Positions 1-64,000 of a DNA stretch of 64,000 bases are shown piece after piece; position 1 is the first letter of the stretch; the number at the start of each line of letters is the position of its first letter. Position numbers and translations under genes: made by a program. The notes below the pieces were generated by a model. That model was not told the origin of the DNA, ran no database searches, and saw only the letters and a list, made by a program, of their open reading frames with translations. The stretch is from positions 1 to 64,000 of the forward strand of contig JAGKQI010000058.1 of the NCBI GenBank assembly GCA_018806915.1, in the 5' to 3' direction. The stretch comes from Phytophthora colocasiae. Its lineage: Eukaryota > Oomycota > Peronosporomycetes > Peronosporales > Peronosporaceae.

Positions 1-27
1 ACCAAGCGGGATCAGGCAGCGATCAAG

Positions 28-178
28 TCCCGATTAAGTGTGAGATCAAGCTTCGGTTAAGTGCGAGATCAAGCTTCGGTTAAGTGCGAGATCAAGCTTC
101 GGTTAAGTACGAGATCAAGCTTCGGTTAAGTGCGAGATCAAGCTTCGGTTAGGTGCGAGATCAAGCTTCGGTTAAGTA
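28..178. repeat. 23-bp tandem repeat, about 6.5 copies
   Basis: Direct repeats with a 23-bp period; the unit reads cttcggttaagtgcgagatc plus aag. Clean copies start at 51, 74, 97, 120, 143 and 166 (the last partial), with a degenerate copy at 28-50. Copies differ at one or two positions (gtgcg/gtacg, aag/agg). The array lies about 800 bp upstream of the plus-strand ORF at 977 and could be a promoter or enhancer repeat of that unit, but nothing in the sequence proves a role. Confidence 0.9.
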
Positions 179-976
179 CGGAATCGGCTCAAGATCAGGG
201 TTAGGGGAACCAAGCTAGGGATCAGCTCTGTAGCCAGTGTCATGTGGTCGTAGGATAGTAAATCAGGATGGGATTAGTAGGCATAGGAATAACCATAAAC
301 AGAATCGAATTTGCCCTGAACCACTCAAGTGTCTTCGCTACGCCTGGAACCGGGAACTACATTGGCCCTACAAGCGTCAGGAAGGTAAGGATACGTGACC
401 TAGTATAGCGGTTAAGTCTGGATAATATATTGGCCAGCTTTGCCCTATCTCTTTAAGTGCATACGTCGGATCGGAAGGAATTGGTTGTTTAGCCTAAGGA
501 TCCAGTCGAATCTCGCCCTCTCAAGACCCCCGCTATCGGAAGCGGAAAACAACGGAAAGGAAGGGACTGAATCCCAAACATTGGATTATTGGAAGACCTG
601 GATCAAGAACCAGGCACCCGGATCAAGGCTCGAGAACTCGCCTACGACCGGGATCAAGTACCCCGAGGTGGAGTGAAGAACTTCCACGCTACCTCAAACC
701 CCTGCGTCACGCAAGACTTTCTTCCAACCTACAAGACACCTTCAGAAGTCACCTGGAAGAGCGTAACCCGCCTACCGACGGGTACACAAGGTGAACACTA
801 CACACAGCTAGATCACGGATCATCGGGGGACCCCCTCCGTTAGTCGGTGTCTGGGCGCAAGTGGTGATCGGGACCTGCCCTAACAAGATTTTGGCAGATC
901 CGCTCCACCACACCGGGAACTGGGGTCTCTGGTTTCTCACGTCTCCCCCACTCGAGTTGCCGAAAGAGTTTTTCGG
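179..976. other. Non-coding leader between tandem array and plus-strand ORF
   Basis: No credible gene. Open frames here are short and lack recognisable domains. The words 'gatcaag' and 'ggatcaag' recur, as in the 23-bp array, suggesting the whole stretch derives from the same repeat-rich element. It does not resemble the LTR at 11808-13503, so the missing 3' LTR of Gypsy-A must lie to the left of the window. Confidence 0.4.
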
Positions 977-3311
977 ATGGCTGGATGCTTGAAACTCATG
1001 GCCGCTGCTCACCGCCGCCTTCGGGAACGCGTTGGTTCTCAAAACGGCGTCACCCTGATAGATGCTGCAGCAGCCCGCTCTGAGTGTGAAGAAATCAAGC
1101 GCGAGTGGGTACTGCACTGCCAATACTGGAAGCACGAGCTTAAGTGTGCCCAGCAAGACGCCGGTGTGGTAGAAGAACGCATGGCCTCGGAGATTCAGGA
1201 TCTCAAGGCTCATTACCAGGACCAAGTGGAAGCTCTGAAGTCGGACAAGGCAGCTCTGAAGTCCCAAGTCGCTGATCTTCAGGCGCAGGTCTCTATCCTG
1301 AAGTCGCGTCCTGAAGTCAAGCCTGCAGATCCATGGGGATTCTCATAGTTCTTACAAGAGAACTCTGAAATCTCTGGTAATTGGGATCGGCTTCATGACC
1401 TTCTGGTGTCGTATCAAGAGGACACTATCGTTCCTGATAACTGGACGACCGTCATCAGTGTGACAGCCTTGGACGCTCGGAAGAAGCCTGTTCCTGATTT
1501 CATGAAGCGGCTTTCTGAAGAACGAGCTCGTCAGGCCGCCGAGGAAGCTGCGAAGTCTACCAGGGTTCTGGATCTCACCCGTCCGAGTACTCAGGCTTCG
1601 GAGTCCAAGAGCGAGAGTCCACGGTGTCTCTCGTATCCTCAGAAACCCCAGGCTCTGAAGTTATCCCCTAAGCGGCCGTTCAAGTGGGACCTTAAGAACT
1701 TGCAGCGTCGCCCTTCCGGACACAAGCCCGTTGAAGACTCGGTACTTTCGGCGAATGCAGGTCCCAGGGTGGCCAAGTCTGAAGTACACAAGAGGCTCCC
1801 TGGCGACGTGGTCTGGAAAGAAGTTCGGCCCGACCTCCGCCAAGCCCTGTTGTCTGGGATCAAGTACGATAAAGCCATGGAGTGGTTGGCGTCGGACAAA
1901 GAGGATCACAGTCTCTTTAGCAGTCCGGTTCTCATTCAGATGCTGGTGAGTCTGGTATTTTCTCGTCGTCTGGATTCCACTCTCTGGGCCAAGTACGTCC
2001 CCGAAGTGTATTACCAGATGGCCGACGAGGTGGTGGATCGTCACATCTCAGCTGGTACCGAGCCGGCAGCCTGGGGTGATCTGGATGTGCACGTTAATTA
2101 CCCGGAGAGTGATGTCGAGTCCACTGCCGACAACCCTAAAGATGACCCTGATTACAAGGATTCTGGTGCGATCGAGTCTGGAGACGAAGATGACGACGAG
2201 AGCTCAGGTGACGGTGCGTCTGACGACAGCGATTCTGAGAGCGACAAGTCTGAAGACAAAAAGTCTAAAGACAAGAAATCTGGGAACAAGAAATCTGGGT
2301 GCGAGAAGTCCGGGAACAAGAGATCCGATGACCACCCGCGGCCTGGTTCCAAGCGTCCCCGGGAGTCTGACGACGACTCGGACTCTGATGATGGTCCTAT
2401 CATCCCCACCAAGAAATCCAAGAGAAGCCTTGCGTCTGTGAAAGCCCACACCAGTCCCAAGTCTCGTCCGAAGTCCACCAGTGGAAGTCGATCGAAGTCC
2501 AAGGGTTCTTCAGGGAAGGCACGGAGTCTGGTATCCAAGCCCTATAATTCCCTGACAGTCAAGGTGCTCCAGGTGGTGGAAACACCAGATTGTGAGGCAT
2601 CCTCCTGGTTGTACTATGGCATCAGAGTACAGCGAGCTCCACCAGGACCACCACTGGCCAGACATTGGGTTTCCCTACGAGGTGCACAAACACTCATGTG
2701 CCACCCTCAAGAAGCGCTGGGACTCTGAGCGGTACTGTGCGGTCATCCGCAAGAAGCGCGCCCCTTGGGAAGACATGTTCGACAACCGATTCTCCGAGTT
2801 CTATTTCCACAAGCGGGACGAACTGGGACCCATGGTGTTGGCTGACGTGGAAGACATCGTGCGCAGCATGAAGAAGCACGCTCAAGCCTTCTGGGAGCGA
2901 ACGCATTGGGTGACCATGGACGTCGAAGCTGACGACAAGTCTGCGGAGCTTCACAAGTACCGGGCCATGAGTCGAGGGGCTATGATCCGTCAACACAATG
3001 CTCTCATCCGAAAGGTCTTGAAGCACAAGGATTTCCCAGAGTCGATACTCTCAGAGCCCGGCATCTGGGTTGTCCCTGACAAGTCCTGTCCCTGGATCTG
3101 GCAAGATCCCAGAGTCGCAGAGCTCGGTGGTCCCAAGTGTCTGAGTCTGGAGACGCAATTGGGTGACTTGGATGCTGTTGAGCCTGCTTGGATGCAATGG
3201 GCCACGGTGAACGTGGACGAAGAGTGGCCCCAGTACGTTCATGCCGACGTCAAGAAGGACTTGTTGACACCTACGGAGCGTTCTGAGAACCCGATTTCCC
3301 GTCGCTATTGA
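977..3311 (+). pseudogene. Convergent accessory ORF of Gypsy-A (function unknown)
   Basis: An unrecognised ORF on the strand opposite Gypsy-A gag-pol, ending about 310 bp from the 3' end of pol. From the ATG at 977 the frame runs through one TAG (1346), continues in the same frame to 2728, and shifts to another frame near 2600-2640 before ending at 3311. The product would be close to 780 residues. Visible parts: a coiled-coil-like N-terminus (residues ~30-115), a Ser/Lys/Asp/Glu-rich disordered middle with repeated KSxxKKSxxK tracts, and a globular-looking C-terminus rich in Trp, His and charged residues (2650-3250). No catalytic motif was identified. Its place between pol and the unseen 3' LTR resembles the antisense ORFs of plant Tat/Grande-type Gypsy elements; that is an analogy of position, not proven homology. 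An unrelated host gene is possible but less likely. Confidence 0.55.
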
Positions 3312-3625
3312 AGCTCAGATGTCCATCACGGTACCCACAGGAAGGGTGCAGCTTGAGAAGCCAAATAGTTGTCTGCATTTGTGACGTAAATCCCGGCCTC
3401 AGTGTAGTCTCCTATCCCTTAACTTTTCAATATCACTTCACTTAATCAAGTTTCCTCTCATCATCTCATTGTTCATAATCTCGTATCCTTCGGCACTTAA
3501 TTCTCCACAAATTCACTTCTACATTCACATTCACACAGTCGTTTTTATATAAGCAGTAACATGGTCGATCACAAATCCAAACACACGAATTTCGGAAATA
3601 GGCCTCTGAAAAACATGCACTCAGA
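3312..3625. other. Convergent intergenic spacer of Gypsy-A
   Basis: About 310 bp between the 3' end of the plus-strand ORF and the 3' end of minus-strand pol. AT-richer than its surroundings and rich in 'cattcacattcac' and 'ttcactt' words. The piece around 3518-3550 recurs at 14641-14680 next to the integrase fragment of the second copy, so it belongs to the element family. No LTR terminus or polypurine tract was recognised. Confidence 0.5.
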
Positions 3626-4804
3626 CTACAATTCTCTGAAAGTCAATGTCTGAAATCCTTCAGATATCAGACTTCCAGATGTGTTTTCAGAGTCATTAGA
3701 CTCTGGGTGATCGTCTCCAGCCTGCATTGCCTGAAAACGAGCTCGTGCTCGTGCACTCTGGTTGAATTCGTAAAGTAATGCTCCACAGTTCAACTTCGAT
3801 AATGGTAACCACTCAGTTTCATCGTAACCTTTCCACTTAACCAGATATTCGCGCAGGCGTTTAGACGTCCTGGTACGTTTGCTCCAGCGGGTGTCCAGAA
3901 TTTTCTCCACTTCGTACTCGTCATTCTCAACGTCAGGTTCCCAACTATCTTCTGGCAACTAGGCAGCGTCAAAGTCATCATCTTCTGGAATCTGGAGCTC
4001 TACCGTGGGTCGTCTGGGAAACAGGGCTCTGGGCTTCAGACGGCTCACATGCACCCAGGGGTTTACGCGATAGCCGGTATCTTCAACCTTGAGTCGCACT
4101 CTGAAATCGTCCAGCATTTCCTCGATCCTGAAAGGTCCGTGCCACATGTGCGCCAGTTTTCTGCTCAATCCCGTTTGTACCTTAGGGATGTAGAGCCATA
4201 CGGCGTCACCTATGGCAAAGCCTGATTTCAGACGCTCTGATAACTCGTTCCACTTTCTGGTTTGTTCTTCAGACCGATCACGTTTTGCCTTCTTCTGGAG
4301 ATCTTCGGCACATACCAGAGCATAACTATAGTCTCGTTGCATCTTCCTTCTCCACTCGTAAGCGGTCCGCTCCTGAGTCGTTGACGGCTTTGGTCCAAGC
4401 ATAGCGGGCACCGTCCCGTGAGCTTCACAACCATGTAAGAAAGGCGTTTCTAGACGGGTGGCGTCGAATGACGTATTCAGGGCGAACATCAGACGTTCAG
4501 CATTATCATCCCATTCAATCTGATCAGCTTCAGAGATATATGCCTTAATCGCGCGCACCACAGTCTGTACTGATCGCTCTTGCTGGCCGTTAGCTTGAGG
4601 CCGGTACCCCAGCGTAGCTCGTTGTCTGCTGCCCAAAAGCTCTCTTAAACACTTGAACACCTCACTCATGAAGCGGGGATCTTGATCATGACGAATCAGA
4701 GAGCTAGCTCCAACGTTTCTGAAAACGCGTTCCTCATAGGCCTCTGCTACATCTTGAGCAGTGGTGACACTCATCGGTTTGCACATCACGTATCCTGAAA
4801 ACAT
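3626..4804 (-). pseudogene. Gypsy-A integrase catalytic/C-terminal part and chromodomain
   Basis: Carries the second integrase aspartate (HDQDPRF) and the glutamate region (RPQANGQQERS), then the integrase C-terminal barrel (PKVQTGLSRKLAHMWHGPF, DxGYRVNPWVHVSRLKP) and a chromodomain (YEVEKILDTRW, LVKWKGYDETEW) near the C-terminus. The chromodomain class is thought to steer insertion to particular chromatin. A TAG at 3959-3961 separates integrase from chromodomain; the sister copy at 14700-15416 reads Leu there and is open, so the stop is a private mutation. The preceding pol segment overlaps this one in another frame near 4734-4804, indicating a frameshift. Confidence 0.85.
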
Positions 4805-6155
4805 ATCCTGGAAAAGTAAGAGAAATGTGTTCCCGCGTGCCTTTCGGCATGTGTGTCACAAAATCCATAGACACCGCTTCAAACGGTCGGCTGGGCTCGA
4901 TATTCCCAGGAGAAGGTCCAGGATTTGGAGGTCGCCCCTTGCCACTGGCACAGTCCACACATTCCTTCACGAATCTCTTCACATTGGCATACATACCCAA
5001 CCAGTAAAAGTCCGAACTCAGCTTCTCAAAGGTTCTCCTAATCCCCTGATGCCCACCTTGGTAATCTTCGTGAGCGTAATGTAATAAGTCTGAATGCAAG
5101 TCTCTGGGAACCACCAGCCTGAGTTCATCAATATTGTCCCGGGGCCGTTCTTGAGTAGCGCGGCTCAGGCGATACAGCACGTTTCTAGAATCCAGAACGA
5201 AATCTTCGGCTACTCTGGCAAGTTTCCTGACTCGGGGTCGTGGTAAATCTCCCACGTCGCCTTTCAGAAACTTCATGAGCTTAACCAAATACGGATCCTG
5301 GCTCTGATGTGCTTTAATCCGTCGCCAGCGTTCTGCCTGGAACTCCAAGGGCCCCAAAGGTTTTCGTTCGTCCTCATCCTCAGGCGGAGCTTGGGCACGG
5401 GTCACAGCAACCAATATTCTGGCTGATCGAGGCAGGGGTGCGGATTCCGGACCAGAAACATCCTCAGATTCTGGTGACGCATCCTGATTTTCAGAGTCTG
5501 GTTTTGATTCTTGGGCTTCCGTGTTCGGGACTGAGCGAGGCTTCATCAGTCTCTCTTGAACCTTGGATATCAGTTGCAGATGCATGAGTTCATCATCATC
5601 TTGTACCCGCCAAGCTTCCCCAAGGGTCAAAGTCTTCGAGATCGGGTAGTCCGCCGCTTGGCTGAACTCGCGTTTCACATGCACCAACTTCAGTGTCTGA
5701 AACTTGGTTTTCAGAGATTCGAATTCGGCCAACCTTCGTTGCAAGTTGGGCTGATTGCAGTTGATCAATCCCTGAGCCTGCTGTATCGCGATGCGCGAGT
5801 CTCCCACCACCAGCTCCTGTATTCCACGCTCGAGTGCCATCTTCAGGCCATAATTCAGGCCACAATACTCGGAGTCGTTCACCGTGACATCCGTCAGAGG
5901 GAATCCTCGGGCTTCCAGAACACTCCACCCCGGGAGTTTCCAGGGTATACACCCACAGCTTCCTAGACGAGTTGACGTCTTTGCGGCTCCGTCGAAACTC
6001 AGAACATAACCCTGATAATCTGCTTCCAGCATTTCCACACTGATAGGAACTGGCGGCTTGACTCGCCCCTTGACTGGAATCAGATTTTCAGAGACTTCGT
6101 CCATGCTCCCTGGGGGTAATGCCCGCTCCGAGTATAGCTGGGAGTCCGTCTTCAT
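4734..6155 (-). pseudogene. Gypsy-A second RNase H (aRNH-like) and integrase N-terminus
   Basis: The N-terminal 150 residues look like an additional type-I RNase H: first acidic residue in LSFDGAAK, glutamate in NDSEYCGLNYGLKMAL, aspartate in VVGDSRIAIQQ, and a distal HVKREFSQAAD segment. A Ser/Pro/Glu linker with PDSEN-type words follows, then the integrase zinc-binding HHCC module (HYAHEDYQGGHQG ... ECVDCASG) and the first catalytic aspartate (AVSMDFVTHMPKG). Since the preceding ORF already holds the usual Gypsy RNase H, this element carries two. Dual-RNase-H Ty3/Gypsy elements are known from plants and oomycetes. The frame is lost after the first catalytic Asp. Confidence 0.8.
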
Positions 6156-7776
6156 CGCGCTGGATCCTACGAATTTCCAAGTTCCACTGCGACAACTTCA
6201 GACCCCACTTGACGTTTCTGCCATCGGTGGAGCTCAACGTCAACAACCATTTCAGGACAGAGTATCTGGTATAGACCACAATCACTGGACTTGACTCCAC
6301 CAGAGCTTTGAAATTTTCCAAAAATCTGAGGATCGGGATTACCTCTTTCTCAGCGATATGATACCTGAGTTCAGCATCGTTCAGTACGCGACCTGTGAAC
6401 CGGACCGGGTGAATTATCCCCTCATATTCCTGTCCCAAGACTGCCGAGGCAGCCCAAGGGTTCGCATGCGGGATGACAACAAACGGTCTGGTCCGGTCTG
6501 GATATGTGAGTAGTGGGGTAGAGACTATTTTGCGTTTCAGGATTTCGAATGCCTCTTTCGCACGAGTCAGGTCTCGTCCAGTACGAATCTGCTCGTCCGT
6601 CAGCTCGAAGAGGGTAGCAGCGATAACTGGTAAATCCTCAATAAACTTGTTGTAATAATTGAGGCTTCCCATGAAACTCTGAACTCCCTTCAGCGTAGAC
6701 GGAAATGGCAGCTCTTCAACTCCTTTGACGATCTTGGGTGTCGCCCTCAGACCTTCGGCACTGATTTCGTGGGAGAGGCACGGTATCGACAACTTCCCAA
6801 ACTCGCTTTTGGGCAAGCTCACAGAAATGTTCCAGTAACGAAGTCTGAATAGAAGGGCGTTTAAGTCGTTGCATAGTTGGTCCCAAGTCGGTGCTCCATG
6901 TGCAATGTCGTCGATATACGAACTCCTCCCCAGGACTGGGCCCATGCATGTGGGGACGGGAATATTCCTCTGAAAAACGGTCGTCTGACTTGTGAGTGCT
7001 GGCATCTCTGAAATCGGTGTATGGTTCTCAGAATCTGAAAGGTGTTTTTCAGAGTTCGGAGGCTGGAGTTGCAGAAATTCCAGAACCTCCGCATCTACTT
7101 CAGCTTCTTCTTCTGGTGTCAGTCTCACAAATCCCCACAGGCAATTATCCAACATAGCCTGATACACAAGAGGGGCGTTTTTTAGACCGAACGGCATCCT
7201 CACCCACTGAAAATGTCCAAACGGGCAAATGAAAGCTGATATCAGTCGCGCACGCTCCGTCATCCTGATCGCCCAGAAGCCACTAGCCATATCCAGGCTC
7301 ATGAACCACATAGCAGCCTCAAAACCAATTAGGAGGTCGTCAATAAGAGGCAGAGGGTAACGCGATAGTTGAATAAAGCCATTCACAATGCGATAGTCGA
7401 TGCACATCCGTATGTCAACACCGTTCTTCTTTAGAACGATCACGATAGGAGATGCCCATGGTGAGTTGGAGTACTCGATCAAACCAGTTTCCAGAAGTTT
7501 CTTCAGAAGCTCGTACACCTTCAGCATGAGGTGAGGAGCGACGGACCTCGGACGTTGAGCTACCGGTTTGGCATCTCCCACATCCAGATCACAGACCACA
7601 CCCCTTACCGGTGCGGGCGCTGCATTGCCGTCTCCCAGGAATATTTTTCTGTGGGGCCTCAGAATATCACGCAGTTTCTTCTCCATTTCTGGAGTCGTCT
7701 TTCCCGGTTCTCCAACATCGGCGCTATCGATATCACACTCTGGTGTCAACTCTTCCAGCTCAGGTAACATGACCAA
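6088..7776 (-). pseudogene. Gypsy-A reverse transcriptase and connection RNase H
   Basis: Ty3/Gypsy RT: fingers with SPWASPIVIVLKKNG and RMCIDYRIVN, palm aspartate in FMSLDMASGFW, FGLKNAP, and the active-site box SYIDDIAHG. A YNKFIEDLP/PLLTYPDRTRPF thumb leads into an RNase H-like segment (LRYHIAEKEVIPILRFLENFK) that looks degenerate: the usual TDAS-type first aspartate reads as VIPHAN. That decay is expected when a second RNase H has taken over, as here. The frame differs from protease (upstream) and from aRNH-INT (downstream, overlapping at 6088-6155), so the polyprotein is broken or needs recoding. Confidence 0.85.
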
Positions 7777-9236
7777 TTGGTCGCGTAATTGAGCGAGGAG
7801 TTCCGTACCTCTCGCATATATACACCTGGCTTCAGGTCTAATTCTTTACTCGAAACGTTCATACACCGCTCGTATTCCACTCGTAACTTTTCCATAGGCG
7901 TTCCAGGCATCCCCTGAATGGGGATATCCCAAGACTCATCCATTAAGTCGAAATCATCCGCGGGTAACTCAGGAGTCTGAGGACCATCTAGGGGACACTC
8001 AAGTTTTGAGTCGAGGACGTCATCGTCGATAGCAACAGAGGTATCACCAGAGTCTTCCTGTGAAGTACTTTCAGGGAGTGTTTCCAAGTTTCTGATATCT
8101 ATACTGACTTCCGCACTTCCTGTTGGTTCACTGTGCCAACCATCATCCGTCTGGGTGGAAGCATCCAGGGCGAAGCGCACTCGCTTCACGGTCGGTGCTG
8201 AGTCTGGTTTCACGAACTGCACTCGAGCGTTGTCGAACCTTGGACGTTGTAGTATCTCAGTCGGCCATGGATAGTCTGGATGATCCACACACGGGGGTTG
8301 CGGCATCAGAGCTTCCAACTCCGCCTCTCGCTTCATGCGCCTCTTAGTCTCTGGTGACGGGGTGCTTTCCAGAATCAGAACTTCCCAGTCACGATAGGTG
8401 GCGGAACCGGGACGCACGAAACGTCCATGCCTCGGGAAGAAACCATATTCCACGATCCTCGCAACATCAGAAAGTTCATTGACCCAGGTGTTCTTGTCAG
8501 AAATATTTACCACGCGAACTGCCACAGGTTAGGAGCGAGCCGCATAAATCAACTGAGTAACCCAGCGATCACCGCGTCCAGCCCACACTACTTCTCGCTG
8601 CGGGTTGGTCGGCCCGTAGTCAATTCGGACAATAAACTCCTCACCCGGACTCAGAAGAACAGCCTCACTTGGTCTGACCGACCTGTTACGACCAATGTGA
8701 TCACCAGGTTCCCAATTGCACATCATCACCACTACTTCGTCTGGTAACGACACCAGACCTTCGCGAGTGCTAATCCTCACTCCAGCGGCAAACATAAAAC
8801 CCATTCCCAAAAGCACGTCAATTCCTTCACCGATATTCGCGACCCAAACATCCACAATATATACCACCCTTGGCCCAAGTGTCAACTTGATCTCAGCGCT
8901 GGCACCGATATATGTTGGAACACCACCCATCCCCGACACCATGGTCTGCTTGTGCGACTTAAGTCTGAGTCCGAGCTTACGCGCAAAGTCGTAACTCAGA
9001 ATATTTATGGTCGCACCAGTGTCCAAGAGATGGTCATTCACAGCACCATACACCATCACCACATCCCTCTTCGAACGATCAGGATAGTTATCCTCCCACC
9101 AGCCATAACGCTCGCCATCCTTCAACCTGAACGACACTGTGTCGTCTGATGTCAAGTCGGCGTTTTCAGCGATCTCAGGTAACTTGTTTCCTGAGTTCCC
9201 AGAAGGTATGGTTGATTCTTGGGCAAAAGTAGCCAT
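7746..9236 (-). pseudogene. Gypsy-A aspartic protease and protease-RT spacer
   Basis: ATG at 9236. The protease active-site strand is HLLDTGATINILSYDFA, with a later VDVLLGMGFMFAAG flap/core segment, typical of retropepsins. A TAA at 8529-8531 interrupts the frame, which then stays open to 7746 as a spacer with acidic, Ser/Thr-rich sequence and no domain I recognise. Gag ends 115 bp upstream at 9351. A homologous plus-strand protease fragment is at 14197-14640. Confidence 0.75.
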
Positions 9237-9350
9237 GCATTGTTGGTTGTTATCTTGTCTTTCTCAGCTCCGGTCCTACACACACTAGAACACACAACTC
9301 TGGGGTAATGCCATGCCCGGCGCGTTTCGGATCCCCATCCGACGGGCACA

Positions 9351-11714
9351 TTAGTTTAACGGCTTCCCAGAATCTGCCTCATCACCCAGGAGTTTCTCCC
9401 GTAGGTGGTTCGGCATGTCCTTGAGTGCACCTTGTCGAGCGAGTTGCTTGAGTGCTTCCAGAGTTTTCAGATCTTCACAGGGTTTTCCAGGGTGCACTTT
9501 TCCACATACTTCACAGGGTGGCATCCGACACATTCGACTCGGGTGTCCCTTCTCCTGACATCGGTCACACGTGACGTCTCTCCAGCAATCTTCCTCTGAG
9601 TGCCCTGAGCGTTGACACTTTTCACAGAACTTGTTCCAGAAGCCACTATTCTCATGCCTCTGGTGGAATCCTTGACCTGACGATCCAGACGGGGACTGGA
9701 GCGGCGGACGCCATCCCATGTTATCCATTACTCGATATACCTCGTTCGTCAGAGTCTGTGTCCAATCTGCACTTGGCATCCGGCTTTGCCACTCCTGTTG
9801 TTGCCTCATGACGTTCAACTCGATCTGGGCAGGTCCTGATCTCTGAGAACTTCGAGCTTTAGACTTCGTACGACTCGACGCGATGGAACTCAAGCGTCGG
9901 GGCGGCGGTCTTAGAAGGTCTTCACTCTTCACACTTTGGTGGTGGCTCTGGTGACTTTCGTTCCGCGTGGAAGGAGATTCAGGTGGAATCCCTGGAGTCA
10001 CTTGTCTGAAATCCCGTGAAGAATTTCCGACAGACGCCTGATTTCCAGACTTCGCGTCCGACACCTCTCGTCTCTCCTCTGGCATGTCGATATCTTCAAG
10101 CTCTGGCTTCACCGGTAGCAGTGTTCGCGTCACTTGGATTCCCATGCCTTCAGAGACCATTCCTCCCACATCGGCGCCTTGAGCAATTAATGCCAGACTT
10201 CCTGTGGACAACGGCATGTGTGATTCCGCCCCTCGACTCATGGACATCAGTGACGAGTCCGTAGAGCTTCCGCGTGAAGTCTGGAATCCCGACGACTGGT
10301 CGTCCGAGGTCCCAATGACACTGAGAATTGGCATGTCCGTCATCCGAGTCTGAGGGCTATGATCTTCAGACATCAGGTTTTCAGAGTCCGGTCGCGTGTT
10401 ATCGGAACGACTCTCGTACTGCGGCAGTGACGACAGCGACGGCGTTGATAAGGCTGACGGTGTTGACGGGACTTGTGGGCGCGGCGGTCTCTGCTGTAAG
10501 CGCTTGGACTGCGGTGGCTCATCACTGCTGGAACCATCAGAACTGTGCGTCACTCGGAGTCCGGTCACCCGGAGTCACATGATCAGTCGTTGTCCTTGTA
10601 GGTCAGCGTCCTTGTCAGGTAATATACGGTCTGCTTCATCTTGGCTTGTTGTGTCTTCTCGTTTTGCGCTTTCCGGGAGTCGGTTTACTTGTAACCTGGC
10701 GGTCACTGTGGCCCACTCAACCAATTCTACAGCGAGTCGACTCTGAAGTTCGGACGCCACACTGCGTACTTGAGACTCGAAGACAGGTGACGCCTGCGTC
10801 TGAGACCATGTCGGGAGGAGGTTCCGGAATTCAAAACCTGCCTCGTACAACATTGTCTAAAGAACAGCCACACACTCTGGTGCTGTCAATGTGCTCATCG
10901 GGATCTCGACATAGGATAGATCTTGGATTCTACCAAAACTGTGACGCCGCACGTGAAACCCTGAAATCCATATATCCTCAGGGAAGACGGAGGAACATCG
11001 CCACTTGATGTAGTCGCCGGTCGCTGCAGCAGCTTTCTGGAAAGCATCAGCATTAGGCTTCATCGTCGGCCACGTATACTCGATGCTTGGCGGGACGACC
11101 CTGCCTATGTCCATATCTCTCCAGCGGCGGAACTCACGACGCACATATTTCAGAGCTCGTTCCCCGTCAAGCGAATCAGCCCTCCCAGACTCATCGGACG
11201 CTGTCTTTAGAGACTCTTCGGACTTGATCGTTATGTCATCAGACATCGATGCGTCTTCAGACTTTGGGGACTGTAGACCTTGACTTCCAGAGACGTCAGG
11301 TTCTGGTTTCACTTCATCCACAGACTGGCCGGAAGTTGTCGAATCTGAACACAGATCGATCACCTCCGGGGACTCAACCATATCGGCGCCTCCCTCAGAC
11401 GCCTCATCACCACCCTCGCGGGCAGTGGTCACCTCGTCACCAGAAACTTCGACTTCTGACGGGCCTTCAGAACCTTGTTCACCAGTCTGGTTCTTCAGCA
11501 GGCTGGTCTTCGACTGCCTGTTCTGGAACGCTCACACTCTCAGCTGCCTTTTTCTCTCGCACAGCTTTCCTCTTCTCGCGGGCTGCCTTCTGGATGGCAT
11601 CCAAGTCTGGTTGCTCTTCAGGCGACAGACCTTGTAGACGCTTGGACTGACGTGTCGGAATACTCCGACCCCACGACCACGGCGTCCTCCTCTCGTAGAT
11701 CCTGGCGTAGCCAT
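9351..11714 (-). pseudogene. Gypsy-A gag with zinc knuckles
   Basis: A likely start is the ATG at 11714. The frame contains in-frame stops at 11532, 10857 and 10575, and the N-terminal part is better gag-like in a shifted frame. The C-terminal third carries two canonical CCHC knuckles, CEKCQRSGHSEEDC and CDRCQEKGHPSRMC, and a third Cys/His cluster CEVCGKVHPGKPC with CX2CX3HX4C spacing. Upstream is disordered Ser/Pro/Asp-rich sequence with repeated DSEN-like words. Gag packages the element RNA into the virus-like particle. The knuckle segment is about 85-90% identical by eye to the plus-strand copy at 13766-14131. Confidence 0.75.
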
Positions 11715-11789
11715 CTTGAATATAGACGCTTGACAGGAAACTTTCTCTTCTTGTATTCTCAAATGCGGTGATATCACGATTCCAAAGAT

Positions 11790-11805
11790 CCGGGCACGCG
11801 CACCA
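11790..11805 (-). other. Primer binding site of Gypsy-A
   Basis: Directly inside the LTR, after a 2-nt spacer, the minus strand reads TGGTGCGCGTGCCCGG. A TGG-initial tract at this position is the expected complement of a tRNA 3' CCA end. The cognate tRNA was not identified. Confidence 0.65.
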
Positions 11806-11807
11806 GT

Positions 11808-13503
11808 TGTCGCGAAGTCGGTGAAACTTTGGTCGCGGAGCAGGGGGGCGTATAGTGAACCCTAGTTATACGACTACTGAAAAGGGGTTTTCAGAGCCGT
11901 ACAACGGTAGGTTGGCGTGTGGTACCTTGCGGTATCCTCGTGGGTTTGTTGCCTTCGGATATATGACCCTCGCCGGAGTCTGAGAATGTATTGTGAAGAG
12001 AAGTTGGGGTTCCCTTGGAGTCTGGTGTCGGAATTCAGGAAATCCTTCCAGGAGCGTTTGGGAGTCGGAATCTCTGGAAACCAAAGCGGTTTCCAGGAAG
12101 TTGGTGGTCGAAAAGAGATTAATATACCAGAGAAAGTCTGAAATCGGTGTCTGAATATCACAAATGCAGAGCCGAGATACTTGACTTTCTGAGATAAACA
12201 ACCAATACACAGAGTTCGAAAATATACAAATATATACAGCCGTTCTTATTCTTTCTAGGCCCTTGAACGGTGGGCTAACACTCCAGGTCAACTAGAGACT
12301 TGCTACCAGACACCTGGTCTGTCTGGTATCCCTTTACGTTCGCGCACCACCCTCTAGTATAGAGGGAAAATATAAATCAATACAATCGGCTATATATAAC
12401 AGTCTACCTTGCACTACCTTGCACTCTGAAAACGACTGTCTAGTTTCCAGAGCCTGTCCAAACGAGCATTATGAAATGGCTACCGCTAGAGACAAAACAA
12501 ACGACCCAACTAGGATATGGAATAGGCGGGTCCTTTCAGGTCGCTACGTTACCTGATCTCCACCTAAGGGGATTAAATTTGGTGGAGATCACACGACGTA
12601 CGTAATGACGCAGTGGCTTAAATACCTCTCAAGCGGACTTGTGCAGTAGCAAGCAAATTGAACTCTGTTTATCGTTTATCTTCCTCATAACTATCATATA
12701 TCTCTGGTAACTCTCTCCTTCTTGTCGTCTTTTGCGTCCTTTATGCAGTCAGTTTTCATATCTCAGGTACTCTTGGTCTTTGTATACATCTGGTACTTTG
12801 ACTTGATCTCAGTATGCAGTCTGTGCAGCCGATCTTGATGGGTTAACAGGTAGAGACGTCATTACGGGGGATGTGCAGGTCAGTAATCACTTGAATGCGT
12901 GACTTGAACTTGGGTTCACTTGGTTTCAGTATGGTCTTGGATCTTCGGTGGTTTCAGAGTCTGGTATCCTGGTTTTCAGAGTCTGATATCACTTGGTTTT
13001 CAGAGTCTTGGTCACTCAGAGTTAGAGATACCAGAGTCTTGAGTACGAAACCAGAGTACGGAGCACCAATGCTACAACGTACATGAAGATCTTGAGGGTT
13101 GCGCGGGTGCGCGGCGTCCGGCGCGCGATACTTGGTCTCCGCGGGTATATATTGTGAATCCTTGAACCATCCATCGTCGCGCTGGACGGTAACGGGATGA
13201 GGTCTCTCAGAGATACGTTCTTCTGAGAGACTTTCCGTCAGAACTTAGGCACTCATCGTCGGGGAAAGTCCGGTGACCAGACAGAGTGTAGTTGACCTTC
13301 AGAGTTGTGCACACTCTGAAGTACACTTCTGGTCCTTTGGGCCCCTTTACAGTCAGGCGAAGGTTTATCCACAATCTTCCACAGATGTCGCACGGGTGCG
13401 GCCGCGTCCCAAAGCCCCTTTCGCTTATAACCCATAGTATAACCAATCACATCGTAACGTAATATCCACCTGACGCTCGAAAATCGGAAATAACATCATG
13501 TCA
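11808..13503 (-). repeat. Gypsy-A 5' LTR (1,696 bp)
   Basis: Plus-strand ends are TGTCGCGAAG and CATCATGTCA, i.e. TG...CA. Boundaries were set by aligning with the solo LTR at 29042-30932, which starts and stops at the same points and has its own target duplication. Shared blocks include the 'ccagacacctggtctgtctggtat' region (about 12306-12330 and 29487-29510) and 'gctagagacaaaacaaacga' (about 12485 and 29655). The LTR has several TTTTCAGAGTC-like words (11886, 12971, 12995). It should hold the element promoter, reading leftwards. Confidence 0.88.
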
Positions 13504-14131
13504 GACTTCAGAGCGGATAACCTAAGCCGAAGCGCGTGGGGAAGGCTTACGTCGCCAGGGAAGCAGACTCGGATGCCTTTGACGATGTCGATGCGGATAC
13601 CAGGGCTCAAGAGAAGGACGCTGGAGCCTTGACGGCAGAACGTGATCGTGAGACGTCTGGTGTACAAGCTTCGTCTGGTGTACATGCTGTTCCCCAGACT
13701 TCCGGTGGTGATGATTGGACTCAGACACTCGCCAATGAAGTCTACCGGGTAATGGACAACATGGGATGCGACCGCCACCTCAGTCCCCCAGAGGATCATC
13801 GAGTCAAGACTTTCAGCAAGCACGACGTGATAACCCTGGATACTGGAGCAAGTTCTGCGAGAAGTGTCGTCGTTCTGGTCATTCTGAGGAAGACTGCTGG
13901 AGGGACATTGTCTGCGACTGGGGTCAGGAGAAGGGTCACCCGAGCCGAATGTGCCGAGTACCACCGTGTGAGGTTTGTGGAAAGGTACACTTCGGGAGAC
14001 CATGCGAAGACATCAAGACTCTGGAATACCTCAAGAAATTAGCCCGTCAGGGTGCACTGAAGGACATGCCGGATCACCTACTGGAGAAACTCCTTGGTGA
14101 CGAGGCCGGCTCTGGGAAGCCGTTAAACTAG
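13504..14131 (+). pseudogene. Gag C-terminal fragment of scrambled copy
   Basis: Begins mid-gag, directly against the LTR end at 13503, and needs a frame change before the knuckle region at 13766-14131. The first knuckle CEKCRRSGHSEEDC is intact; the second has lost its second Cys (CDWGQEKGHPSRMC), where Gypsy-A has CDRC. Ends with the same SGKPLN terminus as the Gypsy-A gag at 9351. Confidence 0.8.
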
Positions 14132-14196
14132 CAAGTCCGTCGGATGGGGATCCGAAACGCGCCGGGCAAGGCACTCCCCCAGAGTTATGTGTTCTA

Positions 14197-14640
14197 GTGT
14201 ACGTAGGACTGGAGCGGAAAACAACCCAAACTAAAAATCAACAATGCATGACCGCTTTAGCTCAAGGATCAGCCATGTCTTCAGAAACCCCATGTCTGAG
14301 AGACTGTTCACCGGACCCTCTAAAGAACTGTTCATCAGAGTTTACGAGAGACAGTTCACCGGAGTTTCTGAGAGACAATGAGCCGCCTCCGGACGACACG
14401 ATTCAGTTTCGTCTGAAGGACGGAGAATGTTATGTCTGGTGGGAAGATCATTATTCTGATCCTGCTAAGCGTGATGTGGTGATGGTATATGGCGCCGTCA
14501 ATGGTCATCGGACTAAGATTCTCCTGGACACCGGTGCGACTTTTAATATCCTGAGTTACGACTTTGCGCGTAAGCTCGGACTCAGGCTTAAGTCGCACAA
14601 ACAAACTAGAGTGTCTGAGATGGGAGGAGTTCCGAGTTCT
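14197..14640 (+). pseudogene. Protease fragment of scrambled copy
   Basis: Contains ILLDTGATFNILSYDFARKL, the retropepsin active site seen in Gypsy-A at about 8990-9020. The homology is cut at about 14637, where the sequence joins the 3' spacer of an oppositely oriented pol. The protease flap and C-terminal half are absent. Confidence 0.8.
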
Positions 14641-14699
14641 ACATTCACATTCACATCGTCGTTTTCACACATTCAATTCCAGGTGCGTTTCCAGAGTTA

Positions 14700-15967
14700 T
14701 TAAACTCTGGGGTGATCGTCTCCAGCTTGCATTGTCTGGAAACGGGCTCGTGCCCGTGCACTCTGTTTGAACTCGTAAAGTAATGCACCGCAATTCAACT
14801 TCGATAACGGTAGACACTCAGTTTCATCGTAACATTTCCATTTGACGAGGTACTCGTGGAGTCGTTTAGACGTTCTGGTACGCTTACTCCAGCGAGTATC
14901 CAATATCTTCTCCACTTCATACTCGCCATTCTCAGTATCAGGCTCCCAACTATCCTCAGGTAGCAAAGCAGCATCAAAGTCAGCGTCTTCTGGAATCTCG
15001 ATCTCTATCGTTGGTCGTCTGGGGAACAGTGCTCTGGGTTTCAGACGGCTCACACACACCCAGGGAGTCACGCAATAACCAGTATCCTCAACCCTGAGTC
15101 GTACACGGAAGTCATCCAACATCTCTTCAATCCTGAAGGGGCCATGCCACATATGTGTCAGCTTCCGGCTCAACCCCGTTTGTACTTTAGGGATGTAGAG
15201 CCATACAGCATCGCCAATAGCAAAGCCTGACTTCAGACATTCTGATAACTCGGTCCACTTTCTGGTTTGTTCTTCAGACCTATCTCGCTTTGCTTTCCTC
15301 TGCAGGTCTTCAGCACATGCCTGAGCGTAGCTGTAGTCTCGTTGCATCTTCCTTCTCCATTCATAAGCCGTCCGTTCCTGGATCGTCGACCTCTTGGGTC
15401 CCAACATAGCAGACACAGTTCCGTGAGCATCCTGTGGACCAGGTAAAACGGTGTCTCCGGACGGGTGACATCAAACGACGTATTCAGGGCGAATATCAGA
15501 CGTTCAGCATGATCATCCCAATTACTCTGATCAGCCTCAGAGATATATGCCTTAATCGCGCACACCACAGTCTGTACTGGCCGTTCCTACTGGCCATTAG
15601 TTTTGAGGTCGGTGCTACCCAAAAGTTCTCTGAAACACTTAACACCTCACTCACGAAACGAGGATCTTGGTCATGACGAATCAGAGAGCTGGCTCCGAAG
15701 TTCCTGAAAACTCTTTCCTCATAGGGTTCTGCCATCTTGAGTTGTGGTGACACGCATCGGCTTGCACATCACATATCCTGAAAACATATCCCGGAAGAGT
15801 AGGATAAATGTGTTGCCACGTGCTGACTTTGGCATGTGCGCCACAAAATCCATAGACACTACTTCAAACGGTCTCCTGGGTTCAATATTCCCGGGTGACG
15901 GCCCAGGATTTGGAGGTCGCCCCTTGCCGCTAGCACAGTCCACACACTCCTTCACGAATCTCTCCAC
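14700..15967 (-). pseudogene. Integrase-chromodomain fragment of scrambled copy
   Basis: Three reading frames together cover the same region as Gypsy-A 3700-4960. The segment at 15416-14700 has the integrase barrel and chromodomain without the stop found in Gypsy-A (here DAALLPEDSWEPD is open). 15753-15496 covers the region around the second catalytic Asp (RHDQDPRF). 15967-15719 has the CVDCASGKGRP zinc cysteines and the first catalytic Asp (SMDFVAHMPKS). Frameshifts separate the three, and a short deletion removed part of the HHCC module near 15970-15980. Confidence 0.8.
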
Positions 15968-16036
15968 ATCAGCATAAGCTTCTCAAAGGTCCTCTTGATC
16001 CCCTGATGTCCACCCTGATAGTCTTCATGAGCGTAA

Positions 16037-16376
16037 TCCTAAAAAGTGAGTAGAGCATGGTGTCCGTCCGTCACACGGATCACCATATCGATTTTAGCCA
16101 ATTATATGTTTTAAATATTTTTAACCAATTAGTTGCTGCCGAGCGCAGCGAAGGCGGCTACAAAGCACTTTTCAGCTAATTTTGCTTTTTATTTACTTTT
16201 TACTTTATTTGTTTTTACTTTTATACTTTTTGTGAAGCGAAGGTTCCTCGGCCAACCGGCGCGCGCCGAAGGTGTGGCGCCGATGGTGAGTAGTGGGGCG
16301 AACTGGAACAGTGAGCCCCACGGGTTTCAACCAAACACATACAAACCGCCCGCAAAAGCGGGCGGCACTCGGCTAG
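16037..16376 (+). mobile_element. Non-autonomous Helitron, 340 bp
   Basis: Starts TCCTAAAAAG after host A (16036) and ends CTAG (16373-16376) before host T (16377). A perfect 8-bp stem, CCGCCCGC (16346-16353) and GCGGGCGG (16358-16365) with loop AAAA, sits 7 nt before CTAG. TC start, subterminal hairpin, CTRR end and A|T insertion are the defining Helitron marks. The empty site is visible in Gypsy-A: about 5085-5098 reads gcgtaatgtaataag without the insert, and this copy reads gcgtaA[insert]Tgtaacaag. No Rep/helicase is encoded, so it is mobilised in trans if at all. Confidence 0.92.
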
Positions 16377-16845
16377 TGTAACAAGTCTGAATGCAAGTCT
16401 CTGGGAACCACCAGTCTGAGTTCATCAACGTTTTCCCGTGGTCGTTCCCGAGTGGAGCGACTTAGGCGATACAACACGTCTCTGGAATCGAAGACAAAAT
16501 ATTCAGCGACTCTCGCGAGTTTTCTCACTCTGGGGCGTGGTAAGTCTCCCACGTCTCCTTTCAGAAACTTCATGAGTTCAACCCGGGTCTTGGTTCTGGT
16601 GTGCCTTGATTCGCCGCCATCGCTCTGCCTGAAACTCTAAAGGTCCCAAAGCGTCGCGTTCATCGTCATCTTCAGGCGGATCAGCATCGTCCGGAACTCG
16701 AGCACGAGCCACAGCGACCAATACCTTTGCTGATCTTGGCAGAGGTGCGGATTCTGGACCTGGAACTACATCAGACTCTGGTGATGCCTCATGGTTTTCA
16801 GAGTCCTGTAGTTCGGACTCCTGAGTTTCCACGTCCGGAATTGAG
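16377..16845 (-). pseudogene. Linker between second RNase H and integrase, scrambled copy
   Basis: Corresponds to Gypsy-A about 5090-5530. The minus strand encodes the KFLKGDVGDLPRPRVRKLAR region leading into the integrase zinc module and, further upstream, a PLGPLEFQAERWRRIKAHQ-like block and an acidic PESDVVPGPESAPLPRSA linker with one DSEN word. A stop and frameshift split it near 16573-16578. It is separated from the rest of the integrase by the Helitron. Confidence 0.7.
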
Positions 16846-17997
16846 ATTATGCGAACGTCGAAGTGAAGTGTTGAATGGAAATCCGAAAGTGATTGAGATT
16901 GAATTAGAGAAAATTGTCTGACCAATGTCTTCTACTCCTCCTACATGTATCCTGTGCGAAAGCTCAGCCTCTAACTCCTTCTCGTTTTATTAAGCAAATG
17001 CGCAAACTGATCATCCATCCGGCAAGTTGAAGTAGTCGACCAATCAGATCCAGAATAATGAAAAAAGTGAATAGCCTACCGTGAATCTGCGTATTTCTGC
17101 ATGCAAATAACTGAGCGCTGACTTGCATGTAAACCTGGAGCCGATCGATTCTTAGGTATCATATCTTGTGGCAATAAGGGGGCTGATGTTGGCACTAGTG
17201 GTTCGTTTTCTTTGGCAGTTTTCAGGGACTGATGGTCGGGCATCTCGATTGTTGAGCTTTCTGCTGGTCGGGTGTGACGGGGGTCACGCGGCCCTTCACA
17301 CAGAGGAAGGCTTGGAGTATACAAACTCCTAGAGAACGGCAGTTCACTCGGTCCCCAAAGACTTGGGGAGACTAACTAAAGATTAGGTAGATTTAAGACT
17401 GAATATATTATAGATACTTGTTAGCTTGGCCTGCAATACAAACTAAAAGATATCTATAGTGTAACCTATATAGAAGGTAATAGGTGGCTGCGGAGCCACC
17501 TGCCACGTGTCACCATGATGTGTGACACACCAAATGTATCCACTTCGGAAGAGTGACTAAGGTCACTCTTCAATAGAGAGGTTTCTGTGCGAGTAATTCC
17601 CGGTCCGTTCCTATTCCACAACCGGCACAGGGAAAGGAACAGGAAAACACACTAGGTTTCTGTTGCTGTCCAGTTCCCGTTCACTATCGTATAAAGTTTA
17701 CCAGGTGGCGTTCTGCAAGGACGCAGCGGCGACAAGGCGCCCTACAAGCGGGTGCTGCCAAGCTCCAGAGCAGCGTTGATGTCTGGCGCTCCCCCTTCGG
17801 CTTCCAGAGCGTCTATTTGTAGGCGCCTTTGCGTCCACGCTGTTGATAAAGGGCGAGTTGGTGCGGACCACGCGTGCTGTAGGATTCATACCGTGGCCTG
17901 CGGCTGAGCACAAGCCAATGCTACTGCTGCTGCTGCTGCAGCGTTAGAGTAGGTCGATAGATCAAACACAACCAGAGTGATCACCGGGCGCTCAACG
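16846..17997. other. Gene-free stretch with hairpin-rich LTR-like relic
   Basis: No credible gene. 17340-17620 is dense in perfect short inverted repeats: CCCCAA/TTGGGG near 17355, GGTGGCT/AGCCACC near 17490, GTGTCAC/GTGACAC near 17508-17530, and GAAGAGTGAC/GTCACTCTTC near 17550-17572. This matches the style of the Gypsy-B LTR. The piece 'agagaggtttctgtg...attcccggtc' (about 17575-17610) recurs in reverse at about 34295-34325. A 12-bp arm pair (AGGCGCCCTACAA-like and TTGTAGGCGCCT) spans 17735-17830. I read this as remains of an older Gypsy-B-related element; no boundaries could be set. Confidence 0.4.
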
Positions 17998-18002
17998 TAG
18001 AT

Positions 18003-18462
18003 TGTAACGGGGTTACACGTACAAGTGGTAGTACCACTTGTAACTCTAACAGTTATCCTAACTGTTAGAGATTGGAAATGGGCCTCAGACCTTGGTGTGC
18101 TGTACACACTAAAGGATACATGGGCGAACCACATTATTGGGTGGTTCGTGTGCATTTGTGCATATTATTGGTAGAAAGTAACGGATTTCTACCAATCACT
18201 GAGCAGAGTTTCTGCCAACCACACGTTGGCAGACCCTTTAGAAATAGATAACAAACAGTTTTAGGAGGTCCATAATTGGCTTATGCCAAATTCAATAACA
18301 GTTCTCATTTTACGGTATTTTGCAGTTTAATTTAGTTATATTTGATTTAATTATACTTATTTAAATAAGTATACTTAAATTAAGTCTATTCTAATTGCAC
18401 GCTTCCTCATACACGTAAGCGCACGTGTACGCCATCTAATAGGTCTAGGTAGACCCATTACA
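18003..18462 (+). repeat. Gypsy-B 5' LTR (460 bp)
   Basis: Begins TGTAACGGGG and ends CCCATTACA, flanked on the left by TAGAT. Rich in inverted repeats: TACAAGTGGTA/TACCACTTGTA near 18020-18043, AACAGTTA/TAACTGTT near 18048-18066, GAACCAC/GTGGTTC near 18125-18148, and ATTGGTAGAAA/TTTCTACCAAT near 18170-18198. Compared with the 3' LTR it has 8 extra bases (GTACAAGT) that complete one hairpin arm, loop TCC instead of GGA in the next hairpin, and one T/C difference. Confidence 0.97.
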
Positions 18463-18464
18463 CC

Positions 18465-18482
18465 TGGTAGCACTTTGTAGTC
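18465..18482 (+). other. Gypsy-B primer binding site
   Basis: TGGTAGCACTTTGTAGTC, two bases after the 5' LTR. Position and TGG start fit a tRNA 3'-end complement; the tRNA species was not identified. Confidence 0.6.
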
Positions 18483-18511
18483 CGTCCCACGACCGACTGC
18501 TGTTCGTTCGT

Positions 18512-19498
18512 ATGGAGTCATACGAACGCGGGGTCGAGAACTCCCCAATGGATCAGGGATCCACTGGGACCCCACACATGTCCGTGACGCGCACGGACTG
18601 TGCCCACCTGTCGGACCCAGAGTGGGAAGCTCTCCAAAGACTTTCACAAGTCATTGGAGAGGCGGCGGTAGCGACGATACTTCGTACGCTATCGCCGACA
18701 GAGCAACACGGTGTTGCTCTGGGGTACATTGTTAAGGAGCAACGAGATGTTGCTGCCTCGGTGGCTTCCCCGAAGCCACGCGTGGAGTCGTTGAAACTCC
18801 ACGTGAGTACCTACACGGGGAAGGAGGACGAGACCCTCCTTCGTTGGCTTGTCGAACTTGACACAGCCGTTGCGGCCCGACGTATCGTCGATCCGATGTC
18901 GAAGGTCGCGTTCGCCATGTCATGTCTTGGCGGACGTGCGAGGAGTTGGGCCTATGGGCGCCGACTCTCGGATCCTACGTGCTTCGGCACGTACGAGGTG
19001 TTCAAAGAGGAGCTCAAGCTTGCGTTTGAGCCCCCGAAGAACGAGTTCAGATCGAGAGCGGAGTTTCTCGATCTGCAGCAGGGCAAGGATGATGTTCACA
19101 CCTTTGCCCAGCGTGCTCGATACTTGGTATCGAACATAGTGGCTAACCCGATCGACGAGGCGACCAAGGTCGTCACGTTCATGAAGGGACTAAGAGATGG
19201 TCCCGTCAAAACATATCTCTTCCGAGAGTATCCGAATACTCTCGAAGAGGCGATCAGCCTTGCGATGCAAGAGGAGTTTAGCCGACGTCAAGCTAAACTC
19301 CATGCGAACGCGCCGAAGCCGGCGCGTCCTGTTGTGAAGACGGGAGGTCCGGAACCTATGGACCTCTCGAGTGCTACGACTGCTGGTCAACAGCAGCGTA
19401 GGAACAGCAAGGTTCGATGTTACAAGTGTAGTAACATCGGTCACTATGCACGCGAGTGCACAGTGGGCGGGCGTTCAAAAAACGCCAAGGACCAGTAG
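18512..19498 (+). CDS. gag: Gypsy-B Gag
   Basis: 328 residues, intact. Residues ~95-240 form a retrotransposon capsid domain (YTGKEDETLLRWLVELD, CLGGRARSWAYGRR, FAQRARYLVSN). The C-terminus carries one CCHC knuckle, CYKCSNIGHYAREC. The gene overlaps pol by 43 nt in the -1 frame and contains the shift site at 19477-19483. The coding sequence is a chain of inverted repeats, e.g. GAGCAACAC/GTGTTGCTC (18701-18719) and CGTGGAGT/ACTCCACG (18781-18803), so synonymous positions, and probably some amino acids, appear to serve base pairing as well as coding. The ATG at 18512 is about 30 bp downstream of the PBS, which supports it. Confidence 0.93.
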   Translation: MESYERGVENSPMDQGSTGTPHMSVTRTDCAHLSDPEWEALQRLSQVIGEAAVATILRTLSPTEQHGVALGYIVKEQRDVAASVASPKPRVESLKLHVSTYTGKEDETLLRWLVELDTAVAARRIVDPMSKVAFAMSCLGGRARSWAYGRRLSDPTCFGTYEVFKEELKLAFEPPKNEFRSRAEFLDLQQGKDDVHTFAQRARYLVSNIVANPIDEATKVVTFMKGLRDGPVKTYLFREYPNTLEEAISLAMQEEFSRRQAKLHANAPKPARPVVKTGGPEPMDLSSATTAGQQQRRNSKVRCYKCSNIGHYARECTVGGRSKNAKDQ

Positions 19499-19518
19499 GC
19501 GCGGGACGTCCTACTGGT
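19477..19518 (+). promoter_or_regulatory. Programmed -1 ribosomal frameshift signal, gag to pol
   Basis: The slippery heptamer A AAA AAC at 19477-19483 is in the gag phase (codons AAA, AAC). A 7-nt spacer (19484-19490) is followed by the hairpin ACCAGTAGG (19491-19499) / CCTACTGGT (19510-19518) with a 10-nt loop. Gag is in frame 2 and pol in frame 1, which is exactly a -1 shift, and gag stops 15 nt after the heptamer. Heptamer, spacer and stem all fit the standard rule. Hairpins are so common in this element that the stem alone means little; the in-phase heptamer is the strong part. Confidence 0.85.
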
Positions 19519-20327
19519 GATGCAGTCTCGCGTGTCGAGCTTGGACACGCGACGATGAGGACTGCTGCCCCCAGCGAGAAAGTTTCTCGCTGTAAGCTGC
19601 AAGATGACAAGCCAAACCTTGTCATCCTGAACGTGATGTCGAAGAGAGTGAACTCTCTTCGTGCCCTAGTGGACTCGGGCGCGTCGAACAACTTTGTTCG
19701 ACAGGGAAGTCTTCGAAGGCTTGACTTCGAAGAGGCCGACACGCCTCGCAGCGTGTTGGAGGTGCGGTTGGCAACAGGTGCCACCGTAAGGAGTGAGAAG
19801 CGCGTGGTCCGTGTGCGCTTCTCTTACAAACGAAGGACGTTTGTAGAAGACCTTATCGTCTTGGATCTAGACGACAAGTTCGACTTGGTATTAGGCATGC
19901 CGTGGCTTGCACGGCATGGCCCGGTGATCAACTGGGAGAAGCGTACGCTCGTACGCTTCAACAACACACGCGCGACAGAGAGCGATGGCCCTGTCAGTGC
20001 TGCACATGCACCGGCCGGTGCATGTAATCCCCCAGTTGAGGCAGCAGCGTCCGCCGCTGCCTCCGATCGCCGCCGGCGACCGCCAGCGACTCAGGGAGTC
20101 GTTGGGAGAAAATGTGTGTCGACTCAGAAATCTGAGCCGAAGGGTCGCGGTCACATGAGTGATGGTCAGGTGAATGTGAATCACCTGACGCATAAACATC
20201 TGAATGATGTTTGTCACATGAGTGATGGTCAGGTGAATCGCATTCACCTGAGAGAAGGTAAAATACCGGTATTACCGGTATCCTTGGAGGTACTTCAAGC
20301 CCCAAAGGGTCGCGCCGACGACGTCGC

Positions 20328-20662
20328 GTCAACTCTGGGAGTTGACGAAGCAAATAATATTCGGGGAACCGAAAGACGTGCGTCAGCTCTGAGAGCTGAC
20401 GCCACTGGCGCTTCGCTGCTAGTTCCGGGGACTAGCGATCGGTCATCAGCTCCGGGAGCTGATGAGACGTGTATAGGCGAACAGTCGCTGCTAGTTCCGG
20501 GAACTAGCGATCGTACATCCGCTCTGGGAACGGATGATATGTGTACAAGCGAACACTCGCTAGCTCAGGAAGCTAGCGAGAGCACGTCGACTCCGGGAGT
20601 CGACGATGCGGTTGCTTCATCCGCTCCGGAAGCGGATGGAGGCGCAGCGGTTCAGGGAACCG
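20328..20662 (+). repeat. Block of hairpins with constant GG loop and different stems
   Basis: Inside the PR-RT spacer of pol. GTCAACTC-TGG-GAGTTGAC (20328-20346), an 11-bp pair at 20380-20402, GCTAGT/ACTAGC (20418-20436), TCATCAGCTC-CGG-GAGCTGATGA (20443-20465), GCTAGTTC-CGG-GAACTAGC (20490-20508), CTCGCTAGCT/AGCTAGCGAG (20556-20580), CGTCGACTC-CGG-GAGTCGACG (20585-20605), CATCCGCT/AGCGGATG (20618-20638), CGGTTC-AGG-GAACCG (20648-20662). The loop stays NGG-like while stems differ but still pair. The translated units are loose repeats of the type SAPGADE, SALGTDD, STPGVDD. Confidence 0.9.
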
Positions 20663-23600
20663 ACTGCGCGGCAGGAGGTGCTGGCGGTTGCAAACGCCCA
20701 GCACCCGAACAACCTGCGTGCTCACGTGCAGCAGCGCTGCACGCGATGAGCGGCACTCAAGCCGGGCTTGATAGTGCGAGTCAGCGGAAGGAATCCGCTG
20801 ACGATTGCGATAACGTCCCGTCCAAGGTGCGATGCCTTGGACGTGGAGCACCTGGAGCCGGGCTCCACGGTAGACCTTCGCGGCGCAAGCTCAGGGAGCT
20901 GCGCGAGTCTCAGTCCGGGACTGAGACGGGTGTATCTGCAGTGCAGACACCGAGTGTCGAGACGTTGAACGTCTTGACACGTACTGGTACTGGGTTACAG
21001 TACCAGAGGATGCGGTTGGAGAATCCGCCGACGAGTGCGTCGGCGTTGACCGCACTTCCAACGATGAGTTGGAAGCGCTTCGCGCGAGACTTGTACGATG
21101 GACGCATCGAACAAATTTGCATTCTCTCGGATATCGAGAGAGTGGAGCGCGAGGCCGAGGAGCTGAAGCAGCTCGTCGTCGATGGGATCACTGAGGGTGA
21201 TAACTCCCTCAGTGCGAAGACTAAGAAGCAGCGCTTCGAGGAGCAGAGTTGGGACTCGTTGAGGTATAGTCCCTACTACGAAGTTCTGCGGGAGTACAAG
21301 GATGTACTCCCGGACGAGATTCCTTCGGAGCTTCCGAAGGACAAGGGCGTACAGCACGAGATTGATCTCGTGCCGGGCACGAAGTACTGTGTTACACGGC
21401 AGTGGCCACTGCCGCGTGAACAAGTTCAAGCGATCGACGACTTCTTTGAAAGTCGTCGTCTTGCAGGTCAAGTGCGGGAATCGAAGTCCCCGCACAGTGC
21501 CCCAACGTTCTGTGTTAAGAAACCACAGGGCGGCTGGCGCATCGTTCATGCGTATAACAAGTTGAACGATGCGATGATACCGGCGCAGACGCCGATACCG
21601 CGAAAAGATGTTATCATCGATTCGATGGCCTTGAGCACTATCTTCAGTGTTCTAGATCTGCGTGATGAATTCTACCAAATCCTCATGCGTGAGAGGGACA
21701 TCCCTCTCACAGCGGTAAGCACTCCAAGCGGTATGCTTTGGGAGTGGCTCGTCATGCCACAGGGGCTTAAGAACGCCCCTGCGACGTTCAATAGATGCGT
21801 GACACATCTATTGCGCTCGGTGCGCGACTTCGCACCGAGCTACTTCGACGACGTGTTCGTCCACAGTCGGGCTGTGAACGGGAAGACGGATATTGAGATG
21901 CACAAGGTGCATCTCCGGAAGCTGCTAGAGCTTATGAGGAAACATAAGCTCTATGCGAACCTGAAGAAGTGTATCTTCGGGGCGAGCGAGATACCCGTGC
22001 TGGGGTGTCTCGTGGGGAAAGACGGCGTGCGCCCTGACCCAGAGAAGGTCAGAGTGATCAATGAATGGCCCACGCCATCCAATGTGAAGGAACTGAGGCA
22101 GTTCCTTAGGCTTGCCACGTACTTGTGCAAGTACGTGGAGAACTATGCGGGCAAGATTCGCCCGTTGTCACAGCTTCTTAAGAAAGAAGCTGAGTGGATT
22201 TGGACGACCGAGTGCGAGGAGGCATTCGGTGCAGTCAAGCAGGGCTTGACTGAAGCGCCGATCTTGGCCGTGGCGGACCAAGATCGTCCATTCCACGTAG
22301 TGTGCGATGCATCCGACTTTGCAATCGGATGTGCATTGATGCAACACGATCACGAAGGGCGTGATCGTGTAGTCTACTATCAATCGCGTCAGCTGAAGCC
22401 AGCTGAGCGTAACTATCCCGTACATGACAAGTAGCTCCTTGCCATGAAGTATGCACTCGCAAAGTTCCGAGTGTATCTACTTGGGAGTAGACCGTTCGTG
22501 GTCTATACAGACCACGCATCATTGCGTACGGCGATTAAGTCGCCGCACATCTCGCAACGTATGGCGAGGTGGTTGTCCTTCTTCGCGGAGTACAACTTCC
22601 GGGTGGAGTACAAACCCGGAAGACTCAACGTAGTGGCCGACGCGTTATCGCGTCGACCTGAATATGCGGAGACGGTCGACGCCAACGCAGTTGGCGTCGT
22701 GAGGACAAGTGTGCCGTCGCCAACGTTGATTGACGACGTGAAGAACGCGTATGCAAGGGATGCAGACGCGAAGGGGCTGCTGGAGTTCCTCGCAGCACCT
22801 TCCGACGTGGCACGTCGGAAGCTAACCCTCATTTTCGAGCTCGTGTAGACCGCTATGGAGTGGGGGCATCCGGGTCGTGAGAAGACATACACCCTTCTCA
22901 CGCGTGACTTCTACTGGCACCACCAGTACAAGTGGGTTCGCAAGTACGTACGTGCTTGCGAGGTTTGTCAACGCGTGAAGCCTGCGCAGTTCTCGCAGGC
23001 TCCTCTTCAATCACTACCGACTCCGTCGGAGTGTTGGCAGTCCATGTCCATGGACTTTGTCTTCGGTCTTCCGCCTGACAGCAAGAGGAGGACGGGCATC
23101 GTTGTCTTTGTGGACCGATTCAGCAAGATGGTTCATCTTGCTGCCGTCCCGGCTACTGTTACAGCCGCGCAGACTGCGCGACTGTTTGTTGACATGGTGT
23201 TCAAACACCATGGCATGCCGCTCGACATTGTGTCGGACCGTGATCCACGCTTCACAGCGCGGCTCTGGCAAGAAGTGTTTACACTTCTTGGTTCACAGTT
23301 ATCAATGTCGACTGCGGATCATCCGCAGACGGACGGACAGACCGAACGTGTCAACCGTGTACTGGGTGACACGTTGAAGAGCTACGCTCACTCGTTCCCG
23401 CACTGGAGCGAGTGCTTGCCGATGGCAGAGTTTGCCATCAACAACTCGGCGCATGCCTCGACAGGGCATACACCGTTCTACGTGAATGCCATGAGGCATC
23501 CACGATTGCCGAGCATGCTCGGTGGGGTAGTTTCCTCCTTAAGTGGGGGAGGATCTACGGTTGCGTCCGAACAACCGCAGAATGCAACTGATAGCAGCAC

Positions 23601-24165
23601 ACTATCAGCTGCGGTGACGCGTTCGACGTCTCGTTCTAGCAGGAACGAGCGCGCGATGTCTGTGCCGGGCACAGACATGAGAGATGATAGCAAGCAGGCA
23701 GGGCCTGCTGCTGACAAGGGCGACAAGCTGAAAGGATTCAGCTCGGGTGCGCTAGACTTTGTCCAGCGAAGACAAGCCGTCATACGGTTTGTCCAGGATG
23801 CTATCGCAGCTTCTGTCGATCGACAGAAGCTGAACGCTGATAATGTTGGTAGGGGCAACATAAATGAATTCAAATTGGGTTCATTGGTTTTGTTAGCTAC
23901 GCAAAACCTACCTAAACATGCAGTGTCTGATTTTGGAGCAAGCAAGCTTGCTCCAAGATTCATTGGGCCGTTCAAAGTACTTGAACGGCACGGTAACGCG
24001 TACCGGCTGGACATACCGTCCAGCATGAGGCTCCACCCGACCTTCTACGTCGGGCGGTTGAAGCCGTACGTGCAGCACGGACTACCTAGGGTTGGTAGTC
24101 CGACTGAGGAGTGCGAGAGGCCTGGAAGGCCTTCTCGTGACCGTCGACACGGTCGACCAACCGGC

Positions 24166-25632
24166 TCACTCTCGTCCCAAGACCGGACGAGAGGTTCGAG
24201 GCAGTCTGAGCTGCCTCACAGACCTAGCACGGAGGACACGAACCTCCTGCTTCAGAGCCGCTATCTCAGCGCTCTGTGTCTGCTCCAGCGCAGCAACTCG
24301 ATCGTGCAGGGCACGATCGTCATGGTCATAGCGGTGACCATACGGAGGGAGTGTTCCCGCCCCCTCCGCCGCCGTTGCGCGACGCGCGTGGAGCGATCCG
24401 CTGGATTGTTGAGCGGATTGTGGCTCATAAGAGAACGAACTCTCAAGGGGTTCGTTTTCGTATTCGTTGGAGAGGATTTCCTCCCCATCGAGATACATGG
24501 GAGCCGCGGAACGTCCTGATGGAGGACGTTCCGGATATGGTGAGGGCGTACGAAGCCCACCATAACTTGCAGGGTTAAACCCTGCACGAGGAGTGCTGCG
24601 GTCAGCCACAGCACTCGGAGCTTCGCGTGGCACAATACGATCACGGAGTTCCTTGATGTGATCGGGTACACGGACGACCGTGTACCCCAGGAGATCACTT
24701 TCGGTGAGGCGTGTTGCCAAGGGTGAGCAACACGGGCAGGGTGGGCCAAAGGGAACGGCACATGGGATCCCCGCTTCCATGGACTGATCATGGAGGCGTT
24801 CACACTTACCACGTGTAGTGTAAGTGTAGTAGCGATCGCGAGCCGCAGCAACGCGATCGCGATATGCCTTCGGGTCTTTGTTGAAGTTCTCAACAAAGGC
24901 GTTTCACGACTGACAAAGTGCCTGCCACTCTGGCACTTTGCTCTTGCGCGAAGTCTTCTTCGCTGCATAGTATCGGAGCTCGTGGAAGAGCCCGATATAG
25001 TAGTCGCGTCTTTGAGTCTCGGACTCAAAGACAACCTTAGCGGCGACGTCGTCGTCGTTGATACTGTTGCATGAGTACAACAGTATCGGGTTCGGTGGTG
25101 AACTAGCACCGAACCGGTCATGGATTTCTGCCTCAGTAGGCATCCATGGTGTGCGCACTGGCGGATCAGTGCGCGGGGCAGTGAGCGCCCTCGACATGGG
25201 GGACGCTTCATCATCACTGCGCGGACGCTTCGAGCTTGAAGCGTCCGAGGCCTCATCACGAGGTCGTCGAGATCCCACGGGTGGGTCTGACGTGTCTTCA
25301 GACGAAGACACGGGAGCGGGAGCCTTGACATCAACCTCCCCCTCCTCGACATCCTCCTCGTAGTCGAGGATGTCTTCGTAGTCCTCTCCAAAGAGTTCTT
25401 TGAGAGGGACAGCAGGATTCTTAATCTCTGCTAGAGAAGAAGACTTCTTCTTCTTCTCATGCTTCTCCTTATGGAGAGCATGGTACTTGGTGACAGAGAT
25501 CTTCTCTGTCGGACCGCTGGAAGCAGCAGTGCTAGTGGGCACTGCTGAGGTCGTTGTTCCTACTGCAGAGGCAGCAGGTGAGGCTTGCGCGTCCGCAGAA
25601 GCGGACGGAGACGTGGGCGTTGGCGAGTCCAT
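24166..25632 (-). pseudogene. Convergent antisense ORF of Gypsy-B (function unknown)
   Basis: Starts at ATG 25632, about 100 bp inside the 3' LTR, and reads back towards pol. One TGA (24904-24906) breaks an otherwise continuous frame of 489 codons. Visible parts: Ser/Ala/Thr-rich N-terminus, a KHEKKKK basic patch, an acidic run (EDYEDILDYEEDVEEGEVD), a Ser/Arg/Asp-rich middle with an SKRPRSDDE nuclear-signal-like word, a globular YYIGLFHELRYYAAKK segment, a Cys cluster (CAVPFGPPCPCC) beyond the stop, and a C-terminal coiled coil (DRVAALEQTQSAEIAALKQE). No domain was recognised. It overlaps the chromodomain end of pol on the other strand. Position and orientation match the ORF at 977-3311 in Gypsy-A; I see no convincing sequence match between the two. 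Confidence 0.65.
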
Positions 25633-25720
25633 TGCGAAATGAACTCGGATTTCTCTTGGGAACTTGACGGTCTTGTCAAGTTCTGTTGATTGACGTATCG
25701 AGACCGATACGTCGAATCTT

Positions 25721-25733
25721 AACGGGGGGATGG
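25721..25733 (+). other. Gypsy-B polypurine tract
   Basis: AACGGGGGGATGG immediately precedes the 3' LTR start at 25734. A purine-rich stretch here is the expected plus-strand primer site. Confidence 0.7.
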
Positions 25734-26185
25734 TGTAACGGGGTTACACGGTAGTACCACTTGTAACTCTAACAGTTAGGATAACTGTTAGAGATTGGAA
25801 ATGGGCCTCAGACCTTGGTGTGCTGTACACACCAAAGGATACATGGGCGAACCACATTATTGGGTGGTTCGTGTGCATTTGTGCATATTATTGGTAGAAA
25901 GTAACGGATTTCTACCAATCACTGAGCAGAGTTTCTGCCAACCACACGTTGGCAGACCCTTTAGAAATAGATAACAAACAGTTTTAGGAGGTCCATAATT
26001 GGCTTATGCCAAATTCAATAACAGTTCTCATTTTACGGTATTTTGCAGTTTAATTTAGTTATATTTGATTTAATTATACTTATTTAAATAAGTATACTTA
26101 AATTAAGTCTATTCTAATTGCACGCTTCCTCATACACGTAAGCGCACGTGTACGCCATCTAATAGGTCTAGGTAGACCCATTACA
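25734..26185 (+). repeat. Gypsy-B 3' LTR (452 bp)
   Basis: TGTAACGGGG to CCCATTACA, followed by the TAGAT duplication. Nearly identical to the 5' LTR; differences are listed there. The hairpin with loop GGA here and loop TCC in the 5' LTR has identical arms in both. Confidence 0.97.
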
Positions 26186-26369
26186 TAGATGATCACGTTC
26201 AAGTAGCGTAGCTTGTTCTTGCGGCTGACCCTCTGTGTGTCACGATATACTACCTCTGTGTGGAAAATGATGAGCATTTCCAATTGTATTACATCCTGTT
26301 CAGAATCTATACCTTGCAAATCTGATCATATTTTGAATCTCCCGCCCAATCTTCCCGCTGGAGCGCCAA

Positions 26370-26561
26370 GCAGTGTGGGAGATGCTGCTTCTTCACAGCA
26401 ACGGAGGGGTGCTCAGGCACGGCGATATCAAGCGGACAGCTGCCTACTTTGATCTAAACTGTTTCTCGCATTTGGGAGCAGGGTATCCGGGGGTAGCAGT
26501 GGTAGTCAAGTCGAGAAAACATCCCGAGGGCGAAAGAAGAAGAACCGCGTGGAGTTGTGCA
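26370..26561 (+). pseudogene. Mariner-like transposase, N-terminal remnant
   Basis: The frame encodes LLLHSNGGVLRHGDIKRTAAYFDLN, resembling the N-terminal helix-turn-helix of oomycete mariner transposases (the 'L..G.i..va..f' pattern), and then a VVVKSRKHPEGERRR segment like the basic linker after it. It is cut by the Copia element at 26562. Confidence 0.5.
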
Positions 26562-26790
26562 TGTGAACAACGGCAGTTAACGTCTGTCGTGTTCCAAGTC
26601 TCTCTTCGCAGTTGAAGTGGTGAATTCTGGTTTGGTAATGCTGAGTCTCGTCGCAGAGTATATTTATCTTTAGTATTGTATACTGTAGCCTACTGATAAC
26701 AGAGACTGCGCTCAGTCGTAGTTCTCTCGCAATCCCAATTGTGCTGAGTGGGCGAGCAGTTGTTTGTGTCTTCTGTGCCTAAAGCTAACA
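26562..26790 (+). repeat. Copia 5' LTR
   Basis: 229 bp, TG...CA. By eye it differs from the 3' LTR only at one or two positions (gttaacg versus gttggcg near the start). Confidence 0.96.
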
Positions 26791-26856
26791 GGTACTGAGC
26801 CCAAGCGTCGAAGACCGTGAGAACTAAACCCCTCAGGCTTCACTGTTGCCTTCTCT

Positions 26857-29041
26857 ATGGCGACACCACAGACAAGTACTGCTGCCTCGTCAGCAAGTAG
26901 CACCTCGATGGTGGGGACAACGGCAGCCGGAAGCGTTGGATCAAATGTATCGAGTTCGGCTAGTGTTGTAATACCCACAGCAACTACATCGGCAGCTTCT
27001 ACTGGAGTGTTGGGTACTACTGGGAGCAACATGTCCGGTGGATTTACGTTTTCAAGTGTGATGGCTGGTAGACAAGCAACAATACCAATGGGGTCTCAAT
27101 CTTCTGTGGCTAGTGTTGGGGCCACGGGCATACCGTCCTTTACAACGTTGCCTGGTACTGGAATGGCACACAGTTACGGATATGGATTTCCTACTGGTAT
27201 GTATGGCTCAGGAGCAATTGGTACTCATATTAGTCACCCCGTTGGAGGTGGTGGAGGTGGAATTAAGGACATCTCGAACAAACCTCCTGTAATGAAGAGC
27301 AGTTTTGATCTTTATGCGGTGCAGCTGAAGACGTATTTGACTCGATTAGGTTTGTGGAGTTTAATTGACGGTACGGAGATACGTTCACTCTACGATGTAA
27401 ACCTGCAAGCTGATTTTGACGCACGGGACAATGCTGCTCGAGAGGCAATTTTACGTGGTATCCCTGAGGTAGACGCGGAGTTAATATGCCACGAGGTTTC
27501 TGCGAAGGATATGTGGATTCGCTTTGAGAACAAGCAGACCAAGCAAGAGTATGCAAACTATATTTTTGCTCGTGAACAGCTATACTCGAGTAAGTACAAT
27601 CGTGATTTGGAAATGACTGATTGGCTTCGAGATATCCAGTTGAAGCGTAGAGAACTTTCATATTATGGCAAAGTGATAAGTGACGAAGAGTTTGCTGAAA
27701 TTCTTCTGGCCAATGTGACTCGGACACACCGAGACGTTGTGCGTCAGTTCTCACGCCACTATGCTGCACTTGCCTTACCTGGAACTCAACTGATGCCACC
27801 CACATCCGCGCAAGTGATGAATGCTCTCCTTGCGGAGGAGGCTCTGGACGAGAATGTCGCGGATGCTTCTAGGGCGATTGGATCTACTAGTAAGCAAAAG
27901 ACGAATTCTGGAGCTGATAGTGGAGGAAATAGCAAGAAGAAGCGTCGAGGGAGATACAAGGCAAAGCAGAAGAACAAAGATGGGAATTCTGGTAAAACCA
28001 AGAAAGTTGTTTGCTGGAAGTGCGGTGGGCAGGGCCACATTATGCCTAACTGCCCTAATGAGAAATCTGATGATAATTCTCAAAACCAGAAACAATCTGC
28101 GGGTATGGAAGCCAAGCGTTGGCAGAATAAGCAAGGAGGTAAAGATAAAGGTGGAAAGAAGAGTGTTGATGCATTGACAGTGCGCAAGATTGGTGCGACT
28201 GCAGTTGGCACTCGTTCTCGGAAGTCTGGAATGACAGAGTGGGTTCTGGATACAGCAACTGACGTACATGTCTGTACTGACATGAGCTTGTTGGACAACC
28301 CACAGCGAGATAAAGAACATCTTTTTCTTGACTTCGATGGTCAACCGAAAGGAGAACGGCTGGTTGGTGATGTGCGAGTTATTGTGACCAATTTAAACGG
28401 AAACCAAGAGGAAGTTTTGACTCTGATTGGTACTGTTCATACGCCTACAGGACCGGATAACCGGTTGAGTTCTCACTTACTTGAAGAACATGGGTGGAAA
28501 ATGACTTTAAATAAACGGATGAAAGCATTTCTCAGGGCGGAAGGAGTAGAGTTCTTGTGGACAAATGCTTACAGTCCTGAGGAAAATGGTCTTGTCGAAA
28601 AGATGAACGGCGTCTTGTTGTCACGCGTACGTAGTTTACTGACAACTGCGAACATGCCGGATCTGTTGTGGGGTGAAGCTTTTACGTTTGCGGTGGAAGT
28701 AGTGAATGTGAGTCCATCTCGAGGCCTAGATGGTGACACACCTTACGCGCGACGATTTGGTGAGAAGCCATACGTTGGAATCATGCGTGTGTGGGGATGT
28801 GTTGTGCACGAGTTCACGCCCAAGGTGCTACGCGCTAGCAAGCTGGAGAATCCTGGTAAATTGGGTCTTTTCCTTGATTCGCGAAGAACTCAGAAGGGTT
28901 TCGCATTTTGAATCTACGAAATGGATACATTAATGAGAGACGTTCGGTGGAGTTTGATGAGAGCTGGACCGTGGAGTGTTCATATGTGGAGCATTTATTG
29001 GCTAATCGGTACCAGCGTGGACATTATAGTCTTCCGGATGT
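26857..29041 (+). pseudogene. Copia Gag-PR-INT part of polyprotein
   Basis: The ATG at 26857 starts a Ser/Thr/Gly-rich region, then a Copia gag domain (SSFDLYAVQLKTYLTRLGLW, ~residue 145 on) and one CCHC knuckle CWKCGGQGHIMPNC. The protease motif reads WVLDTATDVHVC where the family usually has D-S/T-G, so activity is doubtful. Shortly after, the sequence jumps to the integrase third-acid region (YSPEENGLVEKMNGVLLSR); the HHCC module and the first two catalytic acids are missing. The frame ends in TGA at 28909-28911, and the homology continues in another frame (NGYINERRSVEFDESW) up to the solo LTR. Confidence 0.88.
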
Positions 29042-30932
29042 TGTCGCGAAGTCGGTGCAACTTTTACCGCGGTGCAGGGGCGTACAGTGAACCTGGAAGT
29101 GTGACTACCGGTAGTGATACCAGAGTCGCACAACAAGGTGGGCGTGTGTTACCTTGTGCTGTCCTCGTAGGTTCGTTGTCTTGGTAATGAGACCCTCGCC
29201 GGGGTCGTGAGAGTGTTGGTGAGAGTGAGGGTTCCTTGCGTAGGCCGTCGGATGTCCTTCTGGTCCTCACAGGAGCGCTTGGGAGTCGAACGTTTTCCGG
29301 TGAACACTTGTGTACACCAGAGATTTCTGAAGGCAAAAGAGAAATTAATACAATGGGAAGTCCAGTAATTAGACTTCCGAGATAACCGCAATATAGAGTT
29401 CCGATATACAAATATGTAGCTGCTCTTATTCTTTCCTGGCCCTTGAGTAGTGGGCTAGTTCTCCAGGTCAACTAGGAAATGTTCACCAGACACCCGGTCT
29501 GTCTGGTATTCCCTGTAACTTTGCACCACCCTCTAATATATAGAGGGAAAATAAACCAATACACTATCAGTTATATAACAGTCTACCGAGCGTCTTGAGA
29601 GCGACTGTCTAGCTCCCAAAACCTGTCCAAACGTACAATATGAAATGGGCTACCGCTAGAGACAAAACAAACGACCCAACTAGTAAATGGAATAGGTGGG
29701 TCCTCTCAGGTCTCTACGTTACGCTGATCTCCACCTAAAGGGGCTTGATAGGTGAGAGATCACACGACTCAAAGCTTTGTCGTGGCCTAGTACTTACGGG
29801 AAGCAGCAGGCAGACGACCTCGTTATAACAAAGCAAATCGAACTCGTTACAACAGGGAAAATTGAACTCTGGTTATCTATCTCGTATCTCTCTGTCTTCT
29901 GTCTTCCATATTCTCATATACACTTGGTCTCAGTATAACTCAGGAACTTTCACTTGGGCTCACTATGGTAGTCGATGCTGCAGATCTTGTCGAGTCGACA
30001 CTTAATGATGTCATTACAGGGATGAGCAGGTTGCGTTTCACTTGATTGCGTGAGGTCGTGTTGGGTACACTTGGTTTCAGTATGGGGTGGACTTCAGAGT
30101 GTCAGAGTCTGGTATCCTGTTCATCAGGGTCTGGAATCATGTGCATCGGAGACATGTTCATCGGAACCATGTACTCCGGAATCATGTACATCAGAGTCGT
30201 AAATACCAGAGTCGTGACACTTGTGTTCATCGGAGTCTTGTACGCTGGAGTCTGTTCATCGGAAACTGGTAAATGTCTAGAATATTGCTTGTATAAGCCG
30301 GACACATCAGACTTGTATACCAGAATCATGTTCGTCAGACTCATGTACGTCGGACTTCATGTACGTCGGACTTCATGTACGTCGGACTTCATGTACATCA
30401 GACTTCATGGTGTGATATCAGAGTTTCCATGCGTGATACCAGAAATCCATGAATGTTTTTAGGGTGCGGAGCACGTATGCTACAACGCACGAAGTCCAAT
30501 TTGGGATATGCGCGGGGTGCGCTACGTCCGGTGCGCGATACTTAGTATCTTGTGGGTATAACTGTATTCCTTGAACCATCATCGTCACACAGGACGGCAA
30601 CGGGATGAGGTCTCTCAGAGATACATTCTTCTGAGAGACTTTCTGCCAACCTTTAGGCACTCATCGTCGGGGAAAGTCCGGTGATCAGACTGAGTGTTAT
30701 TGTCTCTCGGAGTTTGTGCACTTTTCCGAGGAACACTTCTGATCTCTTGGGCCCCTTTGCAGTACAGGTGAAGGTTAATATATATAGCGGTTTTCTTCCA
30801 CAGATCCATTATTGTCGCACGGGACATAACCTCGTCCCACATCTCCCTTTCTCCCACAATCCATTATATGTCCAATCACATCACAGCGAAACGTCCATAT
30901 CCACTCAAAAAATCGTAATTAGCAACGTGTCA
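29042..30932 (-). repeat. Solo LTR of the Gypsy-A family inside Copia
   Basis: Starts TGTCGCGAAG and ends ACGTGTCA, flanked by ATGT at 29038-29041 and 30933-30936. Co-linear with the LTR at 11808-13503 over its length but 195 bp longer. Removing it and one ATGT rejoins the Copia frame (...YSLPD | V IPLVRLP...), which confirms both ends. A solo LTR arises by recombination between two LTRs of a full element. Confidence 0.93.
30342..30405. repeat. 16-bp tandem repeat in solo LTR
   Basis: Four adjacent copies of CATGTACGTCGGACTT (30342, 30358, 30374, 30390; the last with two changes). Degenerate copies precede it from about 30140 (catgt-n-c-ggaatcatg words). Absent from the LTR at 11808-13503, so it accounts for part of the length difference. 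Confidence 0.9.
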
Positions 30933-30936
30933 ATGT

Positions 30937-33193
30937 GATTCCGTTGGTTCGACTTCCTGTAATGGCAGCAGTGACTCGTCATGAGTTAGCTGCACCTCCT
31001 GCAAAACGTCAACGTTTGGCAAATGCACAAGGTAGTGGACAACCTAGTGGTGTGGTAGAGCAGTCTCCAGTTAGTACGGGGAATCCTGTGGCTGAACCGT
31101 CGAGCTTGTCTCCAGCGAGAGTGCCTTTGGCTGATGCTCGGCTGTCACCGTTAGATGTACCGCAACGCCAGGTTGAGTACTTTGAGTACGACCAGCTACA
31201 TAATGGAGGCAGCGATCTCGAGGAAAATTTGGGTGAGCCTAACAGCCTCTCAATGCCTCAACGAGAGCTGCGAGACTCTGTTGAAGTGCAGAATGTTGAT
31301 GATGAAGATGTGGAGGAGGAAGTTGAAGGTGTTATAGCTTCGGGTGAACCAATGGAAAGATATCAAAGCTCAGTGGGAGATAATGAGTCTGGAAGTGAAC
31401 ATGGGAGTGACTCAGATTATCGTGACGTCTTTGAAGAAGATAGTGATGAAGAGTTAGGTGCTGGAGAATCGTTTCGGCGCTCATCACGAATTCGCAGACC
31501 CAACGTCCGCATGAAAGACTATGAGTTAGAGTTAGAGTTGCCAGAGAGTCTGGTGATCCAGGCCATGCATGCAGTGATGGATCCAGTCTCAGTGCAAGCA
31601 GCTTTGGATGCGCCGGATGCAGAACAGTGGATTGAAGCTCTGAACAAAGCGTACAGTGAAATGTTGAGAAATAAAACATGGGAACTAGTGGAGAAACCAG
31701 AGGGCGTGAAGGTGTTGACCAGTAGATGGGTGTTTGTGCGTAAGCGCAATGCTCAAGGGCAAGTTGAGAGACATCCAGCCCGGATAACTATTAGGGGCTG
31801 TCAACAAAAGTAGGGCTTGGACTTCTGGGAGACTTACGCTCCGGTGGTGTGTATGGAAGCAGTAAGATTGATTCTTCTGCTGGCTCTACACTACAACTTA
31901 GAGTGCCGTCACATTGACTTTGTGACAGCTTTTCTCAACGGGCCCATTGATGCAGAGATTTACATGAAGCAAGCAGAATTCTTTGACGATGGAACTGGGC
32001 GAGTGTGTAAGTTGCTTCGGAGCCAGTATGGTTTGAAACAGGCACCGCGGATGTGGTACCAGACACTTGACAATTATTTGAAGGAGTGTGGCTTTAAGAG
32101 ATCAAAGATGGATGGAGGCATTTACTATAGCTGGGTTGACAGTAGTCCTATCTTTCTGACTCTCTACGTGGATGACATTGTGATTGCTGCGTCTGCGGAG
32201 AACACCAACCTGGTGTTGACTGAACTGGCCAATAAGTTTCAAGTGAAGAACCTAGGAAATGTGAATCACTTACTATCGATGGAAATTAAGTACATCCCAG
32301 GTCTATCGCTGACGATTTCTCAGCGAGGATACATTGGAAGAATTCTTGAACGGTTCAAGATGGACAAATGCAAGCCCATGCCAACGCCACAGGCCAAGGG
32401 CAATCTTCCTCTTCCTGGTGACCCTGACAGAGAAGTGGTATGCGTGAATAGCAATCCGGACATGGACTATCAATGCATTGTAGATTCGTTGCAGTATCTG
32501 GTGAGTTGTTCTCGGCCAGATATCGCCAATGCAGTGCGAACACTTGGCAAATTCCTTACCTGTTTCACGAAGGAGCATGAAGTGATGGCAAAACGTGTTC
32601 TGCGGTATCTGCAAGGTACACGCGACTATGGTTTGGTATGGATCAAGCCAATATCGAGAGGAATACGGTTGGTGGCCTATGCTGATGCTGACTTAGGAAA
32701 CGAGAAGGATGATCGTAAGTCTATCACTGGCTACGTTCTTCAGCTCAATGGCTGCACTTTCGCCTACAAGAGTAAGAAGCAGTCGATCATGACGGACGAT
32801 ACTTGCAGTGCTGAATTTGTGGCTGCTAGTGAGTGTTCAACTTTGATCATGTGGACGCACAATTTTTGCAAAGAGCTGAAGCTCCGACGGACAGAGCAAA
32901 CCGTCCTGTACGAGGTCAACCAAGCTACTATCAAAGTGATGGAAGAAGTAAGCAGTGGATATAAAGTTCGAAGTGTGGATTTGAAATTTCACAAGGTTCA
33001 GGACTTTGTGGAACGCAAGGTGTTCCGTGTGGAGTACTGCCCAAGTGAAGATAACTTGGCCGACATTTTTACTAAGCCGCTAGGCCCACAGCAGTTCTGT
33101 ATACTGCGTCAAGCTCTCAATGTGGTGTCAGTGCCGACTCAGGAGTCGTTGCACGCGGCTAGCGATGTGGAAACTGTGGATGAGACCCTGTAA
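30937..33193 (+). pseudogene. Copia INT C-terminus, RT and RNase H
   Basis: Resumes the Copia polyprotein after the solo LTR. Acidic linker, then the RT start (WELVEKPEGVKVLTSRWVF), a TAG at 31811-31813, and RT continuing in the same frame: FVTAFLNGPIDAEIYMKQ, YGLKQAPRMWYQ, active site LTLYVDDIVIA (~32160). RNase H: GYVLQLNGCTFAYKSKKQ, TCSAEFVAASECSTLIMW, and EYCPSEDNLADIFTKPL near the end. Terminates at 33191-33193, 13 bp before the 3' LTR. RT motifs are intact apart from the stop. Confidence 0.9.
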
Positions 33194-33206
33194 CACGAAG
33201 TGGGAG

Positions 33207-33435
33207 TGTGAACAACGGCAGTTGGCGTCTGTCGTGTTCCAAGTCTCTCTTCGCAGTTGAAGTGGTGAATTCTGGTTTGGTAATGCTGAGTCTCGTCGCA
33301 GAGTATATTTATCTTTAGTATTGTATACTGTAGCCTACTGATAACAGAGACTGCGCTCAGTCGTAGTTCTCTCGCAATCCCAATTGTGCTGAGTGGGCGA
33401 GCAGTTGTTTGTGTCTTCTGTGCCTAAAGCTAACA
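33207..33435 (+). repeat. Copia 3' LTR
   Basis: 229 bp, same ends as the 5' LTR, followed by GTGCA at 33436-33440. Confidence 0.96.
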
Positions 33436-33440
33436 GTGCA

Positions 33441-33709
33441 AGTGCCTCGCCGAAGTGCCAGTAAATGACCGTGAGCACCAGCGTGCTATACAACAGGGGT
33501 CATATATCGTGCAACAACTCGTGAAGGAGGGCTTCCTACGCCGTGCGCTAAGACAAACTCATCCACTGCTGACCCCTTTGCATCACCTCAAGAGGCTCCA
33601 GTTCTGCATGGATCATGTGACCCCTCAGCTTGATGAAACCTACAAGTTCGACGCAATGCACGACGTGATATTGCTCGCCCTCATGTCCTGGAGGACGATC
33701 CCGTGGTAG
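33441..33709 (+). pseudogene. Mariner-like transposase, middle remnant
   Basis: Continues the transposase after the Copia element. The segment IVQQLVKEGFLRRALRQTHP followed by LHHLKRLQFCMDHV matches the pattern that precedes the first catalytic aspartate in oomycete mariner transposases (kEg.lR.hts.lkp.lt..nk..Rl.fc). The region where VHIDEKWF-type catalytic sequence should follow reads FDAMHDVILL, so it is degenerate, and the remainder is missing. Confidence 0.55.
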
Positions 33710-34189
33710 CTGTGGCAGGATGCTCTAGTGGCTGGACGATCAAGCTTGTGAACCAGCCTGCTCAAAGCCCCAAGCTGCCTTGCGACGGATTAACCCTTGT
33801 CATAGCACAGCAGGCAGCTATGGCTCTCCTTTTCTGTATTGACAACTCCTGTTGATGTTCCAGACGCATTAACTGCTCGTGAGACGTCAACGACGTCTGA
33901 GTTTGATCCGTTTTACTACTAGTAGTTTTTCTAATGTGGCGGAGCACGTACGCTCACAAATTTCTTTTGGTTTAGTCAGCAGCTCAACACAAACGCATAG
34001 CTCCTCTGCAAATCTAATAACTCCCCAAAACAACGAGGGGGAGCGCTGCGCAATTTTTTTAAAATTGCTCATCATTTTTCGCACAGAGGTAGTACCACTA
34101 CAGTAGCTCGACTTGGTTAACCATGGCGCTGGGACATCGATTGGAAGGCACTGCACGGAAAAATCGATTTTGGCAATGCACTCAACCGG

Positions 34190-34345
34190 GAATACATTCC
34201 TGAGAATCTGTAATTCTCAGGACAAGTTGAGACTGAATTCCTGGTAGATTACCCTAAACATGCCTAAATGCACGTCTTTCGCTCAATAATCTTGAACGGA
34301 CCGACCGGGAATACGCCACACAGAAACCTCTCTAATGTAACCCCG
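34190..34345 (-). repeat. LTR-like relic related to Gypsy-B LTR
   Basis: Read on the minus strand it begins TGTAACGGGGTTACA, the Gypsy-B LTR start, then diverges. A perfect hairpin CCTGAGAAT/ATTCTCAGG is at about 34199-34221. The stretch at 34295-34325 matches 17575-17610 in reverse. The other end is not clear. Probably a truncated LTR of a related family. Confidence 0.4.
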
Positions 34346-34978
34346 TTACATCGGGTAGGCAAACTTTGGGTGTGGGTCCTTTGTTTCTTGTTTATGAGCT
34401 GATGCCAGAAGCTGTTATTGGGGCCACTGATGCCAGTATCCGAGAAGCAACGGAAGGCTTTTCAGTTTCTTTGGATTCATGGGCTTCAAGACTTAGTGAT
34501 TCCACTTGGTCGACGAATCTGTATTGAACACAGCGTTTGGTTAAGATTGTAGTATGGATGAAATGTTATCTACATTCAACGGAAGTTTCGTACAACGATG
34601 ATTCAGTTTTCTCTGAAGTACTCGCTACTTTCACCCTGCAGGAACAAGCGTCAGAAACTGAACGCTCAGTTCACCTAGATCATACTAACGGTTTTGGAGC
34701 CGCTCGCGGTCTTCGATAAACCACCTGCAAAGAATTCCACACTTTCGCCGTCCTTACTTTTGCGATAAAGCAGTTTTTTTGAACGGAACACTTGCCCGGA
34801 CCGGAACCGCATACGAACCGCAAAAAATCTACCGATAACTGTTACACTTTACACTAGGAAAGCAAGTCCAGCACAACTTGTTCGTTGGGGGGATTAGTCT
34901 TCGAAGTCAAAGCCCAGTACTTTTATAGACTCTTGACCACGTTGTTGGTGCGTTTTCGATCTCTACACAGCTTGATTC
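34346..34978. other. Intergenic, no gene seen
   Basis: Lies between the transposon block and the 3' end of the oligopeptidase gene. One 60-codon open frame at 34537-34719 has no recognisable features. I see no repeat or RNA gene. Confidence 0.5.
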
Positions 34979-37213
34979 TCACAGCTTCGCAGCAGGTTTC
35001 GGCGTTTTCTTGTCACTTTCCTTGATCGCCTTTAGGTGGTCCAGCAAGTAAGCCAAGTCGAACGCCTTCTCCTTCAGGTAGTGGTATCTGTCACTGGCAC
35101 TGAAATGGCCTGACGACAAGTCCATTTTCAAAAGGACCTCGTTCTGATCGCTCTTCATATCACGCAGCTTTGCCGCCCACTTTGTAGGCTCCCAGTACGC
35201 CACACGTGGGTCGTACAGCCCACTTGTAATCAAAATGTTCGGGTATGCTTGCTGCTTTACATTTTCGTAGGGCGAGTAGCTGAGCATGTACTGGAAGTAC
35301 TCATTCTCGTTCGGATTTCCCCACTCTTCCCATTCTCCAGTCGTCAATGGAATCGATGCATCACTCATCGTGTTCATCACATCCACAAATGGCACGCCAG
35401 CAATTGCAGCAGTAAAAAGGTCTGGACGTAGGTTCAACACAGCACCCATAAGCAGTCCGCCAGCGCTGCGGCCTTCACACGTCATCTTGCTGGGACTTGT
35501 GTACCCTGCGCTAACCAAATGCTCCGCGCAGCTGATAAAATCCGTGAAAGTGTTGATTTTCTTCTTGTACTTTGCGTCCTCATACCACGTTCGCCCCATT
35601 TCACCGCCCCCTCGGATATGAGCGATTGCGTAAATCACACCACGATCCAGCATGGGCAAGATTGATGAGACAAAACTCGGATCGATCGGAATCTCGTACG
35701 AACCATAACCGTAGAGGTGCAGGGGCTGGCGGTCTTGCGAACGCAGGTCAGAACGGTACACAAGTGAAATGGGTACCATGGTTCCATCAGCTGCCTGTGC
35801 TTCAAGCCGCTCAGTCTTGTAAAGGGTGCGGTCATAGTTCAGTACGGGTTTTTCCTTCAACAGCTTGGACTCACGGCTATTGACATCGTAGTCGAATGTC
35901 GTCCAGGGGGTAGTCATCGACGAGTAAATGAAGCGGTACTTGTCCGTATCAAAATCACGGTTGACAGAGCCAGACACTGTGAAGCTAGACTCCTTGAACG
36001 TCATTTGGTGGCGAGCGTGCTTGTCATCACCATCAGGGGTAATAATCCAAAGCTGCGAGTAGCCCCCCTGTCGACCTTCCATAACCATAAAGTTTTTGAA
36101 ACAGTCAATATCGTCCACCTTGACGTTCTCGTCATAGGGAAACACGTCAGCCCAATTTTCAGGCGACGGTGACGTAATCGGCGTTCGCATCAGCTTGAAA
36201 TTCGTAGCCTTGTCCTTGTTGGTCACGATGTAAAAGCTGTTGGCAAAGTGGTCGACGCTGTAAATCAATCCCTTCTCCCGCTTAGCGATCAGTTGCGGGG
36301 GTTTCGATGGGTCGTCCAAATCGATGAAGGAAACCTCGCTAGTCTCACTGCTGGAAGAAAGCAAAAACATGAATCTCCCACTCCGAGCTTTCTGGAAGTA
36401 AGCACTATAGATTTCATCGTCTTCTGTATACAGCAGCTCGTCTGGTTCCTTGCTCCCCATCTTATGCCGCCAGAGCTTGTCCTGGCGATGAGCCTCGTCC
36501 TGCGTGGCGTAGTACAATACAGTCGCATCCTTTCCCCACCGCAGGCTAGAGATATTCTCAATTCGGTCCGGCAAGAGCTCCCCAGTTTCCAAATTCTTCA
36601 CATAGCCCGTGTATGTCTCGTAACCACTGAAGTCCACCATGTAAGCGAGATAACGGTGGTCAGGACTCGGGGAGACACTTGCCACCTGACAATGGTTGTG
36701 GCCCTTGGCGATCTCATTCTCATCCAGCAGCAGCTCCTCCGGTGCGTTCTCGATCTTAGCCTTACGGCAATGATACGTATAGCTGCTGCCCTTTACAGTT
36801 CTGTTGTAGTACAGATAAGGTCCGTGGGGATACGGATAGTCCTCATCAGTCTCCTGGACGTGCGACAACAACTCGTCGTAAATGTTGGCGCGTACATTCG
36901 CGAGGTGTTTGGTCTTGATTTCCGTGTACTCGTTTTCCTTGCGCAAATGTTCCAACACCTCTTTATTCTTGCGTGAGTCGTCGCGGACGTAGAAGTACGG
37001 GTCCTCCAGGTACAAGATAGGCTTCATGGGGGTCGAACCGCGGTTCTGGCCCTCCACAGCGCCGAACGGGACCATCTTGGGGCGCTTCTCCAGAACAGGT
37101 GGGCGCACATGCTTCGCTAGTGTCGAATATGCCGCCCGGCGAAGACGCACCACGTATAGAGCCGCTGCCGTGCCGACGCCAACAGTCAGGCTCAGTGCAC
37201 TCATTCGGCTCAT
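34979..37213 (-). CDS. Oligopeptidase B-type serine peptidase (S9A)
   Basis: 744 residues, single exon, ATG at 37213. Prolyl-oligopeptidase family: an N-terminal seven-bladed propeller (about residues 80-480) gates an alpha/beta-hydrolase domain that cleaves short peptides, in oligopeptidase B after Arg/Lys. The catalytic triad is visible: Ser583 in GRSAGG, Asp668 in GLYDPRVAYWEP, His703 in SSGHFSASDRYHY. The oligopeptidase B-like block DLFTAAIAGVPFVDV...TTGEWEEWGNP is present. Residues 5-22 are hydrophobic and followed by Arg-rich sequence, suggesting a membrane anchor or mitochondrial presequence, which cytosolic bacterial enzymes lack. Convergent with the transposon block on the left; its promoter side faces a 58-bp palindrome. 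Confidence 0.96.
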   Translation of the reverse strand: MSRMSALSLTVGVGTAAALYVVRLRRAAYSTLAKHVRPPVLEKRPKMVPFGAVEGQNRGSTPMKPILYLEDPYFYVRDDSRKNKEVLEHLRKENEYTEIKTKHLANVRANIYDELLSHVQETDEDYPYPHGPYLYYNRTVKGSSYTYHCRKAKIENAPEELLLDENEIAKGHNHCQVASVSPSPDHRYLAYMVDFSGYETYTGYVKNLETGELLPDRIENISSLRWGKDATVLYYATQDEAHRQDKLWRHKMGSKEPDELLYTEDDEIYSAYFQKARSGRFMFLLSSSSETSEVSFIDLDDPSKPPQLIAKREKGLIYSVDHFANSFYIVTNKDKATNFKLMRTPITSPSPENWADVFPYDENVKVDDIDCFKNFMVMEGRQGGYSQLWIITPDGDDKHARHQMTFKESSFTVSGSVNRDFDTDKYRFIYSSMTTPWTTFDYDVNSRESKLLKEKPVLNYDRTLYKTERLEAQAADGTMVPISLVYRSDLRSQDRQPLHLYGYGSYEIPIDPSFVSSILPMLDRGVIYAIAHIRGGGEMGRTWYEDAKYKKKINTFTDFISCAEHLVSAGYTSPSKMTCEGRSAGGLLMGAVLNLRPDLFTAAIAGVPFVDVMNTMSDASIPLTTGEWEEWGNPNENEYFQYMLSYSPYENVKQQAYPNILITSGLYDPRVAYWEPTKWAAKLRDMKSDQNEVLLKMDLSSGHFSASDRYHYLKEKAFDLAYLLDHLKAIKESDKKTPKPAAKL

Positions 37214-37274
37214 GGTCGTTGGATGTGCTTCAGAGTCAAAGGGGAGAGATCTTAACCCTATCCGGAGTTAAGGA

Positions 37275-37332
37275 GCACAGTGAGCGACATATATTAATGT
37301 GGATCCACATTAATATATGTAGCTCACTGTGC
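37275..37332. repeat. 58-bp near-perfect palindrome
   Basis: Left arm from GCACAGTGAGC at 37275, right arm ending GCTCACTGTGC at 37332, with centre AATGTGGATCCACATT. One mismatch in 27 paired positions and no unpaired loop. It lies 62 bp upstream of the oligopeptidase ATG. Flanks (gga/aga) give no clear target duplication. Could be a minimal foldback element or a cruciform-forming promoter site. Confidence 0.95.
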
Positions 37333-37915
37333 AGATAATTGCCGCACGGGATGAAGCGCCCACACAGACCACTTGAGCGGATGAAACTTAGTACAAGCAT
37401 GGAAAAACCATTAGGTACATCTTGTGACGAGTTCTCAAGGCGCTACCTGCCGTGTACAACACAGGATATATGCGTCAGGATTCCTGACGCAGGAAACAGC
37501 CTCACGGTAGTACCGTGGGTGACATTTTGAAAGCCACCATGAACTGAGGCCTTCGACGAGAGAGTCTGCAGTGCAGACTCTGCACTGCAGAGTGCGGCGG
37601 GAGGACGTGACCTTTCCACGACAAACTATACGACGAGCACTCAAACAGTTCATCTGCACCGAAAACCTCATTGTTGACACTTCGTTTTTACGATAGCCAC
37701 CGCAAACGACCCGCGACAACCATTCATTTGCTCGCAGCACTTCAAATCCTGAAGCGGGCACTCAAACGGACTTTTGCCCAGTAGCTAGACAGATTCTGGT
37801 GGGTTTCATCCAATCATATTCATCCAAATTTCCAGACGACCAATATTCCGTCACTTCCGAACGAACTCTCCGCTGAAGCCCCCTTACCCATTCACTCTCC
37901 GCCACTCGTCGCAAC
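37333..37915. other. Intergenic between oligopeptidase and MULE remnant
   Basis: No gene supported. Around 37563-37592 there is a local direct/inverted repeat of 'ctgcagtgcagactctgcactgcag'-type words. The start of the MULE (its TIR) should lie here, but I could not identify one with confidence. Confidence 0.4.
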
Positions 37916-39793
37916 ATGCCCCGCCGCCTTGCTTGGATCAACCAGGCCCCCCGCTTTACGCAAGCCGACGCCACCATGCTACTTGAGACTTTTAAAAGAA
38001 ATGCTGTTACCAAAAGTGACCTTGGGCAGTGCTCCATTTGCAGCGATGCATCTCCCCACGCGATGCGCACGCAGCAGTTGCGCTGTAACTGCACGGCATG
38101 TACAGCGGCATCACCTGCATTACGCTGTCCGTGGCGAGGACGTGTTCGCTGGTGTCAGCTGGTGGACGTCGTCAGCATTGACGAACTCAATTCTCATGTG
38201 ACGCCAGTACGTGCCCCCACGCGGCCCTGGCTTACGCCTGAGATGAAGGTCATGGTTCGTGACTGGGCTAGGCAAGGTTTGCGCCCAGCCAGAATTTGGC
38301 AGTCTCTCCTCCAGCGCTTCCGCCTCAGTGAGAGCACCGCGCCAGCCCTGTCTGTGGTTCAGCGGTTCGTCCACCATTACGTTTCCAAGCACCTCGGTGG
38401 CAGCGACTTGATGGCGACCGTCCGAAAAGCAGCGCGAGAATCAGGATTTACAGGCCAGGAGGAGGAAACGGCGGCATTCACGTTCGCGTGGCGTACGGAT
38501 GGTGCAGGCATGCCGGTGGTAGGAAATGGCAGTGATGCTGACCCATTTGTGCTGGGCATCAGCACGAAAAACTGCTGCGTCAGGCCGATCGTGATCCCAG
38601 CTCGTTTGTGCTACATCTAGACGCTACCTACAAGCTTACCCAAGTGGGCTACCCGGTTATTGTGGTTGGTATCACTGACAGAGCGCGTCGGTTTCATTTG
38701 TTGGCGTTATTCATTGTCTCGCAGCAGCAGCAGCCCCAATACACGGAAGTTCTCGCACTGCTTGCGCGAACATTTGCTGCGGTGACAGGGAGACAGCTTT
38801 GTGTGAAGTGGGCAATGGGCGACGCAGATGGAGCCCAGTGGAATGCACTCCAAGAGGTCTTCGACCGCGGTGGTGGCATGTTTCAAGTCCTGATGTGCTA
38901 CTTCCATGTTGCTAAGAAAGTGCACGAAAAGACCAGAGCTCTAGACTCAAACACGGCTGCTACTATTCTTCGGCATGTTCACGAGCTGCACTTCTCCCGC
39001 GGCGAAGCTGCATTTCACCAGCGCCTGCAACAAGTGCAAGAAGAATGGGGGCTATCGGAGCAGATGTGCCAATTCGCTGCCTACTTCAAAAAGGTATGGC
39101 TGCACCCGAAGACGTGGCGATGGCAGTGTTTCCACACACCAAGTGGATTCGCGGCTACGAACAATCCGTGTGAGACTTTTAATGCTTCTATTAAACGAGA
39201 TGTCACACTCCGGCGGAAACTTAAGATGGGTTCCCTGGTGGACAGGCTGTTAACCCTGTGCAGCGCCAAGAGCGTGGCTGCTGAGCCATTCCTGACAGCC
39301 CCTGCGTTTGATGATCGCTTGGTGCGCCGTACTAAAGCGCTCTCACTCGCTGGGTTGCTCCTAGAATACAAACCTGCTAAAACAAGTATCGAGTTCCTCT
39401 TGGGCGCTAGCATCAACAGACACGAGGCACGAAGTCATCCGCGTCGTTGCATTGCCAAGCACGAGGATCTACAACGTGCTTACTAAGCGATACCACGAAG
39501 ATCTGCCTGTTTCAGCTCGGCTAGGTGCCGAGACGGCCCGCATGGAGACCCTGGACGTGCCGGATTCAGGCTGGGAAGTCGATATTGAGGCGCGGACTTG
39601 CCCGTGCAACTCCTTCTACAAGTCTGGATGTTGCGTGCATCTGCTGTATGCGTTGGGATCTGTTGGCAGCATGGACACATCTGGACGAGATACTCTTGTT
39701 TACCGTGGACCGAATAAACGTGCGCGGGTGTCCACGAACGCTCAATCTTCTGGTCGCCCTTCTCTTAACGGCCAAGCACTATCAACAGAGTAG
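37916..39793 (+). pseudogene. MULE-type transposase with SWIM finger
   Basis: Three frames form one protein. 37916-38565: Cys-rich N-terminus and a WLTPEMKVMVRDWARQGLRP helix-turn-helix-like part. From about 38566 (a run of five A) the frame shifts: catalytic DDE domain with HLDATYKLTQVGYP (Asp 1), GDADGAQWNAL (Asp 2), CYFHVAKKVHEK (the CxxH motif of MULE) and NNPCETFNASIKRD (Glu). A second shift near 39430 leads to a SWIM zinc finger CPCNSFYKSGCCVH. All motifs of a Mutator-like transposase are visible but the two frameshifts make it non-functional. It could alternatively be a FAR1-like domesticated gene, but the lesions argue against that. Confidence 0.85.
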
Positions 39794-40876
39794 AAAAGGG
39801 TAGTTGCTTTTTAGTAGCAGTAGTATTTAAATACGTATCGCTGCTTGCTACTCTCGCTTACCTCGTCAAACAAACCGTGTGTTGCTGCACCTGCATCGCA
39901 ACCTTGACATCACCCTTTAGTGTGTAGTAGCGGTCTTACTGGTCCCCCTAGCACGCTTGGCGGGGAAAAACTATCAAGGCGTCCCGCACATAGCAATCTG
40001 TTCGTCTTCCAGTACGGCCCCTTCCCCACGGTCCGCTTGGCGGGGGCACAGACTCGTCCACGTGGCGCCGGTCGGCACGGCCGCGAGCACAGCATCTTCT
40101 CCTTGCCGCGCTTGGTGTGGGTCAGCACAGACTCGTCTACGTGGCGCCGGTCAGGACGGCCGCGAGCACAGCACAACCGCCAACACTCGTGGCAGCGACG
40201 AGCAACACCTTCTCCTTGGCGCGCTTGGCGGGGGTGGCTAGAAGATCAGGCGCGCTTGGCGGGGGTGGCGGGGGTGGCTAGTAGATCAGGGTGCTGTCAA
40301 CCTGCGGCTGTCTGTTCGGTAGCCAAACTGGGGGGGAGGCGTGCTGCTTTTCTTAGTGTGGCCACACAATACAGGGAGATTCAGGAGACGATCCCATTCA
40401 ACGCGTCCGTCTCTCGTAAGGTGCTGGTCCAGCAAATTGTCGTGCTAGCCGCCAAATCTACTGGTGTTTATGCAATTTTGTCGTGCGGCGGTTGCCCAAA
40501 GCACCGGGACCAGAGTTCCTCGTGATTGGCGTTTCGCCATCTGACACTGTGCGCGTCACGCGGGCGACATGTCGACGAACGCACGCTGCTGAAATCGTGC
40601 TCCCTGTGACTACAGTTCACTGTGTACTGCGTTGTTAGCCGATCGACCTTGCTCTTAAATTCTTTGTAAGCACGCAAAAACCAACACTATACATGTACTA
40701 TAACTGGCGCTAGACTGCTGGCACTGTCGAGCTGAGTCGGCACCACACGCCTCACAAGTTGTGAGTCACAACATCGTAGTAACAGAAAACGTGTGCAAAT
40801 TAATTGTCCTGGTCATGCATCCGCCTTGAGTCATCCAAACACTCGACCATATTTTGCGCGTCCAATCCGTCACAAT
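39794..40876. other. Intergenic with GC-rich local repeats
   Basis: No gene supported. 39950-40290 holds 'cttggcggggg' words (about 39955, 40037, 40227, 40257) and an ~80-bp duplication: 'cagactcgtccacgtggcgc' near 40049 recurs as 'cagactcgtctacgtggcgc' near 40129, each followed by 'cggtc.g.acggccgcgagc'. The open frames across it come from this GC-rich repetition. 40300-40876 shows nothing I recognise. Confidence 0.6.
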
Positions 40877-41338
40877 GGGGGGGTTCACACCGGCAAATTT
40901 CCAGTAGATTACAAGAAAGTCCATTTCTCCAAATTTACTGAAATCGGCGAGTTGCCTTCCAACCGGTTAATCTTCAGCTGCCTCAGAGAACACAGACAAA
41001 ATGGCGGGGGCCAGCGTATCCCCAGCAGATCTGGTCGCGATTCGTTGGTTTATTGAACGCGGCGAAGATAATGGAGAGAGTAGCAGTGAAGAGAGCGACG
41101 GTGATTACAGCTACGACATCGCCCCGCTACTCCCTTACGCTACGAGTGGCTCTGACCTTGCTCCACGCTCGCCATGGCCTTCTTGGATTCTCCCCTACTG
41201 CAAACTGAAGAAATTCCGAGTAGCTGATCTCCCTACTCGGAAAAAGTACCACTCTTCTGCAAATTCGGTCAAACGAGACACGAAAAAGACTGGTTTATGT
41301 AAGTCGCCTACTGGAAATTTGCCGGTGTGAACCCCCCC
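40877..41338. mobile_element. MITE with 31-bp terminal inverted repeats, PIF/Harbinger-like
   Basis: Left end GGGGGGGTTCACACCGGCAA (40877 on) continues to ...TTTCCAGTAG at 40907; the right end 41308-41338 is its exact reverse complement. Flanks are AAT on both sides (40874-40876 and 41339-41341), a 3-bp target duplication as in PIF/Harbinger. 462 bp. It contains an open frame 41001-41330 (about 109 codons, acidic Ser/Glu/Asp-rich then basic) that starts and stops within the element, perhaps a remnant of the autonomous partner's DNA-binding protein. No transposase is visible. Confidence 0.88.
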
Positions 41339-41581
41339 AATGGCCGTCAACTTGGAGGTTCAAAGCCGCCTTGAACGAGGACTATACTATTGCTGCAGCA
41401 AATTACAAGGCATGCTATCACAACGCATGTAATCTTTGCCTCCGTACATGTACACTTCGAGGTCCGTGCAGAGCCGACGCATACTGTACATGTACCGTGT
41501 GAACGCAGCTCGAATCCTCAAGTGAGCCTCGCTGCCACCAGTTGACCAGAGTCCCCAGCACTCGCTCAGTCGCTCAGTCGC

Positions 41582-41595
41582 TCAGTTTTCAATTT
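41582..41595 (+). promoter_or_regulatory. Oomycete initiator-like element of transporter gene
   Basis: TCAGTTTTCAATTT fits the oomycete Inr plus flanking promoter region consensus (TCATTYYNCAWTTT) except T to G at one base. It lies 34 bp upstream of the ATG at 41629. Confidence 0.55.
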
Positions 41596-41628
41596 ACCGC
41601 GCACCACGCTAGCAGCTCAAGACATCAC

Positions 41629-43092
41629 ATGGGGAAGCCATTCTTTACGATGGAGGACGCTAAGGCGGCCTTCAACCTCTTCTGCTGCGTGTACGGCATC
41701 GGCACTCTCGGCATGCCCGGCAACTTCTCACGCGCTGGTCCAGCTCTCGCCATCGTCGCTATGGCTTTCATGGCGTTCGCCAACATCTACGGGTCAGTGG
41801 CTATCTGTCGCGTCATGCTTCTCGCTCCGACTTCCGTCAGGACGTACGGTGACCTCGGCGAGTGGGTCATGGGCAAGTGGGGGCGATACCTCACTGTCAT
41901 TGCTCAAATGGGAAACTGCCTCATCGTGCCATGCGCCTTCCTGGTTCTTGGTGGTACGCTTCTTGATGGCCTCTACCCCAATGCCTTCAGCACGACGACG
42001 TGGTCAATCCTGATGGCACTCTTGGTGCTGCCCGTGTGCCTGGTGCCAACGCTCAAGGAAGGAGCTGGTGCTGCCTTCGCAGGTTGCATGGGGACATTAG
42101 TTGCCGATGTTATCGGAATTGCAGTTGTCATGTACGGCATGCGCGGACACCCAACTGCGCCTTCCCCGGATCTTAACTTCAAGCAAGTCGCTGGCGCCTT
42201 CGGAAACCTGGCGTTGGCTTATGGTGCTGGTATCGTGATTCCAGCCCTTCAACGTCAACACAGTGACCCCACTCGTATGCCCCGCGTCGTTTTCGTCACA
42301 ATGGCCTTCACGACTTGCTGCTTCCTGGTTTTGGCCAGCACAGCTTACTCCTCAGTTGGGTGCCAAATCTCCGGCAACTTGCTGTGGTCCATTTACCCCG
42401 ACTCCGAAACGGGCCTGACTACGCTTGGTTTCGCCTCTGACTGGGGTGCTGTAGTCCTCGCATACATGTTCATGCAGCTGCACATTACAATCGCGTTCTC
42501 CATCATCCTGAATCCGGCATTCTACATCACCGAGCGCCTGTTCCTTGGAATGCACAAGCCAACGGCAGATGACGTTGAAAACAACTTGCAGACCTACGCA
42601 GAGATTGCCACGCCAACGGGCGGTGCCGAACTCCTGGAGAAGTCAGGCCGTATCTCGAAGCAGTCTTTCATCTCGATCGCTGATAACGAAAATGTTCACC
42701 CCGAGGCTGAAGCAGCAGAATACCAAGGATCGAATGCAATCAAGTACGTCATCCTGAGGATTGCAATCGTCGCTCTTTTAGTTGTTGCTTCGGTGATTCT
42801 GAAGGACCACTTCATCGACTTGTCCGATTTCGTCGGCGCATCCTGCATCACAATGCACTCGATCATATTGCCGATCGTGTTCTTGATGAAGATGCAGTGG
42901 ACTGTGATGCCGATCTGGGAGAAGGTTATGTCTGTAATCGTCACGGTGGTGTGCTTCTGTCTGGGGTGCTACGTGACGTACACGTCCGGAGAAAACCTTT
43001 TCTTCCCCAGCGACAGCGTGGAGTTCCCCTTCTGCACGCCCGAGTTTGAAAGCACTGTGTATTACAACTACACGGCTGCTCACAGCAACTAG
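41629..43092 (+). CDS. Amino acid/auxin permease (AAAP) family transporter
   Basis: 487 residues from ATG 41629 (MGKPFFTMEDAK); an upstream in-frame TTG at 41542 is not a credible start. About 10-11 membrane segments. The first has the family-typical pattern AAFNLFCCVYGIGTLGMPGNFSRAG, where the GxGxLGxP motif binds substrate and Na+/H+ in SLC32/36/38-type carriers. Later segments include GNLALAYGAGIVIPALQRQHSDP and FASDWGAVVLAYMFMQLHITIAFSIILNPAF. A cytosolic acidic loop (~residues 305-365) separates the last four helices. Likely moves neutral amino acids across the plasma or lysosome-like membrane; substrate unknown. Single exon. The start lies about 290 bp right of the MITE, which may therefore affect its promoter. 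Confidence 0.9.
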   Translation: MGKPFFTMEDAKAAFNLFCCVYGIGTLGMPGNFSRAGPALAIVAMAFMAFANIYGSVAICRVMLLAPTSVRTYGDLGEWVMGKWGRYLTVIAQMGNCLIVPCAFLVLGGTLLDGLYPNAFSTTTWSILMALLVLPVCLVPTLKEGAGAAFAGCMGTLVADVIGIAVVMYGMRGHPTAPSPDLNFKQVAGAFGNLALAYGAGIVIPALQRQHSDPTRMPRVVFVTMAFTTCCFLVLASTAYSSVGCQISGNLLWSIYPDSETGLTTLGFASDWGAVVLAYMFMQLHITIAFSIILNPAFYITERLFLGMHKPTADDVENNLQTYAEIATPTGGAELLEKSGRISKQSFISIADNENVHPEAEAAEYQGSNAIKYVILRIAIVALLVVASVILKDHFIDLSDFVGASCITMHSIILPIVFLMKMQWTVMPIWEKVMSVIVTVVCFCLGCYVTYTSGENLFFPSDSVEFPFCTPEFESTVYYNYTAAHSN

Positions 43093-43282
43093 GATCCAAC
43101 CTTTTTTTAATACAAACCTACTCATTGTGTAAAGCGTAGCATCCAGTTTAGGCATCTTACACGTGTACTGTACATGTATCGAGTGCCACTCAAGATGGCA
43201 TGCACATGTAAATTAATTTCGTTTTTCGCGACGTTTCGTATCTTCTCGTTCGCAAGGCAGGAATCCAAGTTCACCAACGTCC

Positions 43283-44323
43283 ATGGGTGACGAACAGCAA
43301 TTCAATGTGGTAGTCCAGAAAACACAGAAGGGTTTCGGCATTTACTTCACCAAGGTAGCGGTCCCTGAAGGTGGTTGTGAAGCTTTAGCAGTCGATGGGC
43401 TTGTAGAAGATTCTGCAGAACCCCTTGAAGGCTTTACAAACAAGGAGGCTTTGACTGCTCTGAATCTCGGAGATATTCTGACGGGCGTCAACGGGGAGTA
43501 TTGCGAAGGGAAAGAGGTGGCAGATATCTTGGGTCTCTTGCGCGCTGCTGCAATTGGTCCCAACACGTTGTCGTTTTCGCGCTCTATCCCTGTCGGGGAA
43601 GATCCTAGTACTCCAAGCAATGTTGCACCTGCCGTTGAGGCTCCGAAAAATGGCATAATGGGCGCACTGTTGAAGGTAAAGTCCAAGATACAAGCAGAGA
43701 TGGATGGCGATCAAGAAGAACTACTACATGAGCAGCTAGAAGACGAACGGTTTCAAAAACAGTGGCTCGAGGAATTCGAGAGGTTCAGAAAGCAGTATGC
43801 GGCAAAGTGGGAGACCTGTACATACACAGCAGATGAATTCTGCGGGTTGCTGTATCGCTCCAGTGATGCTCAGCAGAAATCAAATCTGCTGCACGAGTAC
43901 CCGACACTCATGGAAGCGTGGAAGGATGGCCATACCTCCTCCAGTTCATCTAGAGTGGTTCCAGAGTGGCCCGCAGTCAAGCTTACCTACAATGACACCG
44001 TGGAGTACGATCCGCACGCCTCGCTGAGCGCTGCATGTGACGCCTATCCCCGCTCCATTCACTGTTCACATTCTCTGCAGTCAGCTCTTGACTGTCTGCG
44101 ACTGGAGTTTATGTGGCGATCGATTGATCTGCAAGCATTCAGTCGCTGCCTCGACGCTGCAGGAATCTCGTCGTGCTCGGGTCTTCTTGATGCAATGAAT
44201 GCACGCAGCTGCTACTTTGAGCGCAATTTCCAATCGACGGAGTACCCGCGACTATCAAAGTCGATGATACGCGCCTTGCGTACGAGTGTTAAGCATGCAG
44301 TCACTTGTCCTTCTCAACAATAG
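43283..44323 (+). CDS. PDZ-domain protein, unknown role
   Basis: 346 residues, single exon, ATG at 43283. Residues ~7-103 form a PDZ fold: carboxylate-binding loop region QKGFGIYFTK, then LGDILTGVNGEYCEGKEVADILGLLR (the 'GD.I..VNG' signature) and NTLSFSR. PDZ domains bind C-terminal peptides of partner proteins. Residues ~120-180 are a charged helix likely to be coiled coil (ELLHEQLEDERFQKQWLEEF). The C-terminal half has no recognised domain; it is Ser/Cys-containing and ends without a membrane segment. The next gene (Ku70) starts only 67 bp downstream on the same strand, so its promoter is squeezed against this stop. Confidence 0.8.
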   Translation: MGDEQQFNVVVQKTQKGFGIYFTKVAVPEGGCEALAVDGLVEDSAEPLEGFTNKEALTALNLGDILTGVNGEYCEGKEVADILGLLRAAAIGPNTLSFSRSIPVGEDPSTPSNVAPAVEAPKNGIMGALLKVKSKIQAEMDGDQEELLHEQLEDERFQKQWLEEFERFRKQYAAKWETCTYTADEFCGLLYRSSDAQQKSNLLHEYPTLMEAWKDGHTSSSSSRVVPEWPAVKLTYNDTVEYDPHASLSAACDAYPRSIHCSHSLQSALDCLRLEFMWRSIDLQAFSRCLDAAGISSCSGLLDAMNARSCYFERNFQSTEYPRLSKSMIRALRTSVKHAVTCPSQQ

Positions 44324-44377
44324 TCAAATGGCTACATTGGTCAATTTGTAGCCATCTTGTAAAGATCCAATCAACCT

Positions 44378-44390
44378 TCATTTTACAATT
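44378..44390 (+). promoter_or_regulatory. Oomycete initiator directly before Ku70 ATG
   Basis: TCATTTTACAATT is a full match to the oomycete Inr (TCATTYY) plus flanking element (CAWTT). It ends at 44390 and the ATG starts at 44391, so transcription would begin only about 10-12 nt before the start codon. Confidence 0.7.
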
Positions 44391-46836
44391 ATGGACGCGT
44401 GGGGCCAGAGCACTGCAGCAAGCGAGCAAGTAGGTGGCGAGGAGGAGGAGTGGGAGCTTGCAGAGAGCGGGAAGGACGCGCTGATCGTGCTGCTCGATGT
44501 GCGCGAGAGCATGTTCTCTCCGTACCCGCACGCAACGGATACGGCGGCGCCATCTACGTGGTTCCACGCCGTTGTCGAGCTCGTGATCAAGCTCCTGAAG
44601 TCAAAAGTGGTGGCAAACGACAATTCGTTGTTTAGTGTCATTTTCTTTGGAACGGTAAGTGAACAGTATTGCACTGGTGGCGTTGGTTTAGCTTGCTGAT
44701 GCTTATTCTATCAGAACAAGCGCGGAGAAGCGGGTACACTGGAGCAAGTCTATGAGTTCCAGCCACTTGGGTATCCATCAGCACAGCGGATCAAGGACCT
44801 GCAGGTTTGTTTTAGTTTTGCAATAGCTGCCCTGCGTAGTTTACTCAGTCTTATTTCATTTGCAACATTATGCGCGATAGGCTCTACTCGACACAGACGT
44901 GCAGACAGAATATGAGTCCATGCAGAACTCGGAGAGTTTATCGTTCAGCAACGCACTGTGGCAATGCGGAATATCATTTTCTAACGCGAAGTACGCAACA
45001 AATCTGGTAGGATTGTATAACTGGGTTTCTCACCACATTTCTCTCTTAGCTTGAAGAAGAAGGACTCGCAGCGAATTTGGATATTCACTAACGATGACAG
45101 CCCAGAGGGCCCAGATGCAGAAGAAGTGGGTCGATTTCAGAAGCAAGTCCAGGTAAATGTGGTATTCCGGCAGGCTGTGATTTATGTGTACAGTACTCAC
45201 TGATTCGTTTTTTTTTGCAGAACCATACCGAGTTGAAGCGTTCGTTGAACCTCTTCTACATAACTCCGCCTGGAAAAGAAGAGTTTGATCTGGCTAAATT
45301 CTATGGATACAGTTTTATGGACTTTTCAGCAGAAGACGACGCAGATATGGTCGAAAACGAAGCCAATTTCCAGCCAGCTTTCCCAGTGGGCTCGCTGGAT
45401 GATCTGATGGACGGATCCCTGCGTAAACGATTTCGTAAACGCCGACTGACAACAATTCCCCTTCATATCACCAAAGGAGTGTCAATTGGCGTGGAACTTT
45501 ACGCACTGGTCGTTGTTCAGCGAAAGAACACTCCTGTAGCTCTAGATGCAAGTACCAATACCCCCCTCAAGACTGAGACCAAGTGGCTTTGTGAAGACAC
45601 GGGATCCTACCTCACGCCTGATCAAATCAAAAAGTACATTGATTACGGTGGAAAGCGCGTGTATTTCGCACGAGACGATATGGTGGAGATCAAGCATTAC
45701 GATGCTCCTGGGCTTCAGCTCATCTGCTTCAAGCCACTCGACTCTCTCAAGTGGAACGAAAATATCCGTTCGCCGTATTTCGTGTATCCTTGCGACGGCT
45801 ACATCGAAGGAAGCTCAACAGCGTTCGTGGCGCTTATGAACTCCATGGTTCGGAAACGTAAGTTTGCTCTGGCGAGGCTAATTGCCCGGAAAACAAGCGA
45901 ACCTCGCCTCGTGGCGTTGATCCCTCAAGAAGAAGAGAATGATGAGATGGGCCAGGTGCAAGGGTCGGGCTTCAACATCATCTTCTTGCCATACCTGGAC
46001 GACATCCGCGATATCCCTGTCGACCCCATCGCTAACGGTAAGCACATTAGCCTTTTACTACTGCTGGGTTCATTTTGTTGCTCACATATCAATTTCGGTA
46101 ATGGTTGCAGTCGATCAAGAGAAGATTGATGCCGCAAAGCACCTGATTTCGAAGTTAAAGTTGACGGAAGTACCAAGCTTCGAGAACCCTGGTGTGTTTG
46201 CGTAAGATTTGATTTCTTATCTGTACCTTACTCATTGCGCACTTGTACCCCAGAGCTTCAAAAGCACTATGCTGCCATTCAGGCTCTTGCGCTGGACCAA
46301 GACTCACTGGAGTTCGACGAGAAGAAAGACAGCACACTCCCTGATGCTGAGGGTTTTGGCCAGGACGATGTCAAGGTGAAAATGCGCTAGGTGAAGTGGT
46401 CTACGGGAGTTTAGTTTTCTCACAAAGTTTGTGCTGGCACTCCTATAGGATGCAATTACCAAATTCCGGGAAGTGTGTGGTGGCGAGTTGATTGACTCAT
46501 CTACTGCGTCGAAGCGCAAGGTCAGGCTCTCTACAGTGTTTGGTTGACCTGTATATTTACTCACACGAGAACTTTTTCTCTTTCTTTTTGTAAAAGTCAT
46601 CGGCTTCCGGTGGACGCAAGACGACAGCGAAAAAAGTGGCGAAAGGAAGCTCATCTGGCAAACCAACTGAGGAGGAGACGTTCGACAAGGCTGAATGGGC
46701 CGCGCTCGTCGCATCTGGCGCAATCAAGAAGAAAACTATTGTTCAGCTGAAGGGCTTTCTGCGTGCGCACAAGCTCACTACTTACGGCAACAAGTCTGAT
46801 CTGATAGACACAGTGAAGCGCTTCATGGAGGATTGA
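44391..46836 (+). CDS. KU70: Ku70, DNA end-binding subunit of non-homologous end joining
   Basis: Nine predicted exons: 44391-44654, 44715-44804, 44881-44990, 45050-45152, 45221-46037, 46111-46191, 46254-46375, 46449-46520, 46597-46836; all GT-AG, total 632 residues, in frame. The N-terminal von Willebrand A-like domain starts DALIVLLDVRESMF. Exon 5 holds the Ku core beta-barrel that threads DNA (TTIPLHITKGVSIGVELYALV ... GGKRVYFARDDMVEIKHYDAPGLQLICFKPLD ... IRSPYFVYPCDGYIEGSSTAF). Exon 9 ends in a SAP domain (KKKTIVQLKGFLRAHKLTTYGNKSDLID), which marks Ku70 rather than Ku80. With Ku80 it binds broken DNA ends in the nucleus and recruits the ligase complex. Length is close to the human protein (609). 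Confidence 0.95.
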
Positions 46837-46905
46837 TACCTAAGCTCATTCATTGTCACACGTCACATATATCAGGTTCTTTGGGTTTTGACCAATCGTA
46901 GAGTG

Positions 46906-46917
46906 TCATTCGTTTTG
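46906..46917 (+). promoter_or_regulatory. Initiator-like element of SCY1-like gene
   Basis: TCATTCGTTTTG fits the oomycete Inr (TCATTYY); a CCAAT word precedes it at 46892. It lies 45 bp upstream of the ATG at 46962 and 70 bp after the Ku70 stop. Confidence 0.5.
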
Positions 46918-46961
46918 TTAAAAAAGGCAGACACGTATTAGAAGAAGGGAGGGAAGTGGCC

Positions 46962-49883
46962 ATGAACTTCCTCAAGACACTCGGTGGTCTGGTAGGCCCC
47001 AGCGCTACTGGTGGACTGCCTTACTCGATGAATGCACCATCCATGGACGGAAACGTAGCGGCAGGCGGTGCTGCAGGGGAGAGTGTCGTTTTCGAGGGGC
47101 TGCCGGATTTTGTTTTACATTCAGGCAAAAGCAAACAGGACCCGTCACACGCTGTGTCCATCTTTAAATCACGGCAGCCTGCGGGGCAACTTACGCAAAA
47201 TGCGCTTCGTCGTATAAAGACGCTGCGTCATCCCAACATCCTGGCGTATCTAGACGGTACTGAGCTGCCTAACAATGGACCAGTTATCATCGTCACGGAG
47301 CACGTCATGCCGTTGTCCGAATTCCTCACAGCGTTACGCATGGAGTACGGTGCTAATAGCGAGGAATTCGCGATGTGTGTGTCGTGGGGCTTGCGCAGTA
47401 TCCTCAGGGCGCTACAATTTATCAATATGGACTGCAAACTACTTCACGGACGACTGACTCCGCAAAGTATCTTCGTCACCAAGGTGCGATAAAGTTGTCA
47501 ATATTCTAGCTGCTACTGTATTACGATACCAACACAAATGTGAAATGGTGGACAGGGTGGCGACTGGAAACTGGGGGGATTCGAACTCACAGCTGAGTTG
47601 ACGAGCGACGGCCCATCGTATATTTACACTGCTTTCCAGCAGTTCGGAGATGTCAACTATAAATCCCCAGGTGTGTAGCTACTATTGCATTATTCCAAGG
47701 GCATGGAGGTATGTTTTTGTAACAATTGTGATGTTCAGAATGCCAACGCTCCGACTGGAAAACAGTGGCAGCAAGTCCACCCTTTGGCGTTGATATCTGG
47801 GCGTTTGCCTGCCTCATGTACTACGTCTTCAATGATGGTCAATTTCAATCGAGTGAAGTGTCATCGGCCTCCAATATTCCTCCGGCAATCCGGACACAGT
47901 TCCGGAAGGCGATTGATGACAATGTTGCACGGCGCCCGAGCCCGCAGAAGATGCTAAGCTGCAGTTACTTTGATACGCCGTTTATCAAACGGATGGATTT
48001 TTTGGAGAACTTAGCTGTGAAAGATTCGGATGAAAAGGTGGCATTCTACAAAGAGCTGTGCGCCAACCTAGAGACGCTACCTCGCTGTTTTGGCATTCAC
48101 AAGATTCTTCCGACGCTCAAACAGGTTGTGGAATTTGGTGCTGCGACTGGAGCTAAGAATGGACCTGTGAAACTAGATCCTTCTGCTAGTCACATGCTCC
48201 CTGCTATGGTTCAGATCGGCAGCTCTTTGTCTGCCGAGGAGTTCAAGGCGGAGGTACTCCCCATTATCATCAAGCTATTTAGCTGCAATGACCGTGCGGT
48301 CCGCGTGCAGCTGTTGCAAATGATGGAAAAGTTCGCCGTCCACTTCGACGCGAAGCTTGTCAACAGTGCGGTTGTCTTTGACAATCTGTGTAGTGGGTTT
48401 ACGGACGCAGCGCCTGTATTGCGGGAGCTTACTGTCAAATCCATGTTGCACATTGCGGATAAGCTATCGGACAGTAACCTCAACAACCGCGTTATGAAAT
48501 ATTTTGCAAAACTACAGGTGAGTGGAGTGTATGCATTGCTTTGACTTTGGTCAACACTAACCAGGTTTTATTTTTTTAGTCTGATCCAGAACCAGCGATT
48601 CGAACAAATACTACAATCTGTTTAGGAAAGATTGCCGGCAAACTCAATGATGCGACGAGACCGAAGGTGTTGTTTCCAGCGTTCGCCAAAGCGCTAAGAG
48701 ATCCGTTTCCCCACGCCCGTTTAGCCGGTCTTCGTTCAATGACTGCTTGTCAAGTAAGGAATTCTGCTCAATATGTTCTTTCGAATTTATTCTGTAATAC
48801 TAACATTCGACTAACGTAACTTTGCAGGAATATTTCATGCCACAAGGGATTGCAGGTAGCATTGTTCCAGCAATATCGCCACTCCTCCTCGACGTGTCTA
48901 TTACAGTTCGAGAGCAAGCCAAAACCTCTTTTGATATTTTCGTGAAGAAAATCGTGGATGAAGCCGCCCAAATGAAGATCCGGGAGGAATTGGAAGCCAA
49001 AGAACGAGAATTAAAGCGCGCATCAGGTGGAGGTGATCATGTGGGCGAAGCTGGCACGACTGGGGCTACCCCACCATCATCGAATGGCGGTCACAGCTCG
49101 GGTGGCTATGCGTCTTCATTGACAGCATGGGCCTCGTCAGCGGTTGCTTCCAACGTTAATAAGCTCGTTGGATCTGGCGGATCGTCAACCTCACTTCCCT
49201 CACTAGGATCGACATCTGCCACTCAGTCAACTTCCTTCTCAAGCAGCAAGAATCAGAACAATGGATTTGGTTCTTCTTCTACGCCATCATCCAAGCATAA
49301 CAGCTTCAACGCGTTCCCGGCCGATGACTTGGCAGCTGAAGATGGTTGGGGTGACGACGGCGACTTGGATGGATTGGACAGTCCAAAACAGGCTACTTCA
49401 ACATTTGGTTCGTCCCTGTCAGTGAACCACAGTACTACCTCGACATTCACGTCTCCTGCGGCATCATCATTATCTGCGTCGCTGTCGTCTTCATCCTCAT
49501 CGGTGAAGCTAAGTACTTCAGGTAATGCTGGGTTCAGTTCGGCATCTTCGTCAGCGCGTTCTACGCCTGCAACCTCAGCGTTTGCGATGAGTAATGACGG
49601 AGGGTGGGGAGATGATAACTGGGGCAGTGATGACCTTGATTTTGATTCTCCAGGCCTAAAGACGGGCTCGCTAAACGTGGGTACCAGTGGCTTGAATACA
49701 GCTACTAGGACCTCGTCTTTTCCTACTGCTGCATCTGCGCCAGGATCATTGAGCGGATTGCCGACGACTCGGAAAACTGCAAGCGAACGTCGTGCAGAGG
49801 CTCAAGCAAAGGCAAAACATGAACCTCTCGGTGCAATGAAGTTGGAAAATGCATCTGCCAAAGAGGACGACTGGAATTGGTAG
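46962..49883 (+). CDS. SCY1-like pseudokinase (SCYL1 type)
   Basis: Five predicted exons: 46962-47483, 47556-47670, 47739-48517, 48580-48753, 48828-49883; GT-AG, in frame, 881 residues. N-terminal protein-kinase fold (residues ~40-290) with SIFKSRQPAGQLTQNALRRIKTLRHPNILAYLDG, but no HRD or DFG motif (the corresponding parts read LLHGRLTPQSIFVT and KLGGFELT), so catalytically dead as in SCYL proteins. Then HEAT-like repeats (~330-640: LPAMVQIGSSLSAEEF, VLPIIIKLFSCNDRAVRVQLLQ). The C-terminus is Ser/Thr/Gly-rich with Trp/Asp motifs (DGWGDDGDLDGLDSP, GGWGDDNWGSDDLDFDSP, KEDDWNW). SCYL1 works in Golgi-ER COPI traffic; its usual dibasic-type C-terminal COPI signal is absent here. The in-frame GTG six bases upstream is not needed. 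Confidence 0.92.
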
Positions 49884-50038
49884 TCTATGAGGTCCGGGAT
49901 TGAGTACCGGCACTGTGTGTTTTATCCTAAACATGAAAATGCTACCTTTTTATCTGTTCTACTATCACTGCGGCACCTGTGCACCTTCGTGTCGTATTGA
50001 TGCAGACTTTGCAAGCAAGGACTGGCGATAGCCCAAAC

Positions 50039-51485
50039 CTACTTCGTTTTCTCGGTTTCTGTTGCCACCGGCTTGATCTTGAAAAGGAAGATGTTGAGGA
50101 AATCGCAGATATCCTTCACAACTCCAGATACGAAGTGCAGGTACACCAGTACAATGAAGACCACGTATATCGAGGATGCCAGGATTGTCGGGATCACTGG
50201 CTTGGAGAGAATGCCGACAGCCGGTCCGTAAGCATTGAAGATCACAAATCCGAAAGGGATGATGACACGGAGCTGCGGGGTGAATGGGATCTTACACATG
50301 TGGCTCATGATCATTCGCGTCTACATCAACAAAACAACGAAATGTTTAAGAAATTGCCAGGACAGAACAAAATCGCAGGATAGCATTGGGCAACGTACCG
50401 AGAAGAACACATAACCAATCCCAAGCGGAAACAGGAACAGCACGGGGTAGTTTGCGTAGTTAACCGCGTCTGGGCCGCATATCCAGAGCGACCCCAGAGC
50501 CAAGAGGATACCAATGGGGATCAGCTGGAACATTGCTAGCGGCTTCGAGATATGCTTGTTTCCCAGCTCGTCACGAGGGATTGCGTCCGGAGCCGCGCGC
50601 AGCACATGCGAGATATTACCGTACGCGAGCAGAACGTTACTCGCCACAAGTGCACTAATGAGCACATCTGTCGTGGTCACCGGGAACGGCGTCTCAAATG
50701 GAAGCTCTGCCGTCCAGAAACCAGCACCGAAAAAAGCCGCAACCAGGTGCACCGCCACCAACGTCAATTGTCCCTCCGTAACACCGAAAAATCCGTTACC
50801 ACAGCTCATGACGCCTGTATGATACTCCTCCCATTGCGCCAGGTAAAACGCTATGGACACGGACGACAGCGCAACGTATGCCCGTAGACCGGCACCCACC
50901 TGGCACGTGGCAGCAGCACTGAGCACGTTAAAGACCGTGCAAAGAGCGTCACAGCCATGGTCGAAAAGCTGACCCAGCGGAGATGAGGCTCCAGTGCGAC
51001 GCGCCTGCTTGCCATCCAGTGCGTCCATCGTCTGGTAGAAGAAAAGACCTAACGCCGAGAGAATGTAGACCTACAGTAGTTCGAAGCAATATGAGTTATG
51101 TGAGAACTCAGGATTAGTAGCAATAATTGACTACTTGAGCTAGAACGCACCCAAGTTGGGCAAATCTCGGAGAAGTGCGGCGCGTAGCAAAGCTGCACCA
51201 CCGTCGTAAGCATCATGGCCACTGTGCCGATCATCGTCACGAGGTTGGGGGCCATCCAAATAGGCAGGAATTCCACCGAGTACGCCCAGAAATGGTTTAG
51301 CACATTGTCCAGATACGTGTATGATCCTCTGCAGAAGATTAATAAGAGTAATAGAGCATAACAAGAGTCAGCAATTGCGGATTTCCCCACGATCGGTCAC
51401 TCGCACTCTCAATCCCAAATTCATACACCACTTACGCCTTGTACTTGTATGCGGCGATGCCTTCCAGCGCCTTCTTCCCCAGCAT
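50039..51485 (-). CDS. CDP-alcohol phosphotransferase (choline/ethanolamine phosphotransferase)
   Basis: Four predicted exons on the minus strand: 51485-51436, 51328-51151, 51070-50399, 50320-50039; GT-AG, in frame, 393 residues. Catalyses the last Kennedy-pathway step, transfer of phosphocholine or phosphoethanolamine from the CDP form to diacylglycerol, in the ER membrane. The catalytic signature D-G-x2-A-R-x8-G-x3-D-x3-D is complete: DALDGKQARRTGASSPLGQL followed by FDHGCDAL. N-terminus LGKKALEGIAAYKYKAGSYT and FWAYSVEFLPIWMAPNLVTM match eukaryotic CEPT/EPT enzymes. About eight to ten membrane segments. Choline or ethanolamine preference cannot be read from the sequence. Convergent with the SCY1-like gene (155 bp between stops). 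Confidence 0.94.
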
Positions 51486-51533
51486 CTTCTCAGCTTTGGT
51501 CTCTGCCGCGCTCACGTTTGTTCTCCACTCGCT

Positions 51534-51547
51534 AAAATGCGCAATGA
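51534..51547 (-). promoter_or_regulatory. Oomycete initiator of phosphotransferase gene
   Basis: The minus strand reads TCATTGCGCATTTT, an Inr followed by a flanking-element-like CATTTT. It lies about 48-60 bp upstream of the ATG at 51485. Confidence 0.65.
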
Positions 51548-51751
51548 GACTCGCAAAAGTGGACTCTGTCTCAACGTTGTGACACACAAGTTGTACATAT
51601 TTTCACTTGAATTCAGTATGCATGTGATTTTCGGGTGGAAGGGTACGTGTCCATTAAGAGCTGGCTGCCACTATCAGCCAACTCCAGAGGCCGACAGGAA
51701 CGTGACGCCCAAGAAATAGCAGTAGCAAAAGTTTTATTACCAAAGCCAAAA

Positions 51752-53290
51752 CTACTCCAAGAAACCATCCGGGCACGAGGACTCGGTCAAAACTTGGCGG
51801 ATCCCATCTCCGAGCTGCGTTAAACCTTCGTTTGTCTGGGCCGAGACTGAAAAGCATGGTCCAAGTCTAGAAAAAACAGCATAGAATGCATGACTTGCAT
51901 TGTTATAACACGATAGATAGTAGTTCCACGTACCTTTCCTTCAATGACGCTAAATCATCTGACGGCTGATCAATTTTCGAAATGATGTCGATCCACTTGT
52001 GCTCAGGACGAGCTGCTGTCACTCGATGTTTGAGCTCATCTCGAAGCAGAATCTGATCGGCTGTCAACGTGCCAGAGGAGCCCGTTGGGTCGAACACGAA
52101 TCCAATTGACTGCGAGCAGAATACAATGGGCAAGGTAAGAAGATGTCGGCAAGGCAAATGGGAAAAGAAACCAAGCTACGCAGTACGTACAGCTTGTGTC
52201 TTTTCAATCATTGCGATAGCCAGCTTTTCGATCGCGTTTCGACTTTCATCTGGGCGGTAGATCAATCCAGGGGTATCCGCAATCTGTAAGGAAAAATTAT
52301 AGCAGTTTTCTAAGTACTGGTGGCGATGGATATACAGAATACGTTGGGCGTTTAGTACTTGGTACGAAATGCCTTCAACGAAGATATGACCCATTGTGAT
52401 GCCACGAGTAGTAAATGGGTAGTTGGCCACCTAGACAGTATATCAATTGAGAGCATCAGTCCTCTCCAGTGAATCAAATGCTGCCGAGAAATAATTTGTC
52501 TACCTCAGGAGAAGCTGTCGATAAGGCACGCACTAACGAAGATTTTCCTGTTTCCATATAATGAGTAACCAATTCAAAAATTCGGGTCTGTAGCTTACGC
52601 ACCAACGTTTGGAGCTCCCACGAAAGCAAAAATGGGTTTACTCAGGTCCACATGGGGAAGTCCACGAAGCATCTTGGCCATATTCGCTGCCTCTCGAAGG
52701 GTGTCCGCATTACTTTCCACAGTCTTCCTGAGATCCTGTAATAACAAGTAAAACCATCAGCACCAGGACTTCCTGCGAAATCCAAAAGCTCTGCCTCACC
52801 TCAATACAACGCAGTCCACAGTCAACCGCCTCCTGCTTGGTGCGCAACTCCATACACTCGCGCTCGAACCGCTTGCCTGTATTGTGTAGCGTCGCGTATA
52901 CTTTGCGTAGTCTCTGGATGTGCTTCTCATACGTTCCCTGGTCCAGTGTGAGCACTACCACCTCCCGCTCAAACGGATGCATCCGCTTCAGCGCTGGGAA
53001 GTCTAGTGAGACCTGACGCGTCACACTGGAGAGTTTCCCCAGCTGCATGTTGATGAGACGCGACGTGTGGTTCTTGGCGCGCTTGATCGGGTCTACGATG
53101 CGGTTGCTTTCGCGCACATTCGCCCTCCAAAACTTCATCTCCTGAATCTCCAACGCTGTGCGTACATAAGGCAACCTGCGGTGGTAGAAGGCATGAGTGA
53201 TTTGTGACAGTATCTTTTTAAAAGGATCCCGTTTGCTCACCTCTGCAGCGCGCCATGGGCTACGGTTGACGCTCTTTGGGCCATCTCCAT
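51752..53290 (-). CDS. Short NOG1-like GTPase
   Basis: Eight predicted exons (minus): 53290-53241, 53175-52800, 52735-52603, 52547-52504, 52430-52359, 52283-52191, 52109-51934, 51866-51752; in frame, 352 residues. I prefer the ATG at 53290 with a short first exon, because the continuous frame upstream has only a GTG at 53294. N-terminal helical NOG1_N domain (residues ~10-160), then a GTPase: G1 AFVGAPNVGKSS, G2 FTTRGIT, G3 IADTPGLIYRP, G4 as ISKID instead of NKxD, G5 FSVSAQTNEG. NOG1 proteins help assemble the large ribosomal subunit. This one stops right after G5 and lacks the long NOGCT tail of nucleolar NOG1 (over 600 residues), so it may be an organellar or archaeal-like paralogue. The donor of intron 5 (gtactaaac) is weak. 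Confidence 0.85.
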
Positions 53291-53644
53291 TCACTTACAC
53301 CAAAACTGTGTATGATACACAAAACTGAATGTAGTACTTTTCAATTGAATGTACAGTATGTAGCGTGAGTAGTGAACGCCTGATATATATTCTTCGTCGT
53401 AGTGTATAAAGTGACGATGAGCGGTGCAAAAACGTACTGGATTTTTAGTCGGTAAGCTCAGTACCTTGGCCCATCTCCAACTTGAGTGGTTGTGGACCTG
53501 GTTCCATGCTATATAGTAGGTTATAAGCTTACGACCCGTTCACTATTCACGCTACATACTGTATCAGTTTAATCTCTCAAATGAATGTATTAGTACTACT
53601 TCCATTGATAGTACTTCGAACAAGTCCTAGTGCAACGTGCCGCT
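53291..53644. other. Intergenic, no gene seen
   Basis: 354 bp between the start of the NOG1-like gene and the end of the VPS13-like gene. It should hold the NOG1-like promoter (minus strand); a weak TTCAGTTTTG initiator-like word is near 53315-53330. 'gtacttttcaattgaatgtac' near 53333-53353 is a short palindrome. Confidence 0.5.
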
Positions 53645-56600
53645 TTACGCGTACCGCCTCATGTCGTTCACGTAACGAATGCTGAGGTAAATCTTCGCCC
53701 CAGATTCACAGTCTTCCAGTGGGATACCCACTGGCGAGGGCGGGAACGTGCCATCAAGGCAGATTGAGTGCCCACTAAGCACACTCACCTCTTCGTCGTA
53801 GTCCTCGAACCCTTCACCCTCATCCTCCGACAAAATGCTGCTGCCTGACTTCGGCGGGCGATTAATCCGCTGACGCCACGAGTCGTCTCGAATCTCCACC
53901 GGGTGCTCACTAGCCGTAGCTAACTTGCTGATGATGCTTCCCCGCACGCGTTTACGGCGCTTCAGCTGCATTTTGGCATTCGTATCTGCCAAAAGCTTAG
54001 CGGGCACCGACTCGAAATCACGGTAAATGTCCTCCATAGAGAACCGGACGAAACCGAGGCGTTTCTTGGGCAGTGGCTTACGCTTGTGATAAACATTCAC
54101 CTCGATGAATGTGTCCAACGATGTTACACCCACCAGCCACGACTGGTCATACTTCGGTGTGCCAGTGTGCCGCGCAGTTGACGACTTGTATTCACCAAGC
54201 TCCTTTGCAGGGTAGCCATCCGTCTGAGAGTAAACCCGTACCACAACCTTTGGGTTGGAGTTGTCCGGAAGCCCATCGATATACAGGCAGTGAACTTCCA
54301 CTTCCGTAATCACATTCGAGTCCGAAAGTTGTTTCAATGATCCTGTTTGGAGATTCCGTGCAGGCCGGCGGGTGCCCTCAAAGTGCTTCTCATCCATGAT
54401 ATGCGTTGTGTTACTCACTGACTGGGATAGCTTTTCAACCACGCCCAGGGTACCAACAACAGGCGAGGCCACAAGTTGCAGTGTTCCACGACCAATACCC
54501 TTCGCGAATCCCTTGACACCTCCACTCTTTGCTCCACGCACAGGCTCCTTGACAAAGCCTGTCACTCCGTACGCAATGCTCTTTCCGAGAACCTTGCCGC
54601 CCTGCACAAAACCTGCAGGAATGTGGCGCGGCTCGTCCGGATCCTCTTGGCTCTCGAAATACGTTGCTTTCTTGACCACGTCACCAAGACCGTTTGATAC
54701 CTTCCCGATCGATCGTAGCGGTACACCAAAGACTGTCTGCACCACAGTCACGGCACTCTCACCCTTCCGGCGACTCTTACCCCTCACATCGCGCTTCAGT
54801 TGGCGTGCTGCTAACGCGAAACCATCCACAATATCCGTAGCGAGACCAACTGGGTCACCCAACATCTCGACACTACCAACGATTTTGTACCACTGCCCAA
54901 TCACTGAGTGGACAATTTTGAGGACAACATCATAGATCAAATCGTACTCGTAAAAAAAGCGATTCCGGTAGACAATCTCGCCGAAGTGGAACTCGGGCGT
55001 CACATGAGCGATTCCACCGACAATACTTCCCATGGTATTGCCCAAGATTGCAGAAATGCCTTCTCCCTTGTCTTCCTGAAGCGAATCGAACACCAAGTCG
55101 AAATCGAATCCACTCATGCGCCAACGCTTGAAGTACATAAGCATACCAGCTGAAACCGAGCCATCCGGGAACGGGATATTTACAGTAAGCATCGCGTTCT
55201 TCGCTTCGACACCTTGTTGAAGTATCGTAGCTTCGTCACTTCCAGGGATAAACTGGAAGAGCAGATTGCTCAAACCGAGCAAGTACTCCAGGTTCAGCTT
55301 GACTGCCATTGACTCTAGCTGTAAGTCGAAATCGTTCACAATAACGATGCCACTTTGCGGGAGTGTTTCACAGCTGAGTGTGAAGAACGGTGTTTCTCCA
55401 TCTCCAGGAAGCCATCCCTCGCGCTTGTCGCTATTGAAACCACTGTCCAAAGGAGCAAATACAACGGGATATGCCGAGTGCGGCGTCATATCATCGAATT
55501 GGACGTGATGAACCATTAGAGAAATACGGCGGGACCCTGCCTTCGAGTCAAGTCGAATGGTTTCCATGGTGATGTTCATAATCTCCTGCGGTTGCTCGTC
55601 CACCAGTGTAATCCCGAATCCGTGCATCGAAACGTCAATTACTGTATTGCTGAGCCAGTCACTAACAAAAGCTCGTTGTCGAACTTCAGAATACACCTTT
55701 GTGTCGCCCATGGCACATACTCGCGTGGAGCCGTCGATGTACACCTCGCCGTGCAACCCCTGTGGGGCATTCTTCACCTCGCCAATCTGCATAAAGTCAA
55801 CCAGTGTCGGCACCTTCCAGTGAGTCGCAGTAACACGCAGTTGCAGTTCACCCTTTGGGTCCTCCCAGGCGAACGAATGGCTTTCCATAGGGCCCAAAAC
55901 AATTTCTTCTGCGGTCTTTACACCATGTTGCACGTATCGGAAAGAGTGTCGCGTTGAACGGTTTTCAATTCGATAATTGGGATTGGCCGAAATGTCGCTC
56001 ACGGTAGCGAAGACAGTCTCAGCCACCTCGTGCACATTCACACTGCAAACTGGGCCATCGCCCAAGCTTCCTCGCGTCCAGAACACGGTGTCTTCAGCCA
56101 TGTTATATGTCACGTTAGGATCACTTAGCTTTGAAGATAGCTTGAACAGCGGTATGTTCGGACTCCACTCACCCATATCTTGGGTATCACTGGCCACATC
56201 ACGAATACGCAGACCGGCCACATACTTTTCGGGACCACTTAGACGATAAACCACTGCGGACTCGCCTTCTCTTAGCGTGCAGTTAGCCTGCTCAGAGTGA
56301 CCTCGACTACGGCCCCCCTTCTTATCCAGCAAAATTGGCGTCATCTGTAGTGATCGCGGCACACGATTCAGTAGCACAAAACGTGGAGAGATCACGAAAA
56401 TTTTCGACCGGAAGAACTGAGCAGGAGCTGCACGAATTTCAAAGGCGAGTACAAAAGAGTAGTTTCCTGATCCACTCGGGCGCAACTCACCTTTCTTGCT
56501 CACAGTTGCCATGTCTTCAGGCTCCGACCATCCAAGTTTCTGGAAATCTGGCAAATACTTCTTCGTCTTCCCAGACACCAAAGACTCGCCCTCATACTTG

Positions 56601-59600
56601 TGTGGTGTTTCTTGGAAAGGCCGAAGACTCACCAAAGTCTTGTCCGGTGGAGCAGTTGCCATTAACGGAATGTCGTTTGCATCAGGGAAGTACATGCGAT
56701 GCTCCTCAATGGTGCACACACGACCACGAGTCAGCTTAAAGCGTAGATCTAAGCCACATCTGTTCTGAATCCAAAACGGCGAGTAGAAGAACACTGTACG
56801 GGCAGCGTTTTCCTCCCAGTGCGGGTGGAAAACAAAACTTGGGCCATGATCAAACAGAAGCTCAAATGCGTCTTCGTTGAATGATTCGCGCTCCGCTTCA
56901 AGGTGAACCAAGAAGGGCGAACTCCACGTCGAAGCTCGACTTTCCTCGCTTGTGCAAAGTCGCATTGTCATCAAAGCAGGCTTGCTGAGATCCAGGCCAA
57001 AGACTTGAATTGTTTTGCCGCTCTCGATATACATTTTGCGGCTGTTTACTTCATTCACGTACGTGAAGTAGTCAATTTGGCCCAAAGTTTTCACAGCTCG
57101 CGACTTCTTGTCCTTCCCAGTATTGTCCACAACACGGAACTCCCCCTTGCTGGTCAGTGTGTCGGCTGGGCAATCATCAGGCTGGACAATGGCATACTCA
57201 ACGCCACAAGGAAGTACGTTGTGAAGCACCAACTGCGGCTGAATCGTTAATGACCAAGTACCTAATTGCGGGTTGTTGGCAGAAATCTTTTCGATGACGA
57301 CAGTAGGTTGGTTGTCGATACAACTCGACGAAGGGTAAATAACTTCTTTCCCAGCAGGACCAATCTCATTTGGGTCAGGGAGAGCGGCGTTCGTTCCCAG
57401 CTTTTCCTTCACACGCTTAACGGATGACACGGACCCATTGCTTTCTCCCCGCAAAGCTTTCTGGGCCTCGACTTGCTCAAACTTGGTCATCCGCTTGTAC
57501 ATGCGCTGGTCTGAGACAGACAGGTCTAATTGGTTACTCCACTCCGTTTCACCAGTCTGCCGAATAGCGAAATATCCAGCACCAACCAAATCCAAAGGAA
57601 TGTTAATCGTGCCAAGCGCAGGAAGCATGAAGAAACGCTCACCACAACTCTTTTGTTCAGGATTGCAGCGCGCGACTTCCTTCTTCTCATCGTACATCAA
57701 AAGCTCCGTATCCTTGGCAGTTCCATTGCGAATGCATTCAGCCCCTGAGACCTTCACTTGTAGACCGTAAAACCCATCAACAGATATATGAATTGCAGCT
57801 AGTACAGGCAAGTACTGCCGCATACAGTCGGCATAGTAGGAATCAATCCACTCGTAGTTGGGATCGAGCTCCTTTACACGATTCAAGCAAGCATATGCCT
57901 TTTGCAACTCTTGGCGTGTTGGTTCTTCCACCTTGGTTAGCAAAGCGACACCTTGGTCATAGAGAATTGCGATCGACTCCTCCGACTCCACATCTTCAAA
58001 AAGCGGGGTCAATTCATAGACTTGGGTTTGGCCAATAGACATCAAGGGCACCCCATGGATTGTGCGGTAGCCCTCGATCTCCACCGAGATAAAACGATCA
58101 ACTGTAGCGCGCGACTTCGCTATTGCAATCTTAAACTCCTCCCACGACACTTGTCCAGACTTATCCGTGTCAGCCAGGGCGACGAAATCTTCCACAACCC
58201 GGGCAAACTCAGTCTCATTGTCCAGAACACTGCTGCTGCTACGCTTGTACATTGAAGATTTTTTGGAGCTGGACCGTTGCTTGTCTTCCTCCTCATAAAC
58301 GCTTCGGAGCACAGAGCGAACCTCTTCTGTATCCAACTCGCCACTTCCATCTGCATCGGCATCTCTAAAAGCTTGGCGTAGCTGTTTTTCCTTCAGACTT
58401 TGTTGTTCATACTCTTCCGCCTCGCTATTGTCCAACAGCATGCATGCATGCGCTACACCCGTCGACACAGTAGTAACTGCTGTCACTACTTCTTCCTGCA
58501 CACGCTTCTTCGCTTGCTTCTTAGCCACCATGTAGTACTTAACGTTCACACCACTCTCATTGAGCATCCAGAAGATAGCGCCAATCTCCTTCGCGTGAGG
58601 GCGTTCAGCTTCAGTACGCTGTTCAACATTTGAGAATGCAGCCATGTTCGAGTTCACCGTCTCCATAAACGCAGACGTGACATTCATCTGGAAGTAGCGA
58701 TCTGACGAGAAAATCACCTCCATCGGAAAGGCAGGCTCTTTTCTGATATCCAAAATTCCTTGGTAAAACTCGATGAAAGGTTCAACCTGTCGTGCCTTGG
58801 TGTTGTAGTAGTTGCCATACACATCAAAACTGATTTTGGCGACACCGAAAGTGTTTTGGGATCGTTTCTGAGTCTGAAGATCAGTGGCAGTACTAGACGA
58901 TCCACCTTCCCACACCGAAAAGTTTGCGTAAATGCCCAATTCCTCCAGAGACGTTTCAATCGCTGGTGTTCCCATCGGCAGCATGTCATCGATCAGACGC
59001 AGATAAAATCCACCAAACGATGTGGAAATCACAGTCTGTACGAACATTTGCTGTTCGACAACAGAGCTTGGGTTCACAGGACCCTGGTCGTGAGTATCAT
59101 CCTTTAGGCTCGATAGTAACTGATCAATTACATCTCTTCGGCCATCCATGTCCATCTCCTTGCTCAGCAACCAAGGACTCTGCTCGCCTGGTTTGACCAG
59201 TGACGGGTTGACTATTCGATTCCACGCCTCTTGAGCATAATCGTAATTCTTGAATACACGGACCATTTTCTTCTGAACAATCATAGGCTTTTGGCCTTTC
59301 AGCGACACACTTGACGCGCCAATTTGCTCCTCATAGCGCTCCCAAAAGGTAGCAAGTGCAGCTGCGTTGGCAAGTGTGGTTGCTTTGTCACCTGTAAGAT
59401 ATGGCACCTTGTTTCGCTCCATGTCTGGGTCGACATATTCCTGGCCGGTTATAGTAACAACATGGTGGTGCAGTCGCGTGTACAGGATTTTATTTCTGCT
59501 CAGCGCGCTTTCGAACTCTTCCAATGATATATCACCACTTCCATCACTGTCCACAATGCTGACAAAGTCCGCTACGGTTGCATCAAACTCAGTCCTGGTC

Positions 59601-62326
59601 AAGTTACTGCAGTCAGTCGCACTCCGCAGTAGATCTCCAATCTCCGAAGTATCCAGTGTTCCGCCTCCATCAGTGTCACGCAGCTTGAACTCCACTTTCA
59701 GGCGATCCATATAGCGCTTCTCTTCAATTTGACGCCGTGCCTTTTTCATCCGACGCTCTCCTGCTTCTCGTTTCTTAACGACTTCAATATCCTCCTTCAT
59801 GGATTCGTTGAGAGAAGCCAAAATGCTCAAAAGAACACCTAGGTCCGTGGCTGACAGATTCATCGCAAAGTCAGACATCTGCATTGTCAGCTTTCGGCGT
59901 GCACCAGCTTTTATGCGATCCTTGCGGTGGGGGGTCAATGAACGCTCCTCAACTTCCTCCACGTCTGGATGATCGACCTCTATAACTTGTGGCTTCGCAG
60001 CAGCTTTTCGAGCGACACCCCACAACTTAGACGCGGACTTCCCAGAACCTTCAGCAGTCTTGTTACCGATCTTGGACAAGCCTTTAGATGGGTCCCCAAC
60101 AGAAAGTCTGTACCCCATAGAGAAATCAACACCTTCGCCCTCAAGTTCCAGAATAGTTCGTAAATCACCAATATCAAGCTCAATACCATCATCCCGCAAG
60201 ATAATTGTGCAAGGAGTCAAGGCAACATCTTCTAGTTCCAGTTCCACAGCTTCTGAGCGCTCGGAGCCCAAAATTCGTATCTTGGTATCCGCAGTGAAAG
60301 CCAAGACAGGAGCTTTTAAACTCTTAGAATCTCCAATGAGACAAAACTCACAACCCTGCAAAAGAATACTGCAACCAAGAGGCATTCCACCAAGCATCAA
60401 GGGTGAGTACGACTTTGGGAGGTCTTCCGTATAAAGATGCTTCGCCATGTCTCGCTGTTCTGGAGAATCCATGCTGTCCGCCGACTCGCATGCAATGAAG
60501 CGCATTTGCTCCTTTTCATCTTCACCAATCGCAGAGAGGAATTTGTGCATGATGTCAAGTAGAGGGTCAAACACCAGCAACAACGAGAAGTGCTTTAACG
60601 TCACGGCAAGATCCATATAGCCGTCACCACGCTGAGATATAGCAATAGACATCATATCTTCAGCTTCAGGGTTGCGATCCATAATCTGGTGGAAGACGTT
60701 ACTTGGCACACCGCGGTTGTCTAGCAATCCAAAGCGTACAACATCCATCGCTATTTCCACCGCCGTATCATTTTTGGCGACCTTGGTCATTCGGTAACGA
60801 AGTTCAAACTCCACCTCGTTTACGAAAAATGTCATCATTCTCTTCTCATTATCGTCGATCATGCGCATATTCATCTTTGCCATCTCGAATGACAGCCGGA
60901 AGAGGTGAAACATGGGCGGTAACTCCGGAATTTTCTCCTTGTCGACATAGTAGTCGACAGGGTTTTCCACGAACTTGCGCAGGTTGCCTCTCTCCAAATC
61001 TTCCTCGCTAACGAACGGCAAAGGCTTCCCTGCATTCGGGACTTCCCAGCCCAGGGACAAGGACCGCAAGTAGAGAAGACGCGAGGCTAGCACTTTCACT
61101 TCCAGCTCGTCCAATCGTTCCTTTCGGCTGGCTATGAGCTCCTTTTGCTTGTATCCCGCGTACATCCGAAACAGAAATCCAGTCTCGTTGTCAAACTTCC
61201 ATTGTTCTTCGAATAACGACATGTACTCCTCGGATTCAGTAAGGGTGAGCTGCACACATGCGAGGTCATCCGCAACAGACGCTGCCGTTTGCCAGTCGTA
61301 GTAATAGTTGATCGGCTGTAGCAACTTCAAGAACATACCAGCTTGTGCAGGACGTAGCTCAATTTCAAAGTTCTGTCCCTGTGCAAACGAGATCTCAAGT
61401 TCAAAAGCGCGCTCGCCTGCACCTTGCCCCATGACAAGTGACTGGAAGATGAAAGGCATAAAGACACCTATTTCCATGGTGAGCGGGGTAATCAGATAGC
61501 AGGCATCAGCACTACCTCCAGGTCTTGAGTTGAGGAACATTTCGTAGTTCACCAATCGCATGGTGCGTTTGCGTCGGTTGTCATCAGTAGGTCCACTACG
61601 GCCCATCTTGAACTCCTTCAGTGCAATGCCCACTGTGGCACCCGAATACTCATCGCGGATTGACAGTGAGAATGCTTGCAGCACGAACTCAAACGAATCC
61701 AGCAGCTCGTCCACCCACAAGTGCCAGAAAGCAGGTTTGGGCGGTGGAGCGCCATTTGTCTTCTGAGGATGCGGTTTCTCGGCGTCACGAATCCGGTCGC
61801 GTAGACTTGCAAGTTCCTTGAGCTTCTGCACGATAGTTGCTGTCCAAGTGTTAACACGCGCAATCCGGGTCTTGGCAGCCTGCTTCACAGCTTCCACACA
61901 GCGTTCACCATTCTCGTCGCGTCCCCACATCCACTTCTCTGCAGCGTCGAGCGTAAGACCAAGTCGCAGACCGTCGACCAGCACTTTGGATTCCATGCGC
62001 TTGTAGTCGGGGTCTGCGGGCTTGCCGCTTACGAGCCGCACCAGACGCCCCCAAAGAGGCACGACCAACAGGAAGCGCTTCATCTCCAGGCGCTCAAGGC
62101 CAAAGGGCATCCCTGCCAATGGCTCCAGGTTGGGTAGCACATGTTTACCCAACACCAAGTCACGCAGCTCTAGCGTGCCATCACGCACCGACCAGGCGAT
62201 GCAGAACTTGTTGCCCACGGCCGAGGCCGCAAACTGATGCAGTAGCACCGTCAGCAGCACATCGCCATACACCGCGAAGGCCACAGCGAGCACCACCGAG
62301 ACCAACAGCAGCACGAACAGCCACAT
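53645..62326 (-). CDS. Large VPS13-like lipid-transfer protein with EF-hands
   Basis: 2,893 residues in one exon, ATG at 62326. The N-terminus is one strong hydrophobic segment (residues 1-25), then a chorein-like start (WSVRDGTLELRDLVLGKHVLP). Two EF-hand pairs: loops at 884-895 (DTDGGGTLDTSE) and 926-937 (DSDGSGDISLEE), and at 1324-1335 (DADGSGELDTEE) and 1386-1397 (DTDKSGQVSWEE); all have the D-x-D/N-x-G pattern and final Glu. The middle-late part has VPS13 adaptor-binding-like repeats (NRCGLDLRFKL, NRVPRSLQMTPILLD, YRIENRSTRHSFRYVQHG), then the VPS13 C-terminal region (PHSAYPVVFAPLDSGF ... GFALAARQLKRDVRGKSRRK ... GVKGFAKGIGRGTLQLVASP). A C2-like domain lies at about 2670-2790. VPS13 proteins form hydrophobic channels that move lipids between membranes at contact sites. 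Calcium control through the EF-hands is inferred. Confidence 0.88.
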   Translation of the reverse strand: MWLFVLLLVSVVLAVAFAVYGDVLLTVLLHQFAASAVGNKFCIAWSVRDGTLELRDLVLGKHVLPNLEPLAGMPFGLERLEMKRFLLVVPLWGRLVRLVSGKPADPDYKRMESKVLVDGLRLGLTLDAAEKWMWGRDENGERCVEAVKQAAKTRIARVNTWTATIVQKLKELASLRDRIRDAEKPHPQKTNGAPPPKPAFWHLWVDELLDSFEFVLQAFSLSIRDEYSGATVGIALKEFKMGRSGPTDDNRRKRTMRLVNYEMFLNSRPGGSADACYLITPLTMEIGVFMPFIFQSLVMGQGAGERAFELEISFAQGQNFEIELRPAQAGMFLKLLQPINYYYDWQTAASVADDLACVQLTLTESEEYMSLFEEQWKFDNETGFLFRMYAGYKQKELIASRKERLDELEVKVLASRLLYLRSLSLGWEVPNAGKPLPFVSEEDLERGNLRKFVENPVDYYVDKEKIPELPPMFHLFRLSFEMAKMNMRMIDDNEKRMMTFFVNEVEFELRYRMTKVAKNDTAVEIAMDVVRFGLLDNRGVPSNVFHQIMDRNPEAEDMMSIAISQRGDGYMDLAVTLKHFSLLLVFDPLLDIMHKFLSAIGEDEKEQMRFIACESADSMDSPEQRDMAKHLYTEDLPKSYSPLMLGGMPLGCSILLQGCEFCLIGDSKSLKAPVLAFTADTKIRILGSERSEAVELELEDVALTPCTIILRDDGIELDIGDLRTILELEGEGVDFSMGYRLSVGDPSKGLSKIGNKTAEGSGKSASKLWGVARKAAAKPQVIEVDHPDVEEVEERSLTPHRKDRIKAGARRKLTMQMSDFAMNLSATDLGVLLSILASLNESMKEDIEVVKKREAGERRMKKARRQIEEKRYMDRLKVEFKLRDTDGGGTLDTSEIGDLLRSATDCSNLTRTEFDATVADFVSIVDSDGSGDISLEEFESALSRNKILYTRLHHHVVTITGQEYVDPDMERNKVPYLTGDKATTLANAAALATFWERYEEQIGASSVSLKGQKPMIVQKKMVRVFKNYDYAQEAWNRIVNPSLVKPGEQSPWLLSKEMDMDGRRDVIDQLLSSLKDDTHDQGPVNPSSVVEQQMFVQTVISTSFGGFYLRLIDDMLPMGTPAIETSLEELGIYANFSVWEGGSSSTATDLQTQKRSQNTFGVAKISFDVYGNYYNTKARQVEPFIEFYQGILDIRKEPAFPMEVIFSSDRYFQMNVTSAFMETVNSNMAAFSNVEQRTEAERPHAKEIGAIFWMLNESGVNVKYYMVAKKQAKKRVQEEVVTAVTTVSTGVAHACMLLDNSEAEEYEQQSLKEKQLRQAFRDADADGSGELDTEEVRSVLRSVYEEEDKQRSSSKKSSMYKRSSSSVLDNETEFARVVEDFVALADTDKSGQVSWEEFKIAIAKSRATVDRFISVEIEGYRTIHGVPLMSIGQTQVYELTPLFEDVESEESIAILYDQGVALLTKVEEPTRQELQKAYACLNRVKELDPNYEWIDSYYADCMRQYLPVLAAIHISVDGFYGLQVKVSGAECIRNGTAKDTELLMYDEKKEVARCNPEQKSCGERFFMLPALGTINIPLDLVGAGYFAIRQTGETEWSNQLDLSVSDQRMYKRMTKFEQVEAQKALRGESNGSVSSVKRVKEKLGTNAALPDPNEIGPAGKEVIYPSSSCIDNQPTVVIEKISANNPQLGTWSLTIQPQLVLHNVLPCGVEYAIVQPDDCPADTLTSKGEFRVVDNTGKDKKSRAVKTLGQIDYFTYVNEVNSRKMYIESGKTIQVFGLDLSKPALMTMRLCTSEESRASTWSSPFLVHLEAERESFNEDAFELLFDHGPSFVFHPHWEENAARTVFFYSPFWIQNRCGLDLRFKLTRGRVCTIEEHRMYFPDANDIPLMATAPPDKTLVSLRPFQETPHKYEGESLVSGKTKKYLPDFQKLGWSEPEDMATVSKKGELRPSGSGNYSFVLAFEIRAAPAQFFRSKIFVISPRFVLLNRVPRSLQMTPILLDKKGGRSRGHSEQANCTLREGESAVVYRLSGPEKYVAGLRIRDVASDTQDMGEWSPNIPLFKLSSKLSDPNVTYNMAEDTVFWTRGSLGDGPVCSVNVHEVAETVFATVSDISANPNYRIENRSTRHSFRYVQHGVKTAEEIVLGPMESHSFAWEDPKGELQLRVTATHWKVPTLVDFMQIGEVKNAPQGLHGEVYIDGSTRVCAMGDTKVYSEVRQRAFVSDWLSNTVIDVSMHGFGITLVDEQPQEIMNITMETIRLDSKAGSRRISLMVHHVQFDDMTPHSAYPVVFAPLDSGFNSDKREGWLPGDGETPFFTLSCETLPQSGIVIVNDFDLQLESMAVKLNLEYLLGLSNLLFQFIPGSDEATILQQGVEAKNAMLTVNIPFPDGSVSAGMLMYFKRWRMSGFDFDLVFDSLQEDKGEGISAILGNTMGSIVGGIAHVTPEFHFGEIVYRNRFFYEYDLIYDVVLKIVHSVIGQWYKIVGSVEMLGDPVGLATDIVDGFALAARQLKRDVRGKSRRKGESAVTVVQTVFGVPLRSIGKVSNGLGDVVKKATYFESQEDPDEPRHIPAGFVQGGKVLGKSIAYGVTGFVKEPVRGAKSGGVKGFAKGIGRGTLQLVASPVVGTLGVVEKLSQSVSNTTHIMDEKHFEGTRRPARNLQTGSLKQLSDSNVITEVEVHCLYIDGLPDNSNPKVVVRVYSQTDGYPAKELGEYKSSTARHTGTPKYDQSWLVGVTSLDTFIEVNVYHKRKPLPKKRLGFVRFSMEDIYRDFESVPAKLLADTNAKMQLKRRKRVRGSIISKLATASEHPVEIRDDSWRQRINRPPKSGSSILSEDEGEGFEDYDEEVSVLSGHSICLDGTFPPSPVGIPLEDCESGAKIYLSIRYVNDMRRYA

Positions 62327-62367
62327 TACGCAGTCGTCGGTTTGCTTCTGGACTTATCGAAAGACGG

Positions 62368-62383
62368 CGAATGTACGAATGAA
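62368..62383 (-). promoter_or_regulatory. Initiator-like element of VPS13-like gene
   Basis: The minus strand reads TTCATTCGTACATTCG, fitting Inr (TCATTCG) plus a CATTC flanking element, about 42-57 bp upstream of the ATG at 62326. Confidence 0.55.
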
Positions 62384-62589
62384 TAGAGCGAAGCGGTCCG
62401 TCGGAGCAATTGTGGGAATGCGATCCAACTGGCGCATCTCCGATATATTGTGTAGTGATACACCAAAAAGAGCGATTTACGACCAATCGAAAGACACCTG
62501 ATCTAAATTGACGCCTTCCCATTGGTGGAATGCGTTAACTCAAAAGGTGCAAGTTGAGTCGTGTCAGCAGCCATCGTTTGTCGTACAGA

Positions 62590-64000
62590 TCAGTCAAGTT
62601 CCCTGACATTCGTATAGAGCTTGGTAGGCGCTGGCGGTGGAATCGCAGCAGTCGGTTGCTCCAGCTGCTGGCCAGGTTGCTGCTTCATTAGACCCAACTC
62701 GCGCAGGATGTCGGCGCGACTCAGAACGCGTACAGATGAGTCCGCAGCGTCTTCGTCTGCGTCGCCCGTCCCATCCGCGTACAGTTCCTCTGTTTGCTCC
62801 TCGTCCTTCGTTTTGCACCCACGCCAACAACAACACAATATGGAAAGTCAGTCTCCAATACGATGTCCTGAATACAGTAGTCCCGCTATATGCACACATT
62901 CCACTTGTGAAACGTACCTCAAAGGCCGATGGCAGCGACGGTGGACGTAGCCGGAAGGGAGCGACACTGGCACGCTGGTGCAGTTGGTCCCAAGTCTCAC
63001 GCGGCTCGACATCAATTCGGCCTGGTCCGATAGGTGGCCAAAAGAGCTCTTCAGCTCGCATTGGCTCCGGGGTCGGAAGATCCGGTCGAGTCGGGGTCAC
63101 AGCGGCAGACAGAGCCGAGGCGCGGTTGACTCTACGGAGGTCGCTTTGTTCACCAGTTAAAGCCTGGGCAAACTCATCTTCAACATGTGTCCTTGTAGAC
63201 TCGCTCTCCATCGCTGAGCTTTCGATGGCAGCGGCTCGATTCAAGCATCGAACCGCGGGCTCCTCGCTTGAATCGACTAGCGAAATGTGCTGCACCGCCT
63301 GCACAATCGAGCAGCCTACAGCTTCAACGTCTGCAGCAGCTGGGTGATCATCGTATTCGCTTTCGTCGGCCATCATGGCGCTGGTAGCGGAGACTTGAAG
63401 TGGTGCCGGTGGTGGCATGGATATTATGGCCTCTGAATGTTCAATCACCTTGTGCTCAACATTCGCAGCGCCCCTAGTCGGGTGCGACGTCTTTGCCAGC
63501 TCCTCTGGTTTAGTAGCTGTGGTTGCCCAAAACTTGGCCCCCATCTGTACAATACCATTATCCATGACATCGGACTTCTCTTTCTGGGAATCTGCGTGTG
63601 CCTCCTCGATGCGTGCATCCCACTTGGCTCGCTCAGCAGTGTCCATTGCAACATATTCCTCCTTTGTGATGGCTCTAAAGCCCCGCAAGTCCACGTCGAT
63701 GTCTTCTGGTTTGTCCTCCGGGGTGGAATTTAACAACTTCTGTGCGCGCTCAAGATCCAATTCCTTGATTCTGCGCTCCCGTACCTGCGCCTGCCACTCG
63801 CGAAACTCATGCAGGGAGCGTCGACGCTCTTCATTTTCCAGGTTTACAAACACCCGTTTCGCTTCCCGCTCCGCCTCGACACCACCTGATAGCCATGCAG
63901 TTACAGAAGCACGCTCGATAGGGAAAATAGGTCGATCCAGGAACGACAGTTGTGGCAATGCTGAAATGTACGTCTTTCGGAACGAGCGTGTACTGGAGAC
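62590..64000 (-). CDS. Unknown acidic coiled-coil protein, 5' end outside window
   Basis: The frame is open to the right edge of the window. Predicted structure: exon 64000-62918 (or starting after a TTTCAG acceptor near 63963), intron 62917-62806 (112 bp, GT-AG), last exon 62805-62590; the junction is in phase. Without the intron the frame reads into a different tail, so splicing here is the better model. No family recognised. Visible: hydrophobic-aromatic start (LSFLDRPIFPIERASV), a long charged helix (residues ~25-75 from there, EREAKRVFVNLENEERRRSL), a KPEDIDVDLRGFRAITKEEY block, a disordered middle, a conserved-looking ELFWPPIGPGRIDVEPRETW segment before the intron, and an acidic then Gln/Pro-rich tail ending KLYTNVRELD. 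Adaptor-like or axonemal roles are possible but unsupported. Confidence 0.7.

What the first reader, a model, noticed from the sequence alone, without database searches (positions are those of the whole stretch)
18003..26185. A whole LTR retrotransposon built as a chain of short inverted repeats
Seen directly: across Gypsy-B, perfect inverted repeats follow one another every 20-35 bp, in LTRs, gag, pol and the antisense ORF. Examples: GAGCAACAC/GTGTTGCTC 18701-18719; CGTGGAGT/ACTCCACG 18781-18803; GCTCGGTGCG/CGCACCGAGC near 21815-21840; CGTGGTCT/AGACCACG 22497-22516; CGTGAGAAG/CTTCTCACG 22876-22902; GTCTTTGAGTC/GACTCAAAGAC 25008-25032; CGGACGCTTC/GAAGCGTCCG 25222-25247. They run through conserved RT and integrase motifs, so codon choice must be bent to pairing. 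I know of no described element of this kind. Possible meanings: ordered genomic RNA for packaging, protection from or feeding of RNA silencing, or a by-product of strand switching in reverse transcription.
Basis: seen in the sequence. Interest (0 to 1): 0.93.

Follow-up and report, generated by a model that had tools for sequence, protein, structure and literature searches.

The report
Retrotransposon made of chained short hairpins
A jumping gene in what is probably a Phytophthora genome carries small perfect hairpins along its whole length, through its genes as well as its ends, and its copies show that evolution has kept them, perhaps to keep its RNA folded, as some RNA viruses do.

Summary
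Perfect inverted repeats (arm >=7, loop <=12) occur at 17.8/kb in 18003-26185, against 0.66/kb in shuffles and 0.6-1.4/kb in the rest of the window. Shuffles that keep protein and dinucleotides give 4.7 (highest of 20: 9) where pol has 58. Stacked with 29 other copies, 200 hairpins cover 54% of the element. Folding-energy excess is 35% on the + strand and 43% on the - strand.

Related families (RT 51-70% identical) have 5-9/kb, distant Gypsies 0-0.9. At third codon positions, variants shared among copies are five times rarer in arms than outside, while single-copy mutations are not. Sister groups show compensatory changes. G-U pairs are tolerated no better than A-C, so pairing seems to matter on both strands. 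The element also carries a conserved antisense gene. Strand switching is not supported as the main origin.

[quoted passage not shown] Best guess for function, inferred only: shielding of sense and antisense RNA from annealing and silencing.

The parts
18003..26185 (+). Whole element (Ty3/Gypsy type) built as a chain of perfect inverted repeats
   Evidence: 17.84 IR/kb vs 0.66 in shuffles; 200 hairpins covering 4387 of 8183 bases in the copy stack
17998..18002 (.). Target-site duplication TAGAT, left copy (right copy 26186-26190)
   Evidence: read directly
18003..18462 (+). 5' LTR, 460 bp, with hairpins at 18020-18042, 18044-18070, 18125-18148, 18167-18196, 18211-18233, 18352-18373
   Evidence: 99.1% identical to the 3' LTR over 436 bp
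18512..19498 (+). gag ORF with zinc knuckle
   Evidence: Pfam PF03732, PF19259, PF00098; 13 hairpins vs 0.8 in codon shuffles
19456..22434 (+). pol ORF, first part: protease, reverse transcriptase, RNase H; hairpins run through the RT domain (21514-22008)
   Evidence: Pfam PF08284, PF00078, PF17919; 58 hairpins vs 4.7
22849..24519 (+). pol ORF, second part: integrase (the frame is interrupted in this copy; longer open frames exist in other copies)
   Evidence: Pfam PF17921, PF00665, PF24626; 29 hairpins vs 3.0; open frames of up to 1753 aa at other copies
24166..25632 (-). Antisense gene, interrupted in this copy; 515 aa in copies L020 and L019 (start placed at the first ATG of the frame; the left end in the window is where the frame of this copy stops)
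   Evidence: 463 homologues at E <= 0.001; shared variants concentrate on its third codon position
25734..26185 (+). 3' LTR, 452 bp; lacks one 8-nt hairpin arm that the 5' LTR has
25008..25032 (.). Example hairpin GTCTTTGAGTC tcg GACTCAAAGAC, used to count copies
   Evidence: 204 forward and 211 reverse matches with up to 3 mismatches, 0 for the reversed pattern
23121..23143 (.). Example hairpin shared by families B, C and E (integrase region)

Best explanation
SHOWN: the element is packed end to end with perfect Watson-Crick hairpins, mostly of 6-11 bp (9 bp commonest). In its protein-coding parts the arms are kept by purifying selection while the element multiplies. Over longer times it is the amount of hairpin, not the single hairpin, that persists. 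The constraint is the same for G-U and A-C mismatches, so pairing appears to count on both strands. The element also has a conserved antisense gene. INFERRED: the hairpins are a structural armour that keeps the genomic RNA, and the antisense RNA or the complementary cDNA strand, folded on itself, so that sense and antisense strands anneal poorly and few long single-stranded stretches are open to small RNAs. Stems this short should not be Dicer substrates themselves (recalled, not tested). This is the GORS principle of RNA viruses carried further and applied to both strands. My confidence that the hairpin chain is real and selected is about 0.95; the figure below is for the armour mechanism.
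For: Density and controls. Energy excess on both strands: 35.5% and 43.5%. Shared third-position variants 8/606 in arms vs 66/1034 outside (p 4e-7), single-copy variants 76/606 vs 127/1034; same direction in the antisense gene, 0/138 vs 12/198. Compensatory changes in C/D: 19 cells vs 6.3 in shuffles, 0 of 500 reach it. G-U no better tolerated than A-C. 21-nt windows cost more to open than in 3 codon shuffles on both strands: 9.3 vs 7.6-7.7 and 9.0 vs 6.9-7.1 kcal/mol. Conserved antisense gene. Small RNAs map to both strands along Gypsy elements of P. infestans (PMC3522703, passages). Structured viral RNAs escape recognition in fibroblasts (PMC3950689, abstract).
Against: No small-RNA, transcript or structure-probing data were seen. 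The gain in opening energy is modest, and 14.5% of 21-nt windows contain no stem base. In the LTRs arms are not depleted of shared variants but the reverse (5/266 vs 1/492), and outside the sense ORFs as a whole there is no depletion (8/759 vs 20/1456). In maize, structured regions of transposable elements map more small RNAs, not fewer (PMC10760457, abstract). Hairpins cover the whole element while the antisense gene covers only its 3' part. Innermost pairs that cannot form in a hairpin are complementary too often (23 of 50 and 19 of 39 vs about 25%), which armour does not explain.
Confidence: 0.38

Rival explanations
1. Compaction or packaging: the hairpins order the plus-strand genomic RNA for packaging into virus-like particles or protect it from nucleases.
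For: The whole RNA is structured; retroelement RNAs are partly structured, up to 30% in Ty1 and Ty3 (PMC11381356, abstract and one section). Amount rather than position is kept.
Against: A plus-strand role should tolerate G-U more than A-C: shared transitions in arms 9/1281 vs 10/1280, interior mismatches 7 vs 12. Minus-strand energy excess is at least as high.
Confidence: 0.22
2. The single-stranded cDNA made during reverse transcription must be folded (protection from nucleases or editing, or strand transfer), so pairing is selected on RNA and DNA strands alike.
For: Strand symmetry; slight A-C excess on the plus strand, which is G-T on the minus strand: 12 vs 7 in the window copy, 20 vs 11 in C/D.
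Against: The A-C excess is small and absent among shared variants of B (10 vs 9). No direct evidence on cDNA.
Confidence: 0.15
3. Strand switching by the reverse transcriptase writes one arm from the other, and the hairpins are its by-product.
For: Arms are perfect; loops of 0-2 nt, impossible to form, are over-represented; one private hairpin in L014 with four clustered differences could be such an event.
Against: B differs from C equally in both arms (chi2 23.7, 34 df; vs E 11.3, 15 df). Bases inserted in B are not enriched in arms (2 of 21, 5 of 60). Of 8 sites with a hairpin absent from most copies, 5 differ by one base. Unbiased correction would let arms change in concert at the neutral rate; instead shared variants are depleted.
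Confidence: 0.06
4. The hairpins feed host RNA silencing or self-limitation of copy number.
For: In maize, structured regions of transposable elements map more small RNAs (PMC10760457, abstract).
Against: Arms rarely exceed 11 bp (4 of 200). The family is abundant (about 200 sites, my reading).
Confidence: 0.06

Closest known systems
[quoted passage not shown] PMC3950689, abstract)
   Same: Hundreds of local stem-loops along the whole genome, elevated folding energy throughout, reduced diversity at paired sites, positions and pairings poorly conserved between relatives.
   Different: A retrotransposon, not an RNA virus. Energy excess 35-43% against about 15% in SARS-CoV-2 and 23.4% in the highest coronavirus named there (their shuffling method and fragment spacing differ). 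Arms are perfect, without G-U, and constrained alike on both strands.
Structured RNA genomes of Ty1, Ty3 and HIV-1 (PMC11381356, abstract and one section)
   Same: LTR-element RNA with stable stems, among them in the RT region.
   Different: There a mosaic with up to 30% stable regions in Ty1 and Ty3; here a continuous chain legible in the DNA.
Retand elements of plants, with antisense ORFs between pol and 3' LTR (PMC11963269, passages)
   Same: An antisense gene between pol and the 3' LTR.
   Different: No TRP28 or other Pfam domain reached its cut-off in the antisense protein; the passages found do not mention hairpins.
Quasipalindrome correction or template switching (recalled)
   Same: Perfect inverted repeats.
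   Different: The signs of one-arm copying are missing.

Membership tests
Ty3/Gypsy LTR retrotransposon | LTRs, target duplication, gag and pol in the order protease, RT, RNase H, integrase | tested here: met
GORS | Elevated folding energy along the whole coding sequence | tested here: met
   40 fragments of 350 nt, + strand 16.9-51.7%, mean 35.5%
GORS | Many local stem-loops, positions poorly conserved between relatives | tested here: met
   200 hairpins; 3 of 46 shared between B and C, chance 0.8
GORS | Reduced diversity at paired sites | tested here: met
   third positions in coding parts, 8/606 vs 66/1034; not seen in the LTRs
GORS | Genome of a + strand RNA virus | tested here: not met
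   LTR retrotransposon
GORS | Lower recognition by the host's defence | not testable with these tools
   no functional data
Plus-strand RNA structure as such | G-U accepted in place of Watson-Crick pairs more than A-C | tested here: not met
   9/1281 vs 10/1280 shared transitions
Strand-switch product | One arm copied from the other, so differences from relatives sit in one arm | tested here: not met
   chi2 23.7 on 34 df vs C
Dicer-type hairpin precursor | Stems of about 20 bp or more (recalled) | tested here: not met
   longest modal arm 13 bp

The most novel reading that the evidence does not exclude
A retrotransposon lineage has rewritten its whole sequence into self-complementary units of about 24 nt (mean span 23.7, sd 3.2, for arms >=8), close to small-RNA length, so that a small RNA cut from either strand, and a target site on either strand, tends to fold on itself: an anti-silencing armour selected on both strands, and part of why the most hairpin-rich family is the abundant one.
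Probability: 0.25. Interest if true: 0.93.

Novelty: new variant of a known kind. Interest (0 to 1): 0.86.

Why it matters
If true, one of the most strongly folded long coding sequences on record sits in a transposable element, and the folding is legible in DNA. Many copies, sister groups at graded density (about 18, 9, 8 and 5-6 per kb) and an antisense gene make it testable how genome-wide structure evolves, which strand it serves, and whether it protects against RNA silencing. It also warns that codon use in a transposon can be governed by pairing.

Tried and rejected
Strand switching as origin: arms equal, inserted bases not enriched in arms, few multi-base private gains. In one search the count of zero gaps in arms was true by construction, because hairpins touching gaps had been left out; one search repeats it without that filter. 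An 8-nt arm in the 5' LTR looked like a templated insertion, but both LTRs of nearly all other copies have it, so the 3' LTR of this copy has lost it. Plus-strand RNA structure alone: no G-U preference. Relatives elsewhere: viral contigs and genome contigs gave none, so no DNA of another named species was seen, only proteins. The integrase-family search in the own genome gave places but no loci and was not used further. Arm motif: only an excess of outer C-G pairs (60 C, 32 G). Left out of counts: columns with fewer than 15 letters or 12; columns where the window does not carry the commonest base; loci L001-L008, which repeat parts of longer pieces. One search ended in an error after its shuffle results were printed; the rest was redone.
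Full report
WHAT IS THERE. The element at 18003-26185 is a Ty3/Gypsy LTR retrotransposon: LTRs of 460 and 452 bp, TAGAT target duplication, gag, protease, RT, RNase H and integrase. Of the 120 listed relatives of its RT, the closest named ones are Phytophthora proteins, so the unnamed host is probably Phytophthora (inference). The pol frame of this copy is interrupted. The genome of 92.5 Mb holds many copies at about 97% identity: a 601-base query gave 40 scored of 319 candidates. A 25-nt internal hairpin pattern matches 204 times forward and 211 times reverse with up to 3 mismatches, and never when read backwards. The pattern is nearly self-complementary, so one site can count twice; about 200 sites is my reading.

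All seven examples are exact. Density is 27 times the shuffled value and ends at the element's edges. Shuffles that keep protein and dinucleotides remove it in gag, pol and integrase, while Copia and host genes lie within the range of their shuffles. The excess is confined to loops up to about 16 nt: at arms >=7, loops of 21-40 nt give 9 against 9.0 expected. In the stack of 29 other copies plus the window, 200 hairpins with arm >=6 are present in at least half of the copies that cover them and take up 53.6% of the element; modal arms of 9 bp are commonest (48), those of 12-13 bp rare (4). Density is even: 17 to 27 hairpins per kb in six regions, LTRs and antisense gene included.

A CLADE TRAIT. 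Of 30 loci from the RNase H family search, which scored 150 of 2684 candidates, 9 are copies of this family B (11.8-18.5 per kb), 8 belong to the sister groups C and D (RT 59.7-69.8% identical; 5.2-8.2 per kb), and 13 at 30-36% identity have 0-0.9 per kb. C and D are 86-90% identical in DNA. A further family E (50.6% identical to B over 524 residues, 69.7% to C over 422) has 9.0 per kb in 1,560 bases. Folding-energy excess on the + strand: B 35.5%, C 7.3%, E 10.6%, Copia 4.9%, a host gene -0.5%, a distant Gypsy -5.9%. So the trait is graded and highest in B; that it rose in the B lineage is inference, as no tree was rooted.

SELECTION. Variants seen in one copy arise mostly after insertion; variants in three or more copies arose mostly in multiplying elements (inference). 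At third codon positions where the window carries the commonest base, single-copy variants are equally common in arms (76/606) and outside (127/1034), but shared variants are 8/606 against 66/1034 (p 4e-7), and 12/165 in loops. At first and second positions 13/1196 against 46/2140 (p 0.03). With a stricter arm definition and no such filter, third positions gave 6/471 against 103/1268. Outside the sense ORFs there is no difference overall (8/759 against 20/1456). Split up, third positions of the antisense gene show it (0/138 against 12/198, p 0.002), while the LTRs show the reverse (5/266 against 1/492). In C and D, 28 hairpins (228 pairs) on 8 rows have 9 pairs and 19 cells changed on both sides; shuffles give 5.5 and 6.3, with 11 and 0 of 500 reaching the observed values; slid structures give at most 3 and 4. 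Further pair types were fewer than in all 500 shuffles (21 against 25.5). The structure was taken from these sequences, which favours it over the slid versions. Example: one hairpin reads ATCGTCGT..ACGACGAT in C, GTCGTCGT..ACGACGAC in D, GTCGTCAT..ATGACGAC in E.

TURNOVER. Hairpins sharing a centre: B and C 3 of 46 (chance 0.8), B and D 1 of 40 (0.6), B and E 1 of 20 (0.2), C and E 3 of 11 (0.2), C and D 13 of 27 (0.3). Pairs of B's arms are Watson-Crick in C in 48% of cases (26% when shifted by 40 nt), which by my estimate is no more than 68% nucleotide identity would leave. So the amount of hairpin lasts, not the single hairpin, as reported for coronavirus GORS (PMC7642675, abstract and passages).

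BOTH STRANDS. A plus-strand RNA role should tolerate G-U. Shared transitions that would make G-U are 9/1281 in arms, those that would make A-C 10/1280; elsewhere 44/2188 and 50/2442. At third positions alone 2 observed against 12.5 expected for G-U, 4 against 12.6 for A-C. Interior mismatches in long hairpins: 7 G-U and 12 A-C in the window copy, 7 and 11 in L028. In C/D, mismatch states shared by two or more rows: 11 G-U, 20 A-C. Energy excess is at least as high on the minus strand of B. Hence pairing counts on both strands, or is judged by exact complementarity.

THE ANTISENSE GENE. In 7 of 14 copies that span a 1,540-base stretch at the 3' end, and in 3 of 4 that span part of it, one antisense frame has no stop; in L020 and L019 it is an ORF of 515 aa. 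Shared variants in 24520-25391 fall 20, 5 and 2 on the three phases, the 20 on that frame's third position. Homologues: 463 at E <= 0.001 among 7,993 candidates scored; the listed ones that carry a species name are Phytophthora as far as I read the list. No Pfam match reaches its cut-off. Family C has an antisense ORF of 340 aa in a like place, with weak similarity (24% over 92 aa, E 4e-4 for the single comparison). So the element is probably transcribed in both directions (inference).

HOW IT MAY WORK. The demand is for folding on both strands, nearly everywhere, without fixed positions or a motif apart from a bias to an outer C-G pair (60 C to 32 G). That fits a shield better than a signal. 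Shown: 21-nt windows cost more to open than in three codon shuffles, on both strands (9.3 against 7.6-7.7; 9.0 against 6.9-7.1 kcal/mol); 14.5% of 21-nt windows hold no stem base. Known: small RNAs map to both strands along Gypsy elements of P. infestans (PMC3522703, passages), and structured viral RNAs evade recognition in fibroblasts (PMC3950689, abstract). Inferred: the hairpins hinder sense-antisense annealing and small-RNA access. Unexplained: complementarity of innermost pairs that cannot form in a hairpin (23 of 50 and 19 of 39 against about 25%, p 0.002 and 0.003).

LITERATURE. Ten searches of an open-access library listed no LTR element built this way; two searches listed nothing at all. 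Subscription papers and preprints are not covered. Six papers were opened, as abstracts, passages or one section: PMC11381356, PMC3522703, PMC11963269, PMC7642675, PMC3950689, PMC10760457.

Noticed in passing
window 24166-25632 (-); L020:6188-7735 (-): A conserved antisense gene (515 aa in intact copies) between integrase and the 3' LTR, widespread among Phytophthora proteins of unknown function.
   Followed up: partly
G000 contig C9, 2217631-2241119: LTR-hairpin matches at seven places spaced about 3.9 kb on one strand, as if an LTR-bearing unit were tandemly repeated; on C17 three matches are spaced about 16.7 kb.
   Followed up: no
window 25734-25760 and 18020-18042: The 3' LTR lacks one arm of the LTR-head hairpin that the 5' LTR and nearly all other copies have.
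   Followed up: partly
window 21354-21376, 24670-24685: Single copies have deletions that remove a whole hairpin or most of one, as if hairpins provoked deletion.
   Followed up: no
L014, window coordinates 20607-20625: A hairpin present in this copy only, with four clustered differences from the window, a candidate for a strand-switch event.
   Followed up: partly
hairpins of 18003-26185: Innermost pairs too close to form are complementary in about half of the small-loop hairpins, and the outermost pair is more often C-G than G-C; neither is explained.
   Followed up: partly
L060:3-566 (-): An open frame with a P-loop-like motif (recalled motif) near the far end of the piece beside a family C copy.
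   Followed up: no
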